Made by a program: the position numbers and the translations under genes. Shown here one piece after another: positions 1 through 64,000 of a stretch of 64,000 bases of DNA. The stretch's first letter is position 1; each line of letters begins with the position of its first letter. The notes beneath the pieces were generated by a model that worked only from the letters and a program-made list of their open reading frames with translations, ran no database searches and was not told the origin of the DNA. The DNA is from Vicinamibacterales bacterium. Its GTDB lineage: Bacteria; Acidobacteriota; Vicinamibacteria; Vicinamibacterales; Fen-181. Location of the stretch: the NCBI GenBank assembly GCA_036504215.1, contig DASXVO010000006.1, forward strand, positions 1 to 64,000, in the 5' to 3' direction.

Positions 1-1823
1 CCGTCCACCTGCACGGGGGGTTCATTCCGTGGGTGAGTGATGGCGGCCCGTTCCATTGGTTCGACGCCCAGGGCAACGAAGGCCTGTCGCGCGTGGCCTG
101 GCTTCCGATATCCCCAGGCGATCCGCGCTACGTCCGAGGTCCGAAGGCCAACAACCTCTCGAAGGACTACTGGTACCCGAACGACCAGAGCATGCGCCTG
201 ATGTGGTACCACGACCACGCGGTCGGCATCACTCGCCTCAACGCGTATGCCGGGCTTGCGACCGGATACCTGCTCCAGGACGCGTGGGAACAGGCCCTGA
301 TCAAGATCGGTGCGATTCCGGCCATGGACCGGCTCGTGCCGCTGATCATCCAGGACAAGACCTTCATCGGCCCGGAGGGCAATCCCGATGGTGGCCGGGG
401 AAGGCCTGGTGACCTGTGGTACCCAAACCTGTATGAGAAGAACTCCGTCGGACCGTCGGGCCGCTGGGACTGGGGCGGGGACAGCTTTCCGGGTACGTTC
501 AGCACCGATCCGCCGAACCCCTCTTGCGTGCCCGAGTTCTTCGCGGACACCCCGGTCATCAACGGGATGGCGTATCCGTACCTCGAGCTCGAACCGCGCC
601 GCTATCGGTTCCTGTTCCTGAACGGCTCGCAGGCGCGCTTCCTGAACCTGCAGCTCTACTTCGCGCGGTCGATGGACACGAACAACCCGGCATCGGGGGA
701 ACCGGACCTGAAGCACACCAAGGGGATTCCGGCGTTCGTCCAGATTGGCGCCGAGGGCGGCTTCCTGCCGGCGCCGGTCGTGTTCCCGAACGATCCCCCG
801 ATGCAGATGGCGTTCGATACCGACCCGACGAGCCCCACCAACGGGAACGCCACACAGTACAACCTGTTGATGGCGCCCGCCGAGCGTGCCGACGTGATCG
901 TCGACTTCTCGAAGGTCAAGCCGGGCTCGGTGATGGTCCTCTACAGTGATGCGCCGGCGCCATTCCCGGGCGGCGATCCTCGGAACGACTACTTTACGGG
1001 CGATCCGGACTACACCAGCGCCGCGGCGAATAAGGACGGCCTCGCCGGCGGGGCGGCGACCACCCTCGACGGGGCTGGGCCGAACACCCGTACGTTGATG
1101 CAGATTCGAATCGTGCCGCGCGTCGGCGCGGCCGACCCGGTCCTGCCGCTACCCCTGCTGCCGCCGATGGATCCCCCTCCGCTCATCAGGCCCGGCCATG
1201 TTCCCGCGTGGGTATCGAATCCGAATCTCAAGAATGAGCCCCCCGCCCGTGTCGATGTCGTCCGTGATCTCACGCTCAACGAGTACTTCGACGAGTATGG
1301 CCGCCTGATCCAGATGCTCGGCACCACAGAACCGACGGGGGTGGACGGCGGCGGAGCGCGACTCTATGGCGCCGAGTATTTCGACCCAACGTCGCTCCAA
1401 AGCGCCGCGTTCCAGTCGCCGACGGTCGGCGCCGTAGAAGTGTGGCGGATCTTCAACACGACGGGAGACACCCACCCGATGCACTTCCACCTGGTGAACC
1501 TCCAGGTGATCTCGCGGCAGGCGTTCGACGAGGGCGCGTTCATGAAGACCGGAGCCATCACTTTCATCGGGCCGGCAAGGCCCGCGGATCCGAACGAGCG
1601 CGGCTGGAAGGAAACGATCCGGATGAACCCTGCCGAGTGCATCACGCTCATCACCCGGTTCAGCCTGCCGGCCGACCCGGTCGTCGATCACAGGCGCGTG
1701 ACGGTGCCCTACAGTCCGCGATTCGAGGTGATGGGCATCAAGGGGTACGAGTACGTGTGGCACTGCCACATCCTGGAGCACGAGGAGCACGACATGATGC
1801 ACTCGCTCCTCGTGACCAGGTAG
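1..1823 (+). CDS. Multicopper oxidase (5' end missing)
   Basis: This is a laccase/CotA/bilirubin-oxidase-like multicopper oxidase, which oxidises a substrate or Cu(I) and reduces O2 to water, normally in the periplasm. The gene runs in from the left edge; the first full codon is at 3 and about 606 residues are visible, so the signal peptide and part of the first cupredoxin domain are missing. Copper motifs are in order: HLHGG (nt 6-20), WYHDH (204-218), HPMHFHL (1473-1493), and a C-terminal HCHILEHEEH block with a following DMM (1761-1799), which supplies the type 1 and type 2/3 ligands. Met after the last His cluster fits an axial type 1 ligand. The gene lies 25 nt upstream of a metal-efflux adaptor, which suggests a role in copper tolerance; the true substrate cannot be told from sequence. 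Confidence 0.93.
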   Translation, partial: VHLHGGFIPWVSDGGPFHWFDAQGNEGLSRVAWLPISPGDPRYVRGPKANNLSKDYWYPNDQSMRLMWYHDHAVGITRLNAYAGLATGYLLQDAWEQALIKIGAIPAMDRLVPLIIQDKTFIGPEGNPDGGRGRPGDLWYPNLYEKNSVGPSGRWDWGGDSFPGTFSTDPPNPSCVPEFFADTPVINGMAYPYLELEPRRYRFLFLNGSQARFLNLQLYFARSMDTNNPASGEPDLKHTKGIPAFVQIGAEGGFLPAPVVFPNDPPMQMAFDTDPTSPTNGNATQYNLLMAPAERADVIVDFSKVKPGSVMVLYSDAPAPFPGGDPRNDYFTGDPDYTSAAANKDGLAGGAATTLDGAGPNTRTLMQIRIVPRVGAADPVLPLPLLPPMDPPPLIRPGHVPAWVSNPNLKNEPPARVDVVRDLTLNEYFDEYGRLIQMLGTTEPTGVDGGGARLYGAEYFDPTSLQSAAFQSPTVGAVEVWRIFNTTGDTHPMHFHLVNLQVISRQAFDEGAFMKTGAITFIGPARPADPNERGWKETIRMNPAECITLITRFSLPADPVVDHRRVTVPYSPRFEVMGIKGYEYVWHCHILEHEEHDMMHSLLVTR

Positions 1824-1848
1824 CGCGGGGTCTGCCAGGAGTGAACCG

Positions 1849-3747
1849 ATGAGAAAGGCTGCTGCCTTTTCACTGGTGTGCGTCGTGGCCGGCCTGGCCT
1901 TCGTGGCGGGTTCCTGGGTGACGTGGCACATGTCCGCCCGGGGACGGGAGCCCGGACGAGCGCGGACGGTCCTGTATTGGGTGGATCCGATGCACCCGTC
2001 CTACAAGTCCGACAAGCCGGGCATCGCTCCCGATTGCGGCATGCAGCTCGAGCCGGTGTACGCCGACGAGCGCTCCGCAGTCGGGGGCCGAGTGTTGCCG
2101 CCCAACGCGATTCAGGTGTCCGTCGATCGGCAGCAGTTGATTGGCGTAAGGCTCGGCCATGCGGAACCGGCGCCGACTGCACGCACGGCGACCACAGTCG
2201 GACGGGTGGCGGTGGATGAGACGCGCGTCTTTCGCGTGGCGACGGGGGTGGATGGCCTCGTCCACGACGTCGCGCCGGTCTCCACGACGAACCTCGTCCA
2301 CAAAGACGAACTGCTGCTGCGCATCACCGCTCGCGACATTCTCACGGCCGAACAGAGCTTCTTCTACGGCCTGGCGGCGGTCGAGCGGTACCAGAAGGAA
2401 GGATCCGCGGGGCCGGATCAGATGAAGATCGCTGAGGCACAAGTGAAATCCGGCGCCGATTCACTTGCTGCCTATGGCGTCGGCGCACGCCAGATCGAGG
2501 ACCTGCGCCGCACGAGAGTGCCGACGACCGACGTGGACATCCGGTCTCCTGTGACGGGCTTCGTCCTCTCGCGCACGGTATTCTCCAACCAGCGCTACGA
2601 CCGGGGCGCGGAACTGTTTCGCATGGCCGATCTTCGACGAGTGTGGGTGCTGGCCGACGTCTTCGCCAACGAGGCGACCGCGTTGAGACCGGGCATGGCT
2701 GTGCGCCTCATCCTGCCCTATGGCGGCGGCCGGCGCCTCCACGGGCGCGTGGCCAATGCACTGCCGGCCTTCGATACCGCCTCCCGCACATTCAAGGTTC
2801 GGATCGAGGTCGACAATCCTGACTACCTCCTGCGGCCGGACATGTTCGTGGACGTGCAATTCGACGTCGCCCTGTCACCTGGTCTCACGGTTCCGGCCGA
2901 CGCGGTGGTGGATTCCGGCGCGCGCGCGACGGTCTTCGTGGACCGAGGCAATGGGTACTTCGAGCCACGGACGGTCGAAACCGGTTGGCGGGACGGCAAT
3001 CGCGTCCAGGTGCTGAGCGGCCTGACCGAGACGGACGCCATCGTCGTGTCGGGCAATTTTCTGCTCGATTCCGAATCGAGGATGCGAGCGGCAACGACCG
3101 GGGTGAACCCCGCGACGAGTCAGATCGACCCGGTGTGCGGCATGTCCGTGGATCCCGAGCGCGCTCGCGGTGCCGGGCAGACGCTCTCGCACGCCGGCCG
3201 CATGTACTACTTCTGCTCCCGCCAGTGCCGGGAGCGATTCGAGACGAACCCAGGCTCGTACACGTCGGAACACGATCACCTTCTGCCGTCATCGGCGCCG
3301 CGCCAGGTCGACGGTTCTCGACGGTCGCCGCCGATTGGTCGAAAGACCGAGCCGGCATCCACCGCGCCGGCTGGGATGGCGCAGCAAGACACGGTCGACG
3401 CGGGAATCGGTGCGCCCGCCAATGCGGTGATGATGGCGCAGGAGAAGGAAACGGAGCGGCCGGCTGCCTTCGATCATCAACAATACGCGCCGAAGAACAG
3501 GCTGCTTCGCCGTTCACATGTCGGGGCGTCATCCTCGATGGTTGAGGCGAAAGCCGACAGCGTCGCGTCAGCCGGGATCGCCGAAGACAACGTGCAACTC
3601 GACGTCGCGTGCGCTGCCATCGTCAACAAGATGGAGGCCTCGAGCAAAGGGCTCTTCGCGGTCTACAAGGACAAGACCTACTATTTCTCGAACGCTGACT
3701 GCAAGACCCGGTTCGACAAGGAGCCCGAGAAGTTCATCGGCAGGTGA
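1849..3747 (+). CDS. Metal-efflux RND periplasmic adaptor (CusB-like) with C-terminal YHS domains
   Basis: This is a 632-residue membrane-fusion adaptor that would link an inner-membrane RND pump to an outer-membrane channel. An N-terminal hydrophobic anchor (about residues 6-25) is followed by a heavy-metal-binding domain (residues 43-71: DPMHP, then DCGM), which is typical of CusB relatives. The HlyD-type hairpin, barrel-sandwich and beta-barrel regions fill about 85-410. A YHS domain follows at about 425-470 (DPVCGM and YYFCSRQC). After a low-complexity linker there is a second, decayed YHS-like unit at 582-632 (YYFSNADC, with no CGM). The ATG start follows the oxidase by 25 nt. No CusA pump gene is visible; it may lie to the left of the window. 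Copper or silver is the likely cargo, inferred from the family and the oxidase next door. Confidence 0.88.
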   Translation: MRKAAAFSLVCVVAGLAFVAGSWVTWHMSARGREPGRARTVLYWVDPMHPSYKSDKPGIAPDCGMQLEPVYADERSAVGGRVLPPNAIQVSVDRQQLIGVRLGHAEPAPTARTATTVGRVAVDETRVFRVATGVDGLVHDVAPVSTTNLVHKDELLLRITARDILTAEQSFFYGLAAVERYQKEGSAGPDQMKIAEAQVKSGADSLAAYGVGARQIEDLRRTRVPTTDVDIRSPVTGFVLSRTVFSNQRYDRGAELFRMADLRRVWVLADVFANEATALRPGMAVRLILPYGGGRRLHGRVANALPAFDTASRTFKVRIEVDNPDYLLRPDMFVDVQFDVALSPGLTVPADAVVDSGARATVFVDRGNGYFEPRTVETGWRDGNRVQVLSGLTETDAIVVSGNFLLDSESRMRAATTGVNPATSQIDPVCGMSVDPERARGAGQTLSHAGRMYYFCSRQCRERFETNPGSYTSEHDHLLPSSAPRQVDGSRRSPPIGRKTEPASTAPAGMAQQDTVDAGIGAPANAVMMAQEKETERPAAFDHQQYAPKNRLLRRSHVGASSSMVEAKADSVASAGIAEDNVQLDVACAAIVNKMEASSKGLFAVYKDKTYYFSNADCKTRFDKEPEKFIGR

Positions 3748-4004
3748 GCGTCGGGTTCGACGACGAAGTCGTTACACGGTTTCTCCCAGGGGCGTGTCGC
3801 GTCGTCTCTCGCTCGATGACGGATTGTGCCTGGTTCCCGCCCAATCGTCGCCTCGACGGTTTCGGCGCCCGCCGGCCCGGGCCTTGCTCTCGCTCCAATC
3901 CTCGACACACGTTGCCCCCCCAAGTGACATCGAACAGCGCGAGGTCGCCGGTACACCGGTGCCACGGTTCACGAGTATCCCGACCTCTGCCGAGAAGGGG
4001 CTTG

Positions 4005-6770
4005 ATGATGGTCCATCGATTCCGTCTGTTGCAGCGGCCGCGAATGACGCTCATTGCCCTGGCGATCCTGGCTGGTGTCTTTGTGGCCGGGGCGCCGCGA
4101 ATCTCCGGGCAGGCCGGCACGACCGGCTGGAAGGTCGTTGCCTGGAACAACCTCGGCATGCACTGCATGGATGCCGATTTCAGCGTATTCGCCATCCTTC
4201 CCCCGTACAACACGATCCAGGCCCAGGTGATCGACGCGGCCGGCAATCTGGTGACGAGCCAGGCCGGCGTGAACCTGAGCTATCAGGGCATCGCGGATCC
4301 TACGGGGTCCATCAACACCACCTCGGCGGGCAAGACCAACTTCTGGTCGTTCGTCGCTCCGATGTTCGGCGTGACCCTGCCGGCAGACGTCGGCCTGCTC
4401 AACCACAACATGCCCGGGCTGGCCAACACTGCGCAGCCAATGGTTTTCGACCCGGCATTCAACTGGTTCATCGCCGAGGGCATCCCGATCACGCCCTACG
4501 ACAATGCCGGCGCCAAGAATCCCTACCCGCTGATGAAGGTGACGGCGAGCGACGCGGCCGGCGCGCCGCTCGCGTCAACGAACATCGTGTTGCCGGTCTC
4601 CGATGAGATGGACTGCTCAGCGTGTCACTCTTCGGCCTCTGGCCCCGCGGCGCGTCCACGGGCCGGCTGGGTGAATCTCGCGGACGCGCAGCGCGACTAT
4701 CGCTTCAACATCTTGCGGCTGCACGACGACCGGCAGCTTGGCAATCCAGCCTTCCTCAGCGCGCTTGCTGCCAAGGGCTACCGAAGCACCGGCCTGGAAG
4801 CCACTGCATCGGGAGGCAGGGCGATCCTGTGCGCCGCGTGTCACAAGTCGGAAGCACTGGTGGGCAGTGGCATGACCGGGATTCCGCCGCTCACGACTGC
4901 CGTCCATGCCCTGCACGCCAGGGTCGTGGATCCGACGAACAACTTCACGCTCGACTCGAGCAGCAACCGGTCGGCATGCTATCGGTGCCACCCAGGGTCG
5001 GTGACGCGGTGTCTGCGTGGGGTGATGGGCAACAGCGTGGCCGCGGACGGCACGATGGCGATTCAGTGCCAGAACTGCCACGGCCCGCTGAGCGCGGTCG
5101 GCAATCCCAACCGCACGGGTTGGTTTCAGGAGCCGACCTGCCAGAACTGCCACACCGGCACCGCCGTCTCGAACAGCGGGCAGATCCGGTTCACGTCGGC
5201 GTTCGGCTCGACTGGCTTGCCGCGAGCGGCGGCCGATCCGACCTTCGCCACCGTCGCCAACGCTCCTGCCGCCGGGCTGAGCCTCTACCGTTTCTCGGCT
5301 GGCCACGGCGGCCTGCAGTGCTCGGCGTGCCACGGATCGACGCACGCGGAATATCCGTCCGCCCACCCGAACGACAACCTTCAGAGTGTGGCACTTCAGG
5401 GACACGTGGGCACGATTGCCGAATGCACGGCGTGCCACCAGACGACGCCGACGACGACCAATGGCGGTCCGCACGGAATGCACGCGGTGGGGCAGGTCTG
5501 GATCTCCGGCCACCCGGATGCCGTCAACAATGGCGGGCAGTGCCAGGCGTGCCATGGCGCGGACTACCGGGGGACGGTGCTGTCGCGTGCGTTCGGCCCG
5601 CGAACGCTGACGACGTCGTTCGGCACGAAGACACTGTTCCGCGGTGCGCAGGTGAGCTGCTACATGTGCCACAACGGGCCCGGGGGAGGCGATTCGAATC
5701 CCAACCGGCCACCGGTGGCGGGCAACCTCTCGGCCTCGACCAGCGTCGGTGCGGCGGTCGCCATACCGTTGGCCGCGACCGATCCGGACGGCAACGCGCT
5801 CACTCTGCGAATCGTCTCTCAGCCGACGAACGGGACGGTCGGGCTTTCGGGCACGGTGGCGACATACTTCCCGTACGTCGGGTTCTCGGGTGCCGACACG
5901 TTCACCTACGCTGCCTGGGATGGATCGATTGACTCGAACCTGGCCACTGTGACGGTCCAGGTGGGCAGTGGAACAGGCGGGTGCTCGGTGGCGACAACGG
6001 CGTCTGCGCCCGGCACCGCGGCCGCTGGTGTGGCGGTGTCGTTCACCGGATCCGCAACGACGTCGGGGTGCACGGGTACCCTGACCTACGCGTGGAACTT
6101 CGGTGACGGCAGCGCGCTGTCCACGGCGCAGAGCCCGACCCATGTCTACGCCATCGCGGGTCCTTACACCTGGACGATGACGGCGTCGGACGGCGGGGTC
6201 TCGAGCGCTAAAACCGGCACCATCGTGGTGAGCGCCAGCGCACCCGCGTGTTCTCTGACCACGACGGCCTCGGCGCCGGCAACGGCTACCGTTCTGTCAC
6301 CCGTGTCGTTCGGCGCAACGGCGACCGCCACCAACTGCACAGGCACCGTGGCGTATGACTGGGACTTCGGCGATGGCGCCGCGCACTCCACCTCGCGCTC
6401 GCCGAGCCACACGTACTCGTCCGCGCGCACGTTCCAGTGGACGATGACCGCGTCGGTTGCGAGGGTGTCGAGCGCGAAGCGCGGCTCGATTGTCGTCACG
6501 AGTACGGCCGACTCCGCGCCGCAGATCTCGACGGTCACGGCGTTGTCGGATCCGTTCCGGATTCGGATCGACGGCGCGAACTTCCAACCGGGCGTCCGCG
6601 TGTTCATCGGCGGCAGCACCGTCGCCTCGGCGGACGTTCACCGGGTGAGTTCCACGCGGATCGACCTCAGCGGCGAGGGGGTGTCCAGCCGCTTCCCGCG
6701 GGCAACCCCGGTCTCGATCAGAGTGGTGAATCCGGACGGGCGGTCCGCGACCACCAGCTTCGCCAGGTGA
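4005..6770 (+). CDS. Secreted nine-haem c-type cytochrome with cadherin/PKD tail
   Basis: A 921-residue exported multihaem cytochrome. The start chosen is ATG 4005 (ATG 4008 follows directly), because a signal peptide ending near ISGQA begins there and GAGAAGGGG lies just upstream; the open frame extends further upstream without coding character. An N-terminal domain carries NNLGMHCMD, a motif I recognise from multihaem cytochromes of metal-reducing bacteria. Nine CxxCH haem sites then lie between about residues 203 and 556 (CSACH, CAACH, CYRCH, CQNCH twice, CSACH, CTACH, CQACH, CYMCH). Next come a cadherin-like Ig domain (nt 5710-5965), two PKD domains with NFGDG and DFGDG cores (nt about 5990-6500) and an IPT/TIG-like end. 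The protein is probably on the cell surface or in the periplasm and carries electrons; its partner is unknown. Confidence 0.88.
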   Translation: MMVHRFRLLQRPRMTLIALAILAGVFVAGAPRISGQAGTTGWKVVAWNNLGMHCMDADFSVFAILPPYNTIQAQVIDAAGNLVTSQAGVNLSYQGIADPTGSINTTSAGKTNFWSFVAPMFGVTLPADVGLLNHNMPGLANTAQPMVFDPAFNWFIAEGIPITPYDNAGAKNPYPLMKVTASDAAGAPLASTNIVLPVSDEMDCSACHSSASGPAARPRAGWVNLADAQRDYRFNILRLHDDRQLGNPAFLSALAAKGYRSTGLEATASGGRAILCAACHKSEALVGSGMTGIPPLTTAVHALHARVVDPTNNFTLDSSSNRSACYRCHPGSVTRCLRGVMGNSVAADGTMAIQCQNCHGPLSAVGNPNRTGWFQEPTCQNCHTGTAVSNSGQIRFTSAFGSTGLPRAAADPTFATVANAPAAGLSLYRFSAGHGGLQCSACHGSTHAEYPSAHPNDNLQSVALQGHVGTIAECTACHQTTPTTTNGGPHGMHAVGQVWISGHPDAVNNGGQCQACHGADYRGTVLSRAFGPRTLTTSFGTKTLFRGAQVSCYMCHNGPGGGDSNPNRPPVAGNLSASTSVGAAVAIPLAATDPDGNALTLRIVSQPTNGTVGLSGTVATYFPYVGFSGADTFTYAAWDGSIDSNLATVTVQVGSGTGGCSVATTASAPGTAAAGVAVSFTGSATTSGCTGTLTYAWNFGDGSALSTAQSPTHVYAIAGPYTWTMTASDGGVSSAKTGTIVVSASAPACSLTTTASAPATATVLSPVSFGATATATNCTGTVAYDWDFGDGAAHSTSRSPSHTYSSARTFQWTMTASVARVSSAKRGSIVVTSTADSAPQISTVTALSDPFRIRIDGANFQPGVRVFIGGSTVASADVHRVSSTRIDLSGEGVSSRFPRATPVSIRVVNPDGRSATTSFAR

Positions 6771-6952
6771 CAGACAGCGAGGTGGCGCCGGTGTCCGATG
6801 TGATCCCGGCGCCGACCCTCGAGAACCGATTCGGTTTCGGACGAGTTGCGGAGGGCCGGGGGTCGTGGGCGCCGGCCAATCGCGTTGATCTACTTGGCGC
6901 CGATCTTGCTTCGGATAGCTCCGGGCTTCCCTGAGAACAGAAAGGCGCCGAG

Positions 6953-8170
6953 ATGCTCGCAGCCATTGATCGAACGCTTGAGCTCCATCGGGCACGGCGA
7001 CTCACAGATTCCTTGTTCGCCGAAGTCCAGCCTGAAGCCCTCTATGACCGTGGGATCCCTGAGCGTCACCGCGTGCTGTTCTACCTCGGCCATCTCGAGG
7101 CGTTCGACTGGAACCAGATTGGCCGCGCGGCGCTGAGCCTCCCACCCGTGAGCGAGTCGCTCGATCAACTCTTCGCGTTTGGCATCGACCCTCCCCCCGG
7201 CCAGTTACCGACGGATCGACCGGAGGACTGGCCGACGGTCGGGCAGACGCTCGACTACGCGAAGCGGGTCCGTGCCCACGTCGATGCCGTCATCGAACAG
7301 GCGCCTGACGTGGCGGCCAGCATCGCCGTCGAACACCGTTTGATGCACGCGGAGACGTTTGCCTACATTCTGCACAACCTGCCGCTCGACCGACGGGTTG
7401 CGGCACCAGCGGTCGTCGCGACATCTCGTGCCTCTTCGCCGATCCCCCGATTCATCGAGATTCCTGCCGGCACTGCCACGCTCGGGCGGGCTTCGGGCAC
7501 AGGGTTCGGCTGGGACAACGAGTTCGGCGCCCACTCCGAACGGGTACCGGCCTTCTCGATCGGCAAGCACAAAGTGACCAACGGCGACTACCTGGCGTTT
7601 GTCGAGGACGGCGGGCCGGTGCCCCATTACTGGTTGCGCGCCGGGCTCGGGTGGAAGTACCGCGCTTTCGCGAGTGAGCTGCCGCTTCCGCTCGACTGGC
7701 CGGTGTATGCGAGCCACAACCTGGCCGCTGCATACGCGGCGTGGGCCGGCAAGCGACTGCCGACCGAAGCCCAGTTTCAGCGGGCAGCGTTCGGCACGCC
7801 TGATGGTGACTGGCGCCGCTACCCGTGGGGCGATCAGCCGCCCGATCATGGTGGCCGTGGGAACTTCGACTTCGACCGCCGTGATCCGGTTTCGGTGACC
7901 GCCACTCCCCAAGGAGACTCCGCCTTTGGCGTGTCGCAGTTGGTCGGCAACGGCTGGGAGTGGACGCGGAGCGTGTTCGCGCCATTCCCGGGGTTCGAGC
8001 CGTTCCCCTCGTACCCCGGCTACTCGGCCAACTTCTTCGACGACGGCCACTTCGTCCTGAAGGGGGCCGCGCCGGTCACCGACCGCGCGCTGATCCGCGC
8101 CACGTTCCGCAACTGGTTCCGGCCGCACTATGCGTATGCCTACACGACCTTCCGCCTCGTTGAAGACTGA
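6953..8170 (+). CDS. egtB: Ergothioneine synthase EgtB (non-haem iron sulfoxide synthase)
   Basis: EgtB joins N-alpha-trimethylhistidine (hercynine) to a thiol donor with O2, making the C-S bond of ergothioneine. The 405-residue protein has an N-terminal DinB-like helical domain followed by a formylglycine-generating-enzyme-like domain from about residue 165 (IPAGTATLGR, then WDNEFGAH) to the end (RNWFRPHYAYAYTTFR). The three iron ligands are visible: H47 in GHLEAFDWN and H128/H132 in EHRLMHAE, a spacing that matches characterised EgtB enzymes. The egtD gene overlaps its 3' end, so the two are probably translated together. No egtA or egtC (gamma-glutamylcysteine route) and no egtE lie nearby. 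Enzymes that use cysteine directly are known from Chloracidobacterium, another acidobacterium, so that route is plausible here. Confidence 0.9.
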   Translation: MLAAIDRTLELHRARRLTDSLFAEVQPEALYDRGIPERHRVLFYLGHLEAFDWNQIGRAALSLPPVSESLDQLFAFGIDPPPGQLPTDRPEDWPTVGQTLDYAKRVRAHVDAVIEQAPDVAASIAVEHRLMHAETFAYILHNLPLDRRVAAPAVVATSRASSPIPRFIEIPAGTATLGRASGTGFGWDNEFGAHSERVPAFSIGKHKVTNGDYLAFVEDGGPVPHYWLRAGLGWKYRAFASELPLPLDWPVYASHNLAAAYAAWAGKRLPTEAQFQRAAFGTPDGDWRRYPWGDQPPDHGGRGNFDFDRRDPVSVTATPQGDSAFGVSQLVGNGWEWTRSVFAPFPGFEPFPSYPGYSANFFDDGHFVLKGAAPVTDRALIRATFRNWFRPHYAYAYTTFRLVED

Positions 8171-9185
8171 CCCGTCCGACGACCTCGTACGCCCCGTGGA
8201 CGCAGTGGCCCACGCGATGGAGGCCGCGCGCCTTGCGGCGTTCACGTTTGAGGTGCACGCGGGCCTCCGCCAGCGTCAGAAGACGCTTCCCTGTAAGTAC
8301 CTGTACGACGATGTCGGGAGCGCACTGTTCGACGCAATCACCCATCTGCCAGAGTACGGCGTGACGCGAGCCGAGGAGGGCCTGCTGGTCGAGCAGGCGC
8401 CACGAATCGTGGAAGCGCTCGTGCCCGGCGTGATGGTGGCGGAACTCGGAAGCGGCAGCGGCCGGAAGACCACGACGATCCTGGATGCGATCCTGCGCTA
8501 CCAGCGGGAAGTGGCCTACTACCCGATCGACATCTCGGCGGGCGCGCTCGAAGCCTGCCGGCTCCGAATCGGCGCCACGCAGGGCGTTCGCGTTCACGGG
8601 GTTGAAGGTCAGTACCTCGAAGGGTTGCAGCGTCTGGACGCGGGCCGCGAGGCATGGCCGCCGGCGCTCGTCCTGTTCCTTGGCAGCAACATCGGGAATT
8701 TCGGCCGGGCCGAGGCACTCACATTTCTTGCGGGCGTGCGGCGCCAGCTGAGGGCCGGTGACGCGCTGCTCGTCGGCGCGGATCTGCGCAAGCCTGTCGC
8801 GCGGCTGCTCGCGGCCTACGACGATCCGATCGGTGTGACCGCCGCGTTCAACCTGAATCTCCTGGCGCGGATCAACCGCGAGCTGGGCGCTGATTTCGAT
8901 CTGCGCCGGTTCCGCCACGAAGCACGGTGGTGCGAAACGGAGTCGCGGGTGGAGATGCACCTGCGGTCACTCGAGGATCAAGTGGTGACGATCGGCCAGA
9001 CCGGTGTGCGAATTCCGTTCCTGGCGGGCGAGAGCATCTGGACCGAATCGTCGTACAAGTTCGAGCCGGAAGAACTCGACGCGCTGGCGCGGTCCGCCGG
9101 CTTCTCGCCGGTCTCCCGCTGGACGAGCGGCGGGTGGACGTTTGCCGAGAGCCTTTGGGTCGTCACTGCGACCGGCGACGAGTGA
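8130..9185 (+). CDS. egtD: L-histidine N-alpha-methyltransferase EgtD
   Basis: EgtD trimethylates histidine with S-adenosylmethionine to give hercynine, the substrate of the EgtB encoded just upstream. The 351 residues fit the family's usual size of about 320 plus a longer N-terminus. Visible landmarks are YLYDDVGSALFDAI (58-70), LPEYGVTRAEE (73-83), the SAM loop ELGSGSGRKT (105-114), YYPIDIS and FLGSNIGNF. Most EgtD proteins read LPEYYPTR; here YG replaces YY. The reading frame overlaps egtB by 41 nt from the ATG at 8130; ATG 8217 or GTG 8196 are alternative starts that would remove the overlap. Function is inferred from the family and the neighbour. Confidence 0.88.
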   Translation: MRMPTRPSASLKTDPSDDLVRPVDAVAHAMEAARLAAFTFEVHAGLRQRQKTLPCKYLYDDVGSALFDAITHLPEYGVTRAEEGLLVEQAPRIVEALVPGVMVAELGSGSGRKTTTILDAILRYQREVAYYPIDISAGALEACRLRIGATQGVRVHGVEGQYLEGLQRLDAGREAWPPALVLFLGSNIGNFGRAEALTFLAGVRRQLRAGDALLVGADLRKPVARLLAAYDDPIGVTAAFNLNLLARINRELGADFDLRRFRHEARWCETESRVEMHLRSLEDQVVTIGQTGVRIPFLAGESIWTESSYKFEPEELDALARSAGFSPVSRWTSGGWTFAESLWVVTATGDE

Positions 9186-9456
9186 TTGAACATAGAGACC
9201 GCGGTGACCCGTCCAGACGTCTTGAACGGCCAACGTCGTGGCGAGTGAGTGAAGTTCTGTGACGTCTGTCCGCCCGTTCAAGATGTCTACGCCCCACGTT
9301 TCGCGGGGCCAGCCAACAGCGTGTCTGGTGCTGGCGGGGCATCCCGGTTGGCGGCGTTGCTCCTCCCTCACATACTCCCAGTATGCTCGGTCGTCGCGCC
9401 TTGCCAGCCGGGCGCCGCGCTCCGGGACTTCGGCAACGAACCACTGTTTCGGGACA
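9186..9456. other. Non-coding convergent spacer rich in inverted repeats
   Basis: The 271-nt gap between two convergent genes has no credible reading frame but holds several nested palindromes: 15-nt arms with one mismatch at 9215-9229 and 9274-9288; CCCC/GGGG-based arms at 9292-9308; GCCAGC/GCTGGC at 9308-9313 and 9330-9335; and CATACT-ccc-AGTATG at 9371-9385. It may be a decayed palindromic mobile unit or a structured terminator region. The palindromes are seen; the nature is inferred. Confidence 0.4.
9215..9288. repeat. Inverted repeat, 15-nt arms
   Basis: The left arm is at 9215-9229 (AGACGTCTTGAACGG) and the right arm at 9274-9288 is its reverse complement with one mismatch. The arms are separated by 44 nt. 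The pair lies downstream of egtD, between convergent genes. Confidence 0.55.
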
Positions 9457-9729
9457 CTAGTATTCCGCGAACGTCTCGTCCGGATAGCAGTAGAGCCAGC
9501 GTTCACCCGATTCCGCCGATGCGACGACGGGATGGTTGCTGGCGCGCGCATGCGTGCTGGCGTGTCGCTTGGGCGAGGAGTCGCAGCACAGTGTCGCACC
9601 GCACGCCTGGCAGGTTCGCAGGTGCACCCAGGAACTGCCCGCCTTCACGCATTCGTCACATTGATGGCGGCTCGCCGCGCGGACCGTCGTAATGCCCTCG
9701 ATGTGAGCGCAGACGTCTTGGCTGGGCAT
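9457..9729 (-). CDS. UBP-type zinc finger protein
   Basis: A 90-residue protein made almost wholly of a UBP (ubiquitin-hydrolase type) zinc finger. Candidate zinc ligands are C7 and H9, C24 and C27, C40 and C43, C48/C49, H56/H60 and H66, in the order and spacing of zf-UBP. In eukaryotes this fold binds the free C-terminus of ubiquitin; bacterial stand-alone copies occur but their role is not known. The start chosen is ATG 9729, with GGAGA 7 nt upstream; the longer open frame begins inside the next gene. It lies 2 nt after the DUF5996 gene, so the two are probably one transcript. Confidence 0.8.
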   Translation of the reverse strand: MPSQDVCAHIEGITTVRAASRHQCDECVKAGSSWVHLRTCQACGATLCCDSSPKRHASTHARASNHPVVASAESGERWLYCYPDETFAEY

Positions 9730-9731
9730 GT

Positions 9732-10667
9732 TCAGATCTCCGTTACCGGGCGCTCGAGGCCCGCTCGGTCCCACCGGGCGAGGTCGGCTGCCGCTTGGTA
9801 TGTGCTCTCGAGGAACTGCGTGAGCACCGCATCGGGATGTCGCGCGGTCCGGACCGCATCGTAGGGGAGGAGGAACTCGGAGAGCTCGCGCGAGTAGTAC
9901 GCCTCCGTTGGAAGAACCGCTACGTCCTTCAGTCCTGCCGGCTCAGGGGCGGCATACGCATAGAACGCGGCGTCTGGCACAGACCCACCGCCAGGCCAGA
10001 AACCATGGCTGATCACCTCGTGCGAGTAGGCTTCTCGCGTGATCGGATCCGCGCCGGGGCGTTCGGGAGCGGGCCGCCCCGAGAATCTGGTCACGGCGAG
10101 ATCGAAACTTCCCCAGAAGAAGTGAACCGGGCTGCATTTGCCGATGAAACGCGCGCGGAACGCCTCGAAGACGCGATGGCTCCGGAGGAGAATCCGCCAG
10201 AAGCGGTTCGCGGCGTCAGGATCGTAGGACGCGTGGACGGTGTCCAGTTCGAAGTGAATCGGTGATGGAACTTCGACCGGCACCGGCCAGATGTCCGCTG
10301 CAATATCCATCTCGGCCAGCAGCGACCGCGTGTGCCGGTAGAACTCGGCAACCGAGCGGGGGCGCAGTTCGAGACTTCGCGTCACGCCGTCGGAGCGTTG
10401 CACGACCAACGCATGATCGACGAAGTCGAAGTGCATCCAGAACGCGCCCGTGTCGCGGGCATCCGCGCTCGTCGGCGCAAGAGCACACGGCATGATCGGC
10501 GTGGCCAGCCCCCGCGGCGTCACGTGCAGCGTCGCATTCCAGAAGTGATTGAGGGGTGGCGTGAGCGCCAGACAGATTTTGCCAACCACCTGCGTCCATA
10601 TGTGGAGCGTGTCACACGTGTCCTTCCAGGCGACCAGCGGCAAGTCCGGCCAGGCAGCGTCGGGCAT
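9732..10667 (-). CDS. DUF5996 family protein
   Basis: A 311-residue protein that I recognise as DUF5996 from its opening (WPDLPLVAWKDTCDTLH), LHIWTQVVGK, and the conserved block GKCSPVHFFWGSFDLAVTRF with FSGRPAPE after it. The many Trp, His and Asp residues in conserved positions suggest an enzyme or ligand-binding fold, but no function is known and none is claimed. The start is ATG 10667 with GGGGGA about 7 nt upstream; the open frame continues upstream with no coding character. No signal peptide is visible, so it is probably cytoplasmic. It is paired with the zinc-finger gene. Confidence 0.85.
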   Translation of the reverse strand: MPDAAWPDLPLVAWKDTCDTLHIWTQVVGKICLALTPPLNHFWNATLHVTPRGLATPIMPCALAPTSADARDTGAFWMHFDFVDHALVVQRSDGVTRSLELRPRSVAEFYRHTRSLLAEMDIAADIWPVPVEVPSPIHFELDTVHASYDPDAANRFWRILLRSHRVFEAFRARFIGKCSPVHFFWGSFDLAVTRFSGRPAPERPGADPITREAYSHEVISHGFWPGGGSVPDAAFYAYAAPEPAGLKDVAVLPTEAYYSRELSEFLLPYDAVRTARHPDAVLTQFLESTYQAAADLARWDRAGLERPVTEI

Positions 10668-10881
10668 GGACCATCCCCCAGCAGGCGTGATCGGCCTGCA
10701 CTGATGTTGCGTGACTCGGCGGATACTCCAGGCTACGGCCGATGGCCGACCGGACGCAAGCTCAGCGCCTCGGCCTGCAACCAAGGCCGCGCGCGACCTT
10801 CGGTGCGGGCAGCCGATTGTGCCCGCGCGGCGCTGAGTCCTGCGAGCACAACGACGCCGCGGCACTCGTGCATCGAAGGAC

Positions 10882-13800
10882 TCAGGAGGCGGCCAGCTGT
10901 GGCGACGGCTTCTTCGCCGTCTTTCGGTGCGCCAGCCACTCCTGGAAGTGCTCCAGGTAGATGTAGTAGATCGGGGTGATGTAGAGGGTGAGTGTCTGCG
11001 ATACCAGCATGCCGCCTACCACCGCCAGGCCGAGCGGGCGCCGCGCCTCGGACCCTGCGCCCCAGCCCAGCGCGATCGGCAGCGTGCCCATCAGCGCCGA
11101 CATCGTCGTCATCATGATCGGGCGGAATCGGACCCGGCACGCTTCGTAGATGGCTTCAGCCGGGCTCAGGTTCTCGCGGCGCCGCGCCTCGATGGCGAAG
11201 TCGATCATCATGATGCCGTTCTTCTTCACCAGGCCGACCAGCATGATGATGCCGACGAAGGCGTAGATATTCAGGTCGTGTTTGAACAACAGCAGCGTGA
11301 GCAACGCGCCGAACCCGGCCGCGGGAAGCCCGGACAGGATCGTGAGCGGGTGGATGAAGCTCTCGTAGAGGATGCCGAGCACCACGTAGATCACGAAAAT
11401 CGCGAGCGCCAGCACCCAGCCGAGACCGGTCATCGACTCCTGAAATGCCTGTGCTGTCCCCTGGAAGCTTCCTGAGATCGTGGCGGGCAGCGTGTTGCGG
11501 GCCACGTCTTGAACCCGCGCCACCGCGTCGCCAAGCGCAACGCCCGGTCTGAGGTTGAACGACAGGGTGACCGACGGCAACTGCCCGGTATGGTTGACCG
11601 ACAGCGGCCCGACCGTCTGGCGCGTCGCGACGACGGTTGACAATGGGACCAGCTTGCCGGCGTTCGACTGGACGTAGAGCAGCGAGAGGGCGGCCGGATC
11701 GCGCTGGTACTTTGGGGCCACCTGCATGATCACCTGGTACTGATCGTCCGGTGCGAATATCTGCGAGACCTGCCGCGAGCCATACGCGGAGGTCAACGCC
11801 AATTCGACCTGATCGACGGTGAGGCCGAGCGCCGCGATCTGATCACGGTTGAGGTCGACGTTGATCTGAGGGTTGCGGAGCTGCAGGTCGGACGTCACGT
11901 CCTCGATTCCGTCGACCGTGCGGAGCGCCGCTTCGAACCGGGGCGCGGACCGGTACAGCTCGGCAGTGTCTGGATCCTGGAGAGTGTATTGGTACTGGCT
12001 GCGCGTCATCATGCCGCCGATGCGGATAGCCGGTGGGTTCGTCAGGAACACGCGGACGCCGGTGATCCGGGCGAGCTTCGGGCGCAGCGCCTCGATGACC
12101 CGATCGGCGTCGAGCGGCCGCTGGTTGCGTGGCTTCAGGTCGACATTCAACCGCCCGCCAGACCCGAACACGTTCGCGGTGTATCCGGCGACATTCGGGT
12201 CGTTCGCGAGGACGTTCATCACTTCCTTCACGCGAGCGACCGTCGCTTCGAAACCGAGGCCCTGGAGCGTCTCGATCTGTCCGCTCAACTGACCGGTGTC
12301 CACGCTGGGGATGAATCCCATCGGGATGATTGTGAAGAGATAGACGGTGCCGCCGAGCAGGAGCGCCGAGACGAGCATCGTGGCGCCCTTGAACCGAATC
12401 GTCTGCCCGAGCGACCACGAGTAGCCTCGCAGCCAGGCGTCGAATCCTCGCTCCATGAGGTTGTAGAAGCGCCCGTGCCGGATGGCGTGCGGCGCCTTCA
12501 GGAACCGGCTGCAGAGCATGGGCGTGAGCGTGAGCGACACGAGTCCGGACACGAGAATCGCCGCACCAATCGTCACCGCGAACTCGCGCATCAGTCGGCC
12601 GACAACGCCACCCATGAACAGCACCGGGATGAAGACGGCGGCGAGCGACAGCGTCATCGACACGATGGTGAACGCGATCTCCTTCGAGCCGTCGAGGGCA
12701 GCCTGCAGCCGCGGCTTGCCCATCTCCATGTGCCGGACGACGTTCTCGAGCATGACGATGGCGTCGTCCACGACGAAGCCGACCGAGAGCGTCAGCGCCA
12801 TCAACGACAGGTTGTCGAGGCTGAAATCGAGCGCGTACATCACCGCAAACGTGCCGACGATTGAGAAGGGCAGCGCGAGGCTGGGGATGATCGTCGCCGA
12901 GACGTTGCGGAGGAACAGGAAGATCACCAGCACGACGAGGCAGACCGTCAGCTGGAGCGTGAACTTCACGTCGTCCACCGACTCGCGGATCGGCACGGCG
13001 CGATCGCTCCGGATCCGCAACTGTACCGACGCGGGAAGCTGCTGCTCGAGCTGCGGGAGCAGCGCCTTGATGCGATCGACGACTTCGACCGTATTGGTTC
13101 CCGGCTGTCGCTGGATGGCCAGGTAAATGGTGCGGGCGCCGTTGTACCACCCCGCATTGCGCTCGTTCTCGACCCCGGCGTAGACGTTCGCGATCTCGTT
13201 CAGACGCACCGGGCTGCCGTTCCGCCAGGCGACGACGATTCCGTTGTAGGAACCGGCATCCAGCAGTTGGCCGGCCGCCTGGATTACGTAATTGCGGTCC
13301 GGGCCATAGAGCGTCCCGGTTGGCCGGTTGACGTTCGATGACGAGATGGCTTGCGCCACCTGGTCGATTCCAATCTGCCGTGACGCGAGCTGCATCGGAT
13401 CGACGTCCACGCGCACGGCGAACTTCTGCGATCCGAACACGTTCACCTGCGCCACTCCGGTGACCATCGACAGGCGCTGCGCAAGGAGGTTCTGCGCGTA
13501 CCGATCGAGCTGCGCCAGGGGCAGCGTGGGGGAGCTCAGCGTCAAGAACAGGACCGGGGAGTCGGCCGGATTGACCTTCTGAAACGAGGGCGGCGAGGGC
13601 ATCCCGGGCGGCAGCTGGCGCTGGGCGCGCGCGATCATCGACTGAACGTCCTGCGCCGCCGCGTCGATGGATCGGCTCAGGTCGAACTGCAGCGTGATGC
13701 TGGTGCTCCCCTGCGAGTTGCTCGAGTTGATGGAACTCACGCCCGCGATCGTGGAGAACTGCTTCTCGAGCGGCGTCGCGACCGATGCCGCCATCGTCTC

Positions 13801-13968
13801 CGGGCTCGCACCAGGCAGATTCGCGTTGACCTGGATCGTCGGGAAATCCACGGTGGGGAGGTCGTTCACCGGCAACAGCCGGTAGCCCATTGCGCCGAAG
13901 ATGAGGATCGAGAGCACCAGGAGTGTCGTCGCCACGGGACGACGGATGAAAGGTTCCGCGAGATTCAT
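10882..13968 (-). CDS. RND multidrug efflux permease (MdtB/MdtC/AcrB-like)
   Basis: A 1028-residue inner-membrane proton/drug antiporter of the HAE1 class, full length for the family. It starts MNLAEPFIRRPVATTLL, the usual cytoplasmic end and first membrane helix. The proton-relay pair D401-D402 lies in the fourth helix (VGFVVDDAIVMLE). The periplasmic porter domain and its second-half copy follow, with further helices to the end. The N-terminus resembles MdtB/MdtC more than the metal-pumping CusA type, so it is unlikely to partner the CusB-like adaptor at 1849. GAGGA lies 7 nt before the ATG. The adaptor gene lies 15 nt upstream on the same strand. No outer-membrane TolC gene is in the window. 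Confidence 0.94.
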   Translation of the reverse strand: MNLAEPFIRRPVATTLLVLSILIFGAMGYRLLPVNDLPTVDFPTIQVNANLPGASPETMAASVATPLEKQFSTIAGVSSINSSNSQGSTSITLQFDLSRSIDAAAQDVQSMIARAQRQLPPGMPSPPSFQKVNPADSPVLFLTLSSPTLPLAQLDRYAQNLLAQRLSMVTGVAQVNVFGSQKFAVRVDVDPMQLASRQIGIDQVAQAISSSNVNRPTGTLYGPDRNYVIQAAGQLLDAGSYNGIVVAWRNGSPVRLNEIANVYAGVENERNAGWYNGARTIYLAIQRQPGTNTVEVVDRIKALLPQLEQQLPASVQLRIRSDRAVPIRESVDDVKFTLQLTVCLVVLVIFLFLRNVSATIIPSLALPFSIVGTFAVMYALDFSLDNLSLMALTLSVGFVVDDAIVMLENVVRHMEMGKPRLQAALDGSKEIAFTIVSMTLSLAAVFIPVLFMGGVVGRLMREFAVTIGAAILVSGLVSLTLTPMLCSRFLKAPHAIRHGRFYNLMERGFDAWLRGYSWSLGQTIRFKGATMLVSALLLGGTVYLFTIIPMGFIPSVDTGQLSGQIETLQGLGFEATVARVKEVMNVLANDPNVAGYTANVFGSGGRLNVDLKPRNQRPLDADRVIEALRPKLARITGVRVFLTNPPAIRIGGMMTRSQYQYTLQDPDTAELYRSAPRFEAALRTVDGIEDVTSDLQLRNPQINVDLNRDQIAALGLTVDQVELALTSAYGSRQVSQIFAPDDQYQVIMQVAPKYQRDPAALSLLYVQSNAGKLVPLSTVVATRQTVGPLSVNHTGQLPSVTLSFNLRPGVALGDAVARVQDVARNTLPATISGSFQGTAQAFQESMTGLGWVLALAIFVIYVVLGILYESFIHPLTILSGLPAAGFGALLTLLLFKHDLNIYAFVGIIMLVGLVKKNGIMMIDFAIEARRRENLSPAEAIYEACRVRFRPIMMTTMSALMGTLPIALGWGAGSEARRPLGLAVVGGMLVSQTLTLYITPIYYIYLEHFQEWLAHRKTAKKPSPQLAAS

Positions 13969-13983
13969 GATGTCGTCCTCACC

Positions 13984-15279
13984 CTACCGATCGCCCTGCC
14001 GGCCGCCGGTGCTGCCACTCTGGCCTCCACTGCGACCGGCTCCCGGGCCGCGGCCAGCGGCGGCCTCTCCCCGTTCCGCGATCCGGGCTCCCGGCGTCAG
14101 ACGCAGCTGTCCGTCGGTCACCACGACCTCGCCCGCCGAGACTCCAGTGGCGATGACCACCTGGTCGCCCTGTTGCCGCTCGACCGTGACCGGTCGCATC
14201 TCGACCGTACGGTCCGGCTTCACGACGTAGACGAACTGGCCATCCTGGGAGGCCTGCACGGCGGTGGCGGGCACGACGAGGGCGTCGAGGTCGGTCGTCA
14301 GGTCGAGAACCACCTGGACGAATGCGCCCGGCCACAACTGGCTGCCGCTGTTCGGGAAGGTACCCTTGAGACGGATCATTCCGGTCGTCGGGTCCACGTT
14401 GTTGTCGATGAAGCTGACGATGCCGCGCGCCGGGGCCTGTGGTGGAGCCGCGGATGCGGCGTCCGGAGGCACCGCGACAGAAGCGCTCGGCTTGGGGCCG
14501 GCGGTTCCGGGCGGCGCCCGCGCCCCCTGGTTTGCTCCCGCCCGCACGACCGCGCTGACGGGCAATGGCTTTTTGGCCTGATAGAGGCGGATGTCCCCGA
14601 GGTAGCGCCCCGGGACCGAGAAGGTCACGTAGACCGGCGACAGCTGGTTGATGACGATGAGGGCGATCGTGTCATTGGCGCGGACGAGATCTCCCACGTG
14701 CGCTCCGAGCGCACCGGTTCGTCCACCGATGGGTGCCCTGATGTCTGCGAACTGCATGCTCAGCCGCGCGTTCTCGACCGCGGCCGTGTCGGCCGCAACC
14801 GTTCCGGTCAGGGCCGCCGCGCTGGCGCGCTGACTTTCGTACTGGTCGCGGGGAAGCAGCCCTCGCTTGAAGAGACTCTCGACGCGTCCCTGCTGATCCA
14901 CCGCGTTGCGAAGCGTGGCGGTGTCTCGTGCCAGGACCGCCTCGGCCTGCTGAAGGGCGGCCTGGAATGGCCGCGGATCGAGGCTGAACAGCGGCTGTCC
15001 CTTCCGGACGTTCTGCCCTTCAGCGAAATGGATGGCGCTCAGCTGACCCGTGACCTGTGCCCGGATCTGTACGCTGTTTATGGCCTCCACGGTGCCGACT
15101 GCCGGCAGCGTGACCGGCATTGGCTTCTGTTCGACGCGCGCCGTCACGACGGGTACGGGCGCGCCGGCGCCTCGGCCGGTCGTCGGGGCGGAAGCGCTCG
15201 TGCCGGACGGAGACGAGCAGGCTGTCAACGATAGAGCGAGTGCGATCAAGGCGGCAAGGTGACGGATTGGCATCGGCAT
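13984..15279 (-). CDS. RND efflux periplasmic adaptor lipoprotein (MdtA/AcrA-like)
   Basis: The membrane-fusion partner of the RND permease 15 nt downstream. The 431-residue product begins MPMPIRHLAALIAL with a lipoprotein signal ending LALSLTAC, so it should be lipid-anchored in the inner membrane. It has the family's barrel-sandwich region (SVQIRAQVTGQLSAIHFAEG), an alpha-helical hairpin (about 115-185) and beta-barrel (FIDNNVDPTTGMIRLKG). A Pro/Ala/Gly-rich insert of about 35 residues splits the barrel, and the C-terminus is Gly/Arg-rich. The start is ATG 15279 (ATG 15273 is also possible); no strong ribosome site is visible. The open frame upstream of it is not protein-like. Confidence 0.92.
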   Translation of the reverse strand: MPMPIRHLAALIALALSLTACSSPSGTSASAPTTGRGAGAPVPVVTARVEQKPMPVTLPAVGTVEAINSVQIRAQVTGQLSAIHFAEGQNVRKGQPLFSLDPRPFQAALQQAEAVLARDTATLRNAVDQQGRVESLFKRGLLPRDQYESQRASAAALTGTVAADTAAVENARLSMQFADIRAPIGGRTGALGAHVGDLVRANDTIALIVINQLSPVYVTFSVPGRYLGDIRLYQAKKPLPVSAVVRAGANQGARAPPGTAGPKPSASVAVPPDAASAAPPQAPARGIVSFIDNNVDPTTGMIRLKGTFPNSGSQLWPGAFVQVVLDLTTDLDALVVPATAVQASQDGQFVYVVKPDRTVEMRPVTVERQQGDQVVIATGVSAGEVVVTDGQLRLTPGARIAERGEAAAGRGPGAGRSGGQSGSTGGRQGDR

Positions 15280-15665
15280 CGCTAGTTGATTGCGAGCAGG
15301 CCGTTGATGAACGCCGGCCCGGATTGAGAACCACAGATGAGAATCGAGTATCGCAGATCGAGACAAGTACAGCTGCATCCTGCCAGTTGTTACGACACTC
15401 CCCGAGGAACGCTTACCCCTATTCCCCCTCCCGTGGGGTCGTTGGTCGAAGGACATCTTCCAATCTTCACACACTCCTGGCCTTTCGGGGAGTGCTGGCG
15501 AGCCTTTCTCGTCGATCCGGCCAGGGACACGAACGGCGGGTTGGTGACGAACGCGCGCCTGGTGTGCTGAAGTGCACAGACTGCGCCCCCTCGACGCCCC
15601 TATCATTCGTGCGTTAGGGACTGCGCAGCGACGACACGCAGTCGGCGAGGGACTGTGAGGCAATC
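15280..15665. other. 386-nt spacer, no gene seen
   Basis: This lies between the start of the efflux adaptor (minus) and a candidate small gene (plus). Frames on both strands lack coding character. I looked for -35/-10 pairs facing the efflux operon and found none convincing; TATCAT at 15601-15606 could be a -10 for the plus-strand small gene. No regulator gene (TetR, MarR) is present here. Confidence 0.5.
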
Positions 15666-15872
15666 ATGTCTGAACTGAATGGCGACAAGGCGAGATTCCA
15701 GCGCCTGCGAAAGGCAGGGCTGCTGCGACGTCTGCGGGCTCGAGCAGGCCACGCCGCGGCGAAGCTCCAGGCGGCGGCGGCTCAACCCGGGTCGGACAAT
15801 ACGCAGTCAGGCGGAGTTCGAGGACGAGTCGGGACACTTCTGCCGGAAGAGCACCTGGGACCTATCGGCTGA
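15666..15872 (+). CDS. Small basic protein, hypothetical
   Basis: A candidate 68-residue protein starting MSELNGDKARFQRLRKAG, with GTGAGG 8 nt before the ATG. The N-terminus is basic and helical and looks like a real small protein; from about residue 30 the sequence turns Ala/Gly-rich and less protein-like, so the gene may be truncated or frameshifted. It has no membrane segment and no known domain. It stands alone between divergent transcription units. Evidence is limited to the ribosome site and the N-terminal composition. Confidence 0.35.
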   Translation: MSELNGDKARFQRLRKAGLLRRLRARAGHAAAKLQAAAAQPGSDNTQSGGVRGRVGTLLPEEHLGPIG

Positions 15873-15957
15873 GCGGCCTCGTGGTCCGGGTCCGCCTGTG
15901 GCAGCCGTGCCGGGAAGATCAGTCGTCCTCGGAAGGCACCTTTGTGGCGGCACAACA

Positions 15958-15987
15958 GCGCCGGGCACCCACGCGGGCGCCCGGCGC
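15958..15987 (-). terminator. Hairpin after the secreted protein gene
   Basis: A perfect 9-bp stem GCGCCGGGC/GCCCGGCGC (15958-15966 and 15979-15987) with a 12-nt loop lies 13 nt past the stop of the minus-strand gene. The following sequence on that strand is TGTTGTG, a weak U-tract. It is likely a transcription terminator. Confidence 0.5.
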
Positions 15988-15999
15988 GGCGAGCGATAC

Positions 16000-16473
16000 C
16001 TATCGCTTGGGGATCCCGGCCGCGAACCATGCACCTCTCGCGTTGACGATGAGCAAGACTGGCTTGCCGCATGGATCGGGCGGCGTAGGCGTCAGCATGT
16101 CGTTGATGTGGAAGTCGCCGTTGTCATCGAGCGGGACGACGCCTGTCTTGGAGACCGATGTTCCGCAGAAGAGCCACGCACTGACGTTTTGGTTCCCGTT
16201 GGTGCCGATGCCATCCCCGCCCGCGAGCAGCAGGCCCCGACCGTCGACCGTGACCCGCCCGTCGGTCCTGACGGTCGCGTTCAGCCCCTCTATCACCCAG
16301 GGAAACCCCCCAGGTGGCACGCCCAGGATCGAGTTGAGCACTGGAGCGCCGTTGCCATCGATCTTCGCGACCGGGTCGACGCCAATTCCCCGGTCGAAGC
16401 GCACCAAGGTGTCGTCCGCCGTGACTGGCGCTGCGCACAGCACCACGATCGCCCACAGGACATACCGCTTCAT
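16000..16473 (-). CDS. Secreted protein of unknown function
   Basis: A 157-residue exported protein. The signal peptide MKRYVLWAIVVLCAAPVTA is followed by a Gly/Asp/Val-rich beta-type domain with a Cys pair (WLFCGTS and PDPCGKP) that may form a disulfide. I do not recognise the family. The start is ATG 16473: AGGAGG lies 6 nt before it (3 nt before the adjacent ATG 16476, which is too close). The long open frame upstream is not coding. It has no co-directional neighbour and probably forms a single-gene unit ended by the hairpin at 15958-15987. Confidence 0.72.
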   Translation of the reverse strand: MKRYVLWAIVVLCAAPVTADDTLVRFDRGIGVDPVAKIDGNGAPVLNSILGVPPGGFPWVIEGLNATVRTDGRVTVDGRGLLLAGGDGIGTNGNQNVSAWLFCGTSVSKTGVVPLDDNGDFHINDMLTPTPPDPCGKPVLLIVNARGAWFAAGIPKR

Positions 16474-16476
16474 CAT

Positions 16477-16825
16477 GAACCTCCTGAACGCCATCCGTGA
16501 ATCGGCCGATTGTTGTTCTCGAGCCGGCAATGGGGGCCGGCCGGTACGGACTCTTCGCCGGCACACGGAGCCGGCCACTATGACGAATGGGGAGTCGCCA
16601 CGGCTCGAAGATATAGGGCGGTCAATCTCCAACTGAACCGTTGAAGGCGAGGCGCTCGAGTCGGGCAGGGGGCACCACGGCCTTCGCAACCCGGGAGATG
16701 CACCGCGTCAGACCGGTCGTTGCGACGAAGCGGCCTGGCCGGATGGCCTGGACGGGATCCACCGAGCGCTACTGGCCGCGCACCCATGAGTTGCCATACG
16801 ATGCGCAAGACGAGGGGAGAGTCGG
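16477..16825. other. 349-nt divergent spacer, no gene seen
   Basis: This is an intergenic stretch between two divergent secreted-protein genes. It holds repeated GCCGG/CCGGC words near 16541-16575 that could fold, and the ribosome sites of both genes at its ends. I see no reliable promoter pair, although promoters for both flanking genes should lie here. Confidence 0.45.
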
Positions 16826-17893
16826 ATGGCAACGACCCGGTGGATACTCCTGCTGGCGGCACTGCTCGTGGCGGCCGCCGAATCCGCGCGTCCATCACCG
16901 CGAGCGTCGCGCCTGCCGGAATCGATCGAGCGGTTTCTCGCGTCCGTCGTCCGGCCGACGTCGGCGGAGCGGGATCTGCTGCTTCGTGGCTCGCCAATCG
17001 CCAAGCTCCTCGAGTCCGACCCTGGCCTGGAGGTGGCCGTCTTCGGCGCGATCTGGATCAAGGCCGCGCCCGCCAAGTACGTCGCGGCCGTGAAGGACAT
17101 CGAGAGGTTCGAGCGCGGTGGCGCTTTCAGGATCACCAGGAGGATTAGCGCTCCACCACGGCTCGAGGACTTTGCTGAGATGACCTTGCCCGAGGAAGAT
17201 GTCCGGGATTTGAAGGCCTGTCGCGTCGGGGACTGCCAGGTCAAGCTGGGCCAGAGCCAGATTGAGAGGTTCCGGGCCAGCGTCGATTGGACGAAGCCCA
17301 CGGCGAAGGCTGATGCGGAACGTGTGTTCCGACAGATCGCGTTCGAGTCCGTGGCGGGGTATCTCGAGGGTGGCAACGGCCGGCTCGCCGTGTACCGCGA
17401 CCACTTGCGGCCCGCGTCAGTGGCGTCGGAGTTCGAGTCGATGCTCGAGCGCATGCCGTCGCTCGCGGAGTCGCTGCCTTCTGTCCGCCAGTACCTCCTC
17501 GGCTACCCCAACGCCGTACTCCCGGGATCGGTGGATTTCCTGTACTGGCAGGAAACGACATTCGGCCTCAAGCCGACAATTCGCATCAGCCACGTGGTGA
17601 TCGAGGAGAGTGAGAAGGAAACCGTCGTCGCGTCGAAGATGCTGTACGCCAGTCACTACTTCTGCACCGGCCTCGAACTGCGGGTCCTGGTTCCGGATCC
17701 CGCCCGCGGTTCTGGCTTCTGGTTCATCAATGTGAATCGCAGCCGGTCCGACGGCCTGAGCGGCTTCACGGGCCGACTGATCCGGGGGCGGGTGCGAAGC
17801 GGGGTTGCCGACGGCCTCCTCTCGGCCTTGACGGCCACGAAGATCAGGCTCGAGTCGCAAACGCCCCAAGGCGCTTCGTCTCTGCTACATTGA
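16826..17893 (+). CDS. Secreted protein of unknown function
   Basis: A 355-residue exported protein with the signal peptide MATTRWILLLAALLVAAAESA. The body is alpha/beta without membrane segments; two Cys at KACRVGDC could pair. Landmarks are IWIKAAPAKYVAAVKDIE, VASKMLYASHYFCTGLEL and NVNRSRSDGLSGF near the end. I have seen similar unnamed proteins in acidobacterial genomes, but no function is known. GGGGAG lies 6-7 nt before the ATG. The stop codon is 15 nt before the pirin start, so the two genes are probably co-transcribed. Confidence 0.75.
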   Translation: MATTRWILLLAALLVAAAESARPSPRASRLPESIERFLASVVRPTSAERDLLLRGSPIAKLLESDPGLEVAVFGAIWIKAAPAKYVAAVKDIERFERGGAFRITRRISAPPRLEDFAEMTLPEEDVRDLKACRVGDCQVKLGQSQIERFRASVDWTKPTAKADAERVFRQIAFESVAGYLEGGNGRLAVYRDHLRPASVASEFESMLERMPSLAESLPSVRQYLLGYPNAVLPGSVDFLYWQETTFGLKPTIRISHVVIEESEKETVVASKMLYASHYFCTGLELRVLVPDPARGSGFWFINVNRSRSDGLSGFTGRLIRGRVRSGVADGLLSALTATKIRLESQTPQGASSLLH

Positions 17894-17907
17894 GAGAGGG
17901 AGGCTCC

Positions 17908-18813
17908 ATGTCGATACGACCCACCAGGAGGATTGTCCGATCGACGCCGGCGATCGAGGGCGCGGGCGTGCGCCTGCGGCGCGCGTTCGGATTCGGCAGC
18001 ACGGAGGAGACCGATCCGTTCCTGCTGCTCGACGACTTGCGGAACGACAATCCCGCCGACTACCTCGCGGGGTTCCCGTGGCACCCGCATCGCGGAATCG
18101 AGACCATCACCTACATGCTGGCCGGGACGGTCGAGCACGGTGACAGCCTGGGCAACAAGGGACGCCTCGCAGCCGGCGACGTGCAATGGATGACCGCCGG
18201 CAGCGGCATCATGCATCAGGAGATGCCGAAGGGCGACGAGCGGGGCCGCATGCACGGCTTCCAGCTCTGGGCGAACCTGCCTGCGTCGCTGAAGATGACC
18301 ACACCCCGCTACCAGGACGTCGCCGCCCGCGACATCCCCGAAGTTGTGGACGACGACGGCACCCGTGTGCGTGTGGTGTGCGGGGAATTCTGGGGGAAGA
18401 AGGGCCCGGTCGAGGGCATCGCGGCGGATCCCCGCTATGTGGACGTCTCGGTGCCGCCCGGTCGGACCAGGCGGCTGGCCGTCGAGCGATCCCGAAACGT
18501 GTTCGCGTACGTCTTCGAGGGCTCGGGCGCGTTTCGCGACGCGTCGGAGCCGCGCGCCGTGCGGAACGAGCTGGCCGGGGTGGTGCGGGCGAGCGAGGGC
18601 GGGGAGGCGGACAACCGCTCACTTGTCCTGTTCGACAGCGGCGACGAGGTCGTGGTACAGGCGGGCGATGAGGGCATCCGGTTCCTGCTCGTGTCGGGCA
18701 GGCCGCTCGAGGAGCCGGTCGCATGGTACGGACCGATTGTGATGAACACCGAGGAGGAACTGCGGCAGGCGTTCGCCGATCTCAAGAACGGGACGTTCAT
18801 CAAGTCGCGTTGA
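17908..18813 (+). CDS. Pirin family protein
   Basis: A 301-residue bicupin of the pirin family. The metal-binding set is visible: H59 and H61 in WHPHRGIETITYML, then H103 and E105 in GSGIMHQEMP; these bind iron in characterised pirins. Bacterial pirins include quercetin dioxygenases and proteins that modulate other enzymes; the sequence does not say which. The start is ATG 17908 with GGGAGG 5 nt upstream, in preference to TTG 17890, which overlaps the stop of the previous gene. It is probably cytoplasmic and co-transcribed with the secreted protein upstream. Confidence 0.92.
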   Translation: MSIRPTRRIVRSTPAIEGAGVRLRRAFGFGSTEETDPFLLLDDLRNDNPADYLAGFPWHPHRGIETITYMLAGTVEHGDSLGNKGRLAAGDVQWMTAGSGIMHQEMPKGDERGRMHGFQLWANLPASLKMTTPRYQDVAARDIPEVVDDDGTRVRVVCGEFWGKKGPVEGIAADPRYVDVSVPPGRTRRLAVERSRNVFAYVFEGSGAFRDASEPRAVRNELAGVVRASEGGEADNRSLVLFDSGDEVVVQAGDEGIRFLLVSGRPLEEPVAWYGPIVMNTEEELRQAFADLKNGTFIKSR

Positions 18814-18832
18814 AGCGGGCTACACTGTCACC

Positions 18833-19099
18833 ATGCCCTGCTTCTTCATCGTCGCGGCGCTCGCGGCCCCACGCGCAGTCGTGGTGGTGTTGTGGCTGTT
18901 CACGCACTGGTTCCGGGGAATCTTCAGCACGTCGCTGTGGCCGATTGTCGGGTTCATCTTCCTCCCGACAACCATGCTGTGGTACACGGCGGTCCAGCAC
19001 TGGTTTGGCGGCCAGTGGACATTGTGGCCGATTGTCGGCCTCGTGGTGGCGCTGACGATCGATATGTCGCCGGCCGGCGGGCGCCGGAAGAGAAAGTAG
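18833..19099 (+). CDS. Small integral membrane protein, hypothetical
   Basis: An 88-residue protein that is mostly hydrophobic, with three likely membrane segments (about 4-24, 32-52 and 62-77) and a positively charged end GGRRKRK. WLFTHWFRGIF and LWPIVGFIFLP resemble a small membrane protein family found across bacteria with no known role. It starts 19 nt after the pirin gene. It is convergent with asnS; only 7 nt separate the stops. Confidence 0.68.
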   Translation: MPCFFIVAALAAPRAVVVVLWLFTHWFRGIFSTSLWPIVGFIFLPTTMLWYTAVQHWFGGQWTLWPIVGLVVALTIDMSPAGGRRKRK

Positions 19100-19106
19100 T
19101 CCGCGA

Positions 19107-20507
<1,401 letters not shown>

Positions 20508-20619
20508 CGAGGCACTCCTTGATCCTCCGATCATACCGGGGCGCGAGCCAGACGCGATCGACTTCAACCACCGGCGGGCGCCCGACCGGACCCTTCATCC
20601 TATCCCAAAGGGCGACGAC

Positions 20620-20648
20620 TTGACCCCCTGCATGCCCACCGGTAGGCT
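20620..20648 (+). promoter_or_regulatory. Sigma-70 promoter abutting the start codon
   Basis: TTGACC (20620-20625), a 17-nt spacer and TAGGCT (20643-20648) make a good sigma-70 promoter. The -10 ends 6 nt before the ATG at 20655, so transcription would begin at or next to the start codon. Confidence 0.6.
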
Positions 20649-20654
20649 GATGGC

Positions 20655-22976
20655 ATGTGCGGGTTCGACCGGGTCGCTCGTTCGGTCCGTCTCGCCCTCC
20701 TGGCGCTCGCCTGGGGCCTCGCACTGTCCGGCAGCGGTGCGACGGACCAGTCGGGGGCCGCTCCCACGGGCGATCGAATCGCGATCTTTGGTGTGGATGC
20801 GGCCGACTGGCGTGTCATCGACAAACTGGTCGCCCAGGGTCGCCTGCCCACGTTCGCCCGGCTCCAGTTGGTCGCGTCGCGCGGCCTACTGAGATCCGAC
20901 CCGCCGCTCCTGTCCCCCATCATCTGGACCACGATCGCGACGGGCCGACTCCCCGAAGATCACGGCGTGCTCGACTTCATGGTGGACCTGCCGGGAGGTG
21001 GGCAGGCCCCGGTCAGTGGCGGTGCGAGGCGTGTCAAGGCGCTCTGGGAGATCTGGTCGAATGCGGGACGCCGGGTGCTGGTCGCCGGATGGTGGGCGAC
21101 GTGGCCGGCGGACCACGTGCGCGGCCTGATGGTGAGTGACCGTGCGGCATCGCCGCATCGACGCGCGGCAGGCCCCCCGGACGCCGGCGTCGTCTACCCC
21201 CCCGAGGCGTGGGAGCGTCTGCGCACGGGTGTCGTGCCAGCCGACGCAATCGATTACCCCGAATTGTCGCGCCTGCTTCCAGTGACCCGAGCCGCCTTCG
21301 ACCGCGCCGTGGCCGCCGACCGAGCGTCGACCGCGGCGCTCTATCAGGATCCGATCGCCCACTTCCGCGCGGCGATCGCCGCGACCAGGACCTACCGCAC
21401 GCTGAGCACCGCGGCGATCCCCGAGGTGCGGCCCGATCTCTGGGCTGCCTACTACGAAATCGTCGATACGGCTTCGCACCTGTTCATCAAGGATTCCACT
21501 CGAGGAGACCGCGCAATCTCCGCGGCGTACGCGGAGGTCGATCAGGCGCTCGCGCAGACGGCGCGCGCGCTCGATCCGGACACGCTGGTCATCGTGGTGT
21601 CGGACCACGGTTTTCAACCAGCGGATGCCGGCATCCGCGAGGACCCGGCCGACCTCACGAGCGGTGCGTCGGCGTGGCATCGGCCCTACGGCATCATCGC
21701 TGCCACCACGGCTGGTGCGCTCACCGGCACGCGGCCGCCGCCGGGTTTCTCACGGCTCGGGACGGTGTCGCCGCTCGACATCGCGCCGACAGTGCTCGCG
21801 CGGGCACGGCTGCCGCTGGCCGCCGATATGCCCGGTCGCGTCATCCCGGCGCTCGCGCCCTCGTCTCCGGGCCCGGCTCGCGTCGGCTCCTACGGTGCGC
21901 ACGATGTGTCGGCCGTCCCAGAGGGAGCGGGAAAGGCCGGCGCGCAGGCTGAGTTCGACCGACTGCGCGCACTTGGGTACGTGACCGGGCCGGCGGCGGC
22001 GACATCCCTTGCGCGGGTCAACCTCGGCGAGATCCTCTATCGCAGGGGCGACGCACGGGGCGCCGCACGGGAACTCGAAGCCGTCTTGCGAGTCAGTCCG
22101 CTGAACGAGCACGCCTCGATGTGGCTCGCGCGCAGCTACGCCGCGCTCGGCCGTGGCGACGATGCGCTGCGGGTCTACGATCGACTTATACACGCGAGCA
22201 GCACGACAGCGTCCGACATCGACCCGATCGTGTTCCTCGCGGCGACCGACTCCGATCTCGCCGCGAAACGCGTAACAGCCGCGGCCGTCCGGCTGACGCA
22301 CGTGCCCGACTCGCTCGCGCGCACGCCGGAGGTGCTCGTCGCGCGGGGGGCCGTGGCGCAGGCAGAAGGAAACGCGGCGGTGGCCGAGCGCAGCTATCGC
22401 GCGGCGCTCGAGGTCGCGCCGTCCGACACGACGGCGCTCGAGCGGCTGATGGATCTGCTGCTTGGCGCACGCCGGTTCGACGATGCGATAGGGCTGACGG
22501 GGCGGGCAGCCAGGTCATATCCGTCGTCACCGACGCACCTGTCACTGGCCGGCGAAGCCTGCCTGGCTGTGAAGCGCTATCGCGAGGCGGAGCGCTGGTT
22601 CGAATCAGCGCTGGCCCTCGTGCCCGACGCCGAGTCGGTGTCTCTCGAACTCGCCCGCACGAGGCTGCTCGATAGACGGCCGGATGCCGCGCTCGAGGCG
22701 CTGCGTGAGGCGCGCCCCTCTCGCGAACGTGACATGCTTCGGGGTGGAGCGTTCTCGGCAAAGGGCGAGTGGGGCGCGGCGATTGGCGCGTACGAACTCG
22801 CGCTCGCCGCGTCGGCGCCCACGACCGATCTGTTGAACGCCCTCGGGTACGCACAGATCAAGGCCGGCCGGCCGGCCGATGGCGTGCGTACGATCGAGCG
22901 ATCGCTGGCGATCGACGAAACGCAGATCGAGATGCGGACGCTGCTCGATGAAGCCAGACGACAGCTGAGGAAGTAG
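20655..22976 (+). CDS. Alkaline-phosphatase-superfamily phosphodiesterase with TPR tail
   Basis: A 773-residue exported protein. Residues 1-30 form a signal peptide. A type I phosphodiesterase/nucleotide-pyrophosphatase-like domain follows (about 40-400): metal ligand D48 in FGVDAADW, a Thr nucleophile at T92/T93 in SPIIWTTIATGRLP, DTASH, VSDHGF and WHRPYG give the expected metal and catalytic set. From about 440 to the end are several TPR repeats (GEILYRRGDARGAARELEAV and others), a protein-binding scaffold. It is the first of three tandem genes with the same enzyme-plus-TPR plan. The substrate is unknown; a phosphodiester is more likely than a sulfate ester. Confidence 0.85.
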   Translation: MCGFDRVARSVRLALLALAWGLALSGSGATDQSGAAPTGDRIAIFGVDAADWRVIDKLVAQGRLPTFARLQLVASRGLLRSDPPLLSPIIWTTIATGRLPEDHGVLDFMVDLPGGGQAPVSGGARRVKALWEIWSNAGRRVLVAGWWATWPADHVRGLMVSDRAASPHRRAAGPPDAGVVYPPEAWERLRTGVVPADAIDYPELSRLLPVTRAAFDRAVAADRASTAALYQDPIAHFRAAIAATRTYRTLSTAAIPEVRPDLWAAYYEIVDTASHLFIKDSTRGDRAISAAYAEVDQALAQTARALDPDTLVIVVSDHGFQPADAGIREDPADLTSGASAWHRPYGIIAATTAGALTGTRPPPGFSRLGTVSPLDIAPTVLARARLPLAADMPGRVIPALAPSSPGPARVGSYGAHDVSAVPEGAGKAGAQAEFDRLRALGYVTGPAAATSLARVNLGEILYRRGDARGAARELEAVLRVSPLNEHASMWLARSYAALGRGDDALRVYDRLIHASSTTASDIDPIVFLAATDSDLAAKRVTAAAVRLTHVPDSLARTPEVLVARGAVAQAEGNAAVAERSYRAALEVAPSDTTALERLMDLLLGARRFDDAIGLTGRAARSYPSSPTHLSLAGEACLAVKRYREAERWFESALALVPDAESVSLELARTRLLDRRPDAALEALREARPSRERDMLRGGAFSAKGEWGAAIGAYELALAASAPTTDLLNALGYAQIKAGRPADGVRTIERSLAIDETQIEMRTLLDEARRQLRK

Positions 22977-22983
22977 TTCCAGG

Positions 22984-25233
22984 ATGGCCCATCGTGATCG
23001 CCACACCGCCGCCACGGCGCCGCCTGCCCCCACTCGGCGCCGATTGGGTTCTGTCATCCTCGCGATCGTGGCGATTGCCGCGGCGTCGTCCGCGTGGATC
23101 TGGTGGCCGCGAGGGACGGTTGCCGACCAGGCATCGGTCTCACATCCCGACGTCCTCCTGGTCACCATCGACACCTTGCGCGCAGATCACGTGGGCTGCT
23201 ACGGGTATCGTGATGCAGCAACCCCGGTATTGGACGGGCTGGCGTCACGAGGGGTCCGGTTCGTGAACGCCGTCGCCCACGTACCGCTCACGCTGCCTTC
23301 ACACGCGTCGATCCTCACCGGCGTGACGCCGCTCCGCCACGGAGTTCGCAACAACTCCGGGTTCGTACTCGGTTCGGCTCTGCCCACGCTTGCCGGGGAG
23401 TTCAGCCGGGCCGGCTATCTCTCCGCTGCGTTCGTGTCCGGGTTTCCCGTGCATCACCGGTTCGGCCTCGGCCGCGGCTTCGCGACCTACGACGATCGGT
23501 TTCCACGTGGCGACGATCCGACACGCCCGGGCTACGTCGAGCGTCGCGCGGACCAGACGGTTGCGGCGGTCGTCGAGTGGCTCGGGAAGACGGCCGCAGA
23601 CAGGGACCGTCCGATCTTCCTGTGGCTGCACTTGTTCGATCCGCATGCCCCCTACGATCCACCGGAGCCGTTCAAGTCCCATTTCCACGGCCGCGGGTAC
23701 GACGGCGAGATTGCCTTCACCGACCAGCAACTCGGCGTCCTGCTGGACAAGTGGTCGCGCCTCCGGCCTCGACGTGCGCCGGTGGTGCTGGTCACGGCCG
23801 ACCACGGAGAGGGACTGGGTGAGCACGATGAACCCACACACGGCCTCTTCGTCTACGACTCCACGATCCGGGTTCCGTTCATTGTCTCGGGGCCCGGGGT
23901 TGCCCGCGGCGGAGTGCCCGCCACGCTCGCGCGTGGCATCGATATCGTCCCGACCCTGTTGGATCTCGCTGGCCTGCCGTCGATGCCTGGCATCGACGGA
24001 CGCAGCCTCCGCCCGTCGTGGATGGGGAAGACACTCGTCGACGAGCCGGCGTATGTCGAATCGCTCTTTGGCCGCCTCAGCTTCGGCTGGGCTCCGCTGT
24101 ATGGTTGGCGCGAACGCGACATGATGTTCGTCGAAGCCCCCGAGGCTGAGGTCTACGACCTGGTTGGGGATCCCCGACAACTCCGCAACCTGGCGGCCGA
24201 GCGCGCGGACGACGCGGCGCGCATGCGGAGGGCGGTGATGGCGGCGATCGGCAATTCCGCGTCGTTCGTCCAGACGACCCAGACGGCGGCCGACTCGGCG
24301 GAGCGGCTGAGGAGCCTCGGCTACGTCAGCGGTGGCGCGATTGCGCATCCGTCGCTACGCGATCCGAAGACGCTCGCGCAGGTGGCGGTTCGGATCGAGA
24401 ACGCGATGGCGATTGAACGTGCGGACCCGCGGGAGGCTGTTCGAGTGCTTCGCGAGATTCTCCGCGCGGACCCCGCCAACCCGCTCGCACGACGTCATCT
24501 GGCCGTCGCGTTGATCGCCGCCGAGCATTTCGACGAGGCCATCGCCGAGATGAGGAGGCTGATCGGAGATGGCGATGACAGCGCCGAGACACTGACGCTG
24601 CTCGGCGACGGTCTCCGCCGCGCGGGGCGACTTTCCGAGTCGCTGGACACGCTGTCGCGCGCGGCCGCGCGGGACCCGCTGGTGCCAGACGCCTTCAACG
24701 CGCAAGGCAAGGTGCTGACGGCCATGGGCCGGATCTCGGACGCACAGACAGTGTTCGCGCGTGCTCGGTCGTTGGTGCCCGACGATCCTGAGGCGCTGGC
24801 CGGGCTGTCGGACGTCGCGCTGAAGAACGGTGACCTGGCTGGCGCGAAGGCCATTCTCGACGCCCTGGTCTCCCGTGACCCGGCAGATGCGGACGCGTGC
24901 TTCAAGCTCGGCGTCGTACTGGTCCGGATTGGGGAGCCAGACAGGGCCATGGGTCTCCTGCGGAGCGTTGTCGAACGGCAGCCGGGAAATGTCGACGCGG
25001 TCGTCGCGTTCGGTGGGCTGCTGGCGAAGACCGGACACCCCGCCGATGCGGTGCCCTACTTCGAGCGCGCCATCCGGGCGGGTGCGAAGAGTCCAATTGT
25101 GTGGAACAGCCTGGCGATGGCGCGTCTGGAAACCGGCAACGAGGCGGGTGCCGCCGAGGCGCTGCGTCAGTCGTTGCGCAGCAAGCCCGATCAACCGGAC
25201 ATCACGGCCCTGCTGCAGCGACTGGGCCGGTAA
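22984..25233 (+). CDS. Sulfatase-like hydrolase with TPR tail (Thr at nucleophile site)
   Basis: A 749-residue protein with one N-terminal membrane anchor (about 21-41) and a periplasmic sulfatase-fold domain. Metal and catalytic features are D63 in TIDTLRADH, T103 in PLTLPSHASILTG, and TADHGEGLGEHDEPTHG. In true sulfatases the T103 position is the Cys or Ser converted to formylglycine, followed by xPxR; here it reads T-L-P-S-H, so it more likely uses Thr directly as the phosphotransferases EptA and LtaS do. TPR repeats fill about 450-749. The gene begins 7 nt after the previous one and is surely in the same operon. Substrate unknown. Confidence 0.85.
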   Translation: MAHRDRHTAATAPPAPTRRRLGSVILAIVAIAAASSAWIWWPRGTVADQASVSHPDVLLVTIDTLRADHVGCYGYRDAATPVLDGLASRGVRFVNAVAHVPLTLPSHASILTGVTPLRHGVRNNSGFVLGSALPTLAGEFSRAGYLSAAFVSGFPVHHRFGLGRGFATYDDRFPRGDDPTRPGYVERRADQTVAAVVEWLGKTAADRDRPIFLWLHLFDPHAPYDPPEPFKSHFHGRGYDGEIAFTDQQLGVLLDKWSRLRPRRAPVVLVTADHGEGLGEHDEPTHGLFVYDSTIRVPFIVSGPGVARGGVPATLARGIDIVPTLLDLAGLPSMPGIDGRSLRPSWMGKTLVDEPAYVESLFGRLSFGWAPLYGWRERDMMFVEAPEAEVYDLVGDPRQLRNLAAERADDAARMRRAVMAAIGNSASFVQTTQTAADSAERLRSLGYVSGGAIAHPSLRDPKTLAQVAVRIENAMAIERADPREAVRVLREILRADPANPLARRHLAVALIAAEHFDEAIAEMRRLIGDGDDSAETLTLLGDGLRRAGRLSESLDTLSRAAARDPLVPDAFNAQGKVLTAMGRISDAQTVFARARSLVPDDPEALAGLSDVALKNGDLAGAKAILDALVSRDPADADACFKLGVVLVRIGEPDRAMGLLRSVVERQPGNVDAVVAFGGLLAKTGHPADAVPYFERAIRAGAKSPIVWNSLAMARLETGNEAGAAEALRQSLRSKPDQPDITALLQRLGR

Positions 25234-25262
25234 TCGGCATCGTGGGGAGGCGAGGCGCGCCG

Positions 25263-27482
25263 ATGCTCAGCCGCACTGTGAATCGCACCCGATCGGGTCG
25301 AGCTCATCCCGACGCTGCGGCGCGGACCTGGCGGTGGCCGCTCGTCGCGCTGCTCGGGATCGGCGCGTTGAGCGTGATCGGCGTGGCCCCGTGGCTCGTG
25401 CCCATTCTCCAACCGGGGAGCGGGCGGGCCTCCACCCCGTCTGCGTCCCGATTGAACGTGCTCCTCGTGACGCTCGACACCACCAGGGCGGATCATCTCG
25501 GGTGCTACGGCTTCGCCCGCGCACGCACGCGTCATCTTGACCAACTCGCGGCTGAGGGCGTGCGCTTCGAGTACGCGTTCAGTCCGGCGCCGATCACGCT
25601 GCCGGCGCATGCCTCGATCCTGACGGGCCTCTACCCGTTCCATCACGGCGTCCGCAACAACGGCAACTTCTACCTGGGCGAGCGCTTCGACACGCTCGCG
25701 ACGGTCCTTCACGCGCGCGGCTACCGAACGGCGGCGTTCGTCAGTTCCTTCATCCTCGACCGCCGCTACGGGTTGGCGCGCGGATTCGATCTCTACGACG
25801 ACAAGCAGGAAGGAGCCAGCACCCAGGTGATCAGCCTCGAGGCAGAGCGCCGCGGCGACCGGACCGCTCTCGCGCTCACCGCCTGGCTGGACGCGTTCGC
25901 ACGCCAGGCCGACGGCTCACCGTTCTTCGCCTGGCTGCACCTGTACGATCCCCACGAGCCCTACCACCCGCCACCGCCGTTTCGCGAGGCGTTTGCCGAT
26001 GCGCCGTACGACGGAGAGATCGCGTTCGACGACGCGGTGATCGCGTCGGTGATGGAGCGGCTGGACCAGCTTGGCTTGAGGGACCGCACGCTCGTCGCGA
26101 TCATCGGCGACCACGGCGAGAGTCTCGGCGATCACGGCGAGGAGACGCACTCGATGTTCGTCTACGAGAGCGCGATCCGCGTGCCGTTCATCCTGTGGAG
26201 ACCGGGCCTCCTTCCGCCTGCACGCGTGGTGAGCACCCAGGTTCGCGCGACCGATCTGGCGCCGACGATCCTCGATGTGGTGGGTGCGCCAGCGCTGAAG
26301 ACGGACGATGGCCGGAGCCTGCGACCGCTCATCGAGGGACGGGACCCTGCTGCCGCGCCGGTCGTGTACGCCGAGACCTTCCTGCCGCAGTTCTATATGA
26401 GCTGGGCGCCGCTGCGCGCGGTGCGCGACGAACGGTGGAAGTACATCGAGGCGCCCCGGCCGGAACTGTACGACCTCGCGACGGATGCCGCCGAGTCCCA
26501 GAACCGGATCGGCGAACGCGCCCAGGCGGCGCAGGCGCTGAAGCAGCAACTCGACCGGCTGACCGGCGGCGTGGGCGGGGAGATGACGCCCGCGCGAATG
26601 GACCGCGAGGCTCTCGAGAAACTGGCGTCGCTCGGCTACGTCGGGGCTGGGGCGGAACCGGTGGTCGACGCGGTGCGACAGCAGAAGGCGGATCCGAAGG
26701 ACATGATTGCCGTCTTCAACCGGCTGCGTCGCGCCAACAGCGCGGTGCGCGAGCGCCGGTTCGCCGACGCGCTTCCCATTCTGCGAGACGTACTCGCGCA
26801 GGACCCGGCAAACGCGTTCGCCCAACTCGTGCTCGGCAGCGCTCACATGGGCATGGGGGAGTACCGCCAGGCGATCGCCCAGTACCGCCGATACCTCGAA
26901 CTCGTGCCGACGAGCGCGTATGCACACCACTGGATCGCCATCTGCGCACTCCGGATGGGAGACCAGGGCAGCGCCCTTCGCGAGGCCGAGGCCACGCTCG
27001 CCATCGACGCCCGCTTCACCGACGCGCGCATCATGAAGGGGGGTATTCTGGCGTCGCGCGGAGAGTACGTCGGAGCGCTCGTCGAACTCCGAGCGGCCGT
27101 TGCCGCCGATCCGGCGAAGCCGATGATACGGCTCGATCTGGCGAAGGTGCTGGCCGAGGCGGGGCAGAGTCTCGACGCACAGATCGAGTACGAGACGCTG
27201 CTCAAGCTGCAACCCGACTACGAGCCGGCGCTGACAGGGTTGGGCGTGCTGTACGCCAAGCGGGGACGGATGGACGATGCGGCGTCGGCGCTGCAGCGGG
27301 CGGTCGAACTCCAGCCCGGTGACAACGAAGCGCGCTTCAATCTGGGATTGATCTACGAGCGGCAGGGGAAGTCGGCGGACGCGCGTGCCGAATACGCGCG
27401 GATCGCCGCTTCCCCTGATGCCACCGTGCAGGCGCGAACCGAAGCCCGACGCCGGATCAACGCCTTGCGCCCTGGGACCTAG
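25263..27482 (+). CDS. Sulfatase-like hydrolase with TPR tail (second copy)
   Basis: A 739-residue relative of the preceding protein with the same plan: a membrane anchor at about 24-50, the sulfatase fold with D72 in TLDTTRADH, T112 in PITLPAHASILTG, GDHGESLGDHGEETHS, and TPR repeats from about 465. The start chosen is ATG 25263 with GGGGAGG upstream; the longer open frame overlaps the previous gene in another frame. Threonine again replaces the formylglycine precursor. Its stop codon shares CTAG (27479-27482) with the stop of the convergent TonB receptor. Paralogy with the gene upstream suggests tandem duplication and divergence. Confidence 0.85.
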   Translation: MLSRTVNRTRSGRAHPDAAARTWRWPLVALLGIGALSVIGVAPWLVPILQPGSGRASTPSASRLNVLLVTLDTTRADHLGCYGFARARTRHLDQLAAEGVRFEYAFSPAPITLPAHASILTGLYPFHHGVRNNGNFYLGERFDTLATVLHARGYRTAAFVSSFILDRRYGLARGFDLYDDKQEGASTQVISLEAERRGDRTALALTAWLDAFARQADGSPFFAWLHLYDPHEPYHPPPPFREAFADAPYDGEIAFDDAVIASVMERLDQLGLRDRTLVAIIGDHGESLGDHGEETHSMFVYESAIRVPFILWRPGLLPPARVVSTQVRATDLAPTILDVVGAPALKTDDGRSLRPLIEGRDPAAAPVVYAETFLPQFYMSWAPLRAVRDERWKYIEAPRPELYDLATDAAESQNRIGERAQAAQALKQQLDRLTGGVGGEMTPARMDREALEKLASLGYVGAGAEPVVDAVRQQKADPKDMIAVFNRLRRANSAVRERRFADALPILRDVLAQDPANAFAQLVLGSAHMGMGEYRQAIAQYRRYLELVPTSAYAHHWIAICALRMGDQGSALREAEATLAIDARFTDARIMKGGILASRGEYVGALVELRAAVAADPAKPMIRLDLAKVLAEAGQSLDAQIEYETLLKLQPDYEPALTGLGVLYAKRGRMDDAASALQRAVELQPGDNEARFNLGLIYERQGKSADARAEYARIAASPDATVQARTEARRRINALRPGT

Positions 27483-30304
27483 AACTTGAACCTGATGCCG
27501 AATTCCGCCTGTCGATTGCTGTTCGGCACGATCTGAGTCGCGGTGCCGAAGCCCGCCAGCGGGGACGTGCCACGGCCCCACACGTTGTTGTAGCCGAAGG
27601 CGGTATCACCGCTGAGGTTGATGCGGTCGGTCAGGTTGAACACCTCGAAGAGCACTTCGACCGACCGGCCTTTCGCGAACCTGAAGTACTTGGCGACACG
27701 AGCATCCCACGTCGCGAAGCTGGGTCCGCGGAACGAGTTGCGTCCAAACGCCCGTCCCGTCGTCGGATCGATCGCGCGGATCGCGTTTCTCTGGCCCGAC
27801 AGTCCCTGGACCGGGTTGACGGGCTTGCCCGTGTTCGCCTGGATCGAACTCGAGACCTGGAACCCGCCCGGCAATTGGAACACGCCGCCCAAGGTGAACC
27901 GATGCCGCACGTCGTTCGGCATGGGGCCCCAGTCACCTTCCCAGTTGGTGTTGCTGAGGTCACCCGGGTACGACCCGAAGTCGTTGGCGATGTTCATGCC
28001 CTTGGTGAGCGAGTAGGTGGTGATGAGCTCGGCCTGTTTCATCCGAACTTTGCCCGTCACGTACAGGCCGTCGATCTTGGAATGACCCCGGTTTCCTTCG
28101 ACGTTGATCCGGCCCCACAACGGCTGGAACGTGCCAGCCGGCGACAGGTCCGTGTTCCGGTTGAGCGACGTGTCGATCGTCCACCGGTGGATCTCGCGTT
28201 CGCCGAGCGCGTGGATGTAGTCGACGTCGAGCGAGACGTTCCGGTTGAGACTGTGCGAGAACCCGACGTTGAACTGCTGCGAGTACGGCTGCTTGAGGTT
28301 GGGCGCGGTCAGCCGCATGATCTGGCCCGCGAACGTCGGGTCGATGAACGAATTGCGAATCGCATCCCGATTGGCCGCGTAGTGGGCGGCCGTGAACGGC
28401 GCGGGTGACGCCGACACGAAGAACAGCGGCGTCCGCACGTCGTTCCATTTCTCGTACAACGTGATGTTCTGGAAGATCTCGTCGTAGTAGATGCCCCAAC
28501 CCCCACGGACCACGGTTCGTCCATCGCCCCTGACATCCCACGCAAATCCCACGCGCGGCCCGAAGTCCTTGAGGTCCTGCTTGCGCTCGGTCTGGTACCC
28601 CAGAGTCTTCAACGTGCGCAGCACCGGGGTGTCGAAGTTGTTCTGGTACGGGCCCGCCTGCATCTCCCACCGCAGCCCCATGTTGACCGTGAAGTTGCTC
28701 CGGGGCTTCCAGTCGTCCTGGAAGTAGGCCGCGACGTACGTCCAGTCGTCGTTCGCCTCGTTCTGCCCGGCCGAGCCGGTGAACGTGTCGGCGATGGCGT
28801 TCAAGTAGGCGTTGATGCTGTTGCCCGGGAGCCGGCTCGCGAAGTTGAACGAGCCGTACAGACTCGGCGTGAAGAACCCGCCGTAGTGCGATCGGATCAG
28901 CTCACCCCCAACCTTGAAGTCGTGGTCGCCAGCCCAGCCTTCCTTGCGGAACGAGAAGTCGTCCTTCACCTGGATCCGTTTCTGGATGGTCTCCTGCGGC
29001 GTGTTGAGGTTGGCGCCAAATGTGAAATCCGGCGTCGCGATCCCAGGCTTGGTGTTGTCCTCGGCGAGGATGTTGTTGTCGAAGAACTGGTACAAGACCA
29101 CGAACTCGTTCAATTTCGAGTTGCCCAACACCGTGGCGTTCTTGCCGATGATCGAGTGGATCAGGTTGGTGTTCGTGGCGCCGGCCGACTTGAGCGTGCT
29201 GCCGCCGATGAAGTCGTGGTCGCGCCGCTGATTCTCGAGGGCGTACCGCACCAGCAGGTGGTTGTTGGGGGTCAACTGGAGGTCCGTCTTGGCGGTCAGC
29301 AGGTGATCGCGGAACGGTCGCAGTTGCGGCCCTTCCTCCGAAGGCAGCACGTGATTGGTGAAGACCGTCGCGTAGTCCTGCCGGCGGTTGTACTCGTAGG
29401 ACAGGAAGAAGAAGGCCTTGTCCTTGGCCAGCGGGCCGCCGATCGTGGCGCCGGTCTGCTGCTGGCTGAACGGCTGCCTGCCGGCACCCGACTGCTGCTC
29501 GAAATACGTCTCCGAATTCAGCTTCTCGTTTCGTGCAAACAGGAACGCGGACCCGCGCATTTCGTTCGTCCCGCTCTTGGTGATGACGTTCACCAGACCG
29601 CCGGTCGACCGGCCAAATTCGGCGCTGTAGCGCTGCGTCGTGACCTTGTATTCCTGGATGGCGTCGGCGCTGAACTGCTGCAGCAGGCCGCGGACGACGC
29701 CGTCGTTGTTGTCGCCACCGTCCACGCTGATGTTCACCGATCGGCCGGTCAGGCCGCCGTAGCTGATACCACCCACCTCGGTCTTCGTCGGGTCGTAGTA
29801 GTTCGAGGGCCGGGTGCCTGGAACGAGCAACGACAGATCCTGGAACTTCCGCCCGTTCAGCGGCATGTTCTCAACCATCGTCGTCGTGATGACCTGGCCG
29901 ACGTCGGACCGGGTCGTCTGCACCAGTGGCGCTTCACCGGTGACCACGACGGTTTCCGAGAGGTTGCCCACCTTCATCGTGAAGTCGACGTTCACCTTGG
30001 ATCCGATCTGCACGGTGACGCCCTTGCGGACCTGGATCGAGAACCCCTGGATCTCAGCGGTGAGGTCCCACGTGCCGGCCGACAGCGACTCGAGGTGGAA
30101 ACTGCCCGTCGACCCGCTCGTTGTCGACCGTGTGCGGCCGGTATCCACGTTCTTGGCCGTGACCGTGACACCTGGCATTCCGCCCTTCTGCTCATCGAAC
30201 ACGCGGCCATCGACCGAGCCGGTGTCGGTTTGCGCGTAGAGCGGTAACACGGAGGTGGCCAGGACTAACGCAAGCGAGAGGGTGACCAGTCTGGCGACTC
30301 GCAT
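27479..30304 (-). CDS. TonB-dependent receptor with carboxypeptidase-regulatory-like domain
   Basis: A 941-residue outer-membrane receptor of the Oar/CarboxypepD-reg type that is greatly expanded in acidobacteria. It has a signal peptide (1-25, ending LPLYAQ), an Ig-like regulatory domain (about 30-110: GSVDGRVFDEQKGGMPGVTV), a plug domain (NMPLNGRKFQDLSLLVPG) and a 22-strand type beta-barrel ending in aromatic FKF. The start is ATG 30304 with GGAGG 6 nt upstream; the 43 upstream codons are not coding. The ligand is unknown; such proteins take up large substrates with energy from TonB. It is monocistronic and convergent with the sulfatase-like genes. Confidence 0.93.
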   Translation of the reverse strand: MRVARLVTLSLALVLATSVLPLYAQTDTGSVDGRVFDEQKGGMPGVTVTAKNVDTGRTRSTTSGSTGSFHLESLSAGTWDLTAEIQGFSIQVRKGVTVQIGSKVNVDFTMKVGNLSETVVVTGEAPLVQTTRSDVGQVITTTMVENMPLNGRKFQDLSLLVPGTRPSNYYDPTKTEVGGISYGGLTGRSVNISVDGGDNNDGVVRGLLQQFSADAIQEYKVTTQRYSAEFGRSTGGLVNVITKSGTNEMRGSAFLFARNEKLNSETYFEQQSGAGRQPFSQQQTGATIGGPLAKDKAFFFLSYEYNRRQDYATVFTNHVLPSEEGPQLRPFRDHLLTAKTDLQLTPNNHLLVRYALENQRRDHDFIGGSTLKSAGATNTNLIHSIIGKNATVLGNSKLNEFVVLYQFFDNNILAEDNTKPGIATPDFTFGANLNTPQETIQKRIQVKDDFSFRKEGWAGDHDFKVGGELIRSHYGGFFTPSLYGSFNFASRLPGNSINAYLNAIADTFTGSAGQNEANDDWTYVAAYFQDDWKPRSNFTVNMGLRWEMQAGPYQNNFDTPVLRTLKTLGYQTERKQDLKDFGPRVGFAWDVRGDGRTVVRGGWGIYYDEIFQNITLYEKWNDVRTPLFFVSASPAPFTAAHYAANRDAIRNSFIDPTFAGQIMRLTAPNLKQPYSQQFNVGFSHSLNRNVSLDVDYIHALGEREIHRWTIDTSLNRNTDLSPAGTFQPLWGRINVEGNRGHSKIDGLYVTGKVRMKQAELITTYSLTKGMNIANDFGSYPGDLSNTNWEGDWGPMPNDVRHRFTLGGVFQLPGGFQVSSSIQANTGKPVNPVQGLSGQRNAIRAIDPTTGRAFGRNSFRGPSFATWDARVAKYFRFAKGRSVEVLFEVFNLTDRINLSGDTAFGYNNVWGRGTSPLAGFGTATQIVPNSNRQAEFGIRFKF

Positions 30305-30686
30305 TCGAACCTCCTTGGCGAACAGTGGGAGACGTCCGAAAAACGGCAACCGAACCCTGGGATCCCGGCGAACGAGCACGACAGATGCGAGAGGGAGTGT
30401 CTTGACTGTAGCAAACGTAGGGCCATCCGGCAAGGTGTATCGCCAATGCTACAAGCAACACAACGTCCATTTATTCAGTTGTTTACAGGAATTGAATCCG
30501 CGACCGTCGCGCGCCGGGGCGCCAAGGATCCAACTTCTGCGAGAGCTAATGCAGAATCTTGGATGCCAGATGCGGTTTCACCCAATGGACCGGAATTGGA
30601 GCCAGATTGTCCAGTGCTCTCGGCCGAGTTCGCACAGCCGTGCGCGCGGTGTTGGTGTATGCTCAACGGCCGAGGTGAACGCGGAT
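30305..30686. other. 382-nt divergent spacer between receptor and pfkA
   Basis: No gene is seen. It holds the likely receptor promoter (30405-30433, minus) and a 7-bp inverted repeat TGTAGCA/TGCTACA (30408-30414 and 30448-30454) that brackets that promoter and could be an operator. I found no convincing promoter for pfkA on the plus strand. Confidence 0.45.
30405..30433 (-). promoter_or_regulatory. Probable promoter of the TonB receptor
   Basis: On the minus strand TTGCCG (30433-30428), a 17-nt spacer and TACAGT (30410-30405) are preceded by TG one base before the -10, an extended -10. The leader to the ATG would be about 94 nt. Confidence 0.5.
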
Positions 30687-31769
30687 ATGCCCGACGTCAA
30701 ACGTGTTGGCGTGCTGACAGGCGGCGGAGACGCTCCCGGTCTGAACGCAGTCATCAGGGCGGTCGTCAAAGGCGCGTACAACCAGGGCATCGAGTGCGTG
30801 GGCCTCGAGGACAGCTTCGATGGACTCATTCAGCCGAACCGGTCGAGAACCCTCACGCCGAAGGACGTCACCGGGATCCTGCGCATCGGCGGCACCATCC
30901 TCGGCACCAGCAACCGCGGCGACCCTTTTGCCTATCCCGTTGCGACCCCCGAGGGGACGGTCGACTACTCCTCACGCGTCGTGGACACGTTCCACGCACT
31001 CGCGCTCGATGCGCTCATCGTGATTGGTGGCGACGGAACACTGGCGATCGCACACCAGTTCTTCCGCCGAGGCATCCCGCTGGTCGGCGTTCCGAAGACG
31101 ATCGACAACGACATCGTCGGGACGACGAGCACGTTCGGGTTCGACAGTGCGGTGAGCTTCGCGACCGATGCCATCGATCGCCTGCACACCACCGCCGAAG
31201 CGCATCACCGCATCATCGTCGTCGAGGTGATGGGGCGCTATGCCGGGTGGATCGCACTGCGGGCGGGCATCGGTGGAGGAGCAGACGTCATCCTCATTCC
31301 GGAGATTCCGTTCGACCTCGAGAAGACCGCGGCGAAGATCAGAGAGCGCGACCAGTGGGGCGCACGGTTCAGCATCGTGGTGATCGCAGAGGGCGCCAAG
31401 CCGATCGGCGGGGGAGTCATGGTGAAGACCGCGGCCAAGAGCGGATACGTCGAGCGGCTGGGCGGGATCGGGAACTTCGTCGGGGCGGAACTCGAGCGCC
31501 TGACCGGGAAGGAGACGCGCGTCGTCGTTCTCGGACATCTGCAACGCGGCGGAGCGCCGACGCCGGCCGATCGCGTGCTGGCGACGCGGTTCGGTGCGAA
31601 GGCGGTCGAACTCGTGCGCAACAACCAGTTCGGGATGATGGTGGCCAACCGGCCGCCGGACATCGTGCCGGTGCCCTTCCAGGACGTCGTGGGGCGGATG
31701 AAGACCGTGCCGCTCGACAGCGACCTGATCGGCACGGCACGGGCGATGGGAGTGGGGTTTGGGGACTAG
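30687..31769 (+). CDS. pfkA: 6-phosphofructokinase, mixed-substrate group III type
   Basis: It phosphorylates fructose-6-phosphate in glycolysis. The 360-residue protein has the nucleotide loop TGGGDAPGLN (11-20), GGDGT (114-118), PKTIDND (136-142), MGRYAGWIAL and GHLQRGGAPT. Gly117 matches the residue that marks ATP users, while Lys137 matches the Lys typical of pyrophosphate users; this Gly/Lys mix defines the group III PFKs, so the phosphate donor cannot be called for certain, though ATP is more likely. ATG 30687 is chosen; GTG 30675 upstream is possible. The gene lies head-to-tail towards frr with a hairpin between them. Confidence 0.93.
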   Translation: MPDVKRVGVLTGGGDAPGLNAVIRAVVKGAYNQGIECVGLEDSFDGLIQPNRSRTLTPKDVTGILRIGGTILGTSNRGDPFAYPVATPEGTVDYSSRVVDTFHALALDALIVIGGDGTLAIAHQFFRRGIPLVGVPKTIDNDIVGTTSTFGFDSAVSFATDAIDRLHTTAEAHHRIIVVEVMGRYAGWIALRAGIGGGADVILIPEIPFDLEKTAAKIRERDQWGARFSIVVIAEGAKPIGGGVMVKTAAKSGYVERLGGIGNFVGAELERLTGKETRVVVLGHLQRGGAPTPADRVLATRFGAKAVELVRNNQFGMMVANRPPDIVPVPFQDVVGRMKTVPLDSDLIGTARAMGVGFGD

Positions 31770-31787
31770 AACAGAAGCCAGGAGCCA

Positions 31788-31825
31788 GGATTCAGGAGTC
31801 AGGGCCACCCCCGAATCCTGAATCC
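31788..31825. terminator. Bidirectional hairpin between pfkA and frr
   Basis: A perfect 10-bp stem GGATTCAGGA/TCCTGAATCC (31788-31797 and 31816-31825) with an 18-nt loop lies between two convergent stops. There is no U-tract. The flanking AGAAGCCAGGAGCCAGGA run is a degenerate short-word repeat. Confidence 0.5.
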
Positions 31826-31834
31826 CGGATCCCG

Positions 31835-32404
31835 CTATCTGGTGAGCAGTTCCGCGTCCTTCTTCTTCTGCAGTTCGTCGATCTGCTTGATCTCGAGGTC
31901 GGTGGTCTTCTGCACGTCCTCGAGGCCGCGCTTCTCGTCGTCTTCCGAGACCTTCTTGTCCTTTGCCAACTTCTTCAGGCGCTCGTTGGCGTCGCGGCGG
32001 ACGACGCGCACGGCGTTGCGCGCCTCCTCGGCCATCTTGTGGACGTGACGCGAGAGTTCCTTGCGTCGCTCGTCGGTGAGCGCGGGGATCGGGATGCGGA
32101 CGACTTTGCCATCGTTGTTGGGGTTCAGGCCGAGGTCCGACGCGCGGATCGCCTTTTCGATGGCCCCCATCAAGGTCGGATCGAATGGCTGTGCGACGAT
32201 CATCGTCGGCTCGGGTACCGAGAGCGACGCCACCTGGTTGAGGGGCATCCGTGTGCCGTAGGCATCAACGTGGACCGAATCGAGGATTCCGGTCGTCGCG
32301 CGGCCCGTCCGCACTCCGGCCAGTTCGTGCCGCAGATGCTCGATGGCGGCGGTCATCCGTTTCTTCACTTCCGCGTTCAGACTCTTCAGATCGTTCACAT
32401 CCAT
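31835..32404 (-). CDS. frr: Ribosome recycling factor
   Basis: RRF splits post-termination ribosomes together with EF-G. The 189 residues are close to the family norm of 185. It begins MDVNDLKSLNAEVKKRM and has the typical core LRHELAGVRTGRATTGIL, the mid-domain YGTRMPLNQVASLSVPEP and a helical C-terminal arm with KDKKVSEDDEKRG. It is the last gene of the rplM-rpsI-rpsB-tsf-pyrH-frr block, 142 nt downstream of pyrH. Confidence 0.97.
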   Translation of the reverse strand: MDVNDLKSLNAEVKKRMTAAIEHLRHELAGVRTGRATTGILDSVHVDAYGTRMPLNQVASLSVPEPTMIVAQPFDPTLMGAIEKAIRASDLGLNPNNDGKVVRIPIPALTDERRKELSRHVHKMAEEARNAVRVVRRDANERLKKLAKDKKVSEDDEKRGLEDVQKTTDLEIKQIDELQKKKDAELLTR

Positions 32405-32546
32405 GTGTCAACTCCGACAGATGAGTGTGTTGCGAGACTGCCGACCGAGCAGGTCCAGCGACCTGCCCCACAGGAAACCCAGAACCACGAGCGAGTAATT
32501 ACAAGCCAGTACCCGAGAGCACAGGGCCGGGTATCCACCATTTCCG

Positions 32547-33278
32547 CTATTCTGCCGTGACCATCGACCCGACGCGTTCGCCCATCACGGCGCGTTTCAG
32601 GTGTCCGTGCGTGCGCAGATTGAAGACGATGATCGGCATCTTGTTGTCCTTGCAGAGCGAGATGGCCGTGGCATCCATCACCTGCAGGCCGCGAACGACA
32701 ACGTCGAGGTAGGAGATCGTCTCGAAGCGCTCAGCGTCGGGGTATTTCATCGGGTCGGCGGCGTAGATGCCGTCCACCTTGGTGGCCTTCATCAGCACGT
32801 CGGCCTTGATCTCCATGGCGCGAAGCGCCGCGGCGGTGTCGGTGGTGAAGTAGGGGTTCCCGGTGCCGGCGGCGAAAATGACAACCCGGCGCTTTTCCAG
32901 GTGTCGGACTGCGCGCCGGCGGATGAACGGTTCGGCGATGGCGCGCATCTCGATTGCCGTCTCGGTTCGCGTGACAACGCCTTCGTGTTCGAGTGCATCC
33001 TGCAGCGCGAGCGCGTTGATGCACGTCGCGAGCATTCCCATGTAGTCGGCGGTGGCGCGGTCCATGCCGCGCGCACTGGCCGCGACGCCCCTGAAGATGT
33101 TCCCGCCGCCGATGACGAGAGCCACCTCGACGCCGAGCGCCTGGACTTCGGCCACTTCCTTGGCGATACGTCCTGCAACGGCCGGGTCGATGCCGAACGA
33201 CTGCTCACCCATGAGCGCTTCGCCCGATAGTTTGAGGAGGATGCGGCGGAAGGCGGGGTGACCGGAGGAGGAATCCAT
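32547..33278 (-). CDS. pyrH: Uridylate kinase (UMP kinase)
   Basis: PyrH makes UDP from UMP. The 243-residue amino-acid-kinase-fold protein has [42 protein letters not shown] and the C-terminal VGSMVT. The start is ATG 33278: it fits the usual N-terminus, and the 102 codons upstream in the open frame lie in repeat-rich spacer. There is no ribosome site; instead a perfect TATAAT ends 9 nt before the ATG, so the gene probably has its own promoter with a leader of zero to three nucleotides. It sits in the tsf-pyrH-frr order seen in most bacteria. Confidence 0.97.
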
Positions 33279-33287
33279 AGAGTGGCG

Positions 33288-33293
33288 ATTATA
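33288..33293 (-). promoter_or_regulatory. -10 box of pyrH, probably leaderless
   Basis: The consensus TATAAT ends 9 nt before the pyrH ATG (33278). The only -35 candidate is TTGGCA with a 20-nt spacer, which is poor. The distance places the transcription start within about three bases of the ATG. Confidence 0.5.
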
Positions 33294-33538
33294 TAACGTG
33301 CCGGCGAGAAAAGTGCCAAGTGCGACGTGCTGAGTGCTACGTGCGCGGGAAAGGGCTCGGTCCGACGTGCGAAGTGCGGAGGATGGTGTCGGGATCGAAG
33401 TGGAGAGTCCGAAGGGGATGGCTGGAGAATCACGTGAGTGGGGAAGTGCGTGGCGGTGGCGAACTCCCAATGCGCAAAATGCCAGGAACAGCCGGGAAGA
33501 GCCGGCGGCACCTGGCATTTCGCACTTTCCATCGCACT

Positions 33539-33570
33539 GGGCACCGTGCACCTTCCGGCGCACGGTGCCC
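33539..33570. terminator. Strong hairpin within the tsf-pyrH spacer
   Basis: A perfect 11-bp stem GGGCACCGTGC/GCACGGTGCCC with a 10-nt loop lies 35 nt past the tsf stop on the minus strand. No U-tract follows, so it may stabilise mRNA or act as a factor-dependent terminator; it is also part of the palindromic repeat region. Confidence 0.4.
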
Positions 33571-33604
33571 ACAGCACATCGCACCCAGCACTTCTGTCCG
33601 ATCG

Positions 33605-34237
33605 CTACTCGGCCACGTCTCCGAGCTTGAAGCGCGCGAACCGGGCCACCGTGATGTTCTCGCCGGTCTTCGCGACGGCGGCGGCGATCATCTGGGAGAC
33701 CTTGAGGGAGCCGTCGCGGACCGACAGCTGGTCCATCAGGCAGACGCGCTCGTAGAAGCTGCCGAGTTTGCCCTCGATGATCTTCTCGATCACGTTGGCA
33801 GGCTTCCCGGACTCGGCGAGCTGGGCGCGGAAGATCTCCTTCTCCTTCTCGACCTCGGCAGCCGGCACCTGTTCGCGGGTCACGAACGTCGGATCGGCGG
33901 CGGCGACCTGCATCGCGAGTTCCTTGACGAGGGTCTTGAAGTCGTCGGTCTTGGCGACGAAGTCGGACTCGCAGTTCACCTCGACGAGGACGCCGAGTTT
34001 CGCGAAGCCGAAGGGCCCCGCCGCGTCGGCCACCGGCATGTGGACGTACGTGCCCACCGCGCCTTGCTTGGTCGCGCGGCCCGAACGGGTCGCGGCCTTG
34101 GCGAGCCCCCGCTTGCGGAGGACCGTGATGGCCTCTTCGATGTCACCCTTGGCCTCGGTGAGGGCCGTCTTGCACTCCATCATGCCCGCGCCGGTCTTGT
34201 CGCGCAGGGCCTTGACCTGTTCTGCTGTGATTGCCAT
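33605..34237 (-). CDS. tsf: Translation elongation factor Ts
   Basis: EF-Ts exchanges GDP for GTP on EF-Tu. The 210-residue protein is of the short type. It has an N-terminal UBA-like domain ([19 protein letters not shown]), the conserved core [19 protein letters not shown] and a C-terminal [20 protein letters not shown]. The start is ATG 34237 with GGGAGA upstream. A terminator-like palindrome lies between it and rpsB, so tsf may also be transcribed separately. Confidence 0.97.
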
Positions 34238-34293
34238 GACGTGTTCTCCCGTCGGGTCGGGCGTGACACCGCCCTGCCCGGTCGCGCTCGTAC

Positions 34294-34332
34294 AAAAAAA
34301 TCGTAGGGGCGGGTGTGCGACCCGCCCCTACG
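34294..34332 (-). terminator. Rho-independent terminator between rpsB and tsf (REP-like palindrome)
   Basis: On the minus strand a perfect 13-bp stem CGTAGGGGCGGGT/ACCCGCCCCTACG (34302-34314, 34320-34332) with a 5-nt loop is followed after one base by seven Ts (34300-34294). It lies 26 nt past the rpsB stop and 56 nt before the tsf start. The GTAGGGGCGGG palindrome is of a kind that recurs dispersed in many bacterial genomes. Confidence 0.75.
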
Positions 34333-34358
34333 CGGTAGATCACCCGACCCGGTCGAGT

Positions 34359-35159
34359 CTAGGCGGACGCCGGTGTTGGCGTGTGCTCGGGGCGGGGACG
34401 CCGAGTGCTGCGCATTCCGCGCTGGGCCTCGGCTGCCGCCTCCGCATCCCCTGCCGCTTCGGCGTGGACCGCCTCGCGGAAGCCGCGACCCGTGACGATG
34501 GCGTCGGCCAGGCGCGAAGCGAAGAGTCGAATCGCGCGCAGGGCGTCATCGTTGCCGGGAATCACGAAGTCGACCTCGTCCGGGTCGCTGTTGGTGTCGA
34601 CGACCCCGATGACCGGGATCTTCAACTTCCGGGCTTCGTCAACGGCGATCTTCTCCTTGTGGGTGTCCACGACGAAGATCGCGTCGGGAAGCTTGGCCAT
34701 CAGCCGGATGCCGTCGAGGTTCTTCTGGAGCTTGCGCTTCTCCTTCTCGATCCGCGCAATCTCCTTCTTCGACAGCGTCTCGTAGCGACCGTCGGTCGCC
34801 ATCGCCTCGAGTTCGCGCAGCCGTCCGAGGCTGCGCTGAATCGTGGTGAAGTTGGTCAAGAGGCCGCCGAGCCAGCGTTGGTTCACGAAGAACATCCCGC
34901 TGCGCTGCGCCTCTTCCGCAATGGCGTCCTGTGCCTGCCGCTTCGTGCCGACGAACAGGACCGTGCCGCCGTCCGATGCGAGACGGGTCACGAACTCTTC
35001 GGCCTCCCGGAACAGCTTCGCCGTCTTCCCGAGGTCGATGATGTAGATGCCGTTCCGTTCGCCGAAGATGAACTCCTTCATCTTCGGATTCCAGCGTTTC
35101 GTCTGGTGGCCGAAGTGAACCCCCGCCTCCAGCAGCTCTTTCATCGCGATCCCGGCCAA
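34359..35159 (-). CDS. rpsB: 30S ribosomal protein S2
   Basis: A 266-residue S2, with the family landmarks [57 protein letters not shown] and [12 protein letters not shown]. The C-terminus is extended and Ala/Glu/Arg-rich. The start is TTG 35159: GGAGG lies 4 nt before it and the encoded [10 protein letters not shown] fits the normal S2 N-terminus; the ATG at 35144 has no ribosome site. It follows rpsI by 31 nt on the same strand. Confidence 0.97.
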
Positions 35160-35190
35160 GCGCCCTCCACGTCCTGATGGAAACCGACAG

Positions 35191-35583
35191 TTAACGTTTG
35201 CTGAACTGGAAACGCTTGCGCGCGCCAGCCATGCCGTACTTCTTGCGCTCCTTGGCGCGCGCGTCGCGCGTCAGGAGGCCTTCCTTCTTGAGCCGCCCAC
35301 GCAGCTCCAAGTTGTACTCACACAGGGCCCGGGCAATGCCCAGGCGGATCGCGCCGGCCTGTCCCGACACGCCGCCGCCCGCCACCGTCGCCAGGATGTC
35401 GAACTTGTCAGCGGTCTCGGTGAGCAGCAGGGGTTGGCGAACCTGAACGCGTAGCGACTCGGTCGGGAAGAACTCCTCGAACGCGCGACGGTTGACGCTG
35501 ATGCCGCCCTTGCCTGGCCGGAGGAAGACCCGCGCGGCCGAAGTCTTGCGGCGGCCGGTGCCGTAATACTGAATGACTGCCAC
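35191..35583 (-). CDS. rpsI: 30S ribosomal protein S9
   Basis: A 130-residue S9 of standard length: [19 protein letters not shown] at the start, [19 protein letters not shown] in the middle and the positively charged tail KRFQFSKR that reaches the ribosomal P site. The start is GTG 35583, one base after the rplM stop, which indicates translational coupling. Confidence 0.98.
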
Positions 35584-35584
35584 G

Positions 35585-36016
35585 TTAAGCTACCTTGAAC
35601 TGGGTTGGTTTCTGCGCGGTATGCGGATGGTCCGAACCGCGGTAGACCTTCAGCTTGCGATACATGGCGTCGCCGAGCTTGGATTTCGGCAACATCCCCC
35701 GAATCGCCTGTTCGACCAGCCGCACCGGATTCTTCTGCCGGACGTCTTTCGCTCGTTCTTCGCGCAATCCACCCTCAAAGCCGCTGTGATGGCGATAGAG
35801 TTTCTGCGCTTCCTTCCGCCCGGTCAGCTTCACCTGCGCGGCGTTGATCACGATGACATGGTCGCCGGTGTCCAGGAACTGCGTGTAAGTCGCCTTGTGC
35901 TTGCCCTGGAGCAGCTTTGCCGCGGCCGTCGCGATGCGACCGAGGACCTTGTCCCCGGCGTCAATCACGTGCCACTGTCTTTCGATCGTCTTCGCACTTG
36001 CCGTAAACGTACGCAT
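35585..36016 (-). CDS. rplM: 50S ribosomal protein L13
   Basis: A 143-residue L13 with [39 protein letters not shown] and the C-terminal [11 protein letters not shown]. It is the first gene of the translation block and has a good promoter upstream (36061-36089), with a leader of about 38 nt. GGGA lies upstream of the ATG. L13 with S9 is a universal pair. Confidence 0.98.
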
Positions 36017-36060
36017 TGAACCGTTCCCTGTGGGTGTCTTTGAAACGACGGCAAACCAAA

Positions 36061-36089
36061 ATGATAGCCAGCTTGGAGAATTCTGTCAA
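36061..36089 (-). promoter_or_regulatory. Sigma-70 promoter of rplM
   Basis: On the minus strand, consensus TTGACA (36089-36084), a 17-nt spacer and TATCAT (36066-36061) make a near-perfect housekeeping promoter. It faces rplM-rpsI and probably drives the ribosomal block. Confidence 0.85.
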
Positions 36090-36332
36090 CGGACAACGCC
36101 GAACACACGGCGAGGAAGAAGCCGGGACCCATCACGGCGCGCCTTTCTTGTCACCCCCACTGTCCGACTTCAGACCACAGCCCGATAATACGAGTGCGAA
36201 ACGGGTCGATGCGCTGACGGTTCCGTGATCGGTCAGTCGACACGGCGCACAGGATGCACGGCTCGGGTTCGGTAGAGCTGGCAGTTTCGGCCAGTTTTCG
36301 CTGGGCGCCGGTCGTTTCGGGCCGGAAATCGA

Positions 36333-36348
36333 TTGGCATCCGGCTTGC
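36333..36348 (+). promoter_or_regulatory. Sigma-54 (-24/-12) promoter of pilM
   Basis: TTGGCATCCGGCTTGC has the invariant GG and GC separated by 10 nt and matches the TGGCA-N6-TTGC consensus. The expected start point near 36360 leaves a leader of about 40 nt to the pilM GTG. AGGAGG lies at 36382-36388. Confidence 0.65.
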
Positions 36349-36398
36349 GCTACGGTCGGCGTTACCGGGCCCCGTGATTCGCAGGAGGGAACACAGGC

Positions 36399-37457
36399 GT
36401 GTTTCGCAGATCAAAAGCCGTCGTTGGCCTCGACATCGGGTCGAGTGCCGTCAAAGCCGTGGAGCTCCGGCCGTCGGGCCGCAGCTACAACGTCGTGGCC
36501 TTCGGCACCGAGCCGATCCCGGGAGACACCATCGTGGACGGCGCCATCATCGACGCCGGCGCGGTGGCCGACGCGATCCGCCGCCTCCTGGACACCGCCA
36601 AGATCAAGACGCGCGACGTGGTCGCCTCCCTCTCCGGCAATTCGGTCATCGTGAAGAAGATCACGCTGCCCGTGATGACCGAGGCGGAACTCTCGGAGTC
36701 GATCCAGTGGGAGGCCGAGCAGTACATCCCGTTCGACATCCAGGACGTCAACCTCGACTACCAGATCCTCTCGGCGCCGACGGCCGATCAGCGGGGCAGC
36801 ATGGAAGTGCTGCTCGTCGCGGCGAAGAAGGAGAAGATCAGCGACTACACCGACGTCATCAAGCAGGCCGGCCGGGTACCGGTCATCGTGGATGTCGACG
36901 CGTTTGCGGTGCAGAACGCCTTCGAAGCCAACTACGACAATGAGCCGGGCGCGGTCATCGCCCTCCTGAATGCCGGCGCCAGCGGCGTGAACATCAACAT
37001 CGTCAGCGGCGAGCAGTCGCTGTTCACCCGTGACATCTCGATGGGCGGCAACGCCTTCACCGAAGCGATCCAGAAAGAGCTGGGACTGCCCTTCGACAGC
37101 GCGGAGCGCGTCAAGAAGGGCGAGCCGGTGGACGGGACGATGCCCGAGGATGTCGCGCCGATCCTGCGGACGGTCACCGAGAACCTCCTGCTCGAGATCC
37201 AGAAGACCTTTGACTTCTTCAAGGCCACCGCGGCGTCCGAGCGGATTGATCGGATTCTCGTGAGCGGCGGCACCTCGCGCGTTGACGGTTTCGCCGCGCA
37301 ACTGGCCGAGCGGTTCACGACGCAGGTCGAGTTGTTCGACCCGTTCCGGAAGATCCAGGTCGACGCGAAGAAACTCAAGATCGAGCACCTGCCGGACGTG
37401 GCGCCGACGTTGGCCGTCGCGGTGGGGCTGGCGCTCAGACGGGCGGGCGACCGATGA
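36399..37457 (+). CDS. pilM: Type IV pilus assembly protein PilM
   Basis: PilM is a cytoplasmic actin/FtsA-like ATPase that binds the N-terminus of PilN and links the inner-membrane pilus platform to the motor. The 352 residues show VVGLDIGSSAVKAVEL (phosphate 1), the QWEAEQYIPFDIQDVNLDYQ block typical of PilM, and SGGTSRVDGFA (adenosine site). The start is GTG 36399 with AGGAGG 10 nt upstream. It is the first gene of pilMNOPQ; the pilN start overlaps its stop. Confidence 0.95.
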   Translation: MFRRSKAVVGLDIGSSAVKAVELRPSGRSYNVVAFGTEPIPGDTIVDGAIIDAGAVADAIRRLLDTAKIKTRDVVASLSGNSVIVKKITLPVMTEAELSESIQWEAEQYIPFDIQDVNLDYQILSAPTADQRGSMEVLLVAAKKEKISDYTDVIKQAGRVPVIVDVDAFAVQNAFEANYDNEPGAVIALLNAGASGVNINIVSGEQSLFTRDISMGGNAFTEAIQKELGLPFDSAERVKKGEPVDGTMPEDVAPILRTVTENLLLEIQKTFDFFKATAASERIDRILVSGGTSRVDGFAAQLAERFTTQVELFDPFRKIQVDAKKLKIEHLPDVAPTLAVAVGLALRRAGDR

Positions 37458-38059
37458 TCCGAATCAACCTCATCGCCATCGAGCGCGAACGTACCAAGCG
37501 GCGGTCGTCAGCACCCGCTGCCGTCGGCACCGCCGGCGGTGTCGCGGTCACGCAGCTCAGGATTACCCTGGCGTGCAGCCTGATCCTGGTGCTGACCGGC
37601 CTGGGCGTCGGCTGGTGGTACTGGTCCCTCGCGCGGCAGAGTGCCCGCGTCGAGGAGGACATTCTCACCAGCCAGAAGGAGACAGCGCGCCTCCGGTCGC
37701 TCATCGTGCAGGTGCAGCAGTACGAAGCGCGGCGGGTGCAGCTCAAACAGCGCGTCGGGCTCATCGAAGAACTGCGGAAAGGGCAGGCCGGACCGGTCCA
37801 CCTGCTCGACGAGATCTCCCGCAGCCTGCCCGACATGCTCTGGTTGTCGGAGGTCAAGCAGCAGGGCGCGGATCTGACGATCACGGGCCGCTGCACGACG
37901 CTCACGGCGCTCTCGGATTTCGTGGATAACCTGAAACTCGGCGGGTACTTCAAGCCCGTGGAGATTCTCGACAGCCAGGTTGACCCGTCGCAACGGATGT
38001 CAGGCGTCGATCTCATTCGCTTCTCGGTGAAGGCGACCTTTACGCCGCCTGCGGGGTAG
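37454..38059 (+). CDS. pilN: Type IV pilus assembly protein PilN
   Basis: PilN is a bitopic inner-membrane protein that pairs with PilO. The 201 residues begin MIRINLIAIERER, matching the conserved INLLP-type PilM-binding tail. One membrane helix follows at about 35-58, then a coiled coil (about 63-105) and a ferredoxin-like periplasmic domain. The ATG overlaps the pilM stop (ATGA), so translation is coupled. Confidence 0.92.
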   Translation: MIRINLIAIERERTKRRSSAPAAVGTAGGVAVTQLRITLACSLILVLTGLGVGWWYWSLARQSARVEEDILTSQKETARLRSLIVQVQQYEARRVQLKQRVGLIEELRKGQAGPVHLLDEISRSLPDMLWLSEVKQQGADLTITGRCTTLTALSDFVDNLKLGGYFKPVEILDSQVDPSQRMSGVDLIRFSVKATFTPPAG

Positions 38060-38153
38060 CGGACCGCAGGGACAGGCTGGCCTGCACGAGAATCGCGGAC
38101 TCCGGGGGGGCTCATAAAGCCGCAGGGCCGTTGCCCCGATAGAAAGGCGAGAC

Positions 38154-38786
38154 GTGGCTGGGACACTGAGCAAGCTGCCGTGGTACGGACAGATCGGAGC
38201 CTTCGTCGCCCTGTCCGTGGCGGGCTTTGGGGCCTTCTTCTACCTGTACGTCACGCCGATGCAGGCGGGAATGGCGCAGCGCCAGCGGAAACTCGATGCG
38301 TTGCAGGTGGACATCCGGAAGAGCCAGGTCATCGCGCAGCGTCTCCCGCAGTTCCGGGCCGAGGTCGCGGACCTCGAGAACCGGCTCGAAACCCTGAAGA
38401 ACGTGCTGCCGGAGGAGAAGGACATGGGCGACATGCTGCGGCGTCTCCAGACGCTCGCCGTCCAGTCGAACCTCACCATCCGCAGCTTCAAGCCCACGGC
38501 GACGCCGGTGACCAAGCAGTTGCACGCGGAGGTCCCCATCAACCTGCAACTCGACGGCGCGTACCACAATCTGGGCATCTTCTTCGATCGGGTGAGCAAG
38601 TTCCCCCGGATCATCCACATCAGCGACATCGATATCAAGGCCAAGGACAAGCAGGAACCGGATTCGACGATCACCGCCGACTGCGTCGCCACCACCTTCG
38701 TCCTGCTCGAGAACAAGCAGGTCGTAAGGCCGGCGCCGGGGCCGGGCGGGGTGAGGCCGACGCCGGGGGCCGGGGGGCCACGGTGA
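38154..38786 (+). CDS. pilO: Type IV pilus assembly protein PilO
   Basis: PilO is the bitopic partner of PilN in the inner-membrane alignment complex. The 210 residues have a membrane helix at about 14-35, a coiled coil (TPMQAGMAQRQRKLDALQVD onward) and a periplasmic domain ending with a Gly/Pro-rich tail. The start is GTG 38154 with AAAGGCGAG upstream. A 94-nt gap separates it from pilN, which is wider than elsewhere in this operon. Confidence 0.92.
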   Translation: MAGTLSKLPWYGQIGAFVALSVAGFGAFFYLYVTPMQAGMAQRQRKLDALQVDIRKSQVIAQRLPQFRAEVADLENRLETLKNVLPEEKDMGDMLRRLQTLAVQSNLTIRSFKPTATPVTKQLHAEVPINLQLDGAYHNLGIFFDRVSKFPRIIHISDIDIKAKDKQEPDSTITADCVATTFVLLENKQVVRPAPGPGGVRPTPGAGGPR

Positions 38787-39328
38787 GCGAGGCGCCCATG
38801 AAATGCGTGTGTTCGATCGTGCTGGCAGCGGCCACCCTCGTCGCGGTGGGCGCGGCCGGGCAAGTGGCGCAGAAGCCGAAGCCTCCGGCGCGGCCGCCGG
38901 CCGCGGGGGCATCCGCCGTGAAGCCGGTTGACGCACCTCGGCCCAAGGTGGCCACGGCTCCAGCCCCCAAGCCCCCCGAGACGTACAGTTACAGGGCCGA
39001 AGGGCGACGCGATCCCTTCGTGAGTCTGATGAACCGAGGCGGCGACACCCGCCAGAACCGGAAGGGCGACGGGATCGCCGGGCTGTATGCGAGTGAGGTC
39101 GTGCTGAGGGGCATCATGCAGAGCCGGGGCACCTACCTGGCAATCGTGCAGGGGCCCGACGGCAGGCGCCCGTACATCGTCCACACCAACGATCGATTCG
39201 CGGACGGCGTGGTGAAGGCGATTTCCGCCGACAGCATGCTCATCCTCCAAGAGGTGAACGACCCACTGTCGCTCACCAAGCAACGGGAGATCCGCAAGAC
39301 GCTGCGGGCGGTCGAAGAGGTCAAGTAG
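38783..39328 (+). CDS. pilP: Type IV pilus assembly protein PilP
   Basis: PilP links PilN/PilO to the secretin PilQ. The 181-residue product has a hydrophobic export signal (from MKCVCSIVLAAATLVAVG), a Pro/Ala-rich linker, and the PilP beta-domain (RRDPFVSLMNRG, then GIMQSRGTYLAIVQGPDG and VKAISADSMLILQE). Most PilP proteins are lipoproteins; no lipobox follows the hydrophobic stretch here. The start is GTG 38783, which overlaps the pilO stop; ATG 38798 is an alternative start nearer the signal. pilQ starts directly after its stop. Confidence 0.9.
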   Translation: MSEAPMKCVCSIVLAAATLVAVGAAGQVAQKPKPPARPPAAGASAVKPVDAPRPKVATAPAPKPPETYSYRAEGRRDPFVSLMNRGGDTRQNRKGDGIAGLYASEVVLRGIMQSRGTYLAIVQGPDGRRPYIVHTNDRFADGVVKAISADSMLILQEVNDPLSLTKQREIRKTLRAVEEVK

Positions 39329-41740
39329 ATGCGGCACAACTGGATTGTCCGGACATGGGCGAGATGCGGGCGTGCACACCCGACGACCGGTCATCGCACT
39401 GGCGCCTGGGCGGGGCTGGCGGTGGTACTGGCGGCCAGCATGGTGGTGGCCGGGTTTGCCGCGGTTGAGACCGCGCCGCCCCGGGCGCGCCTCAGTACGA
39501 TCTCGGCAACGCTGGGCGGGCGCGGGGCGTCGGTGCTCATTGAGTCCTCGGCGCCCGTCGCCTACGTGACGGCGCGTCCCGATCCGCTGACGGTGCTCGT
39601 TGACCTGCGGAACGTCACGTCAGCAGGAGCGGTGAACCGGGTCACCTCGTCGCGCGTGGGGCCGGTGGCCGCCGTGACGTTCGAGGACGTCAAGGCGACC
39701 GACGGAGCGGCCATCACGCGTGTCCGCGTGCTGCTCGCCACGCCCGCGCAGCATCGCGTGCACAGCGACCGGAACGTGATCCAGGTGGATGTCGTGCCCG
39801 ACGACGAAACCGTGCCGGCGGCGGAGAAGCCGCGGGCAGCCGTTGCGCCTCTCTCCGCAGCCACGGCGACCCCAGCCACGCGCCTCGAGGCCATCCGCGC
39901 AAACGCGGGCGCGCGCGGCGTCGAAGTGACGCTCGCCGGCAACGGTACGCTGCTCGCCTCGTCCCCGGAGGTCACCCGCGCGGCTCCGTACCGGCTGGTG
40001 CTCGACTTCGAGGGCGTGGCGTCGAAGGTTCCGGCAGTCACGCCCATCGCCCGTAGCGCTATCCGGCGCGTGCGGGTGGCGACGCACAGCGTGACTCCGC
40101 GTGTGACTCGCGTGGTCTTCGACCTCGCGCGCGAAGTGCCGTACACACTGCAGCCCGCAGGGAACGAACTGAAGGTTCTGTTCGTCGAGCATCCTGACGC
40201 GCCCGCATCGATGGCCCCTGCCGCTCCAGCCGTCGCGCCGGTGACGGTGCCAGCGTCGGTCCCGGCCAGGGGGGCTGGCGCCGAGGCGGCCGAGGCGGCG
40301 AAGAGGACCGACCCGCAGCCGCCGCCTGCCAAGCCGGCGCCGGCGACCGTTGCTCCGGCAGCGGCTCCGCAGGTTGCGGCGCCACCGCAGACACCGCCTC
40401 CGACGACGGTCGTGCCCTCGTCGCCCTCGACGCAGCCGGCGCAGACCGCGCAGGTCGGATCGGGGTCGGGCGCGCGGCAGTACACCGGACACCCGATCAG
40501 CCTCGACTTCCAGGGTGCAGACCTGCGGTCGGTGCTGCGGACGTTCTCGGAGATCAGCGCGCTGAACATGGTGATCGATCCCCAGGTCCAGGGGACCGTG
40601 GACGTCGCGCTGCGCGACGTGCCGTGGGACCAGGCGCTCGACATCATCCTTCGTGCGAACAAGCTCGGGTACGTCGTCGACGGGACGGTCGTCCGCATCG
40701 CGCCGCTCGCCGCCCTCTCGGACGAGGAAGGCGCGCGCCGCAAGCTGTCCGACGAGCAGGCACTGTCGGGCGAGTTGAAGGTCATGACGCACGCACTCAG
40801 CTACGCGAAAGCCGAGGATCTCAAGACACTGATCGAGAGGAGCGCGTTGACCAAGCGGGGCGACGTCCAGGTGGATCCGCGCACGAACACCCTGATCATC
40901 CGCGACCTGCCGAACGGCCTCGAGACCGTCAGCGCGTTGGTGGCCACGCTCGACAAGCCGCAGCCGCAGGTGGAGATCGAGGCGCGCATCGTCCAAACCA
41001 CTCGTGATTTCGCGCGGTCGATCGGCGTGCAGTGGGGGATTGGCGGGCGGATGGCGCCGCAGTTGGCGAACACCACGTCGCTGGCGTTCCCGAACAGCGT
41101 GAGCGTGGGCGGTCGCACCGGGGGCGTCCAGGCTGGCGTGGGAGACACGACGGCCGTCGGGACGGCGGTGAATCTGGGCGTATCGGCGGCGTCGAGCGCC
41201 ATCGGCATCGCGCTCGGTTCGGTGAATGGCGCCTTCAACCTCGATGTGGCGTTGTCCGCGCTCGAGACGAGCGGCAAGGGTCGCATCCTCTCCACGCCGC
41301 GCGTGTCCACGCAGAACAACCAGGAAGCCGAGGTGATGCAGGGCACGCAGATTCCCATTCAGACGATCGCCAACAACACCGTGACCGTGACGTTCAAGGA
41401 CGCCGCGCTGTCGCTCAAGGTCACACCGCAGATTACCGCGTCGAACACCGTCATCCTCAAGATCCTGCTCGAGAACGCGACGGCGGACTTCAGTCGCGCG
41501 GTTGGGCCGAGCGCGATTCCCCCGATCGACACGCAGCGGGCGACCAGCACGGTGCTCGTCAAGGACGGCGAAACGACGGTCATCGGCGGGATTTACGTGA
41601 GTCAGGAACAGGCGTCGCTCGACAAGACGCCAGGCGCGTCGCGGATTCCGCTGCTCGGCTGGTTGTTCAGACGGGACGCGATCCACGATCAGAGTCGCGA
41701 GTTGCTGATCTTCATCACGCCACGGATTGCCAAGCTGTAG
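39329..41740 (+). CDS. pilQ: Type IV pilus secretin PilQ
   Basis: PilQ forms the outer-membrane ring through which the pilus passes. The 803 residues include an export signal (about 25-48), two AMIN domains that bind peptidoglycan (about 50-155 and 185-290), a Pro/Ala-rich linker (290-380), a secretin/TonB short N-domain (ISLDFQGADLRSVLRTFSEI), an N1 domain (SYAKAEDLKTLIERSALT) and the secretin core ending in RELLIFITPRIAKL. The ATG follows the pilP stop with no gap. Confidence 0.95.
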   Translation: MRHNWIVRTWARCGRAHPTTGHRTGAWAGLAVVLAASMVVAGFAAVETAPPRARLSTISATLGGRGASVLIESSAPVAYVTARPDPLTVLVDLRNVTSAGAVNRVTSSRVGPVAAVTFEDVKATDGAAITRVRVLLATPAQHRVHSDRNVIQVDVVPDDETVPAAEKPRAAVAPLSAATATPATRLEAIRANAGARGVEVTLAGNGTLLASSPEVTRAAPYRLVLDFEGVASKVPAVTPIARSAIRRVRVATHSVTPRVTRVVFDLAREVPYTLQPAGNELKVLFVEHPDAPASMAPAAPAVAPVTVPASVPARGAGAEAAEAAKRTDPQPPPAKPAPATVAPAAAPQVAAPPQTPPPTTVVPSSPSTQPAQTAQVGSGSGARQYTGHPISLDFQGADLRSVLRTFSEISALNMVIDPQVQGTVDVALRDVPWDQALDIILRANKLGYVVDGTVVRIAPLAALSDEEGARRKLSDEQALSGELKVMTHALSYAKAEDLKTLIERSALTKRGDVQVDPRTNTLIIRDLPNGLETVSALVATLDKPQPQVEIEARIVQTTRDFARSIGVQWGIGGRMAPQLANTTSLAFPNSVSVGGRTGGVQAGVGDTTAVGTAVNLGVSAASSAIGIALGSVNGAFNLDVALSALETSGKGRILSTPRVSTQNNQEAEVMQGTQIPIQTIANNTVTVTFKDAALSLKVTPQITASNTVILKILLENATADFSRAVGPSAIPPIDTQRATSTVLVKDGETTVIGGIYVSQEQASLDKTPGASRIPLLGWLFRRDAIHDQSRELLIFITPRIAKL

Positions 41741-41773
41741 GCGGTACCAGGACGGGCGAGCGAGGGCACTGAG

Positions 41774-42415
41774 ATGAATTGGACACGTGATCGACACATG
41801 GCCGGAGCGGCGGCGCTCGCACTTGCGATGCTCGCCTCCACTTCGTGCGGCGACGCCGTGCGGCAGGGACGGGCCTCGAGCTATCTGGTCGTCGACCAGC
41901 TCACGGCCGCTTCCGGGGCCAAGCCCAGCCTGTTCAGCAACGTTCTCGAATCGGACGTCGTCACCCTGGTCAAGGCCACGGTGGGCACCCAGACGGTGCT
42001 GGTCCCAACCGTGTTCGAGGATCTGGGGCAGGTCCAGCTTCACATCGCGATGAAGGACCCGGGGGGCACGGTACCCAGCAACCCGTCGACCGTGAACCAG
42101 ATCACGCTCGATCGGTACGAAGTGACGTTCGTGCGTTCGGATGGACGGGCCACGCCTGGCGTCGACGTGCCGGCGGCGTTCTTCGGGGCGATTACCGGGA
42201 CCGTAACGGCCACGCCCACGGCGTTCACCTTCGTGCTCGTGCGGGCGCAGGCCAAGCTCGAGGCGCCGCTGATGGCGATGAGGAACGGCGGCGGCAACGT
42301 CGTGCTCTCGACGATCGCACAGGTCACCGTGTACGGGCACGACCAGGCGGGCAATACCGTGTCGCTGACCGGGTCGATGAGCGTGAACTTCGCCGACTGG
42401 GGCGATCCCGGCTAG
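41774..42415 (+). CDS. Putative lipoprotein of unknown function
   Basis: A 213-residue exported protein; the signal ends LAMLASTSCGD, a weak lipobox. The rest is predicted beta-rich with no Cys and no domain I recognise (YLVVDQLTAASG, then DRYEVTFVRSDGR). The start is ATG 41774, 33 nt after pilQ and on the same strand, so it is probably part of the pilus transcript. A role in pilus or envelope function is only an inference from position. Confidence 0.75.
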   Translation: MNWTRDRHMAGAAALALAMLASTSCGDAVRQGRASSYLVVDQLTAASGAKPSLFSNVLESDVVTLVKATVGTQTVLVPTVFEDLGQVQLHIAMKDPGGTVPSNPSTVNQITLDRYEVTFVRSDGRATPGVDVPAAFFGAITGTVTATPTAFTFVLVRAQAKLEAPLMAMRNGGGNVVLSTIAQVTVYGHDQAGNTVSLTGSMSVNFADWGDPG

Positions 42416-42496
42416 GGATGGGGTAGGGGAGCCTGGGGCCCGGAGCCGGAGCCCTATTCGAGACGGCCCTCGGAACGACAGCACGGGGCAGAGCAT

Positions 42497-43522
42497 ATGG
42501 TGAGAGCATTCCGCACGTTCGCACTCCTCACGACGGTCGCGGCGCTGGCGACGGCCTGCTCGGTCAAGAGCACGACCGAGCCGGCACTGTCCGGGCCGTC
42601 GGAACTCAGCCTGTCGCTGACGCTGCAGGCCAATCCCGACGTGATCACGCAGGATGGCGCGTCGCAGTCACAGATCGTCGTGCTGGCACGGGACGCGAGC
42701 GCGCAGCCGCTGCGAAACGTGTCGGTCCGAGTCGAGATCACGCAAGGCGGGAAGATCGCCGACTACGGGACGCTCTCGACCCGCACCGTCGTGACGGGGA
42801 GCGATGGTCGCGCCGTGCTCACGTACACGGCGCCGGCCGCGCCGGCGCAATCGGTGGACACCGGAGCGAACATCATCACGTTGATGGTGACACCGATCAA
42901 CGGCAACTACGCGAATGCCATGCCGCGTACGGTCGATATCCGGCTCGTGCCGCCTGGCGTGATCATCCCACCGTCCGACCTGGTCCCCGGCTTCACATTC
43001 AGCCCGACAGCGCCCAAGGAGCGGGATAGTGTGATCTTCACCGCACCGTTCTGCACCGCGACCGGTCAGACGGGGTGCACGACCGGATCGGTGGTCTCCT
43101 TCGAGTGGAGGTTCGGCGACGGCGCCACCGGGTTCGGGCAGACGGTCACGCACGCCTTCGACATCGGTTCGTGGCCTGTGACGCTGACGATCAAGGATGC
43201 CAATCAGCGCGCCGCATCCGTGATGCAGGTCGTCACGATCGGCGCCGGCGAAGTTCCCAAGCCGGCGTTCGAGTTCTCGCCGGCCGGGCCTGTTGTCAAC
43301 CAGAACGTGTTCTTCAACGGCTCGGCTTCGACGGCTGCGAACACGAGAACCATCGTGGACTACGAGTGGAATTTCGGCGACGGCACCGTGAAGCACGGCG
43401 TGACGCAGGTGCACTCGTTCGACGCCAAAGGGACCTACACTGTGACACTGAAGGTCACCGACGATGCCGGCCGCTACGGTGTGGTGTCGAGGACGGTGTC
43501 GGTGGTGGTTCCTGCGCCGTAG
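42497..43522 (+). CDS. Ig/PKD-domain lipoprotein
   Basis: A 341-residue exported protein with a lipoprotein signal ending LATAC. A bacterial Ig-like (invasin Big-1 type) domain occupies about 35-155 (VVLARDASAQPLRNVSVRVE). Two PKD domains follow, with cores EWRFGDGATGFG and EWNFGDGTVKHG. Such domains bind sugars or proteins at the cell surface. It lies 81 nt after the previous lipoprotein and in line with pilMNOPQ. Function unknown; adhesion or matrix contact is possible. Confidence 0.82.
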   Translation: MVRAFRTFALLTTVAALATACSVKSTTEPALSGPSELSLSLTLQANPDVITQDGASQSQIVVLARDASAQPLRNVSVRVEITQGGKIADYGTLSTRTVVTGSDGRAVLTYTAPAAPAQSVDTGANIITLMVTPINGNYANAMPRTVDIRLVPPGVIIPPSDLVPGFTFSPTAPKERDSVIFTAPFCTATGQTGCTTGSVVSFEWRFGDGATGFGQTVTHAFDIGSWPVTLTIKDANQRAASVMQVVTIGAGEVPKPAFEFSPAGPVVNQNVFFNGSASTAANTRTIVDYEWNFGDGTVKHGVTQVHSFDAKGTYTVTLKVTDDAGRYGVVSRTVSVVVPAP

Positions 43523-43552
43523 TGCGGTGCATCGTCCCGATGAGGTGTGACT

Positions 43553-44287
43553 GTGCCTGACAGCCCGCGCATCGAGGAACTGAGACGCCGGGTCCAGCGG
43601 GACCCGGCGTCCATCGCCTTCGCACAACTGGCGGAGGAGTATCGGCGCGCAGGCCGGTCCGCAGATGCGGTCGAGACGTGTCGCGCGGGACTCTCGCACC
43701 ACCCGGATTACCTGTCGGCGCGCGTGACCCTGGGGCGAGCGCTCATCGAAACGGGCGACCTGACGACCGCCGAGAGCGAGTTGGAGCGCGTACTGGCCGC
43801 CGCGCCGGAGAACCTCGCCGCCCTGAAGGGCCTGGCGGAAATTCATCACCGCACAGGCGACCTGCCGAAGGCGCTCGAGTACTACCGCAGTGCGCTCGGA
43901 TTCGCCCCGCACGATCCCGATCTCGAGCATCTCATCGAGAAGATCGAGAAGGAACTCGAGCCGAACCAGCCACTCCCCGTCGTGGAGCGTGGGCTCTCGT
44001 TCGAGGAAGCCATGGGCGAATTCGCGGCCTTCGGCGCCGAACCACGGCCCGCCGATCCGGCTCGAACGCCGGGCCAGGCACTCGACGACGACCGCACGGG
44101 GCCCATCACCGTGATTCCCGAGTCTGGCCCTTCCCTTGCCGATCCCGCTGAACCCGCCGTGCCCCCCGCACCGTCGCTGGCTTCGGTCGAGCCGATAGTG
44201 GGGCTCGCGTCTGTACCCGCGCGTCAGATCGAGACGCTCGAGCGGTGGCTGGACGTCATTCTCGCCGAACGCGATCGCCGCGTATAA
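43553..44287 (+). CDS. TPR-repeat protein
   Basis: A 244-residue cytoplasmic protein with three or four TPR units in residues 1-130 (AQLAEEYRRAGRSADAVE, ALIETGDLTTAESELERV, AEIHHRTGDLPKALEYYR), then a Pro/Ala-rich linker and a C-terminal helix ending LERWLDVILAERDRRV. The start is GTG 43553, with GAGG 7 nt upstream; GTG 43547 is too close to that site. TPRs mediate protein contacts; the partner is unknown, although the pilus genes just upstream are candidates. Confidence 0.8.
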   Translation: MPDSPRIEELRRRVQRDPASIAFAQLAEEYRRAGRSADAVETCRAGLSHHPDYLSARVTLGRALIETGDLTTAESELERVLAAAPENLAALKGLAEIHHRTGDLPKALEYYRSALGFAPHDPDLEHLIEKIEKELEPNQPLPVVERGLSFEEAMGEFAAFGAEPRPADPARTPGQALDDDRTGPITVIPESGPSLADPAEPAVPPAPSLASVEPIVGLASVPARQIETLERWLDVILAERDRRV

Positions 44288-44351
44288 TTTCGCCTGTTGC
44301 ACCCGACATGCCCCGAGGGGCCGCCCGGAGGCAGCGGACGCTCGTCCCTCA

Positions 44352-45500
44352 ATGACTTTCGCACCCTCGACCCTGCTCACGTCGCGCCGCCTACGCCTGG
44401 CGCTGGCTCTCGAGACGTCCGGCTGTGACGCCCTCGTCGTGACGCATCTTCCCAACCTGTTCTACCTGACGAACTTCGCCGGCAGCGCAGGCGCGGCGAT
44501 CGTCTCGCCAGCCGGGCTGACTCTCGTGCTGGACGCGCGGTACGTGGCGGAGGCCGAACACCTGCGCGATTCCGAGCACGGTCCTCGAGACGCGAGGCTC
44601 GTCCGCGTCGAGAGCAGCTACGATCAGACGATCGCCGGTGTGCTGCGCGGCATCGGAGCGTGTCGCGCCGGGTTCGAAGCGGACCACCTGGCATTTGGCC
44701 GGCACGCCCGGCTGCGGACCGGACTGGGAGCCGGGACCGAACTCGTGCCGACATCAGGCCTCGTCGAGCGACTGCGCCAGCTCAAGGACGCGCACGAGAT
44801 CGCCGCGCTTCGGACGGCCGCACGCCTGGTATCGCGCGTGGCGCTCGCGGTGGTCAGCCATGTGAAGGCGGGACTGCGAGAACGGGATCTCGCGGCGCTC
44901 ATCGACTGCGAGATGCGTCGGGCGGGGTTTTCACGGCCGGCATTTGATACGATTGTAGGCTCGGGTCCAAACGGCGCACTCCCACACGCCACGGCGAGCG
45001 AACGGATCCTCCGCGCTGGGGACCTCGTCGTGCTGGACTTTGGTGGTGTGCGCGACGGATACTGCGCGGACCTCACGCGCACGGTGAGCATCGGGCCGGC
45101 CGCCGAGGAACAGCGCCGCATCTACCAGGCGGTGCTGGAGGCGCAGGCCGCGGCGCTCGCGTCGGTCCGTTCCGGGGTGACGACCGGCGAGATCGACCGG
45201 GCGGCGCGCGATGTGCTCGAATCCCGCGGGTTGGGAGCCGGCTTCGTGCACGGCACCGGACACGGGCTGGGCATCGAGGTCCACGAGTTGCCGAGCCTCA
45301 CGCCGATCCGGGCGGAGGACAGGGCGGGAGATCCCCCGCGGCCGTGGGCGGTGCCGGTCGAACCCGGGATGGTGTTCACGGTTGAACCGGGCACGTATCT
45401 GCCCGGGTGGGGTGGTGTCCGAATCGAAGACGACGTGCTGGTGACCAACGAGGGCTGCGAGGTGCTGACCGGTGCACCGCGCGAGTTGATCGAGCGCTGA
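44352..45500 (+). CDS. M24-family Xaa-Pro aminopeptidase
   Basis: A 382-residue creatinase-fold metallopeptidase that removes an N-terminal residue before proline. The N-terminal creatinase domain starts near LLTSRRLRLALALE; the catalytic domain shows the metal set D (LVVLDFGG, then YCADLTRTV), H in GTGHGLGIEVHE, E in FTVEPGTYLPGWGG and E in GVRIEDDVLVT. TATAAT at 44283-44288 is a possible -10 but no clear ribosome site precedes the ATG. Its stop overlaps the accB start. In many bacteria efp lies between this gene and accB; it is absent here. Confidence 0.9.
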   Translation: MTFAPSTLLTSRRLRLALALETSGCDALVVTHLPNLFYLTNFAGSAGAAIVSPAGLTLVLDARYVAEAEHLRDSEHGPRDARLVRVESSYDQTIAGVLRGIGACRAGFEADHLAFGRHARLRTGLGAGTELVPTSGLVERLRQLKDAHEIAALRTAARLVSRVALAVVSHVKAGLRERDLAALIDCEMRRAGFSRPAFDTIVGSGPNGALPHATASERILRAGDLVVLDFGGVRDGYCADLTRTVSIGPAAEEQRRIYQAVLEAQAAALASVRSGVTTGEIDRAARDVLESRGLGAGFVHGTGHGLGIEVHELPSLTPIRAEDRAGDPPRPWAVPVEPGMVFTVEPGTYLPGWGGVRIEDDVLVTNEGCEVLTGAPRELIER

Positions 45501-45973
45501 TGACCATGATGAAAATCGACGAGATCAGACAGATTCTCGATCTGGTGCGGGAGCACGAGCTCAGCGAACTGGAACTCGAGAGTGACGGCGTGCGCATCCG
45601 GATCAAGAAGGGCGGCCAGGCCATCGTCCAGGCGGCGGCGATACCCGTCGGTGTGCCAACCGCGCCGGCCGGCCCGACCCTGGTTGCGACGGCTGCGGCG
45701 GAACAGCCGTCGCCGGAAATCGAGATCGACAGCGAGCTGGCGATCGTCAAATCGCCAATCGTCGGCACGTTCTACCGCGCGCCCGAACCGAACGCACCGC
45801 CCTTCGTCCAGCCGGGCGACAGCGTGAAGAATGGGCAAACGCTGTGCATCATCGAAGCCATGAAGATGATGAACAACATCGACTCCGAGTACGCGGGCAC
45901 GGTGGTGAAGGTCTACGCGGAGAACGGACAACCCGTGCAGTACGGCGAACGGCTGTTCGCGATCAAGCGTTGA
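45500..45973 (+). CDS. accB: Biotin carboxyl carrier protein of acetyl-CoA carboxylase
   Basis: AccB carries the biotin that shuttles CO2 from AccC to the transferase, the first step in fatty-acid synthesis. The 157 residues comprise an N-terminal dimerisation region (KIDEIRQILDLVREHELSEL), an Ala/Pro linker and the biotinyl domain, with the biotinylated lysine K122 in IIEAMKMMN. The ATG overlaps the peptidase stop (ATGA), so translation is coupled; accC follows 13 nt after. Confidence 0.96.
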   Translation: MTMMKIDEIRQILDLVREHELSELELESDGVRIRIKKGGQAIVQAAAIPVGVPTAPAGPTLVATAAAEQPSPEIEIDSELAIVKSPIVGTFYRAPEPNAPPFVQPGDSVKNGQTLCIIEAMKMMNNIDSEYAGTVVKVYAENGQPVQYGERLFAIKR

Positions 45974-45986
45974 GGGCTGTGGCTGA

Positions 45987-47360
45987 ATGTTCAAGAAAAT
46001 CCTGATCGCCAATCGTGGCGAGATCGCGCTGCGCGTCATCTATGCCTGCCGGGAAATGGGCATCAAGACGGTGGCCGTGTACTCCGAGGCGGACGAGAAC
46101 TCGCTGCACGTCCGGTTCGCGGACGAGGACGTCTGCATTGGTCCACCGAGGGCCGCCGAGAGCTACCTGAGCGTGCCGGCGGTGATCAGCGCGGCCGAGG
46201 TGACCGGCGCGGACGCCATCCACCCGGGCTACGGGTTCCTGTCGGAGAGCGCGTATCTGGCCGAAGTCTGTGAAGCGTGCCACATCAAGTTCATCGGGCC
46301 CGACCCGCGTGTCATCCGGCTCATGGGCGACAAGGCGCGCGCCCGCCGCGTGATGAAGAAGGCTGGCGTGCCGGTGCTGCCGGGCAGTGAGGGCATCGTC
46401 GAGAGCGAAGAGAAGGCGCTGAAGATCGCCAAGGACATCGGATACCCGGTGCTGGTGAAGGCGACGGCCGGCGGGGGCGGTCGCGGGATGCGGGTGGCGG
46501 CCGGGCCGGGCGAATTCGGGCAGGCGTTCAAGACGGCGCAGCGCGAGGCGGAAGCGGCGTTTGGCGTCAAGGACGTCTACATCGAGAAATACGTCGAGTC
46601 GCCGCGTCACATCGAGTTTCAGATCCTCGGGGACCACCACGGCAACGTCGTCCATCTGGGCGAGCGCGAGTGCTCGATTCAGCGGCGCCACCAGAAGCTC
46701 ATCGAGGAGTCGCCCTCTCCGGCGCTCAGCGAGAAGCTGCGGCGCAAAATGGGCGGTATCGTCGTCGACGCGGCCAAGGCCGTGCAGTACGCGAACGCCG
46801 GCACGTTCGAATTCCTGTTGGATCCGCAGGGCCGGTTCTACTTCATGGAGGCGAATACCCGCTTGCAGGTCGAACACGGCGTGACGGAGCTCGTGACCGG
46901 CGTCGATATCGTGAAAGAACAGATTCGCGTGGCGGCGGGGGAGCGACTGTCGTTCCGGCAGAGCGAGGTCACCTTCACCGGACACGCGATCGAGTGCCGC
47001 ATCAACGCCGAATGTCCGGACACCTTCATCCCGTCGCCCGGCGTCATCCGCGTATTCGCCATGCCGGGCGGCCCCGGAGTTCGCATCGACACGGCCGCGC
47101 ACTCCGAGTGCACGATATCGCCGTACTACGACTCGATGCTGGCGAAGGTGATGGCGCACGGCCGGGACCGCCAGGAGGCAATCGCCCGCATGCGTCGTAC
47201 GCTCGAGATGACCGTCATCGAAGGCATCAAGACGAATGTGGCGATGCACCTGAAGATCCTGGCGGAGCCCGACTTCGTCGCTGGTCGCCTCAGCACGGCG
47301 TTCATGAACCGCTTCATGACGACGCCGGCCACCGGCCGGCCCCTCGCCGAAGCGGTGTAG
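45987..47360 (+). CDS. accC: Biotin carboxylase subunit of acetyl-CoA carboxylase
   Basis: AccC uses ATP and bicarbonate to carboxylate biotin on AccB. The 457-residue ATP-grasp enzyme starts [20 protein letters not shown] and has the glycine loop [14 protein letters not shown], the [10 protein letters not shown] block, and [12 protein letters not shown] in the active site. It is full length for the family (about 450). The accA/accD transferase genes are not in the window. Confidence 0.97.
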
Positions 47361-47382
47361 ATCTGGCGCATGTAGCCGTCCT

Positions 47383-48036
47383 GTGCACCTGCCTGCCCTT
47401 TACGCCATCGTGGACGCCGAGGTTGCCAACCGGCGCGGGTGGACCGTGCCGGAGCTGGCCAGGGCCTATCTGGCCGGCGGGGCCAGGTTGCTGCAAGTGC
47501 GCGCCAAGCGGGCGGGTGGCGCCGAATTCCTGGAGTGGTGCGAGGCCGTCGTGGCCGACGCGCGGGCGCTCGGAGCGACGGTGATCGTCAACGACCGCGC
47601 CGATGTCGCAGCGATGGCGGGTGCGGATGGTGTCCACCTCGGGCAAAACGATCTCGGCGTGAGCGACGTGCGCCGGGTGTACCCGTCAATCCGCGTGGTC
47701 GGGCTGTCCACGCATAGCGAGCAGCAAATCGCTGCGGCCTTCGAGCAACCAGCGAGCTACACGGCCGTCGGGCCAATCTTCGCGACCCGAACGAAGGCCA
47801 CGGGCTACGACGCGGTGGGGCTGCACCTCGTGCGCTCGGCTGTCGCCGCCGCGCGCAGCCGGGGCGAAGGGGGGATCGGCCGGCCGATCGTCGCGATCGG
47901 CGGCATCACCCTCGAGCGGGCCGAACGCGTCTTATCCGCCGGGGCGCACTCGGTCGCCGTGATCTCCGATTTGTTGTCGACCGGCGATCCGGAGGCCCGA
48001 GTGCGAGCGTACGTCGAGCGGCTCACGACGGCCTGA
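47383..48036 (+). CDS. thiE: Thiamine-phosphate synthase
   Basis: ThiE joins the thiazole and pyrimidine halves to make thiamine phosphate. The 217-residue TIM-barrel protein has LLQVRAKRAGG, VIVNDRADVAAMAGADGVHL, GLSTHSEQQIAAA, YTAVGPIFATRTKATGYDAVG and AIGGITLERA, all typical. The start is GTG 47383. No other thiamine gene and no TPP riboswitch is seen nearby. Confidence 0.92.
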   Translation: MHLPALYAIVDAEVANRRGWTVPELARAYLAGGARLLQVRAKRAGGAEFLEWCEAVVADARALGATVIVNDRADVAAMAGADGVHLGQNDLGVSDVRRVYPSIRVVGLSTHSEQQIAAAFEQPASYTAVGPIFATRTKATGYDAVGLHLVRSAVAAARSRGEGGIGRPIVAIGGITLERAERVLSAGAHSVAVISDLLSTGDPEARVRAYVERLTTA

Positions 48037-48040
48037 CAGC

Positions 48041-49423
48041 ATGCGAACGCCCGCGCGTCCCCTCATCCGCCCCGCCGTCGCGGCCCTGCTTGGGCTCGCG
48101 GCGCTGCTGATCCCGCGGTCGTTCGTACGACCTCCGGCTTCCCGTCCCGAGCGCCAGTCCTCCATCACGATCAAGGGTGCCAGCGGTGGCAAGCCCCGGT
48201 TCGTGTTCGCCGGAGTCCAGGTCCCACACGCGGATCGCGAACTCGACGTGACGGCCAGCGTGCTGGCCGACGTGCTCTGGGCCGACCTGACATTCGAGGA
48301 CGTATTCGATCTCTCACCGCGGCTGCAGGGTGCCGAGGCGGCGGTGGTCTCCAGGCCGAGCGACGGCCCAGGGATCGATGGCTGGGTGGCGCGTTGGCGT
48401 GCCGCGGGAGCGGACGGTGTGGTGTCCGGCGAGGTACACCGTGACGGCGCCGCGCTGCGGTTCGATCTGCGGATCGACGACGTGCGGAGCGCGCAACTGG
48501 CGTTCGGACGGGAATACATCGGTGCGATGGCCAATCCGCGGCGGTTCGCGCACGTGGCCGCCGACGAGATTCTGGGCGCACAGGCGGGGATCGTCGGTGT
48601 CGCGCACTCCCGCCTTGCCTTCGTGTCGGACCGGTCCGGCGGCTTCAAGGAACCGACGGGGTCGCTCCGTCGCGTCAAGGAAATCTTCATCGCCGACTAC
48701 GACGGGGCGAACGAGCGCCGGCTGACGGTGGACGGCGATCTCGACCTGACACCCAGTTGGTCGCCCGATGGCCGGGCGGTCGCCTACACGTCGTACCGGC
48801 GGGGGTATCAGGACATCTTCGTCAGTGCTGTCGAGGATCGGCGTCAGACGGCGCCGACCGGCGCGCGAGGAAAGAACTGGCTGCCCGCCTGGTCACCCGA
48901 CGGGACCCGCATGGCGTTCACCTCGAACCGCGACGGCAACGAAGAAATCTACGTGATGTCCGCCGATGGCCGTGACGTCCGCCGGTTGACGCGCGACTGG
49001 GCCATCAGTACCTCACCTGCGTGGTCACCCGACGGCACGCAGATCGCATTCACCTCGAACCGGACCGGTTCGCCGCAGATTTGGGTGATGGGGGCGGACG
49101 GATCGAATCCTCGAGCGGTGACCACCGAGAAGTACTGCGACCGGCCGAGCTGGTCGCCCGGTCCGGTGAACGAGATTGTCTACGTCTCGCGCACGAACAC
49201 CGGGTTCGACATCAAGGTCATCGAACTGGCCACGGGCGCCATCCGCCAGCTGACCGCCGGCCGCCAGAACGAGAGTCCGGTGTTCGGGCCGAACGGACGG
49301 CACATCGCCTTCACCTCGAGTCGCTCGGGCACCCAGCAGATCTGGATGATGACGCGGACAGGCGGGGACCTGCGGCAGATGACCCGGCTCGGGAACAACT
49401 CGATGGTGTCGTGGTCCCGGTAG
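48041..49423 (+). CDS. tolB: TolB-like periplasmic beta-propeller protein
   Basis: TolB is a periplasmic part of the Tol-Pal envelope system. The 460-residue product has an export signal (1-28), the TolB N-terminal domain (about 40-170: FAGVQVPHADRELDV and GADGVVSGEVHRDGAALRFD) and a six-bladed propeller of PD40 repeats from about 190 (SWSPDGRAVAYTS, AWSPDGTRMAFTSNRDGN, AWSPDGTQIAFTSNRTG, FGPNGRHIAFTSSRSG). The start is 4 nt after thiE. tolQ, tolR, tolA and pal are not adjacent, so a role in Tol-Pal is inferred from the family. Confidence 0.88.
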   Translation: MRTPARPLIRPAVAALLGLAALLIPRSFVRPPASRPERQSSITIKGASGGKPRFVFAGVQVPHADRELDVTASVLADVLWADLTFEDVFDLSPRLQGAEAAVVSRPSDGPGIDGWVARWRAAGADGVVSGEVHRDGAALRFDLRIDDVRSAQLAFGREYIGAMANPRRFAHVAADEILGAQAGIVGVAHSRLAFVSDRSGGFKEPTGSLRRVKEIFIADYDGANERRLTVDGDLDLTPSWSPDGRAVAYTSYRRGYQDIFVSAVEDRRQTAPTGARGKNWLPAWSPDGTRMAFTSNRDGNEEIYVMSADGRDVRRLTRDWAISTSPAWSPDGTQIAFTSNRTGSPQIWVMGADGSNPRAVTTEKYCDRPSWSPGPVNEIVYVSRTNTGFDIKVIELATGAIRQLTAGRQNESPVFGPNGRHIAFTSSRSGTQQIWMMTRTGGDLRQMTRLGNNSMVSWSR

Positions 49424-49444
49424 CGCCCCGTCCCGGATCCCGCC

Positions 49445-49450
49445 TATAAT
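49445..49450 (+). promoter_or_regulatory. Candidate -10 for the channel gene
   Basis: TATAAT lies in CCTATAATGCCC in the 136-nt gap after tolB. No good -35 precedes it. It would give a leader of about 105 nt containing a short GACCG-gtt-CGGTC hairpin and GGAGGCAGCGG. Confidence 0.35.
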
Positions 49451-49559
49451 GCCCGAGTTCGCGCCGCCAGACCGGTTCGGTCGACCGTGGGGCGGCTGAT
49501 CACCGGCTGGAAGCACGGCCGCGGGCGGGCGCCGGAGGCAGCGGGCCAACAGGCCGACG

Positions 49560-50576
49560 ATGACAACGACGGGAGATCGCGCGCTTCGGAGCCGTCAACT
49601 CCAACTGGCGATCGCCCTGCTCGCCCTGGTGCTGGCCGCGGGCACCATCGGCTACACGCTCATCGAGGGCTGGAGCGTCTGGGACGCGCTGTTCACGACG
49701 GTCGTCAGCGTGACGACGGTCGGATCGAGCAAGCTCGAACGGCTCTCGCCGGCCGGACAGGTCTTCACCGTCCTCCTGTTGATTGTTGGCGTCGGAACGG
49801 CGTTCTACGCCTTCACGCTGGTCGCGGCCGGCGTCATCGAGTCGCGGCTGCATCCGAGGAACCAGGAGCGGCGCCGGGCGCGTATGATTGACGCTCTCAC
49901 CGATCACTTCATCCTCTGCGGCGCCGGCCGCATCGGCCTCATCATCGCGGAGGAGTTCCGACGGCAGAAGGTGAAGTTCGTCGTGATCGATCGCGATCGA
50001 GAGGCCGTGCAGGCTGTTCTCGACCGCGGCGACGTGGCGATCGAAGCCGACGCCAGCCGCGAAGACATCCTCAAGAAGATCAGGATCGACAAGGCACGCG
50101 GCCTGATTGCGGCACTCGGTACCGACGCCGAAAATGTGTACGCGATCCTGACGGCCCGCGGTCTGCGGCCCGACCTCTACGTCATTGCGAGGGCGGACTC
50201 GGAGGACGCGGGGCGCAAGCTGCTGCGCGCGGGCGCCAACCGTGTGATCTCGCCGTACCAAATCGGTGCCACGCAGATGGCGCAGACGGCGCTGCGTCCG
50301 GCTGTCGTCGATTTCGTCGAGCTGGCGACGAGCTCGGAGAATCTCGAGTTGGCCATGGAGCAGATCAGCATCGGCGCCACATCCGGCCTTGCCAGTCGAA
50401 CCATCGTGGATGCCAACCTCCGCCAGCGGTTCGGCGTGATCGTCGTCGGCATTCAGCGAGACAACGGCCGTATGGAGTTCAACCCGGCGCCAGACGCCGT
50501 CATGCGATCCGGCGACCAGCTCGTCGTCCTCGGCCGGCCCGAACAACTGAAGGGGCTGGAGGTGGCCGCGCAGTAG
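49560..50576 (+). CDS. RCK-domain potassium channel-like protein
   Basis: A 338-residue protein with two membrane helices (about 14-36 and 68-92) that flank a pore loop, then an RCK/TrkA-N domain (ILCGAGRIGLIIAEEF, GxGxxG loop) and a TrkA-C domain (about 250-330). This is the MthK-type plan: a K+ channel gated by a ligand-binding cytoplasmic ring. The selectivity filter reads TTVGSSK (52-58) where canonical channels have TVGYG, so ion selectivity is uncertain. The start is ATG 49560. It follows tolB and precedes folD; no functional link is evident. Confidence 0.85.
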   Translation: MTTTGDRALRSRQLQLAIALLALVLAAGTIGYTLIEGWSVWDALFTTVVSVTTVGSSKLERLSPAGQVFTVLLLIVGVGTAFYAFTLVAAGVIESRLHPRNQERRRARMIDALTDHFILCGAGRIGLIIAEEFRRQKVKFVVIDRDREAVQAVLDRGDVAIEADASREDILKKIRIDKARGLIAALGTDAENVYAILTARGLRPDLYVIARADSEDAGRKLLRAGANRVISPYQIGATQMAQTALRPAVVDFVELATSSENLELAMEQISIGATSGLASRTIVDANLRQRFGVIVVGIQRDNGRMEFNPAPDAVMRSGDQLVVLGRPEQLKGLEVAAQ

Positions 50577-50621
50577 AGGCCGGACCGGGGAAGAGGCAGG
50601 GACCCAGGAGTGTGAGGTGCG

Positions 50622-51557
50622 ATGTCTGCTCGCATGCTTGACGGTACGGCGCTGGCGAAACAGATTCGGGCGGAACTGGCGCCCCGCGTCCAGGCGTTCA
50701 TGGCGTCGCAGGGCCGGCCGCCGGGATTGGGCATCGTACTCGTCGGCGATGACGCAGGATCGGAGATCTACGTCCGGAACAAGCTGAAGTCGGCGGGCGA
50801 GACCGGGCTGCGGGCCAACGTGTTCCGTCTGCCAGCGACCGCGGTGCTCGACGATGTCCTGCGCGTGGTCGTCGAGCTGAACGCGAGTGGCCTGCACGAC
50901 GGGATCCTGGTGCAGTCGCCGCTGCCGGCGGCCATGGGCGCGGACGCCGAGCAGATGGTGTTCGATGCGATCGATCCGGCGAAGGACGTGGATGGCTTCC
51001 ATCCTGACAACGTCGGACGCCTCGTCCAGAAGCGCCCGAGACTGGTGGCGTGTACGCCGCTCGGCGTGGTCGCGTTGCTCGAGCGGTCCGGCATTGCCAT
51101 CGACGGCGCACGTGCCGTCGTCATCGGGCGCAGCGATATCGTGGGCAAGCCGGTTGCGCTGTTGCTGCTGCACCGCAACGCCACGGTGACCATCTGCCAC
51201 TCGAGGACGCGCGACCTCGCGGCGCTGTGTGCGACAGCCGACATTCTGGTGTCGGCGATCGGTCGGGCCGGATTCGTCACGCCCGGGTTCGTCAAGCCCG
51301 GCGCGACGGTTGTGGATGTGGGCATCAGTCGCCTCGCAGATGCCGCGGCCGTTGGCCGGCTGTATCCAGAGGGCCACCCGCGCCGTGCCGACTTCGAGCG
51401 CCGCGGGTCGCTGGTCGTCGGGGACGTCCATCCTGGAGTGGCAGACGTGGCGGGGGCGATGACTCCGGTGCCTGGAGGAGTCGGCCCGCTGACCATTGCC
51501 ATGCTGCTCGCGAATACGCTGACAGCCGCAGAGGCCGGATGCTCAGGTTCGCGCTGA
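50622..51557 (+). CDS. folD: Bifunctional methylenetetrahydrofolate dehydrogenase/cyclohydrolase
   Basis: FolD interconverts 5,10-methylene- and 10-formyl-tetrahydrofolate. The 311-residue protein has the catalytic YVRNK (Y50, K54), VQSPLP (usually QLPLP), KDVDGFHPDNVGRL, the NADP-binding IGRSDIVGKPVALLLL and PGGVGPLTIAMLLANT. It is slightly longer than the usual 285-300. Its 3' end overlaps coaE by 19 nt. Confidence 0.95.
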   Translation: MSARMLDGTALAKQIRAELAPRVQAFMASQGRPPGLGIVLVGDDAGSEIYVRNKLKSAGETGLRANVFRLPATAVLDDVLRVVVELNASGLHDGILVQSPLPAAMGADAEQMVFDAIDPAKDVDGFHPDNVGRLVQKRPRLVACTPLGVVALLERSGIAIDGARAVVIGRSDIVGKPVALLLLHRNATVTICHSRTRDLAALCATADILVSAIGRAGFVTPGFVKPGATVVDVGISRLADAAAVGRLYPEGHPRRADFERRGSLVVGDVHPGVADVAGAMTPVPGGVGPLTIAMLLANTLTAAEAGCSGSR

Positions 51558-52162
51558 CCGGTGGCATCGCCACCGGCAAGAGCTACGTCCGGGAGCGTGT
51601 CGCAGCCCGCGGGGTACCGACCGTGGACGCGGATGCAGTCGTCCACGCGCTCCTCTCCGCTGATTTGGATCTCATTGCCGAGGTCGCGCACCGATTCGGC
51701 CCACGGGTCTTGCTCCAGGACGGCGGGGTGGACCGCAGGGCCCTGGGCGCCGTGGTCTTCCATGACGCGTCCGCCCGCCGCGATCTCGAGGCGATCGTGC
51801 ATCCCCGCGTCTTCGACCGAATTGCCGGGTGGATGTCGTCCCAGGCGCGGGCGGGCTCCCGCTGGGTTCTGGCCGACATCCCCCTGCTGTTCGAGACCGG
51901 GCGAGACCAAGAGTTCGACCGCATCATTGTCGTGGCCTGCGCCCCCGAGGAACAGGTGCGGCGCATCGTGCGGCGCGACGGGCTGAGCGAATCGGCCGCG
52001 CGAGCGCGGCTGAGCGCCCAGTGGCCGATCGCGGACAAGGTCCTCCGGGCGAATGACGTAGTGGACACTGGAGGCACGTTCGAAGAGACGGACCGACAGG
52101 TGGACGCCGTCTGCCGGGAGGTCGACGAAGTCACACGCAGCATCGAGCCTTTCAGCCTATAA
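51539..52162 (+). CDS. coaE: Dephospho-CoA kinase
   Basis: CoaE performs the last step of coenzyme A synthesis. The 207-residue P-loop kinase begins MLRFALTGGIATGKS (Walker A at 8-15) and shows VDADAVVHALL, HPRVFDRI, LADIPLLFETG and QVRRIVRRDGLSESAARARL. The start is ATG 51539, inside the end of folD; the open frame further upstream overlaps folD and is not coding. The stop codon lies within the TATAAT at 52158. Confidence 0.93.
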   Translation: MLRFALTGGIATGKSYVRERVAARGVPTVDADAVVHALLSADLDLIAEVAHRFGPRVLLQDGGVDRRALGAVVFHDASARRDLEAIVHPRVFDRIAGWMSSQARAGSRWVLADIPLLFETGRDQEFDRIIVVACAPEEQVRRIVRRDGLSESAARARLSAQWPIADKVLRANDVVDTGGTFEETDRQVDAVCREVDEVTRSIEPFSL

Positions 52163-52163
52163 T
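52158..52163 (+). promoter_or_regulatory. Candidate -10 for the amino acid permease
   Basis: TATAAT, in CCTATAATGCCC, overlaps the coaE stop and lies about 98 nt before the permease ATG. No clear -35 is seen. The same 12-mer occurs before the channel gene at 49443. Confidence 0.35.
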
Positions 52164-52261
52164 GCCCTTCGCGCACGCGCGCCGGTGCCGCCGTGCTGCC
52201 CGGCGAGCCCCTCCGGGAAACGTCACCCTTTCTCTTCAGATCTGGTTCGGAGGCGCATCAC

Positions 52262-53947
52262 ATGGCAGGTTTGTTTATCAAGAAGGACCTGGCGAAGCTC
52301 ATCGCCGACGCCAACGATCCGCTCGCCGGCGAAGCCGCTCACGGCGCACACGCGGGAGGGCAGCTCAAACGGACGCTGACGGCGTTCAACCTCACGATGC
52401 TGGGCATCGGCGCCATCATCGGCGCCGGCATCTTCTCTCTGACCGGAACCGCCTCGGCCAACTACGCCGGCCCGGGCATCGTGTACAGCTTCATGATCGG
52501 CGGCGTGCTCTGCGCGCTCGCGGGGGTCTGCTACGCCGAGATGGCGTCGATGATCCCGGTCGCCGGCTCCGCCTACGCCTACAGCTACGCCACGATGGGC
52601 GAGTTCATCGCCTGGATCATCGGCTGGGACCTGATCCTCGAATACGCGTTCGGTGCGGTGACGGTCAGCGCCTCGTGGTCCGGCTACTTCCTCAGCCTGA
52701 TCCACAAGACGCTCGGCCTCCCCGTCTCGGACACGATGATGCGCTTCACGAAGGGGCCGTGGGAGCAGGTTCTGCTCAGCGACGGCGTCACCAGGGCGTT
52801 CGGGCTCTGGAACATCCCCGCGTCCTTCATCGGCTTGCTCGTCGCCGCGATCCTCTACCGGGGCATGCGTGAGAGTGCGTTCGTCAACAACCTGATCGTG
52901 ATCGTCAAGGTCACGATCGTCCTCGTGTTCATCGGCCTGGGCATCAGCCTCATTTCCCCGGACAACCTGTTCGTGAACAAGGCCGCGACCGGTCTGTTCG
53001 CCCTCGTGCCCGCCAAGGAGATGATCACGCTGAACGGGAACCAGGTGAACGCGTATGGATGGGGCCTGAACGGGGTGCTCACCGGCGCCGGCGTGGTGTT
53101 CTTTGCCTACATAGGATTTGATGCGGTCTCAACCACCGCCCAGGAAGCCAAGAACCCGAAACGCGACTTGCCCATCGGGATTCTGGGTTCGCTCGTCATC
53201 TGTACCATTCTCTACATCCTGGTGGCCGTCACCCTCACCGGCGTCGTGAACTTCAAGGAACTGGGCGTGCCGGATCCGATCGCGGTGGGTATCGACCGGA
53301 TCGTCGCCTTGCGCGGCTGGTCTCCGGTGTCCCAGAAGGTCTTCACCTTCTTCATCAAGCTGGGCGCGCTGTCCGGCCTCACCTCCGTCATCCTCGTCAT
53401 GATGATGGGGCAGACGCGGATCTTCTACGCCATGAGCAAGGACGGGCTGCTGCCCTGGTTCGGCGCCGTCCACAAGGAGCACGGAACCCCGTATATTGCG
53501 ACGACGCTGACGGGCCTTTTCGTGGCCTTCTGCGGCGGCGTGATGCCGATGAGCCTGGTGGGCGAGTTGGTGTCGATCGGGACCCTGCTGGCCTTCGTGC
53601 TGGTCTGCGTCGGCGTGCCGCTCTTGCGCGTCGCCAGCCCGGAGATCGAGCGGCCGTTCAAGGTTCCGGGCGGTTCGGCGGGCGCCTGGATCGTCGGCAT
53701 CACTGGCGCTGCGGCGTGCCTCTACGTGATGTGGGGGCTGCCGAAGGATACCTGGTTGCGGCTCATCCTCTGGCTGGAGATTGGCCTGTTGATCTACGGC
53801 GGATTCGGCTGGCGCCGGAGCCGGCTGGCCAACCCCCAGGAGACGCCGGCCCGCGCGAGGATGCACATGCCGATCCTGGTGACGGCGATCGTCGCCTTGA
53901 TCCCGACGATCATCTTCGCCGTCAGGGTCTTCGGCAAGGGGCAATAG
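52262..53947 (+). CDS. APC-superfamily amino acid permease
   Basis: A 561-residue inner-membrane transporter of the cationic amino acid/YfnA type with about 12 membrane helices. The first helix carries the unwound substrate motif GIGAIIGAGIFSLTG; further landmarks are EMASMIPVAGSAYAYSYATMG and FFAYIGFDAVSTTAQEAKNP. The substrate is an amino acid, but which one is not evident. The start is ATG 52262 with GGAGG 8 nt upstream. It is monocistronic and convergent with the LapB-like gene; a hairpin lies between them. Confidence 0.92.
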   Translation: MAGLFIKKDLAKLIADANDPLAGEAAHGAHAGGQLKRTLTAFNLTMLGIGAIIGAGIFSLTGTASANYAGPGIVYSFMIGGVLCALAGVCYAEMASMIPVAGSAYAYSYATMGEFIAWIIGWDLILEYAFGAVTVSASWSGYFLSLIHKTLGLPVSDTMMRFTKGPWEQVLLSDGVTRAFGLWNIPASFIGLLVAAILYRGMRESAFVNNLIVIVKVTIVLVFIGLGISLISPDNLFVNKAATGLFALVPAKEMITLNGNQVNAYGWGLNGVLTGAGVVFFAYIGFDAVSTTAQEAKNPKRDLPIGILGSLVICTILYILVAVTLTGVVNFKELGVPDPIAVGIDRIVALRGWSPVSQKVFTFFIKLGALSGLTSVILVMMMGQTRIFYAMSKDGLLPWFGAVHKEHGTPYIATTLTGLFVAFCGGVMPMSLVGELVSIGTLLAFVLVCVGVPLLRVASPEIERPFKVPGGSAGAWIVGITGAAACLYVMWGLPKDTWLRLILWLEIGLLIYGGFGWRRSRLANPQETPARARMHMPILVTAIVALIPTIIFAVRVFGKGQ

Positions 53948-53969
53948 CGAAGCTGTGGCTACGCTGCCT

Positions 53970-53996
53970 GGGCTTCCCTGTGTGGTGGGGGAGCCC
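53970..53996. terminator. Hairpin between convergent genes
   Basis: GGGCTTCCC (53970-53978) pairs with GGGGAGCCC (53988-53996) with one G-T pair across a 9-nt loop. It lies 22 nt past the permease stop and 28 nt past the opposing stop. There is no U-tract; it may serve both strands. Confidence 0.4.
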
Positions 53997-54024
53997 GGGC
54001 GCGCGGTCGGTCCTGGCTGCCCAC

Positions 54025-55248
54025 CTACTCCTCGGCTTCCTCTGGGTCCTTTGCCGGCGCGATCCTCTCCTCCAGGAACGTGTTCCATTCGTGACAGTGC
54101 GGGCAATGCCAGAGGAGTTCGGTGCTCCGGTAGCGGCACCGTATGCAGACGTGGGGATCGAGGTAGAAGATCGAGTGGCCGGTCAGCTCGACGTAGCGAT
54201 CGACGAGGGCCGGATCGAGGGTGAGTTCCTGCAACGTCTTCCAGGTCGCTTCGTGAATGGCGAGGCCGTGCGGGTTGTGTGCGAGCGCTTCGAACAGCAG
54301 TTCCAGTGCCTCGGCCGGCTTGCCGCGGGCCGTCAGGTGCCGGGCGACCGCCACTCGCGCCCGCCAGTCCTGGGCATTGGCCGCGATGAGGCGACGGCAC
54401 AGCTCGGGGAATCGGAGCGGTGTGCCGAGCTTCGTGTAGCAGTTCTCCAGGCGTTCGAAGACCAGGTGGGCGCGGTCGGGCGCGACGGTGACGACACGTT
54501 CCCAGGTTGTGGCGGCCTGGGCGGCGTGGCCCTGGGCGAACTGCACATCCCCAAGGTGTATGTACGCCGGCACCGTGCGCGGGTCGAGGCCGATCGCGGC
54601 CGTGAATCGAGCGACGGCAACCTTCTCATCGGATTGCTTCAGCGCCTCGACACCCAGTTCGTTCTCGAGGAACGCGAGGATCTCGTTGTTCCGTGCCTGG
54701 TCGCCGCGTCGCGCCACCTTCGTCAGCCGCCGGCGGATCTCGTACGCCTCCTGCCACTGGTGTTGTTCCTCGTGCAGCTTCTGCAGGTTGACCAGCGCGT
54801 ACTCGTTCTCGGGGTCGAGGCGGAGCACCTCGTTGAACGCTTCGAGCGCACGGTCCACGAACCCGCCGCGCTTGAAATCGAGGCCCAGACAGAGCAGCGA
54901 ATACGCGTGCTCGAGGCGCGTCAGCTTCGGTCGCTGGAGGAGTCCCTGGTGCACCTGGATCGACCGCCCGACCTGCCCCTTCTCGCGGTAGAGGTTGCCG
55001 AGAATCATGTCGATCTCGAGCGCATCGCCGTCCACCGTCGCGGCCTTGGTCAACTCCTCGATCGCCAGATCCGCCTGGTTGGAGACGAGAAAATTCAGGC
55101 CGAGCATGTAGTGGGGCGTGGCGCGGGCCTTCCGACGATCGAACCATCGGCCGTCGTGCAGCTTGTAGCGTTCCCACGCCTTGCCGATGGTGAGGCCGGC
55201 CAGCAGGGCGATTAGCGCGGCGAGCAGCGGCGCGTAGTCGGCCATCAT
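54025..55248 (-). CDS. lapB: LapB/YciM-like TPR protein with rubredoxin-type zinc site
   Basis: In E. coli LapB is a membrane-anchored TPR protein that controls LPS synthesis through FtsH-dependent turnover of LpxC. This 407-residue protein has an N-terminal membrane helix (about 5-22), TPR repeats from about 45 to 350 and a C-terminal four-Cys zinc site (C368, C371, C382, C385: CIRC, then CPHC), the LapB plan. The start is ATG 55248 with GGAGG 7 nt upstream; it overlaps the kdsC stop. Being last in the Kdo cluster supports an LPS role. LpxC is not in the window. Confidence 0.85.
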   Translation of the reverse strand: MMADYAPLLAALIALLAGLTIGKAWERYKLHDGRWFDRRKARATPHYMLGLNFLVSNQADLAIEELTKAATVDGDALEIDMILGNLYREKGQVGRSIQVHQGLLQRPKLTRLEHAYSLLCLGLDFKRGGFVDRALEAFNEVLRLDPENEYALVNLQKLHEEQHQWQEAYEIRRRLTKVARRGDQARNNEILAFLENELGVEALKQSDEKVAVARFTAAIGLDPRTVPAYIHLGDVQFAQGHAAQAATTWERVVTVAPDRAHLVFERLENCYTKLGTPLRFPELCRRLIAANAQDWRARVAVARHLTARGKPAEALELLFEALAHNPHGLAIHEATWKTLQELTLDPALVDRYVELTGHSIFYLDPHVCIRCRYRSTELLWHCPHCHEWNTFLEERIAPAKDPEEAEE

Positions 55249-55793
55249 TGGGCGTCCTCCGGAAGGTAGCGCCGCATCAGGTCGTCCCAACGCCCCTGGC
55301 CGCGCAGGAGGATTTCGACCAGCTCGCGGGCGGCCCCATGGCCGCCGCGCTGGCCGCTGATCCAGTCCACGCGCGACCGCACCTCGTCCACGGCGTCTGC
55401 CGGGCAGGCCGAGAGGCCGACGCGGCGGAGAACCGGCAAGTCGAGCAGATCGTCACCCATGAAGGCGACCTGCCCATCGTCGAGGTGTTCCTGCTCGAGG
55501 AGCTCCGAGTACATGTCCAGCTTGTTGCCGGCGTCCTGCCGGACGATTCGAATGCCGAGTTGCGCGGCACGAACGGTGGTCGCCGCCGACTGCCTGGCGG
55601 AGAGAAGACCTGTGGCCAGGCCAGCCCGGTGCGCCCACACGATAGCCGTGCCGTCCCGGATGCTGAACTGCTTCGACTCGCTGCCGTCCGATTGGATCAG
55701 GATGCGGCCGTCGGTGAGAACACCGTCCACGTCGAAGAGCACCAGGCGAATGCGCGCGGCCTTCTCGGCCAGCGTTCGTTGATCGCAAGGCAT
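55245..55793 (-). CDS. kdsC: 3-deoxy-D-manno-octulosonate-8-phosphate phosphatase
   Basis: KdsC removes phosphate from Kdo-8-phosphate. The 182-residue HAD-family (C0, capless) enzyme has the nucleophile motif LVLFDVDGVLTDG, LLSARQSAATT (motif II) and VAFMGDDLLDLPVL (motif IV), and is of family length. ATG 55793 overlaps the last base of the kdsD stop; its own stop overlaps lapB, so the three genes are translationally coupled. Confidence 0.94.
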   Translation of the reverse strand: MPCDQRTLAEKAARIRLVLFDVDGVLTDGRILIQSDGSESKQFSIRDGTAIVWAHRAGLATGLLSARQSAATTVRAAQLGIRIVRQDAGNKLDMYSELLEQEHLDDGQVAFMGDDLLDLPVLRRVGLSACPADAVDEVRSRVDWISGQRGGHGAARELVEILLRGQGRWDDLMRRYLPEDAQ

Positions 55794-56767
55794 CAGAACA
55801 TTTCGGTCCGCCACAGGTCGTGCAGATGGACGACACCCTCCACCCGACGATCTGGCGCGGTGACGACGACGGAGGTGATCTTGCGCTGTTCCATCAAATT
55901 CAGTGCCTCGACCGCGAGCATCGTCCGCGCGACGGTCACCGGGTGCTCGGTCATCACGTCGCCGGACACCTGATCCAGTATCTGCCGGCCGCTCATGTGG
56001 CGCCGCAGGTCGCCGTCCGTGATGATACCGGCGAGGCGTCCTTCGGCGTCCACCACGCACGTCATGCCCAGGCCCTTGCGCGACATCTCGTAGATGACGT
56101 CGCGCATTGTCGTCTGCAGGTCGACGCTCGGCACGTCCGCTCCCGCGTGCATGATCTGCTCGAGACGCATCAGCCGCTTGCCGAGCTTGCCGCCCGGGTG
56201 CAGGCCTGCGAAATCCTCCTGACGGAAGCCCTTGCGCACCAGGAGCGCCATCGCGAGGGCGTCGCCGAGCGCGAGCGCCGCCGTGGTGCTGGCCGTGGGC
56301 GCGAGATTCAGCGGACAGGCTTCTTCATTGACACGGCAGTCGAGGGTGACGTCCGCAATCTGGCCGAGTGTCGATGTCGGGTCGCCGGTGACGGCCACCA
56401 ATCGGGCGCCGATCCGCCGAATCATCTCCAGCAGCCTGACGATTTCCTCCGTCTCGCCACTGTAGGACAACGCCACCACCACGTCGTCCGCCTGGAGGGC
56501 GCCGAGGTCGCCGTGGATGGCTTCGGCCGGGTGCAGGAAGAACGCCGGGGTGCCGGTGCTCGACAACGTCGCGCCAATCTTGCGCGCGATGATTCCCGAC
56601 TTGCCCATGCCGGTCACGATGACGCGCCCCCGGCAGTCGAAGAGCAGCTGGACCGCCCGGGCGAAGTGATGGTCGAGCCGGTCCACGAGGGCGAGGATCG
56701 CGTCCGCCTCGGTCCGCAGCACCTGCCGCGCCAGTTCGATGTCGGTCACGGGATCGGTCGTCACCAC
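55793..56767 (-). CDS. kdsD: Arabinose-5-phosphate isomerase
   Basis: KdsD converts ribulose-5-phosphate to arabinose-5-phosphate, the first Kdo precursor. The 324 residues contain an N-terminal SIS domain (RVIVTGMGKSGIIARKIGAT and ALSYSGETEEIV) and two C-terminal CBS domains (about 205-320). Length and layout match KdsD/KpsF. The start is GTG 56767 (a second GTG follows). kdsA lies 22 nt upstream. Confidence 0.95.
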   Translation of the reverse strand: MVTTDPVTDIELARQVLRTEADAILALVDRLDHHFARAVQLLFDCRGRVIVTGMGKSGIIARKIGATLSSTGTPAFFLHPAEAIHGDLGALQADDVVVALSYSGETEEIVRLLEMIRRIGARLVAVTGDPTSTLGQIADVTLDCRVNEEACPLNLAPTASTTAALALGDALAMALLVRKGFRQEDFAGLHPGGKLGKRLMRLEQIMHAGADVPSVDLQTTMRDVIYEMSRKGLGMTCVVDAEGRLAGIITDGDLRRHMSGRQILDQVSGDVMTEHPVTVARTMLAVEALNLMEQRKITSVVVTAPDRRVEGVVHLHDLWRTEMF

Positions 56768-56789
56768 GGAAACCCTCTATGTTCTGCGC

Positions 56790-57623
56790 TCACGCGTGCT
56801 TGACGATGGCGTCGATGCGGGTCAGCCGATCGAGCAGTCGGTCGAGCAGGTCCAGGCGCAGCGCGTTCTGCGCGTCGCTTCGCGCCTTCGACGGGTCGTC
56901 GTGTACCTCGAGGAAGACGCCGTCCACGCCCGCTGCGACACCGGCCGAGCCGAGCGGCTCGATGTACTCAGCGAGCCCCGCTGTCACCCCGTCGCCGCCG
57001 CCGGGGAGCTGGAGGCTGTGGGTGATGTCGAAGATCACCGGGTAGCCGAGGTCCCTCAGCATCGGAAACGCGCGCATGTCCACCACGAGGTTGTTGTAGC
57101 CAAACGCCGTGCCCCGCTCGGTCAGCAGTACCCGCGTGTTGCCCGAGTCGGTCACTTTCGCGATGGCGTGGCGCATGTCGCGGGGCGCCAGGAACTGACC
57201 CTTCTTGATGTTCACAACTCGGCCCGTGTTCGCCGCGGCCACGAGCAAATCGGTCTGGCGGCACAGGAACGCCGGTATCTGCAGCACGTCCGCCACTTCG
57301 GCCGCCGGAGCGGCGTGCGAGGGCTCGTGGATGTCGGTCAGGATTGGGACGCCGACGTCCGCCTTGATTCGGCCGAGGATGCGCAGGCCGTCATGGAGTC
57401 CGGGACCACGAAACGACGCGATCGACGTGCGATTGGCCTTGTCGTACGAGGCTTTGAAGATGAAGGGCACCTGGCGCCGCGACGCGATCTCGCGCAGGGA
57501 GAACGCCAACTCCCGCGCGTGTCCTTCGCTCTCGATCACGCAAGGGCCGGCGACGAGCACGATCGGCCTTCCGCCGCCCGCGCACACGCGTCCAATCTCA
57601 ACAGTCTTCGTCACGCCCGACAT
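56790..57623 (-). CDS. kdsA: 3-deoxy-8-phosphooctulonate synthase
   Basis: KdsA condenses arabinose-5-phosphate with phosphoenolpyruvate to Kdo-8-phosphate. The 277-residue TIM-barrel has VLVAGPCVIES, FKASYDKANRTSI, FRGPGLHDGL, TDIHEP and FDITHSLQLPGG. Cys28 in AGPC, His in DITHS and Glu in FLEVHDDP match the metal-dependent class, unlike the Asn form of E. coli. The ATG at 57623 overlaps a TATAAT; GTG 57614 (product starting MTKTVEIG) may be the true start. Confidence 0.95.
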   Translation of the reverse strand: MSGVTKTVEIGRVCAGGGRPIVLVAGPCVIESEGHARELAFSLREIASRRQVPFIFKASYDKANRTSIASFRGPGLHDGLRILGRIKADVGVPILTDIHEPSHAAPAAEVADVLQIPAFLCRQTDLLVAAANTGRVVNIKKGQFLAPRDMRHAIAKVTDSGNTRVLLTERGTAFGYNNLVVDMRAFPMLRDLGYPVIFDITHSLQLPGGGDGVTAGLAEYIEPLGSAGVAAGVDGVFLEVHDDPSKARSDAQNALRLDLLDRLLDRLTRIDAIVKHA

Positions 57624-57627
57624 TATA
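57622..57627 (-). promoter_or_regulatory. TATAAT overlapping the annotated kdsA start
   Basis: A consensus -10 whose last two bases overlap ATG 57623. It ends 7 nt before GTG 57614, the usual distance to a transcription start, so it would fit a leaderless mRNA from the GTG. No -35 is evident. Confidence 0.4.
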
Positions 57628-57666
57628 CAGCCCTGGGCTGCCGCGCCAGTTCGAGGGCGGTCCGCA

Positions 57667-58602
57667 TCATCCCTGCTCGGTCAGGGGGGCGTCCTCAGAG
57701 GGGTGTTCCGCACGCGTGACCAGCGCAACGGCGGGGACGATGATGGCCGCGCCGAGGACGAGGAATCGGTCGACGGGCTCGCCGAGCACGAGCCAGCCGA
57801 GGAACACCGCGATGATCGGGTTCACGTAGGCATAGGTCGCGACCTGTGTCGTGGGCACGTGGCGCAGCAGCCAGATGTACGCCGAGTAGCCGACCCACGA
57901 TCCGAAGACCACCAGGTACAGGACCGCTCCCAAGCTGGTGGCGTTCCAGAGGGCGCGGTGGTGCTGCCCGAGAGCGAGACCGGTGACGGTGTCCACCACA
58001 CCGGCCGCCAGCATTTGCCAGCCGCTCGCCACGAGGGGGTCGACCGGCAGCTTCCACCGCCGCGACAGCACCGACCCGAACGCCCAGCAGAACGACGAGC
58101 CGAGGAGGCCGACGCACGCGAACAACTCGAGCCCTCCCAGCGAGTGCGTGGCGACGAGCTTCGGCCAGACGAGCACGACCATGCCGAGCGCACCGAGGAA
58201 GATGCCTCCGAAGGCGCTCCGTGGGATCCTTCCACCGGTCGGCAGGATGAATCGCTCGACGACGAGGAACCAGATGGGAACGATGGCGACGATCAGGGCG
58301 GCGAGACCCGTGGGGACGTACAACTCGGACCAGGCGAGGATCGCATTCGAGATGCCGAGCAGGAGCACGCCGATGAACGACAGCCGCCAGAATCGCTCGG
58401 CGCTCACGCGAACCTGACGGCCCGTCATCGCACAGAACGCCAGCATCACACTGCCGGAGATGGCGAAGCGGACACCCGCCAGCAGGATCGGGGGAACCCG
58501 TTCGACCGCCACGCGGATTCCGAGGTACGTCGATCCCCAGAAGACGTAGACCAGGGCGAACGCGAGGAGAATCCGGAATCGACGGCTGATGACGACCTCC
58601 AA
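57667..58602 (-). CDS. EamA/DMT-family transporter
   Basis: A roughly 311-residue inner-membrane transporter with ten predicted helices in two EamA repeats, resembling YedA-type drug/metabolite exporters (VYVFWGSTYLGIRVAVE, RFAISGSVMLAF, YVNPIIAVFLGWLVLGE). The only standard start in the right place is TTG 58602, but it overlaps the ribosome site GGAGG (58600-58596). An ATC at 58590, 5 nt after that site, would give a protein beginning with SRR as in relatives. The gene lies between pyrG and kdsA within the Kdo cluster; the substrate is unknown. Confidence 0.88.
   Translation of the reverse strand: MEVVISRRFRILLAFALVYVFWGSTYLGIRVAVERVPPILLAGVRFAISGSVMLAFCAMTGRQVRVSAERFWRLSFIGVLLLGISNAILAWSELYVPTGLAALIVAIVPIWFLVVERFILPTGGRIPRSAFGGIFLGALGMVVLVWPKLVATHSLGGLELFACVGLLGSSFCWAFGSVLSRRWKLPVDPLVASGWQMLAAGVVDTVTGLALGQHHRALWNATSLGAVLYLVVFGSWVGYSAYIWLLRHVPTTQVATYAYVNPIIAVFLGWLVLGEPVDRFLVLGAAIIVPAVALVTRAEHPSEDAPLTEQG
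58588..58600 (-). promoter_or_regulatory. Ribosome site that decides the EamA start (ATC)
   Basis: On the minus strand GGAGG (58600-58596) is followed after 5 nt by ATC (58590-58588), in frame. The only standard start upstream, TTG 58602, overlaps the site and cannot use it. Confidence 0.45.
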
Positions 58603-58623
58603 CCAGCAGCAACCAACGAGAGG

Positions 58624-60288
<1,665 letters not shown>

Positions 60289-61086
60289 TCAGTGATGGGC
60301 GTCAGCCGCGACGAGGCGACGCACCCGGTCGAGATCTGCCGGCGTGTCCACGCCGACCGAATCGTGCATCGTTTCCGCGACGCGAATCCGGAATCCGTGC
60401 TCGAGTGCGCGAAGCTGTTCGAGAGATTCCGCCCGTTCGAGCGGCGTCCGCGGCAGGCCCGCAAACGTCAGAAGGAAGTCGCGACGGTAGACGTACAGCC
60501 CGATGTGCTTGAAACGCGGGCCGGTCCCGATTTCGGTTCCGCCTGGGGTGTCGCGGACGAACGGGATTGGTGCACGTGAGAAGTACAACGCAAAGCCCTG
60601 CCCGTTGGTGACGACCTTCACCACGTTCGGGTCGGCGAGGTCGTCCGGACGATCGATCCGCCGGCAGAGCGTACCCATGGGAATCGTCGGGTCCGCGACG
60701 AGAGGGGCCATCACCTCATCGATCATCTCGGGGGCCAGCAGCGGCTCGTCCCCCTGCACGTTGACGACGAGTTCACATGAGAGAGACGTGACCACCTCGG
60801 CGAGCCGGTCGCTGCCACTGCTATGATCCGCGCGCGTCATCCACGCGATCCCCCCGAACGCCTCGACCACGTCGCGGACACGCTCGTCGTCGGTGGCAAC
60901 GATGACCGCGTCGATGACTCGAGCGGATGCCGCGCGCCGGTACACGTGCTCGATCATCGGGCGGCCACAGATATCGGCGAGAGGCTTGCCCGGGAGACGC
61001 GAGGAGTGATATCGCGCGGGGATGATGGCGACGTGTCGGGCGGCAGCGAGCAAACGGTTGTGCCCGTGGTCCCGTTCGGGGTGCAC
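60289..61086 (-). CDS. kdsB: CMP-Kdo synthetase
   Basis: KdsB couples Kdo to CMP before its transfer to lipid A. The nucleotidyltransferase has AIIPARYHSSRLPGKPLADI, MIEHVYRRA, ATDDERV, VNVQGDEPLLAP and KHIGLYVYRRDFL. With GTG 61086 as start the protein has 265 residues, about 16 more at the N-terminus than most KdsB (about 248). A TATGAT with an extended TG ends 5 nt before this GTG, so the transcript may be leaderless. It is the first gene of the Kdo cluster. Confidence 0.95.
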   Translation of the reverse strand: MHPERDHGHNRLLAAARHVAIIPARYHSSRLPGKPLADICGRPMIEHVYRRAASARVIDAVIVATDDERVRDVVEAFGGIAWMTRADHSSGSDRLAEVVTSLSCELVVNVQGDEPLLAPEMIDEVMAPLVADPTIPMGTLCRRIDRPDDLADPNVVKVVTNGQGFALYFSRAPIPFVRDTPGGTEIGTGPRFKHIGLYVYRRDFLLTFAGLPRTPLERAESLEQLRALEHGFRIRVAETMHDSVGVDTPADLDRVRRLVAADAHH

Positions 61087-61091
61087 GACGA

Positions 61092-61100
61092 ATCATAGCA
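61092..61100 (-). promoter_or_regulatory. Extended -10 promoter of kdsB
   Basis: On the minus strand TGCTATGAT (61100-61092) is an extended -10. It ends 5 nt before GTG 61086, placing the transcription start at or next to the start codon. Confidence 0.45.
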
Positions 61101-61164
61101 CACCGTCAGCCGTGCTACCATCTACGCGGAGCCGGCCAGACGTCGTGTCGATGCGCCGGTCATC

Positions 61165-61680
61165 ATGACGCGGACCGAGGTCGCACTCCTCACGCTCACT
61201 GGCGTACTGCTGGTCGCCTGGCTGACGACCGGCGCCGGTCGCGGCGCGCCCGGGAGCGCCGCCGTCGACCGTTCTACCGCCGCCGCAGCCGCCGACGACG
61301 CGATCAGCCAGGTGGTTCAGGCGCGCACCGGCGAACTGAGGATGCGCCTGAATGGCCCACCCCGGTTCCAGCCGGTCAGGCGGAACCCCTTTGCATTCGG
61401 ACTGACGCCCCAAGCCTCCATCCGACGCGCACCGGCCGCGGTCGTGGCGCTCGCTGAGACCCGGCCGCCACGCCCGGAACTCGTCCTGTCGGGTATCGCC
61501 GAGGACGCAGGGCTCAGTGGACCGGTGCGTACCGCGGTGATCGCCGCGCCTGGTCAGCTGATCCTGGCGAAGGAGGGCGACCGCATCCTGTCGAGGTTCC
61601 TCATCGTCCGCATCGCGGCCGACGCCGTGCAGGTGAGGGATGGGGAGGGGGGCGAGGTCTTCACGCTCGCGCTGAAATAG
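61165..61680 (+). CDS. PilP/GspC-like periplasmic domain protein, hypothetical
   Basis: A 171-residue protein with one N-terminal hydrophobic segment (about 5-24), an Ala-rich linker, RRNPFAFG and a C-terminal beta domain (about 108-171: LVLSGIAEDAG, QLILAKEGDRILSRFLIVRI, VQVRDGEGGEVFTLAL). The last part resembles the homology region of PilP and GspC, which contacts secretins. It is divergent from kdsB and has no pilus or secretion gene next to it. TGCTACCAT at 61113-61121 could be an extended -10. Family assignment is tentative. Confidence 0.7.
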   Translation: MTRTEVALLTLTGVLLVAWLTTGAGRGAPGSAAVDRSTAAAAADDAISQVVQARTGELRMRLNGPPRFQPVRRNPFAFGLTPQASIRRAPAAVVALAETRPPRPELVLSGIAEDAGLSGPVRTAVIAAPGQLILAKEGDRILSRFLIVRIAADAVQVRDGEGGEVFTLALK

Positions 61681-61694
61681 CCGCGGGCTGCAGA

Positions 61695-61735
61695 TGCGAG
61701 GATGAAGGCTGCGTTCGGCAGCCTTCATCCTCGCA
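61695..61735. terminator. 18-bp perfect hairpin between convergent genes
   Basis: Arms TGCGAGGATGAAGGCTGC (61695-61712) and its exact reverse complement (61718-61735) surround a 5-nt loop, between the stops at 61680 and 61738. No U-tract follows on either strand. It likely ends transcription from both sides. Confidence 0.65.
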
Positions 61736-61737
61736 CG

Positions 61738-62571
61738 CTATCCAATAGTCCGGGGTGGTGCGTCTGGAATGCCGTCGCGTCGCTTCAGGCCGGCCAGCGG
61801 CTTGGCGATCTTCGCCGGGCACGGCTGTTTCCAGAGGTGCAGGTAGTCGAATACCAGCTGCCGCTTCATGAGCTGGATCGCGCGCGCGGGATCCACGCCT
61901 TTCGGGCACACCCGCGAGCACTCGCCGGCGAAGTGGCAGCGCCACGGCCCGCTCTCGCCTGACAGGGCCTTCTTCCGTTCGGAGAAGCCTCCGTCTCGGC
62001 TGTCGGCGTTGTAGCGATGGGCCTGCGCGAGCGGCATCGGTCCGGCGTACAGCGGGTCGGTGGCGTAGGTGGGGCAGGCCGCCATGCAGCACCCGCACTT
62101 GATGCAGTAGGAGAACTGCAGGTATGCCTCGAGTTGGTGCGGTGACTGCCAGTACTCGCCGGTCGGCTGCTGTTGCTCGTGCTCGTCGTCGCGGATGATG
62201 TGGGGCTGCGCAGCGACGTGTGCGTTGATCATCGGCACGAGGTCGGGCACGAGATCGCGGATCGTATTGAAGTTGGGGAGGGCAGCGAGCGTGACGAGCG
62301 CGGTGCCGAGCTCCGAGACCTGCGTGTTGCACGCGAGCCGGGGCCGCCCGTTGATGAACATGCCGCACGATCCGCAGACGCCCATGCGACACGAGGCGCG
62401 CCAGGCGAGCGTCGGCGACAGCTTCTCCTTGATCAGCTTCAGTCCTTCGAGCACCGTCATGCCGGCGACGTACGGCAGCGTGTAGTCGTCCCAGTGGGGC
62501 TCGGCGTCCGTCACCGGATCGAACCGGCGGATGCGAAAGACGACATCGGTCGGGGCAAACGTGTCAGCCAT
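61738..62571 (-). CDS. sdhB: Succinate dehydrogenase iron-sulfur subunit
   Basis: SdhB passes electrons from the flavin of SdhA to quinone. The 277 residues have a plant-type 2Fe-2S site (C61, C66, C69 and C81: CRMGVCGSCG), a 4Fe-4S site (CIKCGCCMAACPT) and a CSRVCPKGVDP block completing the 3Fe-4S and 4Fe-4S clusters. ATG 62571 is chosen. It is the last gene of the sdh operon and convergent with the PilP/GspC-like gene. Confidence 0.96.
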   Translation of the reverse strand: MADTFAPTDVVFRIRRFDPVTDAEPHWDDYTLPYVAGMTVLEGLKLIKEKLSPTLAWRASCRMGVCGSCGMFINGRPRLACNTQVSELGTALVTLAALPNFNTIRDLVPDLVPMINAHVAAQPHIIRDDEHEQQQPTGEYWQSPHQLEAYLQFSYCIKCGCCMAACPTYATDPLYAGPMPLAQAHRYNADSRDGGFSERKKALSGESGPWRCHFAGECSRVCPKGVDPARAIQLMKRQLVFDYLHLWKQPCPAKIAKPLAGLKRRDGIPDAPPRTIG

Positions 62572-62595
62572 GGTGTCCCTCTCGAATAGTCCGGG

Positions 62596-62970
62596 CTAGG
62601 CGCCGCGCGCCAACGTGAATCCCGCCCAGGCCGCCCAGGTACCGACCGCGAACAGCACCACGCCCGCGACCACCAGCAGCCCGCTGAGCGCGCGTTTCAT
62701 CCCCCCACTTGGGTTCAGCTCGAACACGATGTTCCGGAGCCCGTAGAATCCGTGGAACAGCGCCGCCCCGAGCAGCAGGACGTACGTCACCAGGAAGAAT
62801 GCACTCTTGGCCCGGAAGATCACGTTCTCCCACCCTACCGGTTCACCCGGCGCCGGGTTGAAGACGCGGACGATCGGTTCGAGGTGCATGATCGTCATGT
62901 GGAGCCCGAGCAGGACCAGGATGATGGCTCCCGCGCCGATGTGCCACGTCCACAAGCGTTGGTCGCGCAT
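62596..62970 (-). CDS. sdhD: Succinate dehydrogenase membrane anchor subunit
   Basis: A 124-residue protein with three membrane helices (about 8-30, 55-80, 92-118). His residues in WTWHIGAG, LGLHMTIMH and ALFHGFYGLRNIVFE are candidates for haem b and quinone binding. The start is ATG 62970 with AGGAGG just upstream; the longer open frame overlaps sdhC in another frame. It lies 8 nt after sdhC. Confidence 0.85.
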   Translation of the reverse strand: MRDQRLWTWHIGAGAIILVLLGLHMTIMHLEPIVRVFNPAPGEPVGWENVIFRAKSAFFLVTYVLLLGAALFHGFYGLRNIVFELNPSGGMKRALSGLLVVAGVVLFAVGTWAAWAGFTLARGA

Positions 62971-62978
62971 GTCTCCTC

Positions 62979-63410
62979 CTAATCCAGGAAGCTGAACCCG
63001 CCGACGATGGCGAGGATGCCGGCGAGAATCATGACGCCGATGGCCAGCGGCCGCTGCTCGTCCACCGAGGTGCGATACGGATACACCGGCTCGATCGGCT
63101 GGCCAATCGCGAAGCCGAGCTCGACGAGCGCGAGCCGGATGCCGTTGAGGGCGTGGAACGCAAAGGCGGCAAACACCAGGTACTCGCCGACCTTGAACGG
63201 AGCGCCCGCGACGCTCCCCATCACGCGGTCCCAGCTCTCCCTGCCGAACGCGCGTGACGCGGTCACGCCGATGTGCATCACGAAATACGCGAGCAGCCCG
63301 AGCCCGGTCAGGCGGTGCAGCGCATACAGATAGCGCTCGAATCCCCACCGCCCGCCAACGAGCCAGCCCTTGAGCCCGAGACGATTCGGACGTCCCTTGT
63401 TCTCAATCAT
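62979..63410 (-). CDS. sdhC: Succinate dehydrogenase cytochrome b subunit
   Basis: A 143-residue membrane anchor with three helices. The conserved LHRLTGLGLLAYFVMHIG gives Ser/Thr-Gly and His for quinone and haem b; FAFHALNGIRLALVELG follows. It lies 54 nt after the sdhA stop and 8 nt before sdhD. Confidence 0.88.
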   Translation of the reverse strand: MIENKGRPNRLGLKGWLVGGRWGFERYLYALHRLTGLGLLAYFVMHIGVTASRAFGRESWDRVMGSVAGAPFKVGEYLVFAAFAFHALNGIRLALVELGFAIGQPIEPVYPYRTSVDEQRPLAIGVMILAGILAIVGGFSFLD

Positions 63411-63464
63411 TGGTGGCCTCTTCCTCCGTGAATCCCGTCGGGCCCAAAACCCAAAGCCTGGAGC

Positions 63465-64000
63465 CTAGTATTTCCGCTCCACGGGCTTCCACTGATCGAT
63501 TGCCACTGGCTTGTAGTCGAGCCGGGGTGGGCCGCCCGTGTACCACGCCAGCGTGTGCTTCAGCCACTGGTCGTCGTTGCGCGTGTCGAAGTCGCGTCGG
63601 GCATGGGCGCCGCGGGACTCCTCGCGGGCGATGGCTCCGACGATGGTCACTTCCGCGAGGTCGAGCAGGTTCTCGAGTTCCAAGGCGTGGAACAGGTTCG
63701 AGTTGTAGACTGACCCCTTGTCGTCCACCGCCGCCTGTTTGGAACGTCCGCGGATCTCGCGTACGACCGACAGACCGTGCGCCAACTCCTGGCCAGTCCG
63801 GAATACGCCGACATCGCGATCCATCATCGTTCGGAGTTCACGGCGCAGACCGTAGAGATTCTCCTTGCCCTGGCGCGTCATCAAGTCCTTGACGTGCGCC
63901 TGCCTTTCGGCGACGAGACGATCGGGGATCGGCGCTGGGTTGCCGAGCGAGGGGAGCGCCTTCACGATCTCGGCGCCCGTGATGCCACCCCAGACCAGGC
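63465..64000 (-). CDS. sdhA: Succinate dehydrogenase flavoprotein subunit (3' part only)
   Basis: The C-terminal 178 or so residues of SdhA, which oxidises succinate to fumarate on FAD. The frame is open to the right edge, where LVWGGITGAEIVKAL is read through the apparent GTG at 63965, so that codon is not the start. The family's helical tail is clear: LELENLLDLAEVTIVGAIA, ESRGAHARRDF and the C-terminal Tyr-rich end. The first gene of the visible operon. Confidence 0.93.
   Translation of the reverse strand, partial: LVWGGITGAEIVKALPSLGNPAPIPDRLVAERQAHVKDLMTRQGKENLYGLRRELRTMMDRDVGVFRTGQELAHGLSVVREIRGRSKQAAVDDKGSVYNSNLFHALELENLLDLAEVTIVGAIAREESRGAHARRDFDTRNDDQWLKHTLAWYTGGPPRLDYKPVAIDQWKPVERKY

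Follow-up and report, generated by a model that had tools for sequence, protein, structure and literature searches.

An apparently undescribed, widespread family of nine-haem cytochromes with a predicted N-terminal beta-sandwich and variable tails

Multihaem cytochromes decide which microbes exchange electrons with minerals and electrodes, and many of them have no family name. MtrC, OmcA and MtrF carry ten haems, arranged in two beta-haem domain pairs. According to the available text on OmcZ, this cytochrome consists of an N-terminal octahaem domain with bis-histidine ligation of all haems and predicted C-terminal tandem immunoglobulin-like (Ig) domains; its C-terminal part is removed by the subtilisin-like protease OzpA, and the filament is devoid of Ig domains (PMC9473688). 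The nonahaem cytochrome OcwA of Thermincola has an extra beta-sheet domain and serves extracellular electron transfer. As given in the accessible part of its description, its histidines sufficed for nine bis-histidine haems, yet two haems in its structure are putative active sites, and it has nitrite-reducing activity (PMC6703420). For Dethiobacter, the available text reports MtoA-like multihaem proteins with large C-terminal immunoglobulin-like domains (PMC10376724).

We studied a stretch of 64,000 nucleotides (the window) that forms the start of contig C6 (DASXVO010000006.1) of a Vicinamibacterales genome (Acidobacteriota) of 5.9 Mb in 90 contigs. A preliminary description of this DNA had placed a nine-haem cytochrome at 4005-6770; these coordinates proved exact, and all nine CXXCH motifs were found. 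The gene starts with an ATG at 4005, preceded by the Shine-Dalgarno-like AGAAGGGG, and ends with a stop codon at 6768-6770.

4005..6770, + strand: nine-haem cytochrome gene, 921 aa (reading of the open reading frame; relatives)
4005..4115, + strand: Sec-type signal peptide, residues about 1-37, without a lipobox cysteine (leader assigned by eye)

The gene is present in a single copy in the host genome, where the second-best match reaches 17.5 bits. Base composition gave no sign of recent transfer, the G+C content being 66.4% in the haem module and 66.3% in the window. In c-type cytochromes haem is attached outside the cytoplasm, and an export signal is hence expected. Nine CXXCH motifs and a leader that reads as Sec-like by eye mark the protein as a multihaem c-type cytochrome, which most likely works beyond the inner membrane. 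It may be located at the surface; no lipobox or sorting signal was recognised by eye in the 921 residues.

We consider it probable that the protein is a c-type cytochrome that is exported and relays electrons along an unbroken chain of nine bis-histidine haems. A beta-sandwich carrying the GMHC motif would cap its N-terminus, clasped to the haem core by the axial histidine H53 and a disulfide between C54 and C336. The cytochrome would exchange electrons on one side with a partner in the periplasm or outer membrane, and on the other with an extracellular acceptor or donor (a mineral, an electrode, humic matter or another cytochrome), and the tail domains would be lineage-specific spacers or anchors, not the working part.

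The cytochrome belongs to a real and widespread family, although its kind is already known. A scan of genome contigs yielded 28 relative loci, 25 of which span the haem module (residues 39-563) and are 45–66% identical to the window module; these counts leave aside L033 and L034, cut at contig ends, and L035, which is probably chimeric. Nine CXXCH motifs are present in 24 of the 25, the Chloroflexota protein L032 having seven. The relatives carry the labels of eight phyla: Acidobacteriota, Thermodesulfobacteriota (Geomonas, Geobacter, Desulfobacteraceae), Planctomycetota, Myxococcota, Verrucomicrobiota, Omnitrophota, Aquificota and Chloroflexota. These labels come from record titles, mostly of metagenome bins, and single ones may be wrong. 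What makes the family notable is this conservation of the core over eight labelled phyla, combined with a domain unmatched in the searched Pfam and with swappable tails. Geomonas and Geobacter are known metal reducers, and the occurrence of relatives in them supports the electron-relay reading; the Geomonas carriers also make the role testable. Both Hydrogenothermaceae loci (L033 and L034) end at contig ends and have low-complexity linkers rich in N, D, Y and H upstream of the GMHC domain, L034 with a lipobox-like leader. In L035 (6827-7495), from an alphaproteobacterial bin, a GMHC fragment is fused to an unrelated enzyme-like sequence, probably through chimeric assembly.

The family profile finds matches at E 1e-30 in 45 of the 396 host-phylum genomes searched. 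Stronger carriers, with a best E of 1e-120 or below, make up 21 of these 45 and include some fragments; the remaining matches are weaker or confined to the N-terminal domain and first haem. Among eleven weaker-match loci examined, nine encode cytochromes of the same plan with 7, 8 or 9 haems, and no GMHC frame was found in the other two, L061 and L062. Within the genus, a strong match was found in only one (G003) of four other genomes, and this copy (L003) falls in a different clade from the window cytochrome in a tree built without the repeats of named loci (L065, L066, L067, L074, L081). The spread is thus patchy, which may reflect transfer or loss of paralogues. No relatives were found in the viral contigs scanned, among 72,556 plasmid records or in PHROGs. 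A literature search did not find the nine-haem family described, and the strings NNLGMHC, NDLGMHC and GMHCMD were absent from the papers searched (open-licence PMC text). Matching no known family and having no name in the sources searched, the family is apparently undescribed; with a named family model, metagenome surveys could find the cytochrome.

The haem chain occupies a single region of the protein.

4614..5672, + strand: haem chain, nine CXXCH, residues 204-556
4614..4628, + strand: CXXCH 1, residue 204
4830..4844, + strand: CXXCH 2, residue 276
4977..4991, + strand: CXXCH 3, residue 325
5067..5081, + strand: CXXCH 4, residue 355
5139..5153, + strand: CXXCH 5, residue 379
5319..5333, + strand: CXXCH 6, residue 439
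5424..5438, + strand: CXXCH 7, residue 474
5541..5555, + strand: CXXCH 8, residue 513
5658..5672, + strand: CXXCH 9, residue 552

Shuffling the protein 10,000 times gave a mean of 0.017 motifs and a maximum of 2, against the nine observed, and no other stop-to-stop frame in the window has at least two. Cytochrome_C7 and other generic haem models of Pfam match the middle of the protein. Nine histidines outside the motifs are conserved as well (53, 240, 301, 304, 434, 447, 490, 493 and 503). We compared them in an alignment of 53 rows, which includes the repeat loci L065, L066, L067, L074 and L081 and in which L069, identical to L022, shares its row. All nine motifs and all nine extra histidines are present in 44 rows, five of which repeat contigs already represented. 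Among the four seven-haem rows, L055, L057 and L058 retain exactly seven extra histidines and L032 retains six. Seven of the nine are found in the eight-haem rows L054, L060 and L064, and eight in the nine-haem rows L056 and L059. Being short of conserved histidines, L032 and these five proteins would need others as ligands. The near one-to-one count of conserved histidines and haems nevertheless suggests bis-histidine ligation throughout, and thus fits a design with nine such haems for electron relay rather than catalysis.

This count also bears on the alternative that the protein is an enzyme whose open haem would catalyse the reduction of nitrite, sulfite, tetrathionate or a similar substrate. 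In favour of this alternative, the model of octahaem tetrathionate reductases matches weakly (20.5 bits, cut-off 375), yet it does so over a stretch with several generic haem motifs, and the nine-haem rows have one conserved histidine per haem. OcwA offers a precedent and a warning: it resembles our protein in its nine haems and extra beta-sheet domain, and enough histidines did not preclude putative active-site haems there, which calls for caution in counting ligands. It differs, as far as the available text goes, in its NrfA/c554-like fold and its two putative active sites (PMC6703420). No sequence match to NrfA, c554, MccA or OcwA was found, and the model of the haem part was too weak for a fold search. 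On balance, an enzymatic function seems very unlikely to us. The AlphaFold model of the haem half is poor (ten-residue means mostly 28–62), which puts this part outside the reach of fold comparison; the structure prediction proposed in the preliminary description was likewise too poor here for haem distances.

The GMHCMD-type N-terminus that had been pointed out earlier is indeed present, and it lies in a conserved domain.

4122..4604, + strand: N-terminal GMHC domain (residues about 40-200), predicted to fold as a beta-sandwich; matches no Pfam family
4161..4166, + strand: H53, a putative axial ligand, and C54, which may take part in a disulfide; all 53 aligned rows have both
5010..5012, + strand: C336, a cysteine outside the haem motifs that may pair with C54 in a disulfide; present in all 53 aligned rows

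No Pfam family matched the N-terminal part of the cytochrome. Its structure prediction is good (pLDDT 86) and consists mainly of strands. Fold searches with the whole module and with the N-terminal domain returned only generic beta-sandwiches (p53, antibodies, InvE, CrdA), with best Z values of 5.3 and 6.5, respectively, and none above 6.5 for the domain. Among the best 50 fold matches of the domain there was one cytochrome, MtrC (7qth, E 0.019), outranked by p53 chains. Apart from those of the haem motifs, C54 and C336 are the only cysteines at near-invariant positions in the haem-module alignment (row set A1 is without L024, and A3 without L014, L024 and L026). Since both are invariant, they are likely to form a disulfide that ties the haem core and the N-terminal domain together.

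The order of a beta domain and then a multihaem domain recalls MtrC, OmcA and MtrF. These proteins have ten haems, whereas the window cytochrome has one N-terminal beta domain and nine motifs in a single run, the model of its haem half being poor. The Pfam model Mtrc-MtrF_II-IV_dom (PF22113) matches it with 39.6 bits (cut-off 30). This model is not diagnostic of MtrC, because it also matches an MtrA-like 11-haem protein and a 51-haem protein of the host; both score higher, and membership of the MtrC group on this ground was dropped. Neither the OmcA/MtrC model TIGR03507 nor the HmcA model, taken for the group of HmcA and the Desulfovibrio nine-haem cytochrome, matched the window cytochrome at E up to 1.

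Behind the haems, the protein continues with a beta-sandwich tail.

5703..5957, + strand: Big_9 / cadherin-like domain, residues 567-651 (Pfam)
5991..6227, + strand: PKD domain 1, residues 663-741 (Pfam)
6249..6506, + strand: PKD domain 2 (Pfam reports two PKD stretches; limits by eye)
6522..6767, + strand: C-terminal domain, common to L008, L009 and L024 (tail comparison); by eye it resembles IPT/TIG

Cadherin and PKD domains had been proposed for this region. The two PKD stretches hold (PKD_4, 79.3 bits), but the cadherin label is marginal: with 26.9 bits, Cadherin_5 is just above its cut-off of 26.5, and it overlaps a better Big_9 match (51.7 bits, cut-off 23.6). Big_9 was matched in 19 of the 25 relatives at 37–66% identity. 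By sequence it is part of the usual architecture and the only tail domain common to most relatives; the PKD and last domains are common to fewer. The tail itself is variable. It is proline-rich in L010, L011 and L014, only 6, 7 and 23 residues follow the last CXXCH in L022, L031 and L032, and a C-terminal beta-sandwich tail is missing in 6 of the 25. This variability makes a general adhesive role appear unlikely, and the suggestion that the tail provides attachment is not borne out as a general rule.

A bis-histidine haem domain with a tandem beta-sandwich tail behind it is also the plan of OmcZ, which differs, in the available text, in having eight haems, no mention of an N-terminal beta domain and a protease gene in its operon (PMC9473688). 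The window protein could accordingly be a similar precursor, from which a protease strips the Ig/PKD pro-region to free the haem module as a wire or soluble shuttle. The shared plan, with a tail that varies in length and is sometimes absent, and the published cleavage of the Ig part by OzpA, with filaments free of Ig domains, are compatible with this (PMC9473688). However, searching PDB sequences with the protein and with the profile gave no OmcZ chain at E up to 1, and the window cytochrome has one haem more and an additional beta domain at its N-terminus. A pattern search of the window and 43 relative loci found no subtilisin-type active site; ozpA and omcZ, by contrast, are organised in operons. 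With no OzpA-like pattern near any copy and no similarity to OmcZ, such tail removal stays a rival explanation, and an unlikely one. The Dethiobacter proteins likewise join a multihaem domain and an Ig-like tail, but their haem domain is MtoA-like and their host unrelated, as far as the accessible text goes (PMC10376724).

Two genes lie upstream of the cytochrome; we judged both to be outside the system.

33..1823, + strand: multicopper oxidase
1849..3747, + strand: CusB-like RND adaptor with YHS and HMBD domains

The oxidase start may be cut, because the window begins at base 1 of the contig. The cytochrome had been described as lying next to a copper oxidase. The oxidase is real but not adjacent: 25 bases separate it from the CusB-like gene, and 257 bases lie between the latter and the cytochrome. 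Multicopper oxidase, CusB-like protein, EgtB and EgtD gave no matches (tblastn, E 1e-3) in 46 relative loci, some of them short contigs or second copies. A functional link with the oxidase finds no backing there, and partnership as a general rule was dropped. Clustering of 264 ORFs from loci L008-L035 and the first 20 kb of the window, with greedy ORF calling that may miss small genes, revealed no neighbour common to more than two loci besides the cytochrome, except for one five-locus ORF cluster with a member that is response-regulator-like by eye. No conserved neighbour indicating a pathway was found at the relative loci. Directly downstream of the cytochrome (6953-9185) lies an ergothioneine-type pair, an EgtB/OvoA-like sulfoxide synthase and an EgtD histidine methyltransferase.

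A search of the whole genome for outer-membrane conduits, suggested in the preliminary description, revealed two MtrB/PioB porins. Both are encoded directly after a DmsE/MtrA-type multihaem gene, and one is followed by feoB. An outward electron path thus exists in principle. These loci are on contigs C35 and C59 and the cytochrome is on C6, so that the co-encoding with MtrA and MtrB typical of MtrC/OmcA is absent. The MtrB/PioB model matches the host genome and 72 of the 396 phylum genomes; 6 genomes have both porin and family, against 8.2 expected, and among the 21 stronger carriers the numbers are 4 and 3.8 (Fisher p = 1). In 24 genomes with a relative there was no match, and the control had none in this search either. 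The porin partnership was dropped on the lack of association over the 396 genomes. The idea that electrons pass to or from outer surfaces therefore keeps its export signal, its nine putative bis-histidine ligand sets and two conduits elsewhere in the genome, and loses the conduit nearby.

A role confined to the periplasm, as electron carrier or capacitor, would suit the plain leader of the window protein, which has no lipobox, and the lack of a dedicated conduit or second multihaem gene nearby. We regard it as rather unlikely, as tails of the Ig and PKD type commonly occur in proteins that are secreted or surface-bound and lipobox-like leaders were read by eye in the relatives L034, L054, L063 and L064. 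A more far-reaching proposal is a separate, phylum-crossing class of self-sufficient extracellular wires, in which the nine-haem module, held by its GMHC domain, would be exported on its own with a removable or exchangeable tail, polymerising or docking on many surfaces without a dedicated porin partner. If true, it would explain both the missing conserved neighbours and the patchy spread; we hold it to be quite doubtful, and prefer the exported relay cytochrome with its clasped N-terminal domain.

Some further observations concern the host genome. On contig C35, genes for an 11-CXXCH protein, an NrfH-like protein, a DmsE/MtrA-type cytochrome and MtrB/PioB are followed by feoB (L098:5400-14718), possibly an iron-linked porin-cytochrome conduit. 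Short dispersed repeats in the window (9215-9340, 9339-9460 and 10812-10892) recur on many contigs of this genome and of the genus. A 1357-aa ORF on contig C16 (L100:4104-8177) has 51 CXXCH motifs, with Cytochrome_C7 and class III cytochrome matches, and a 633-aa ORF on contig C20 (L101:3632-5533) has 23, with an 11-CXXCH ORF nearby on the opposite strand.
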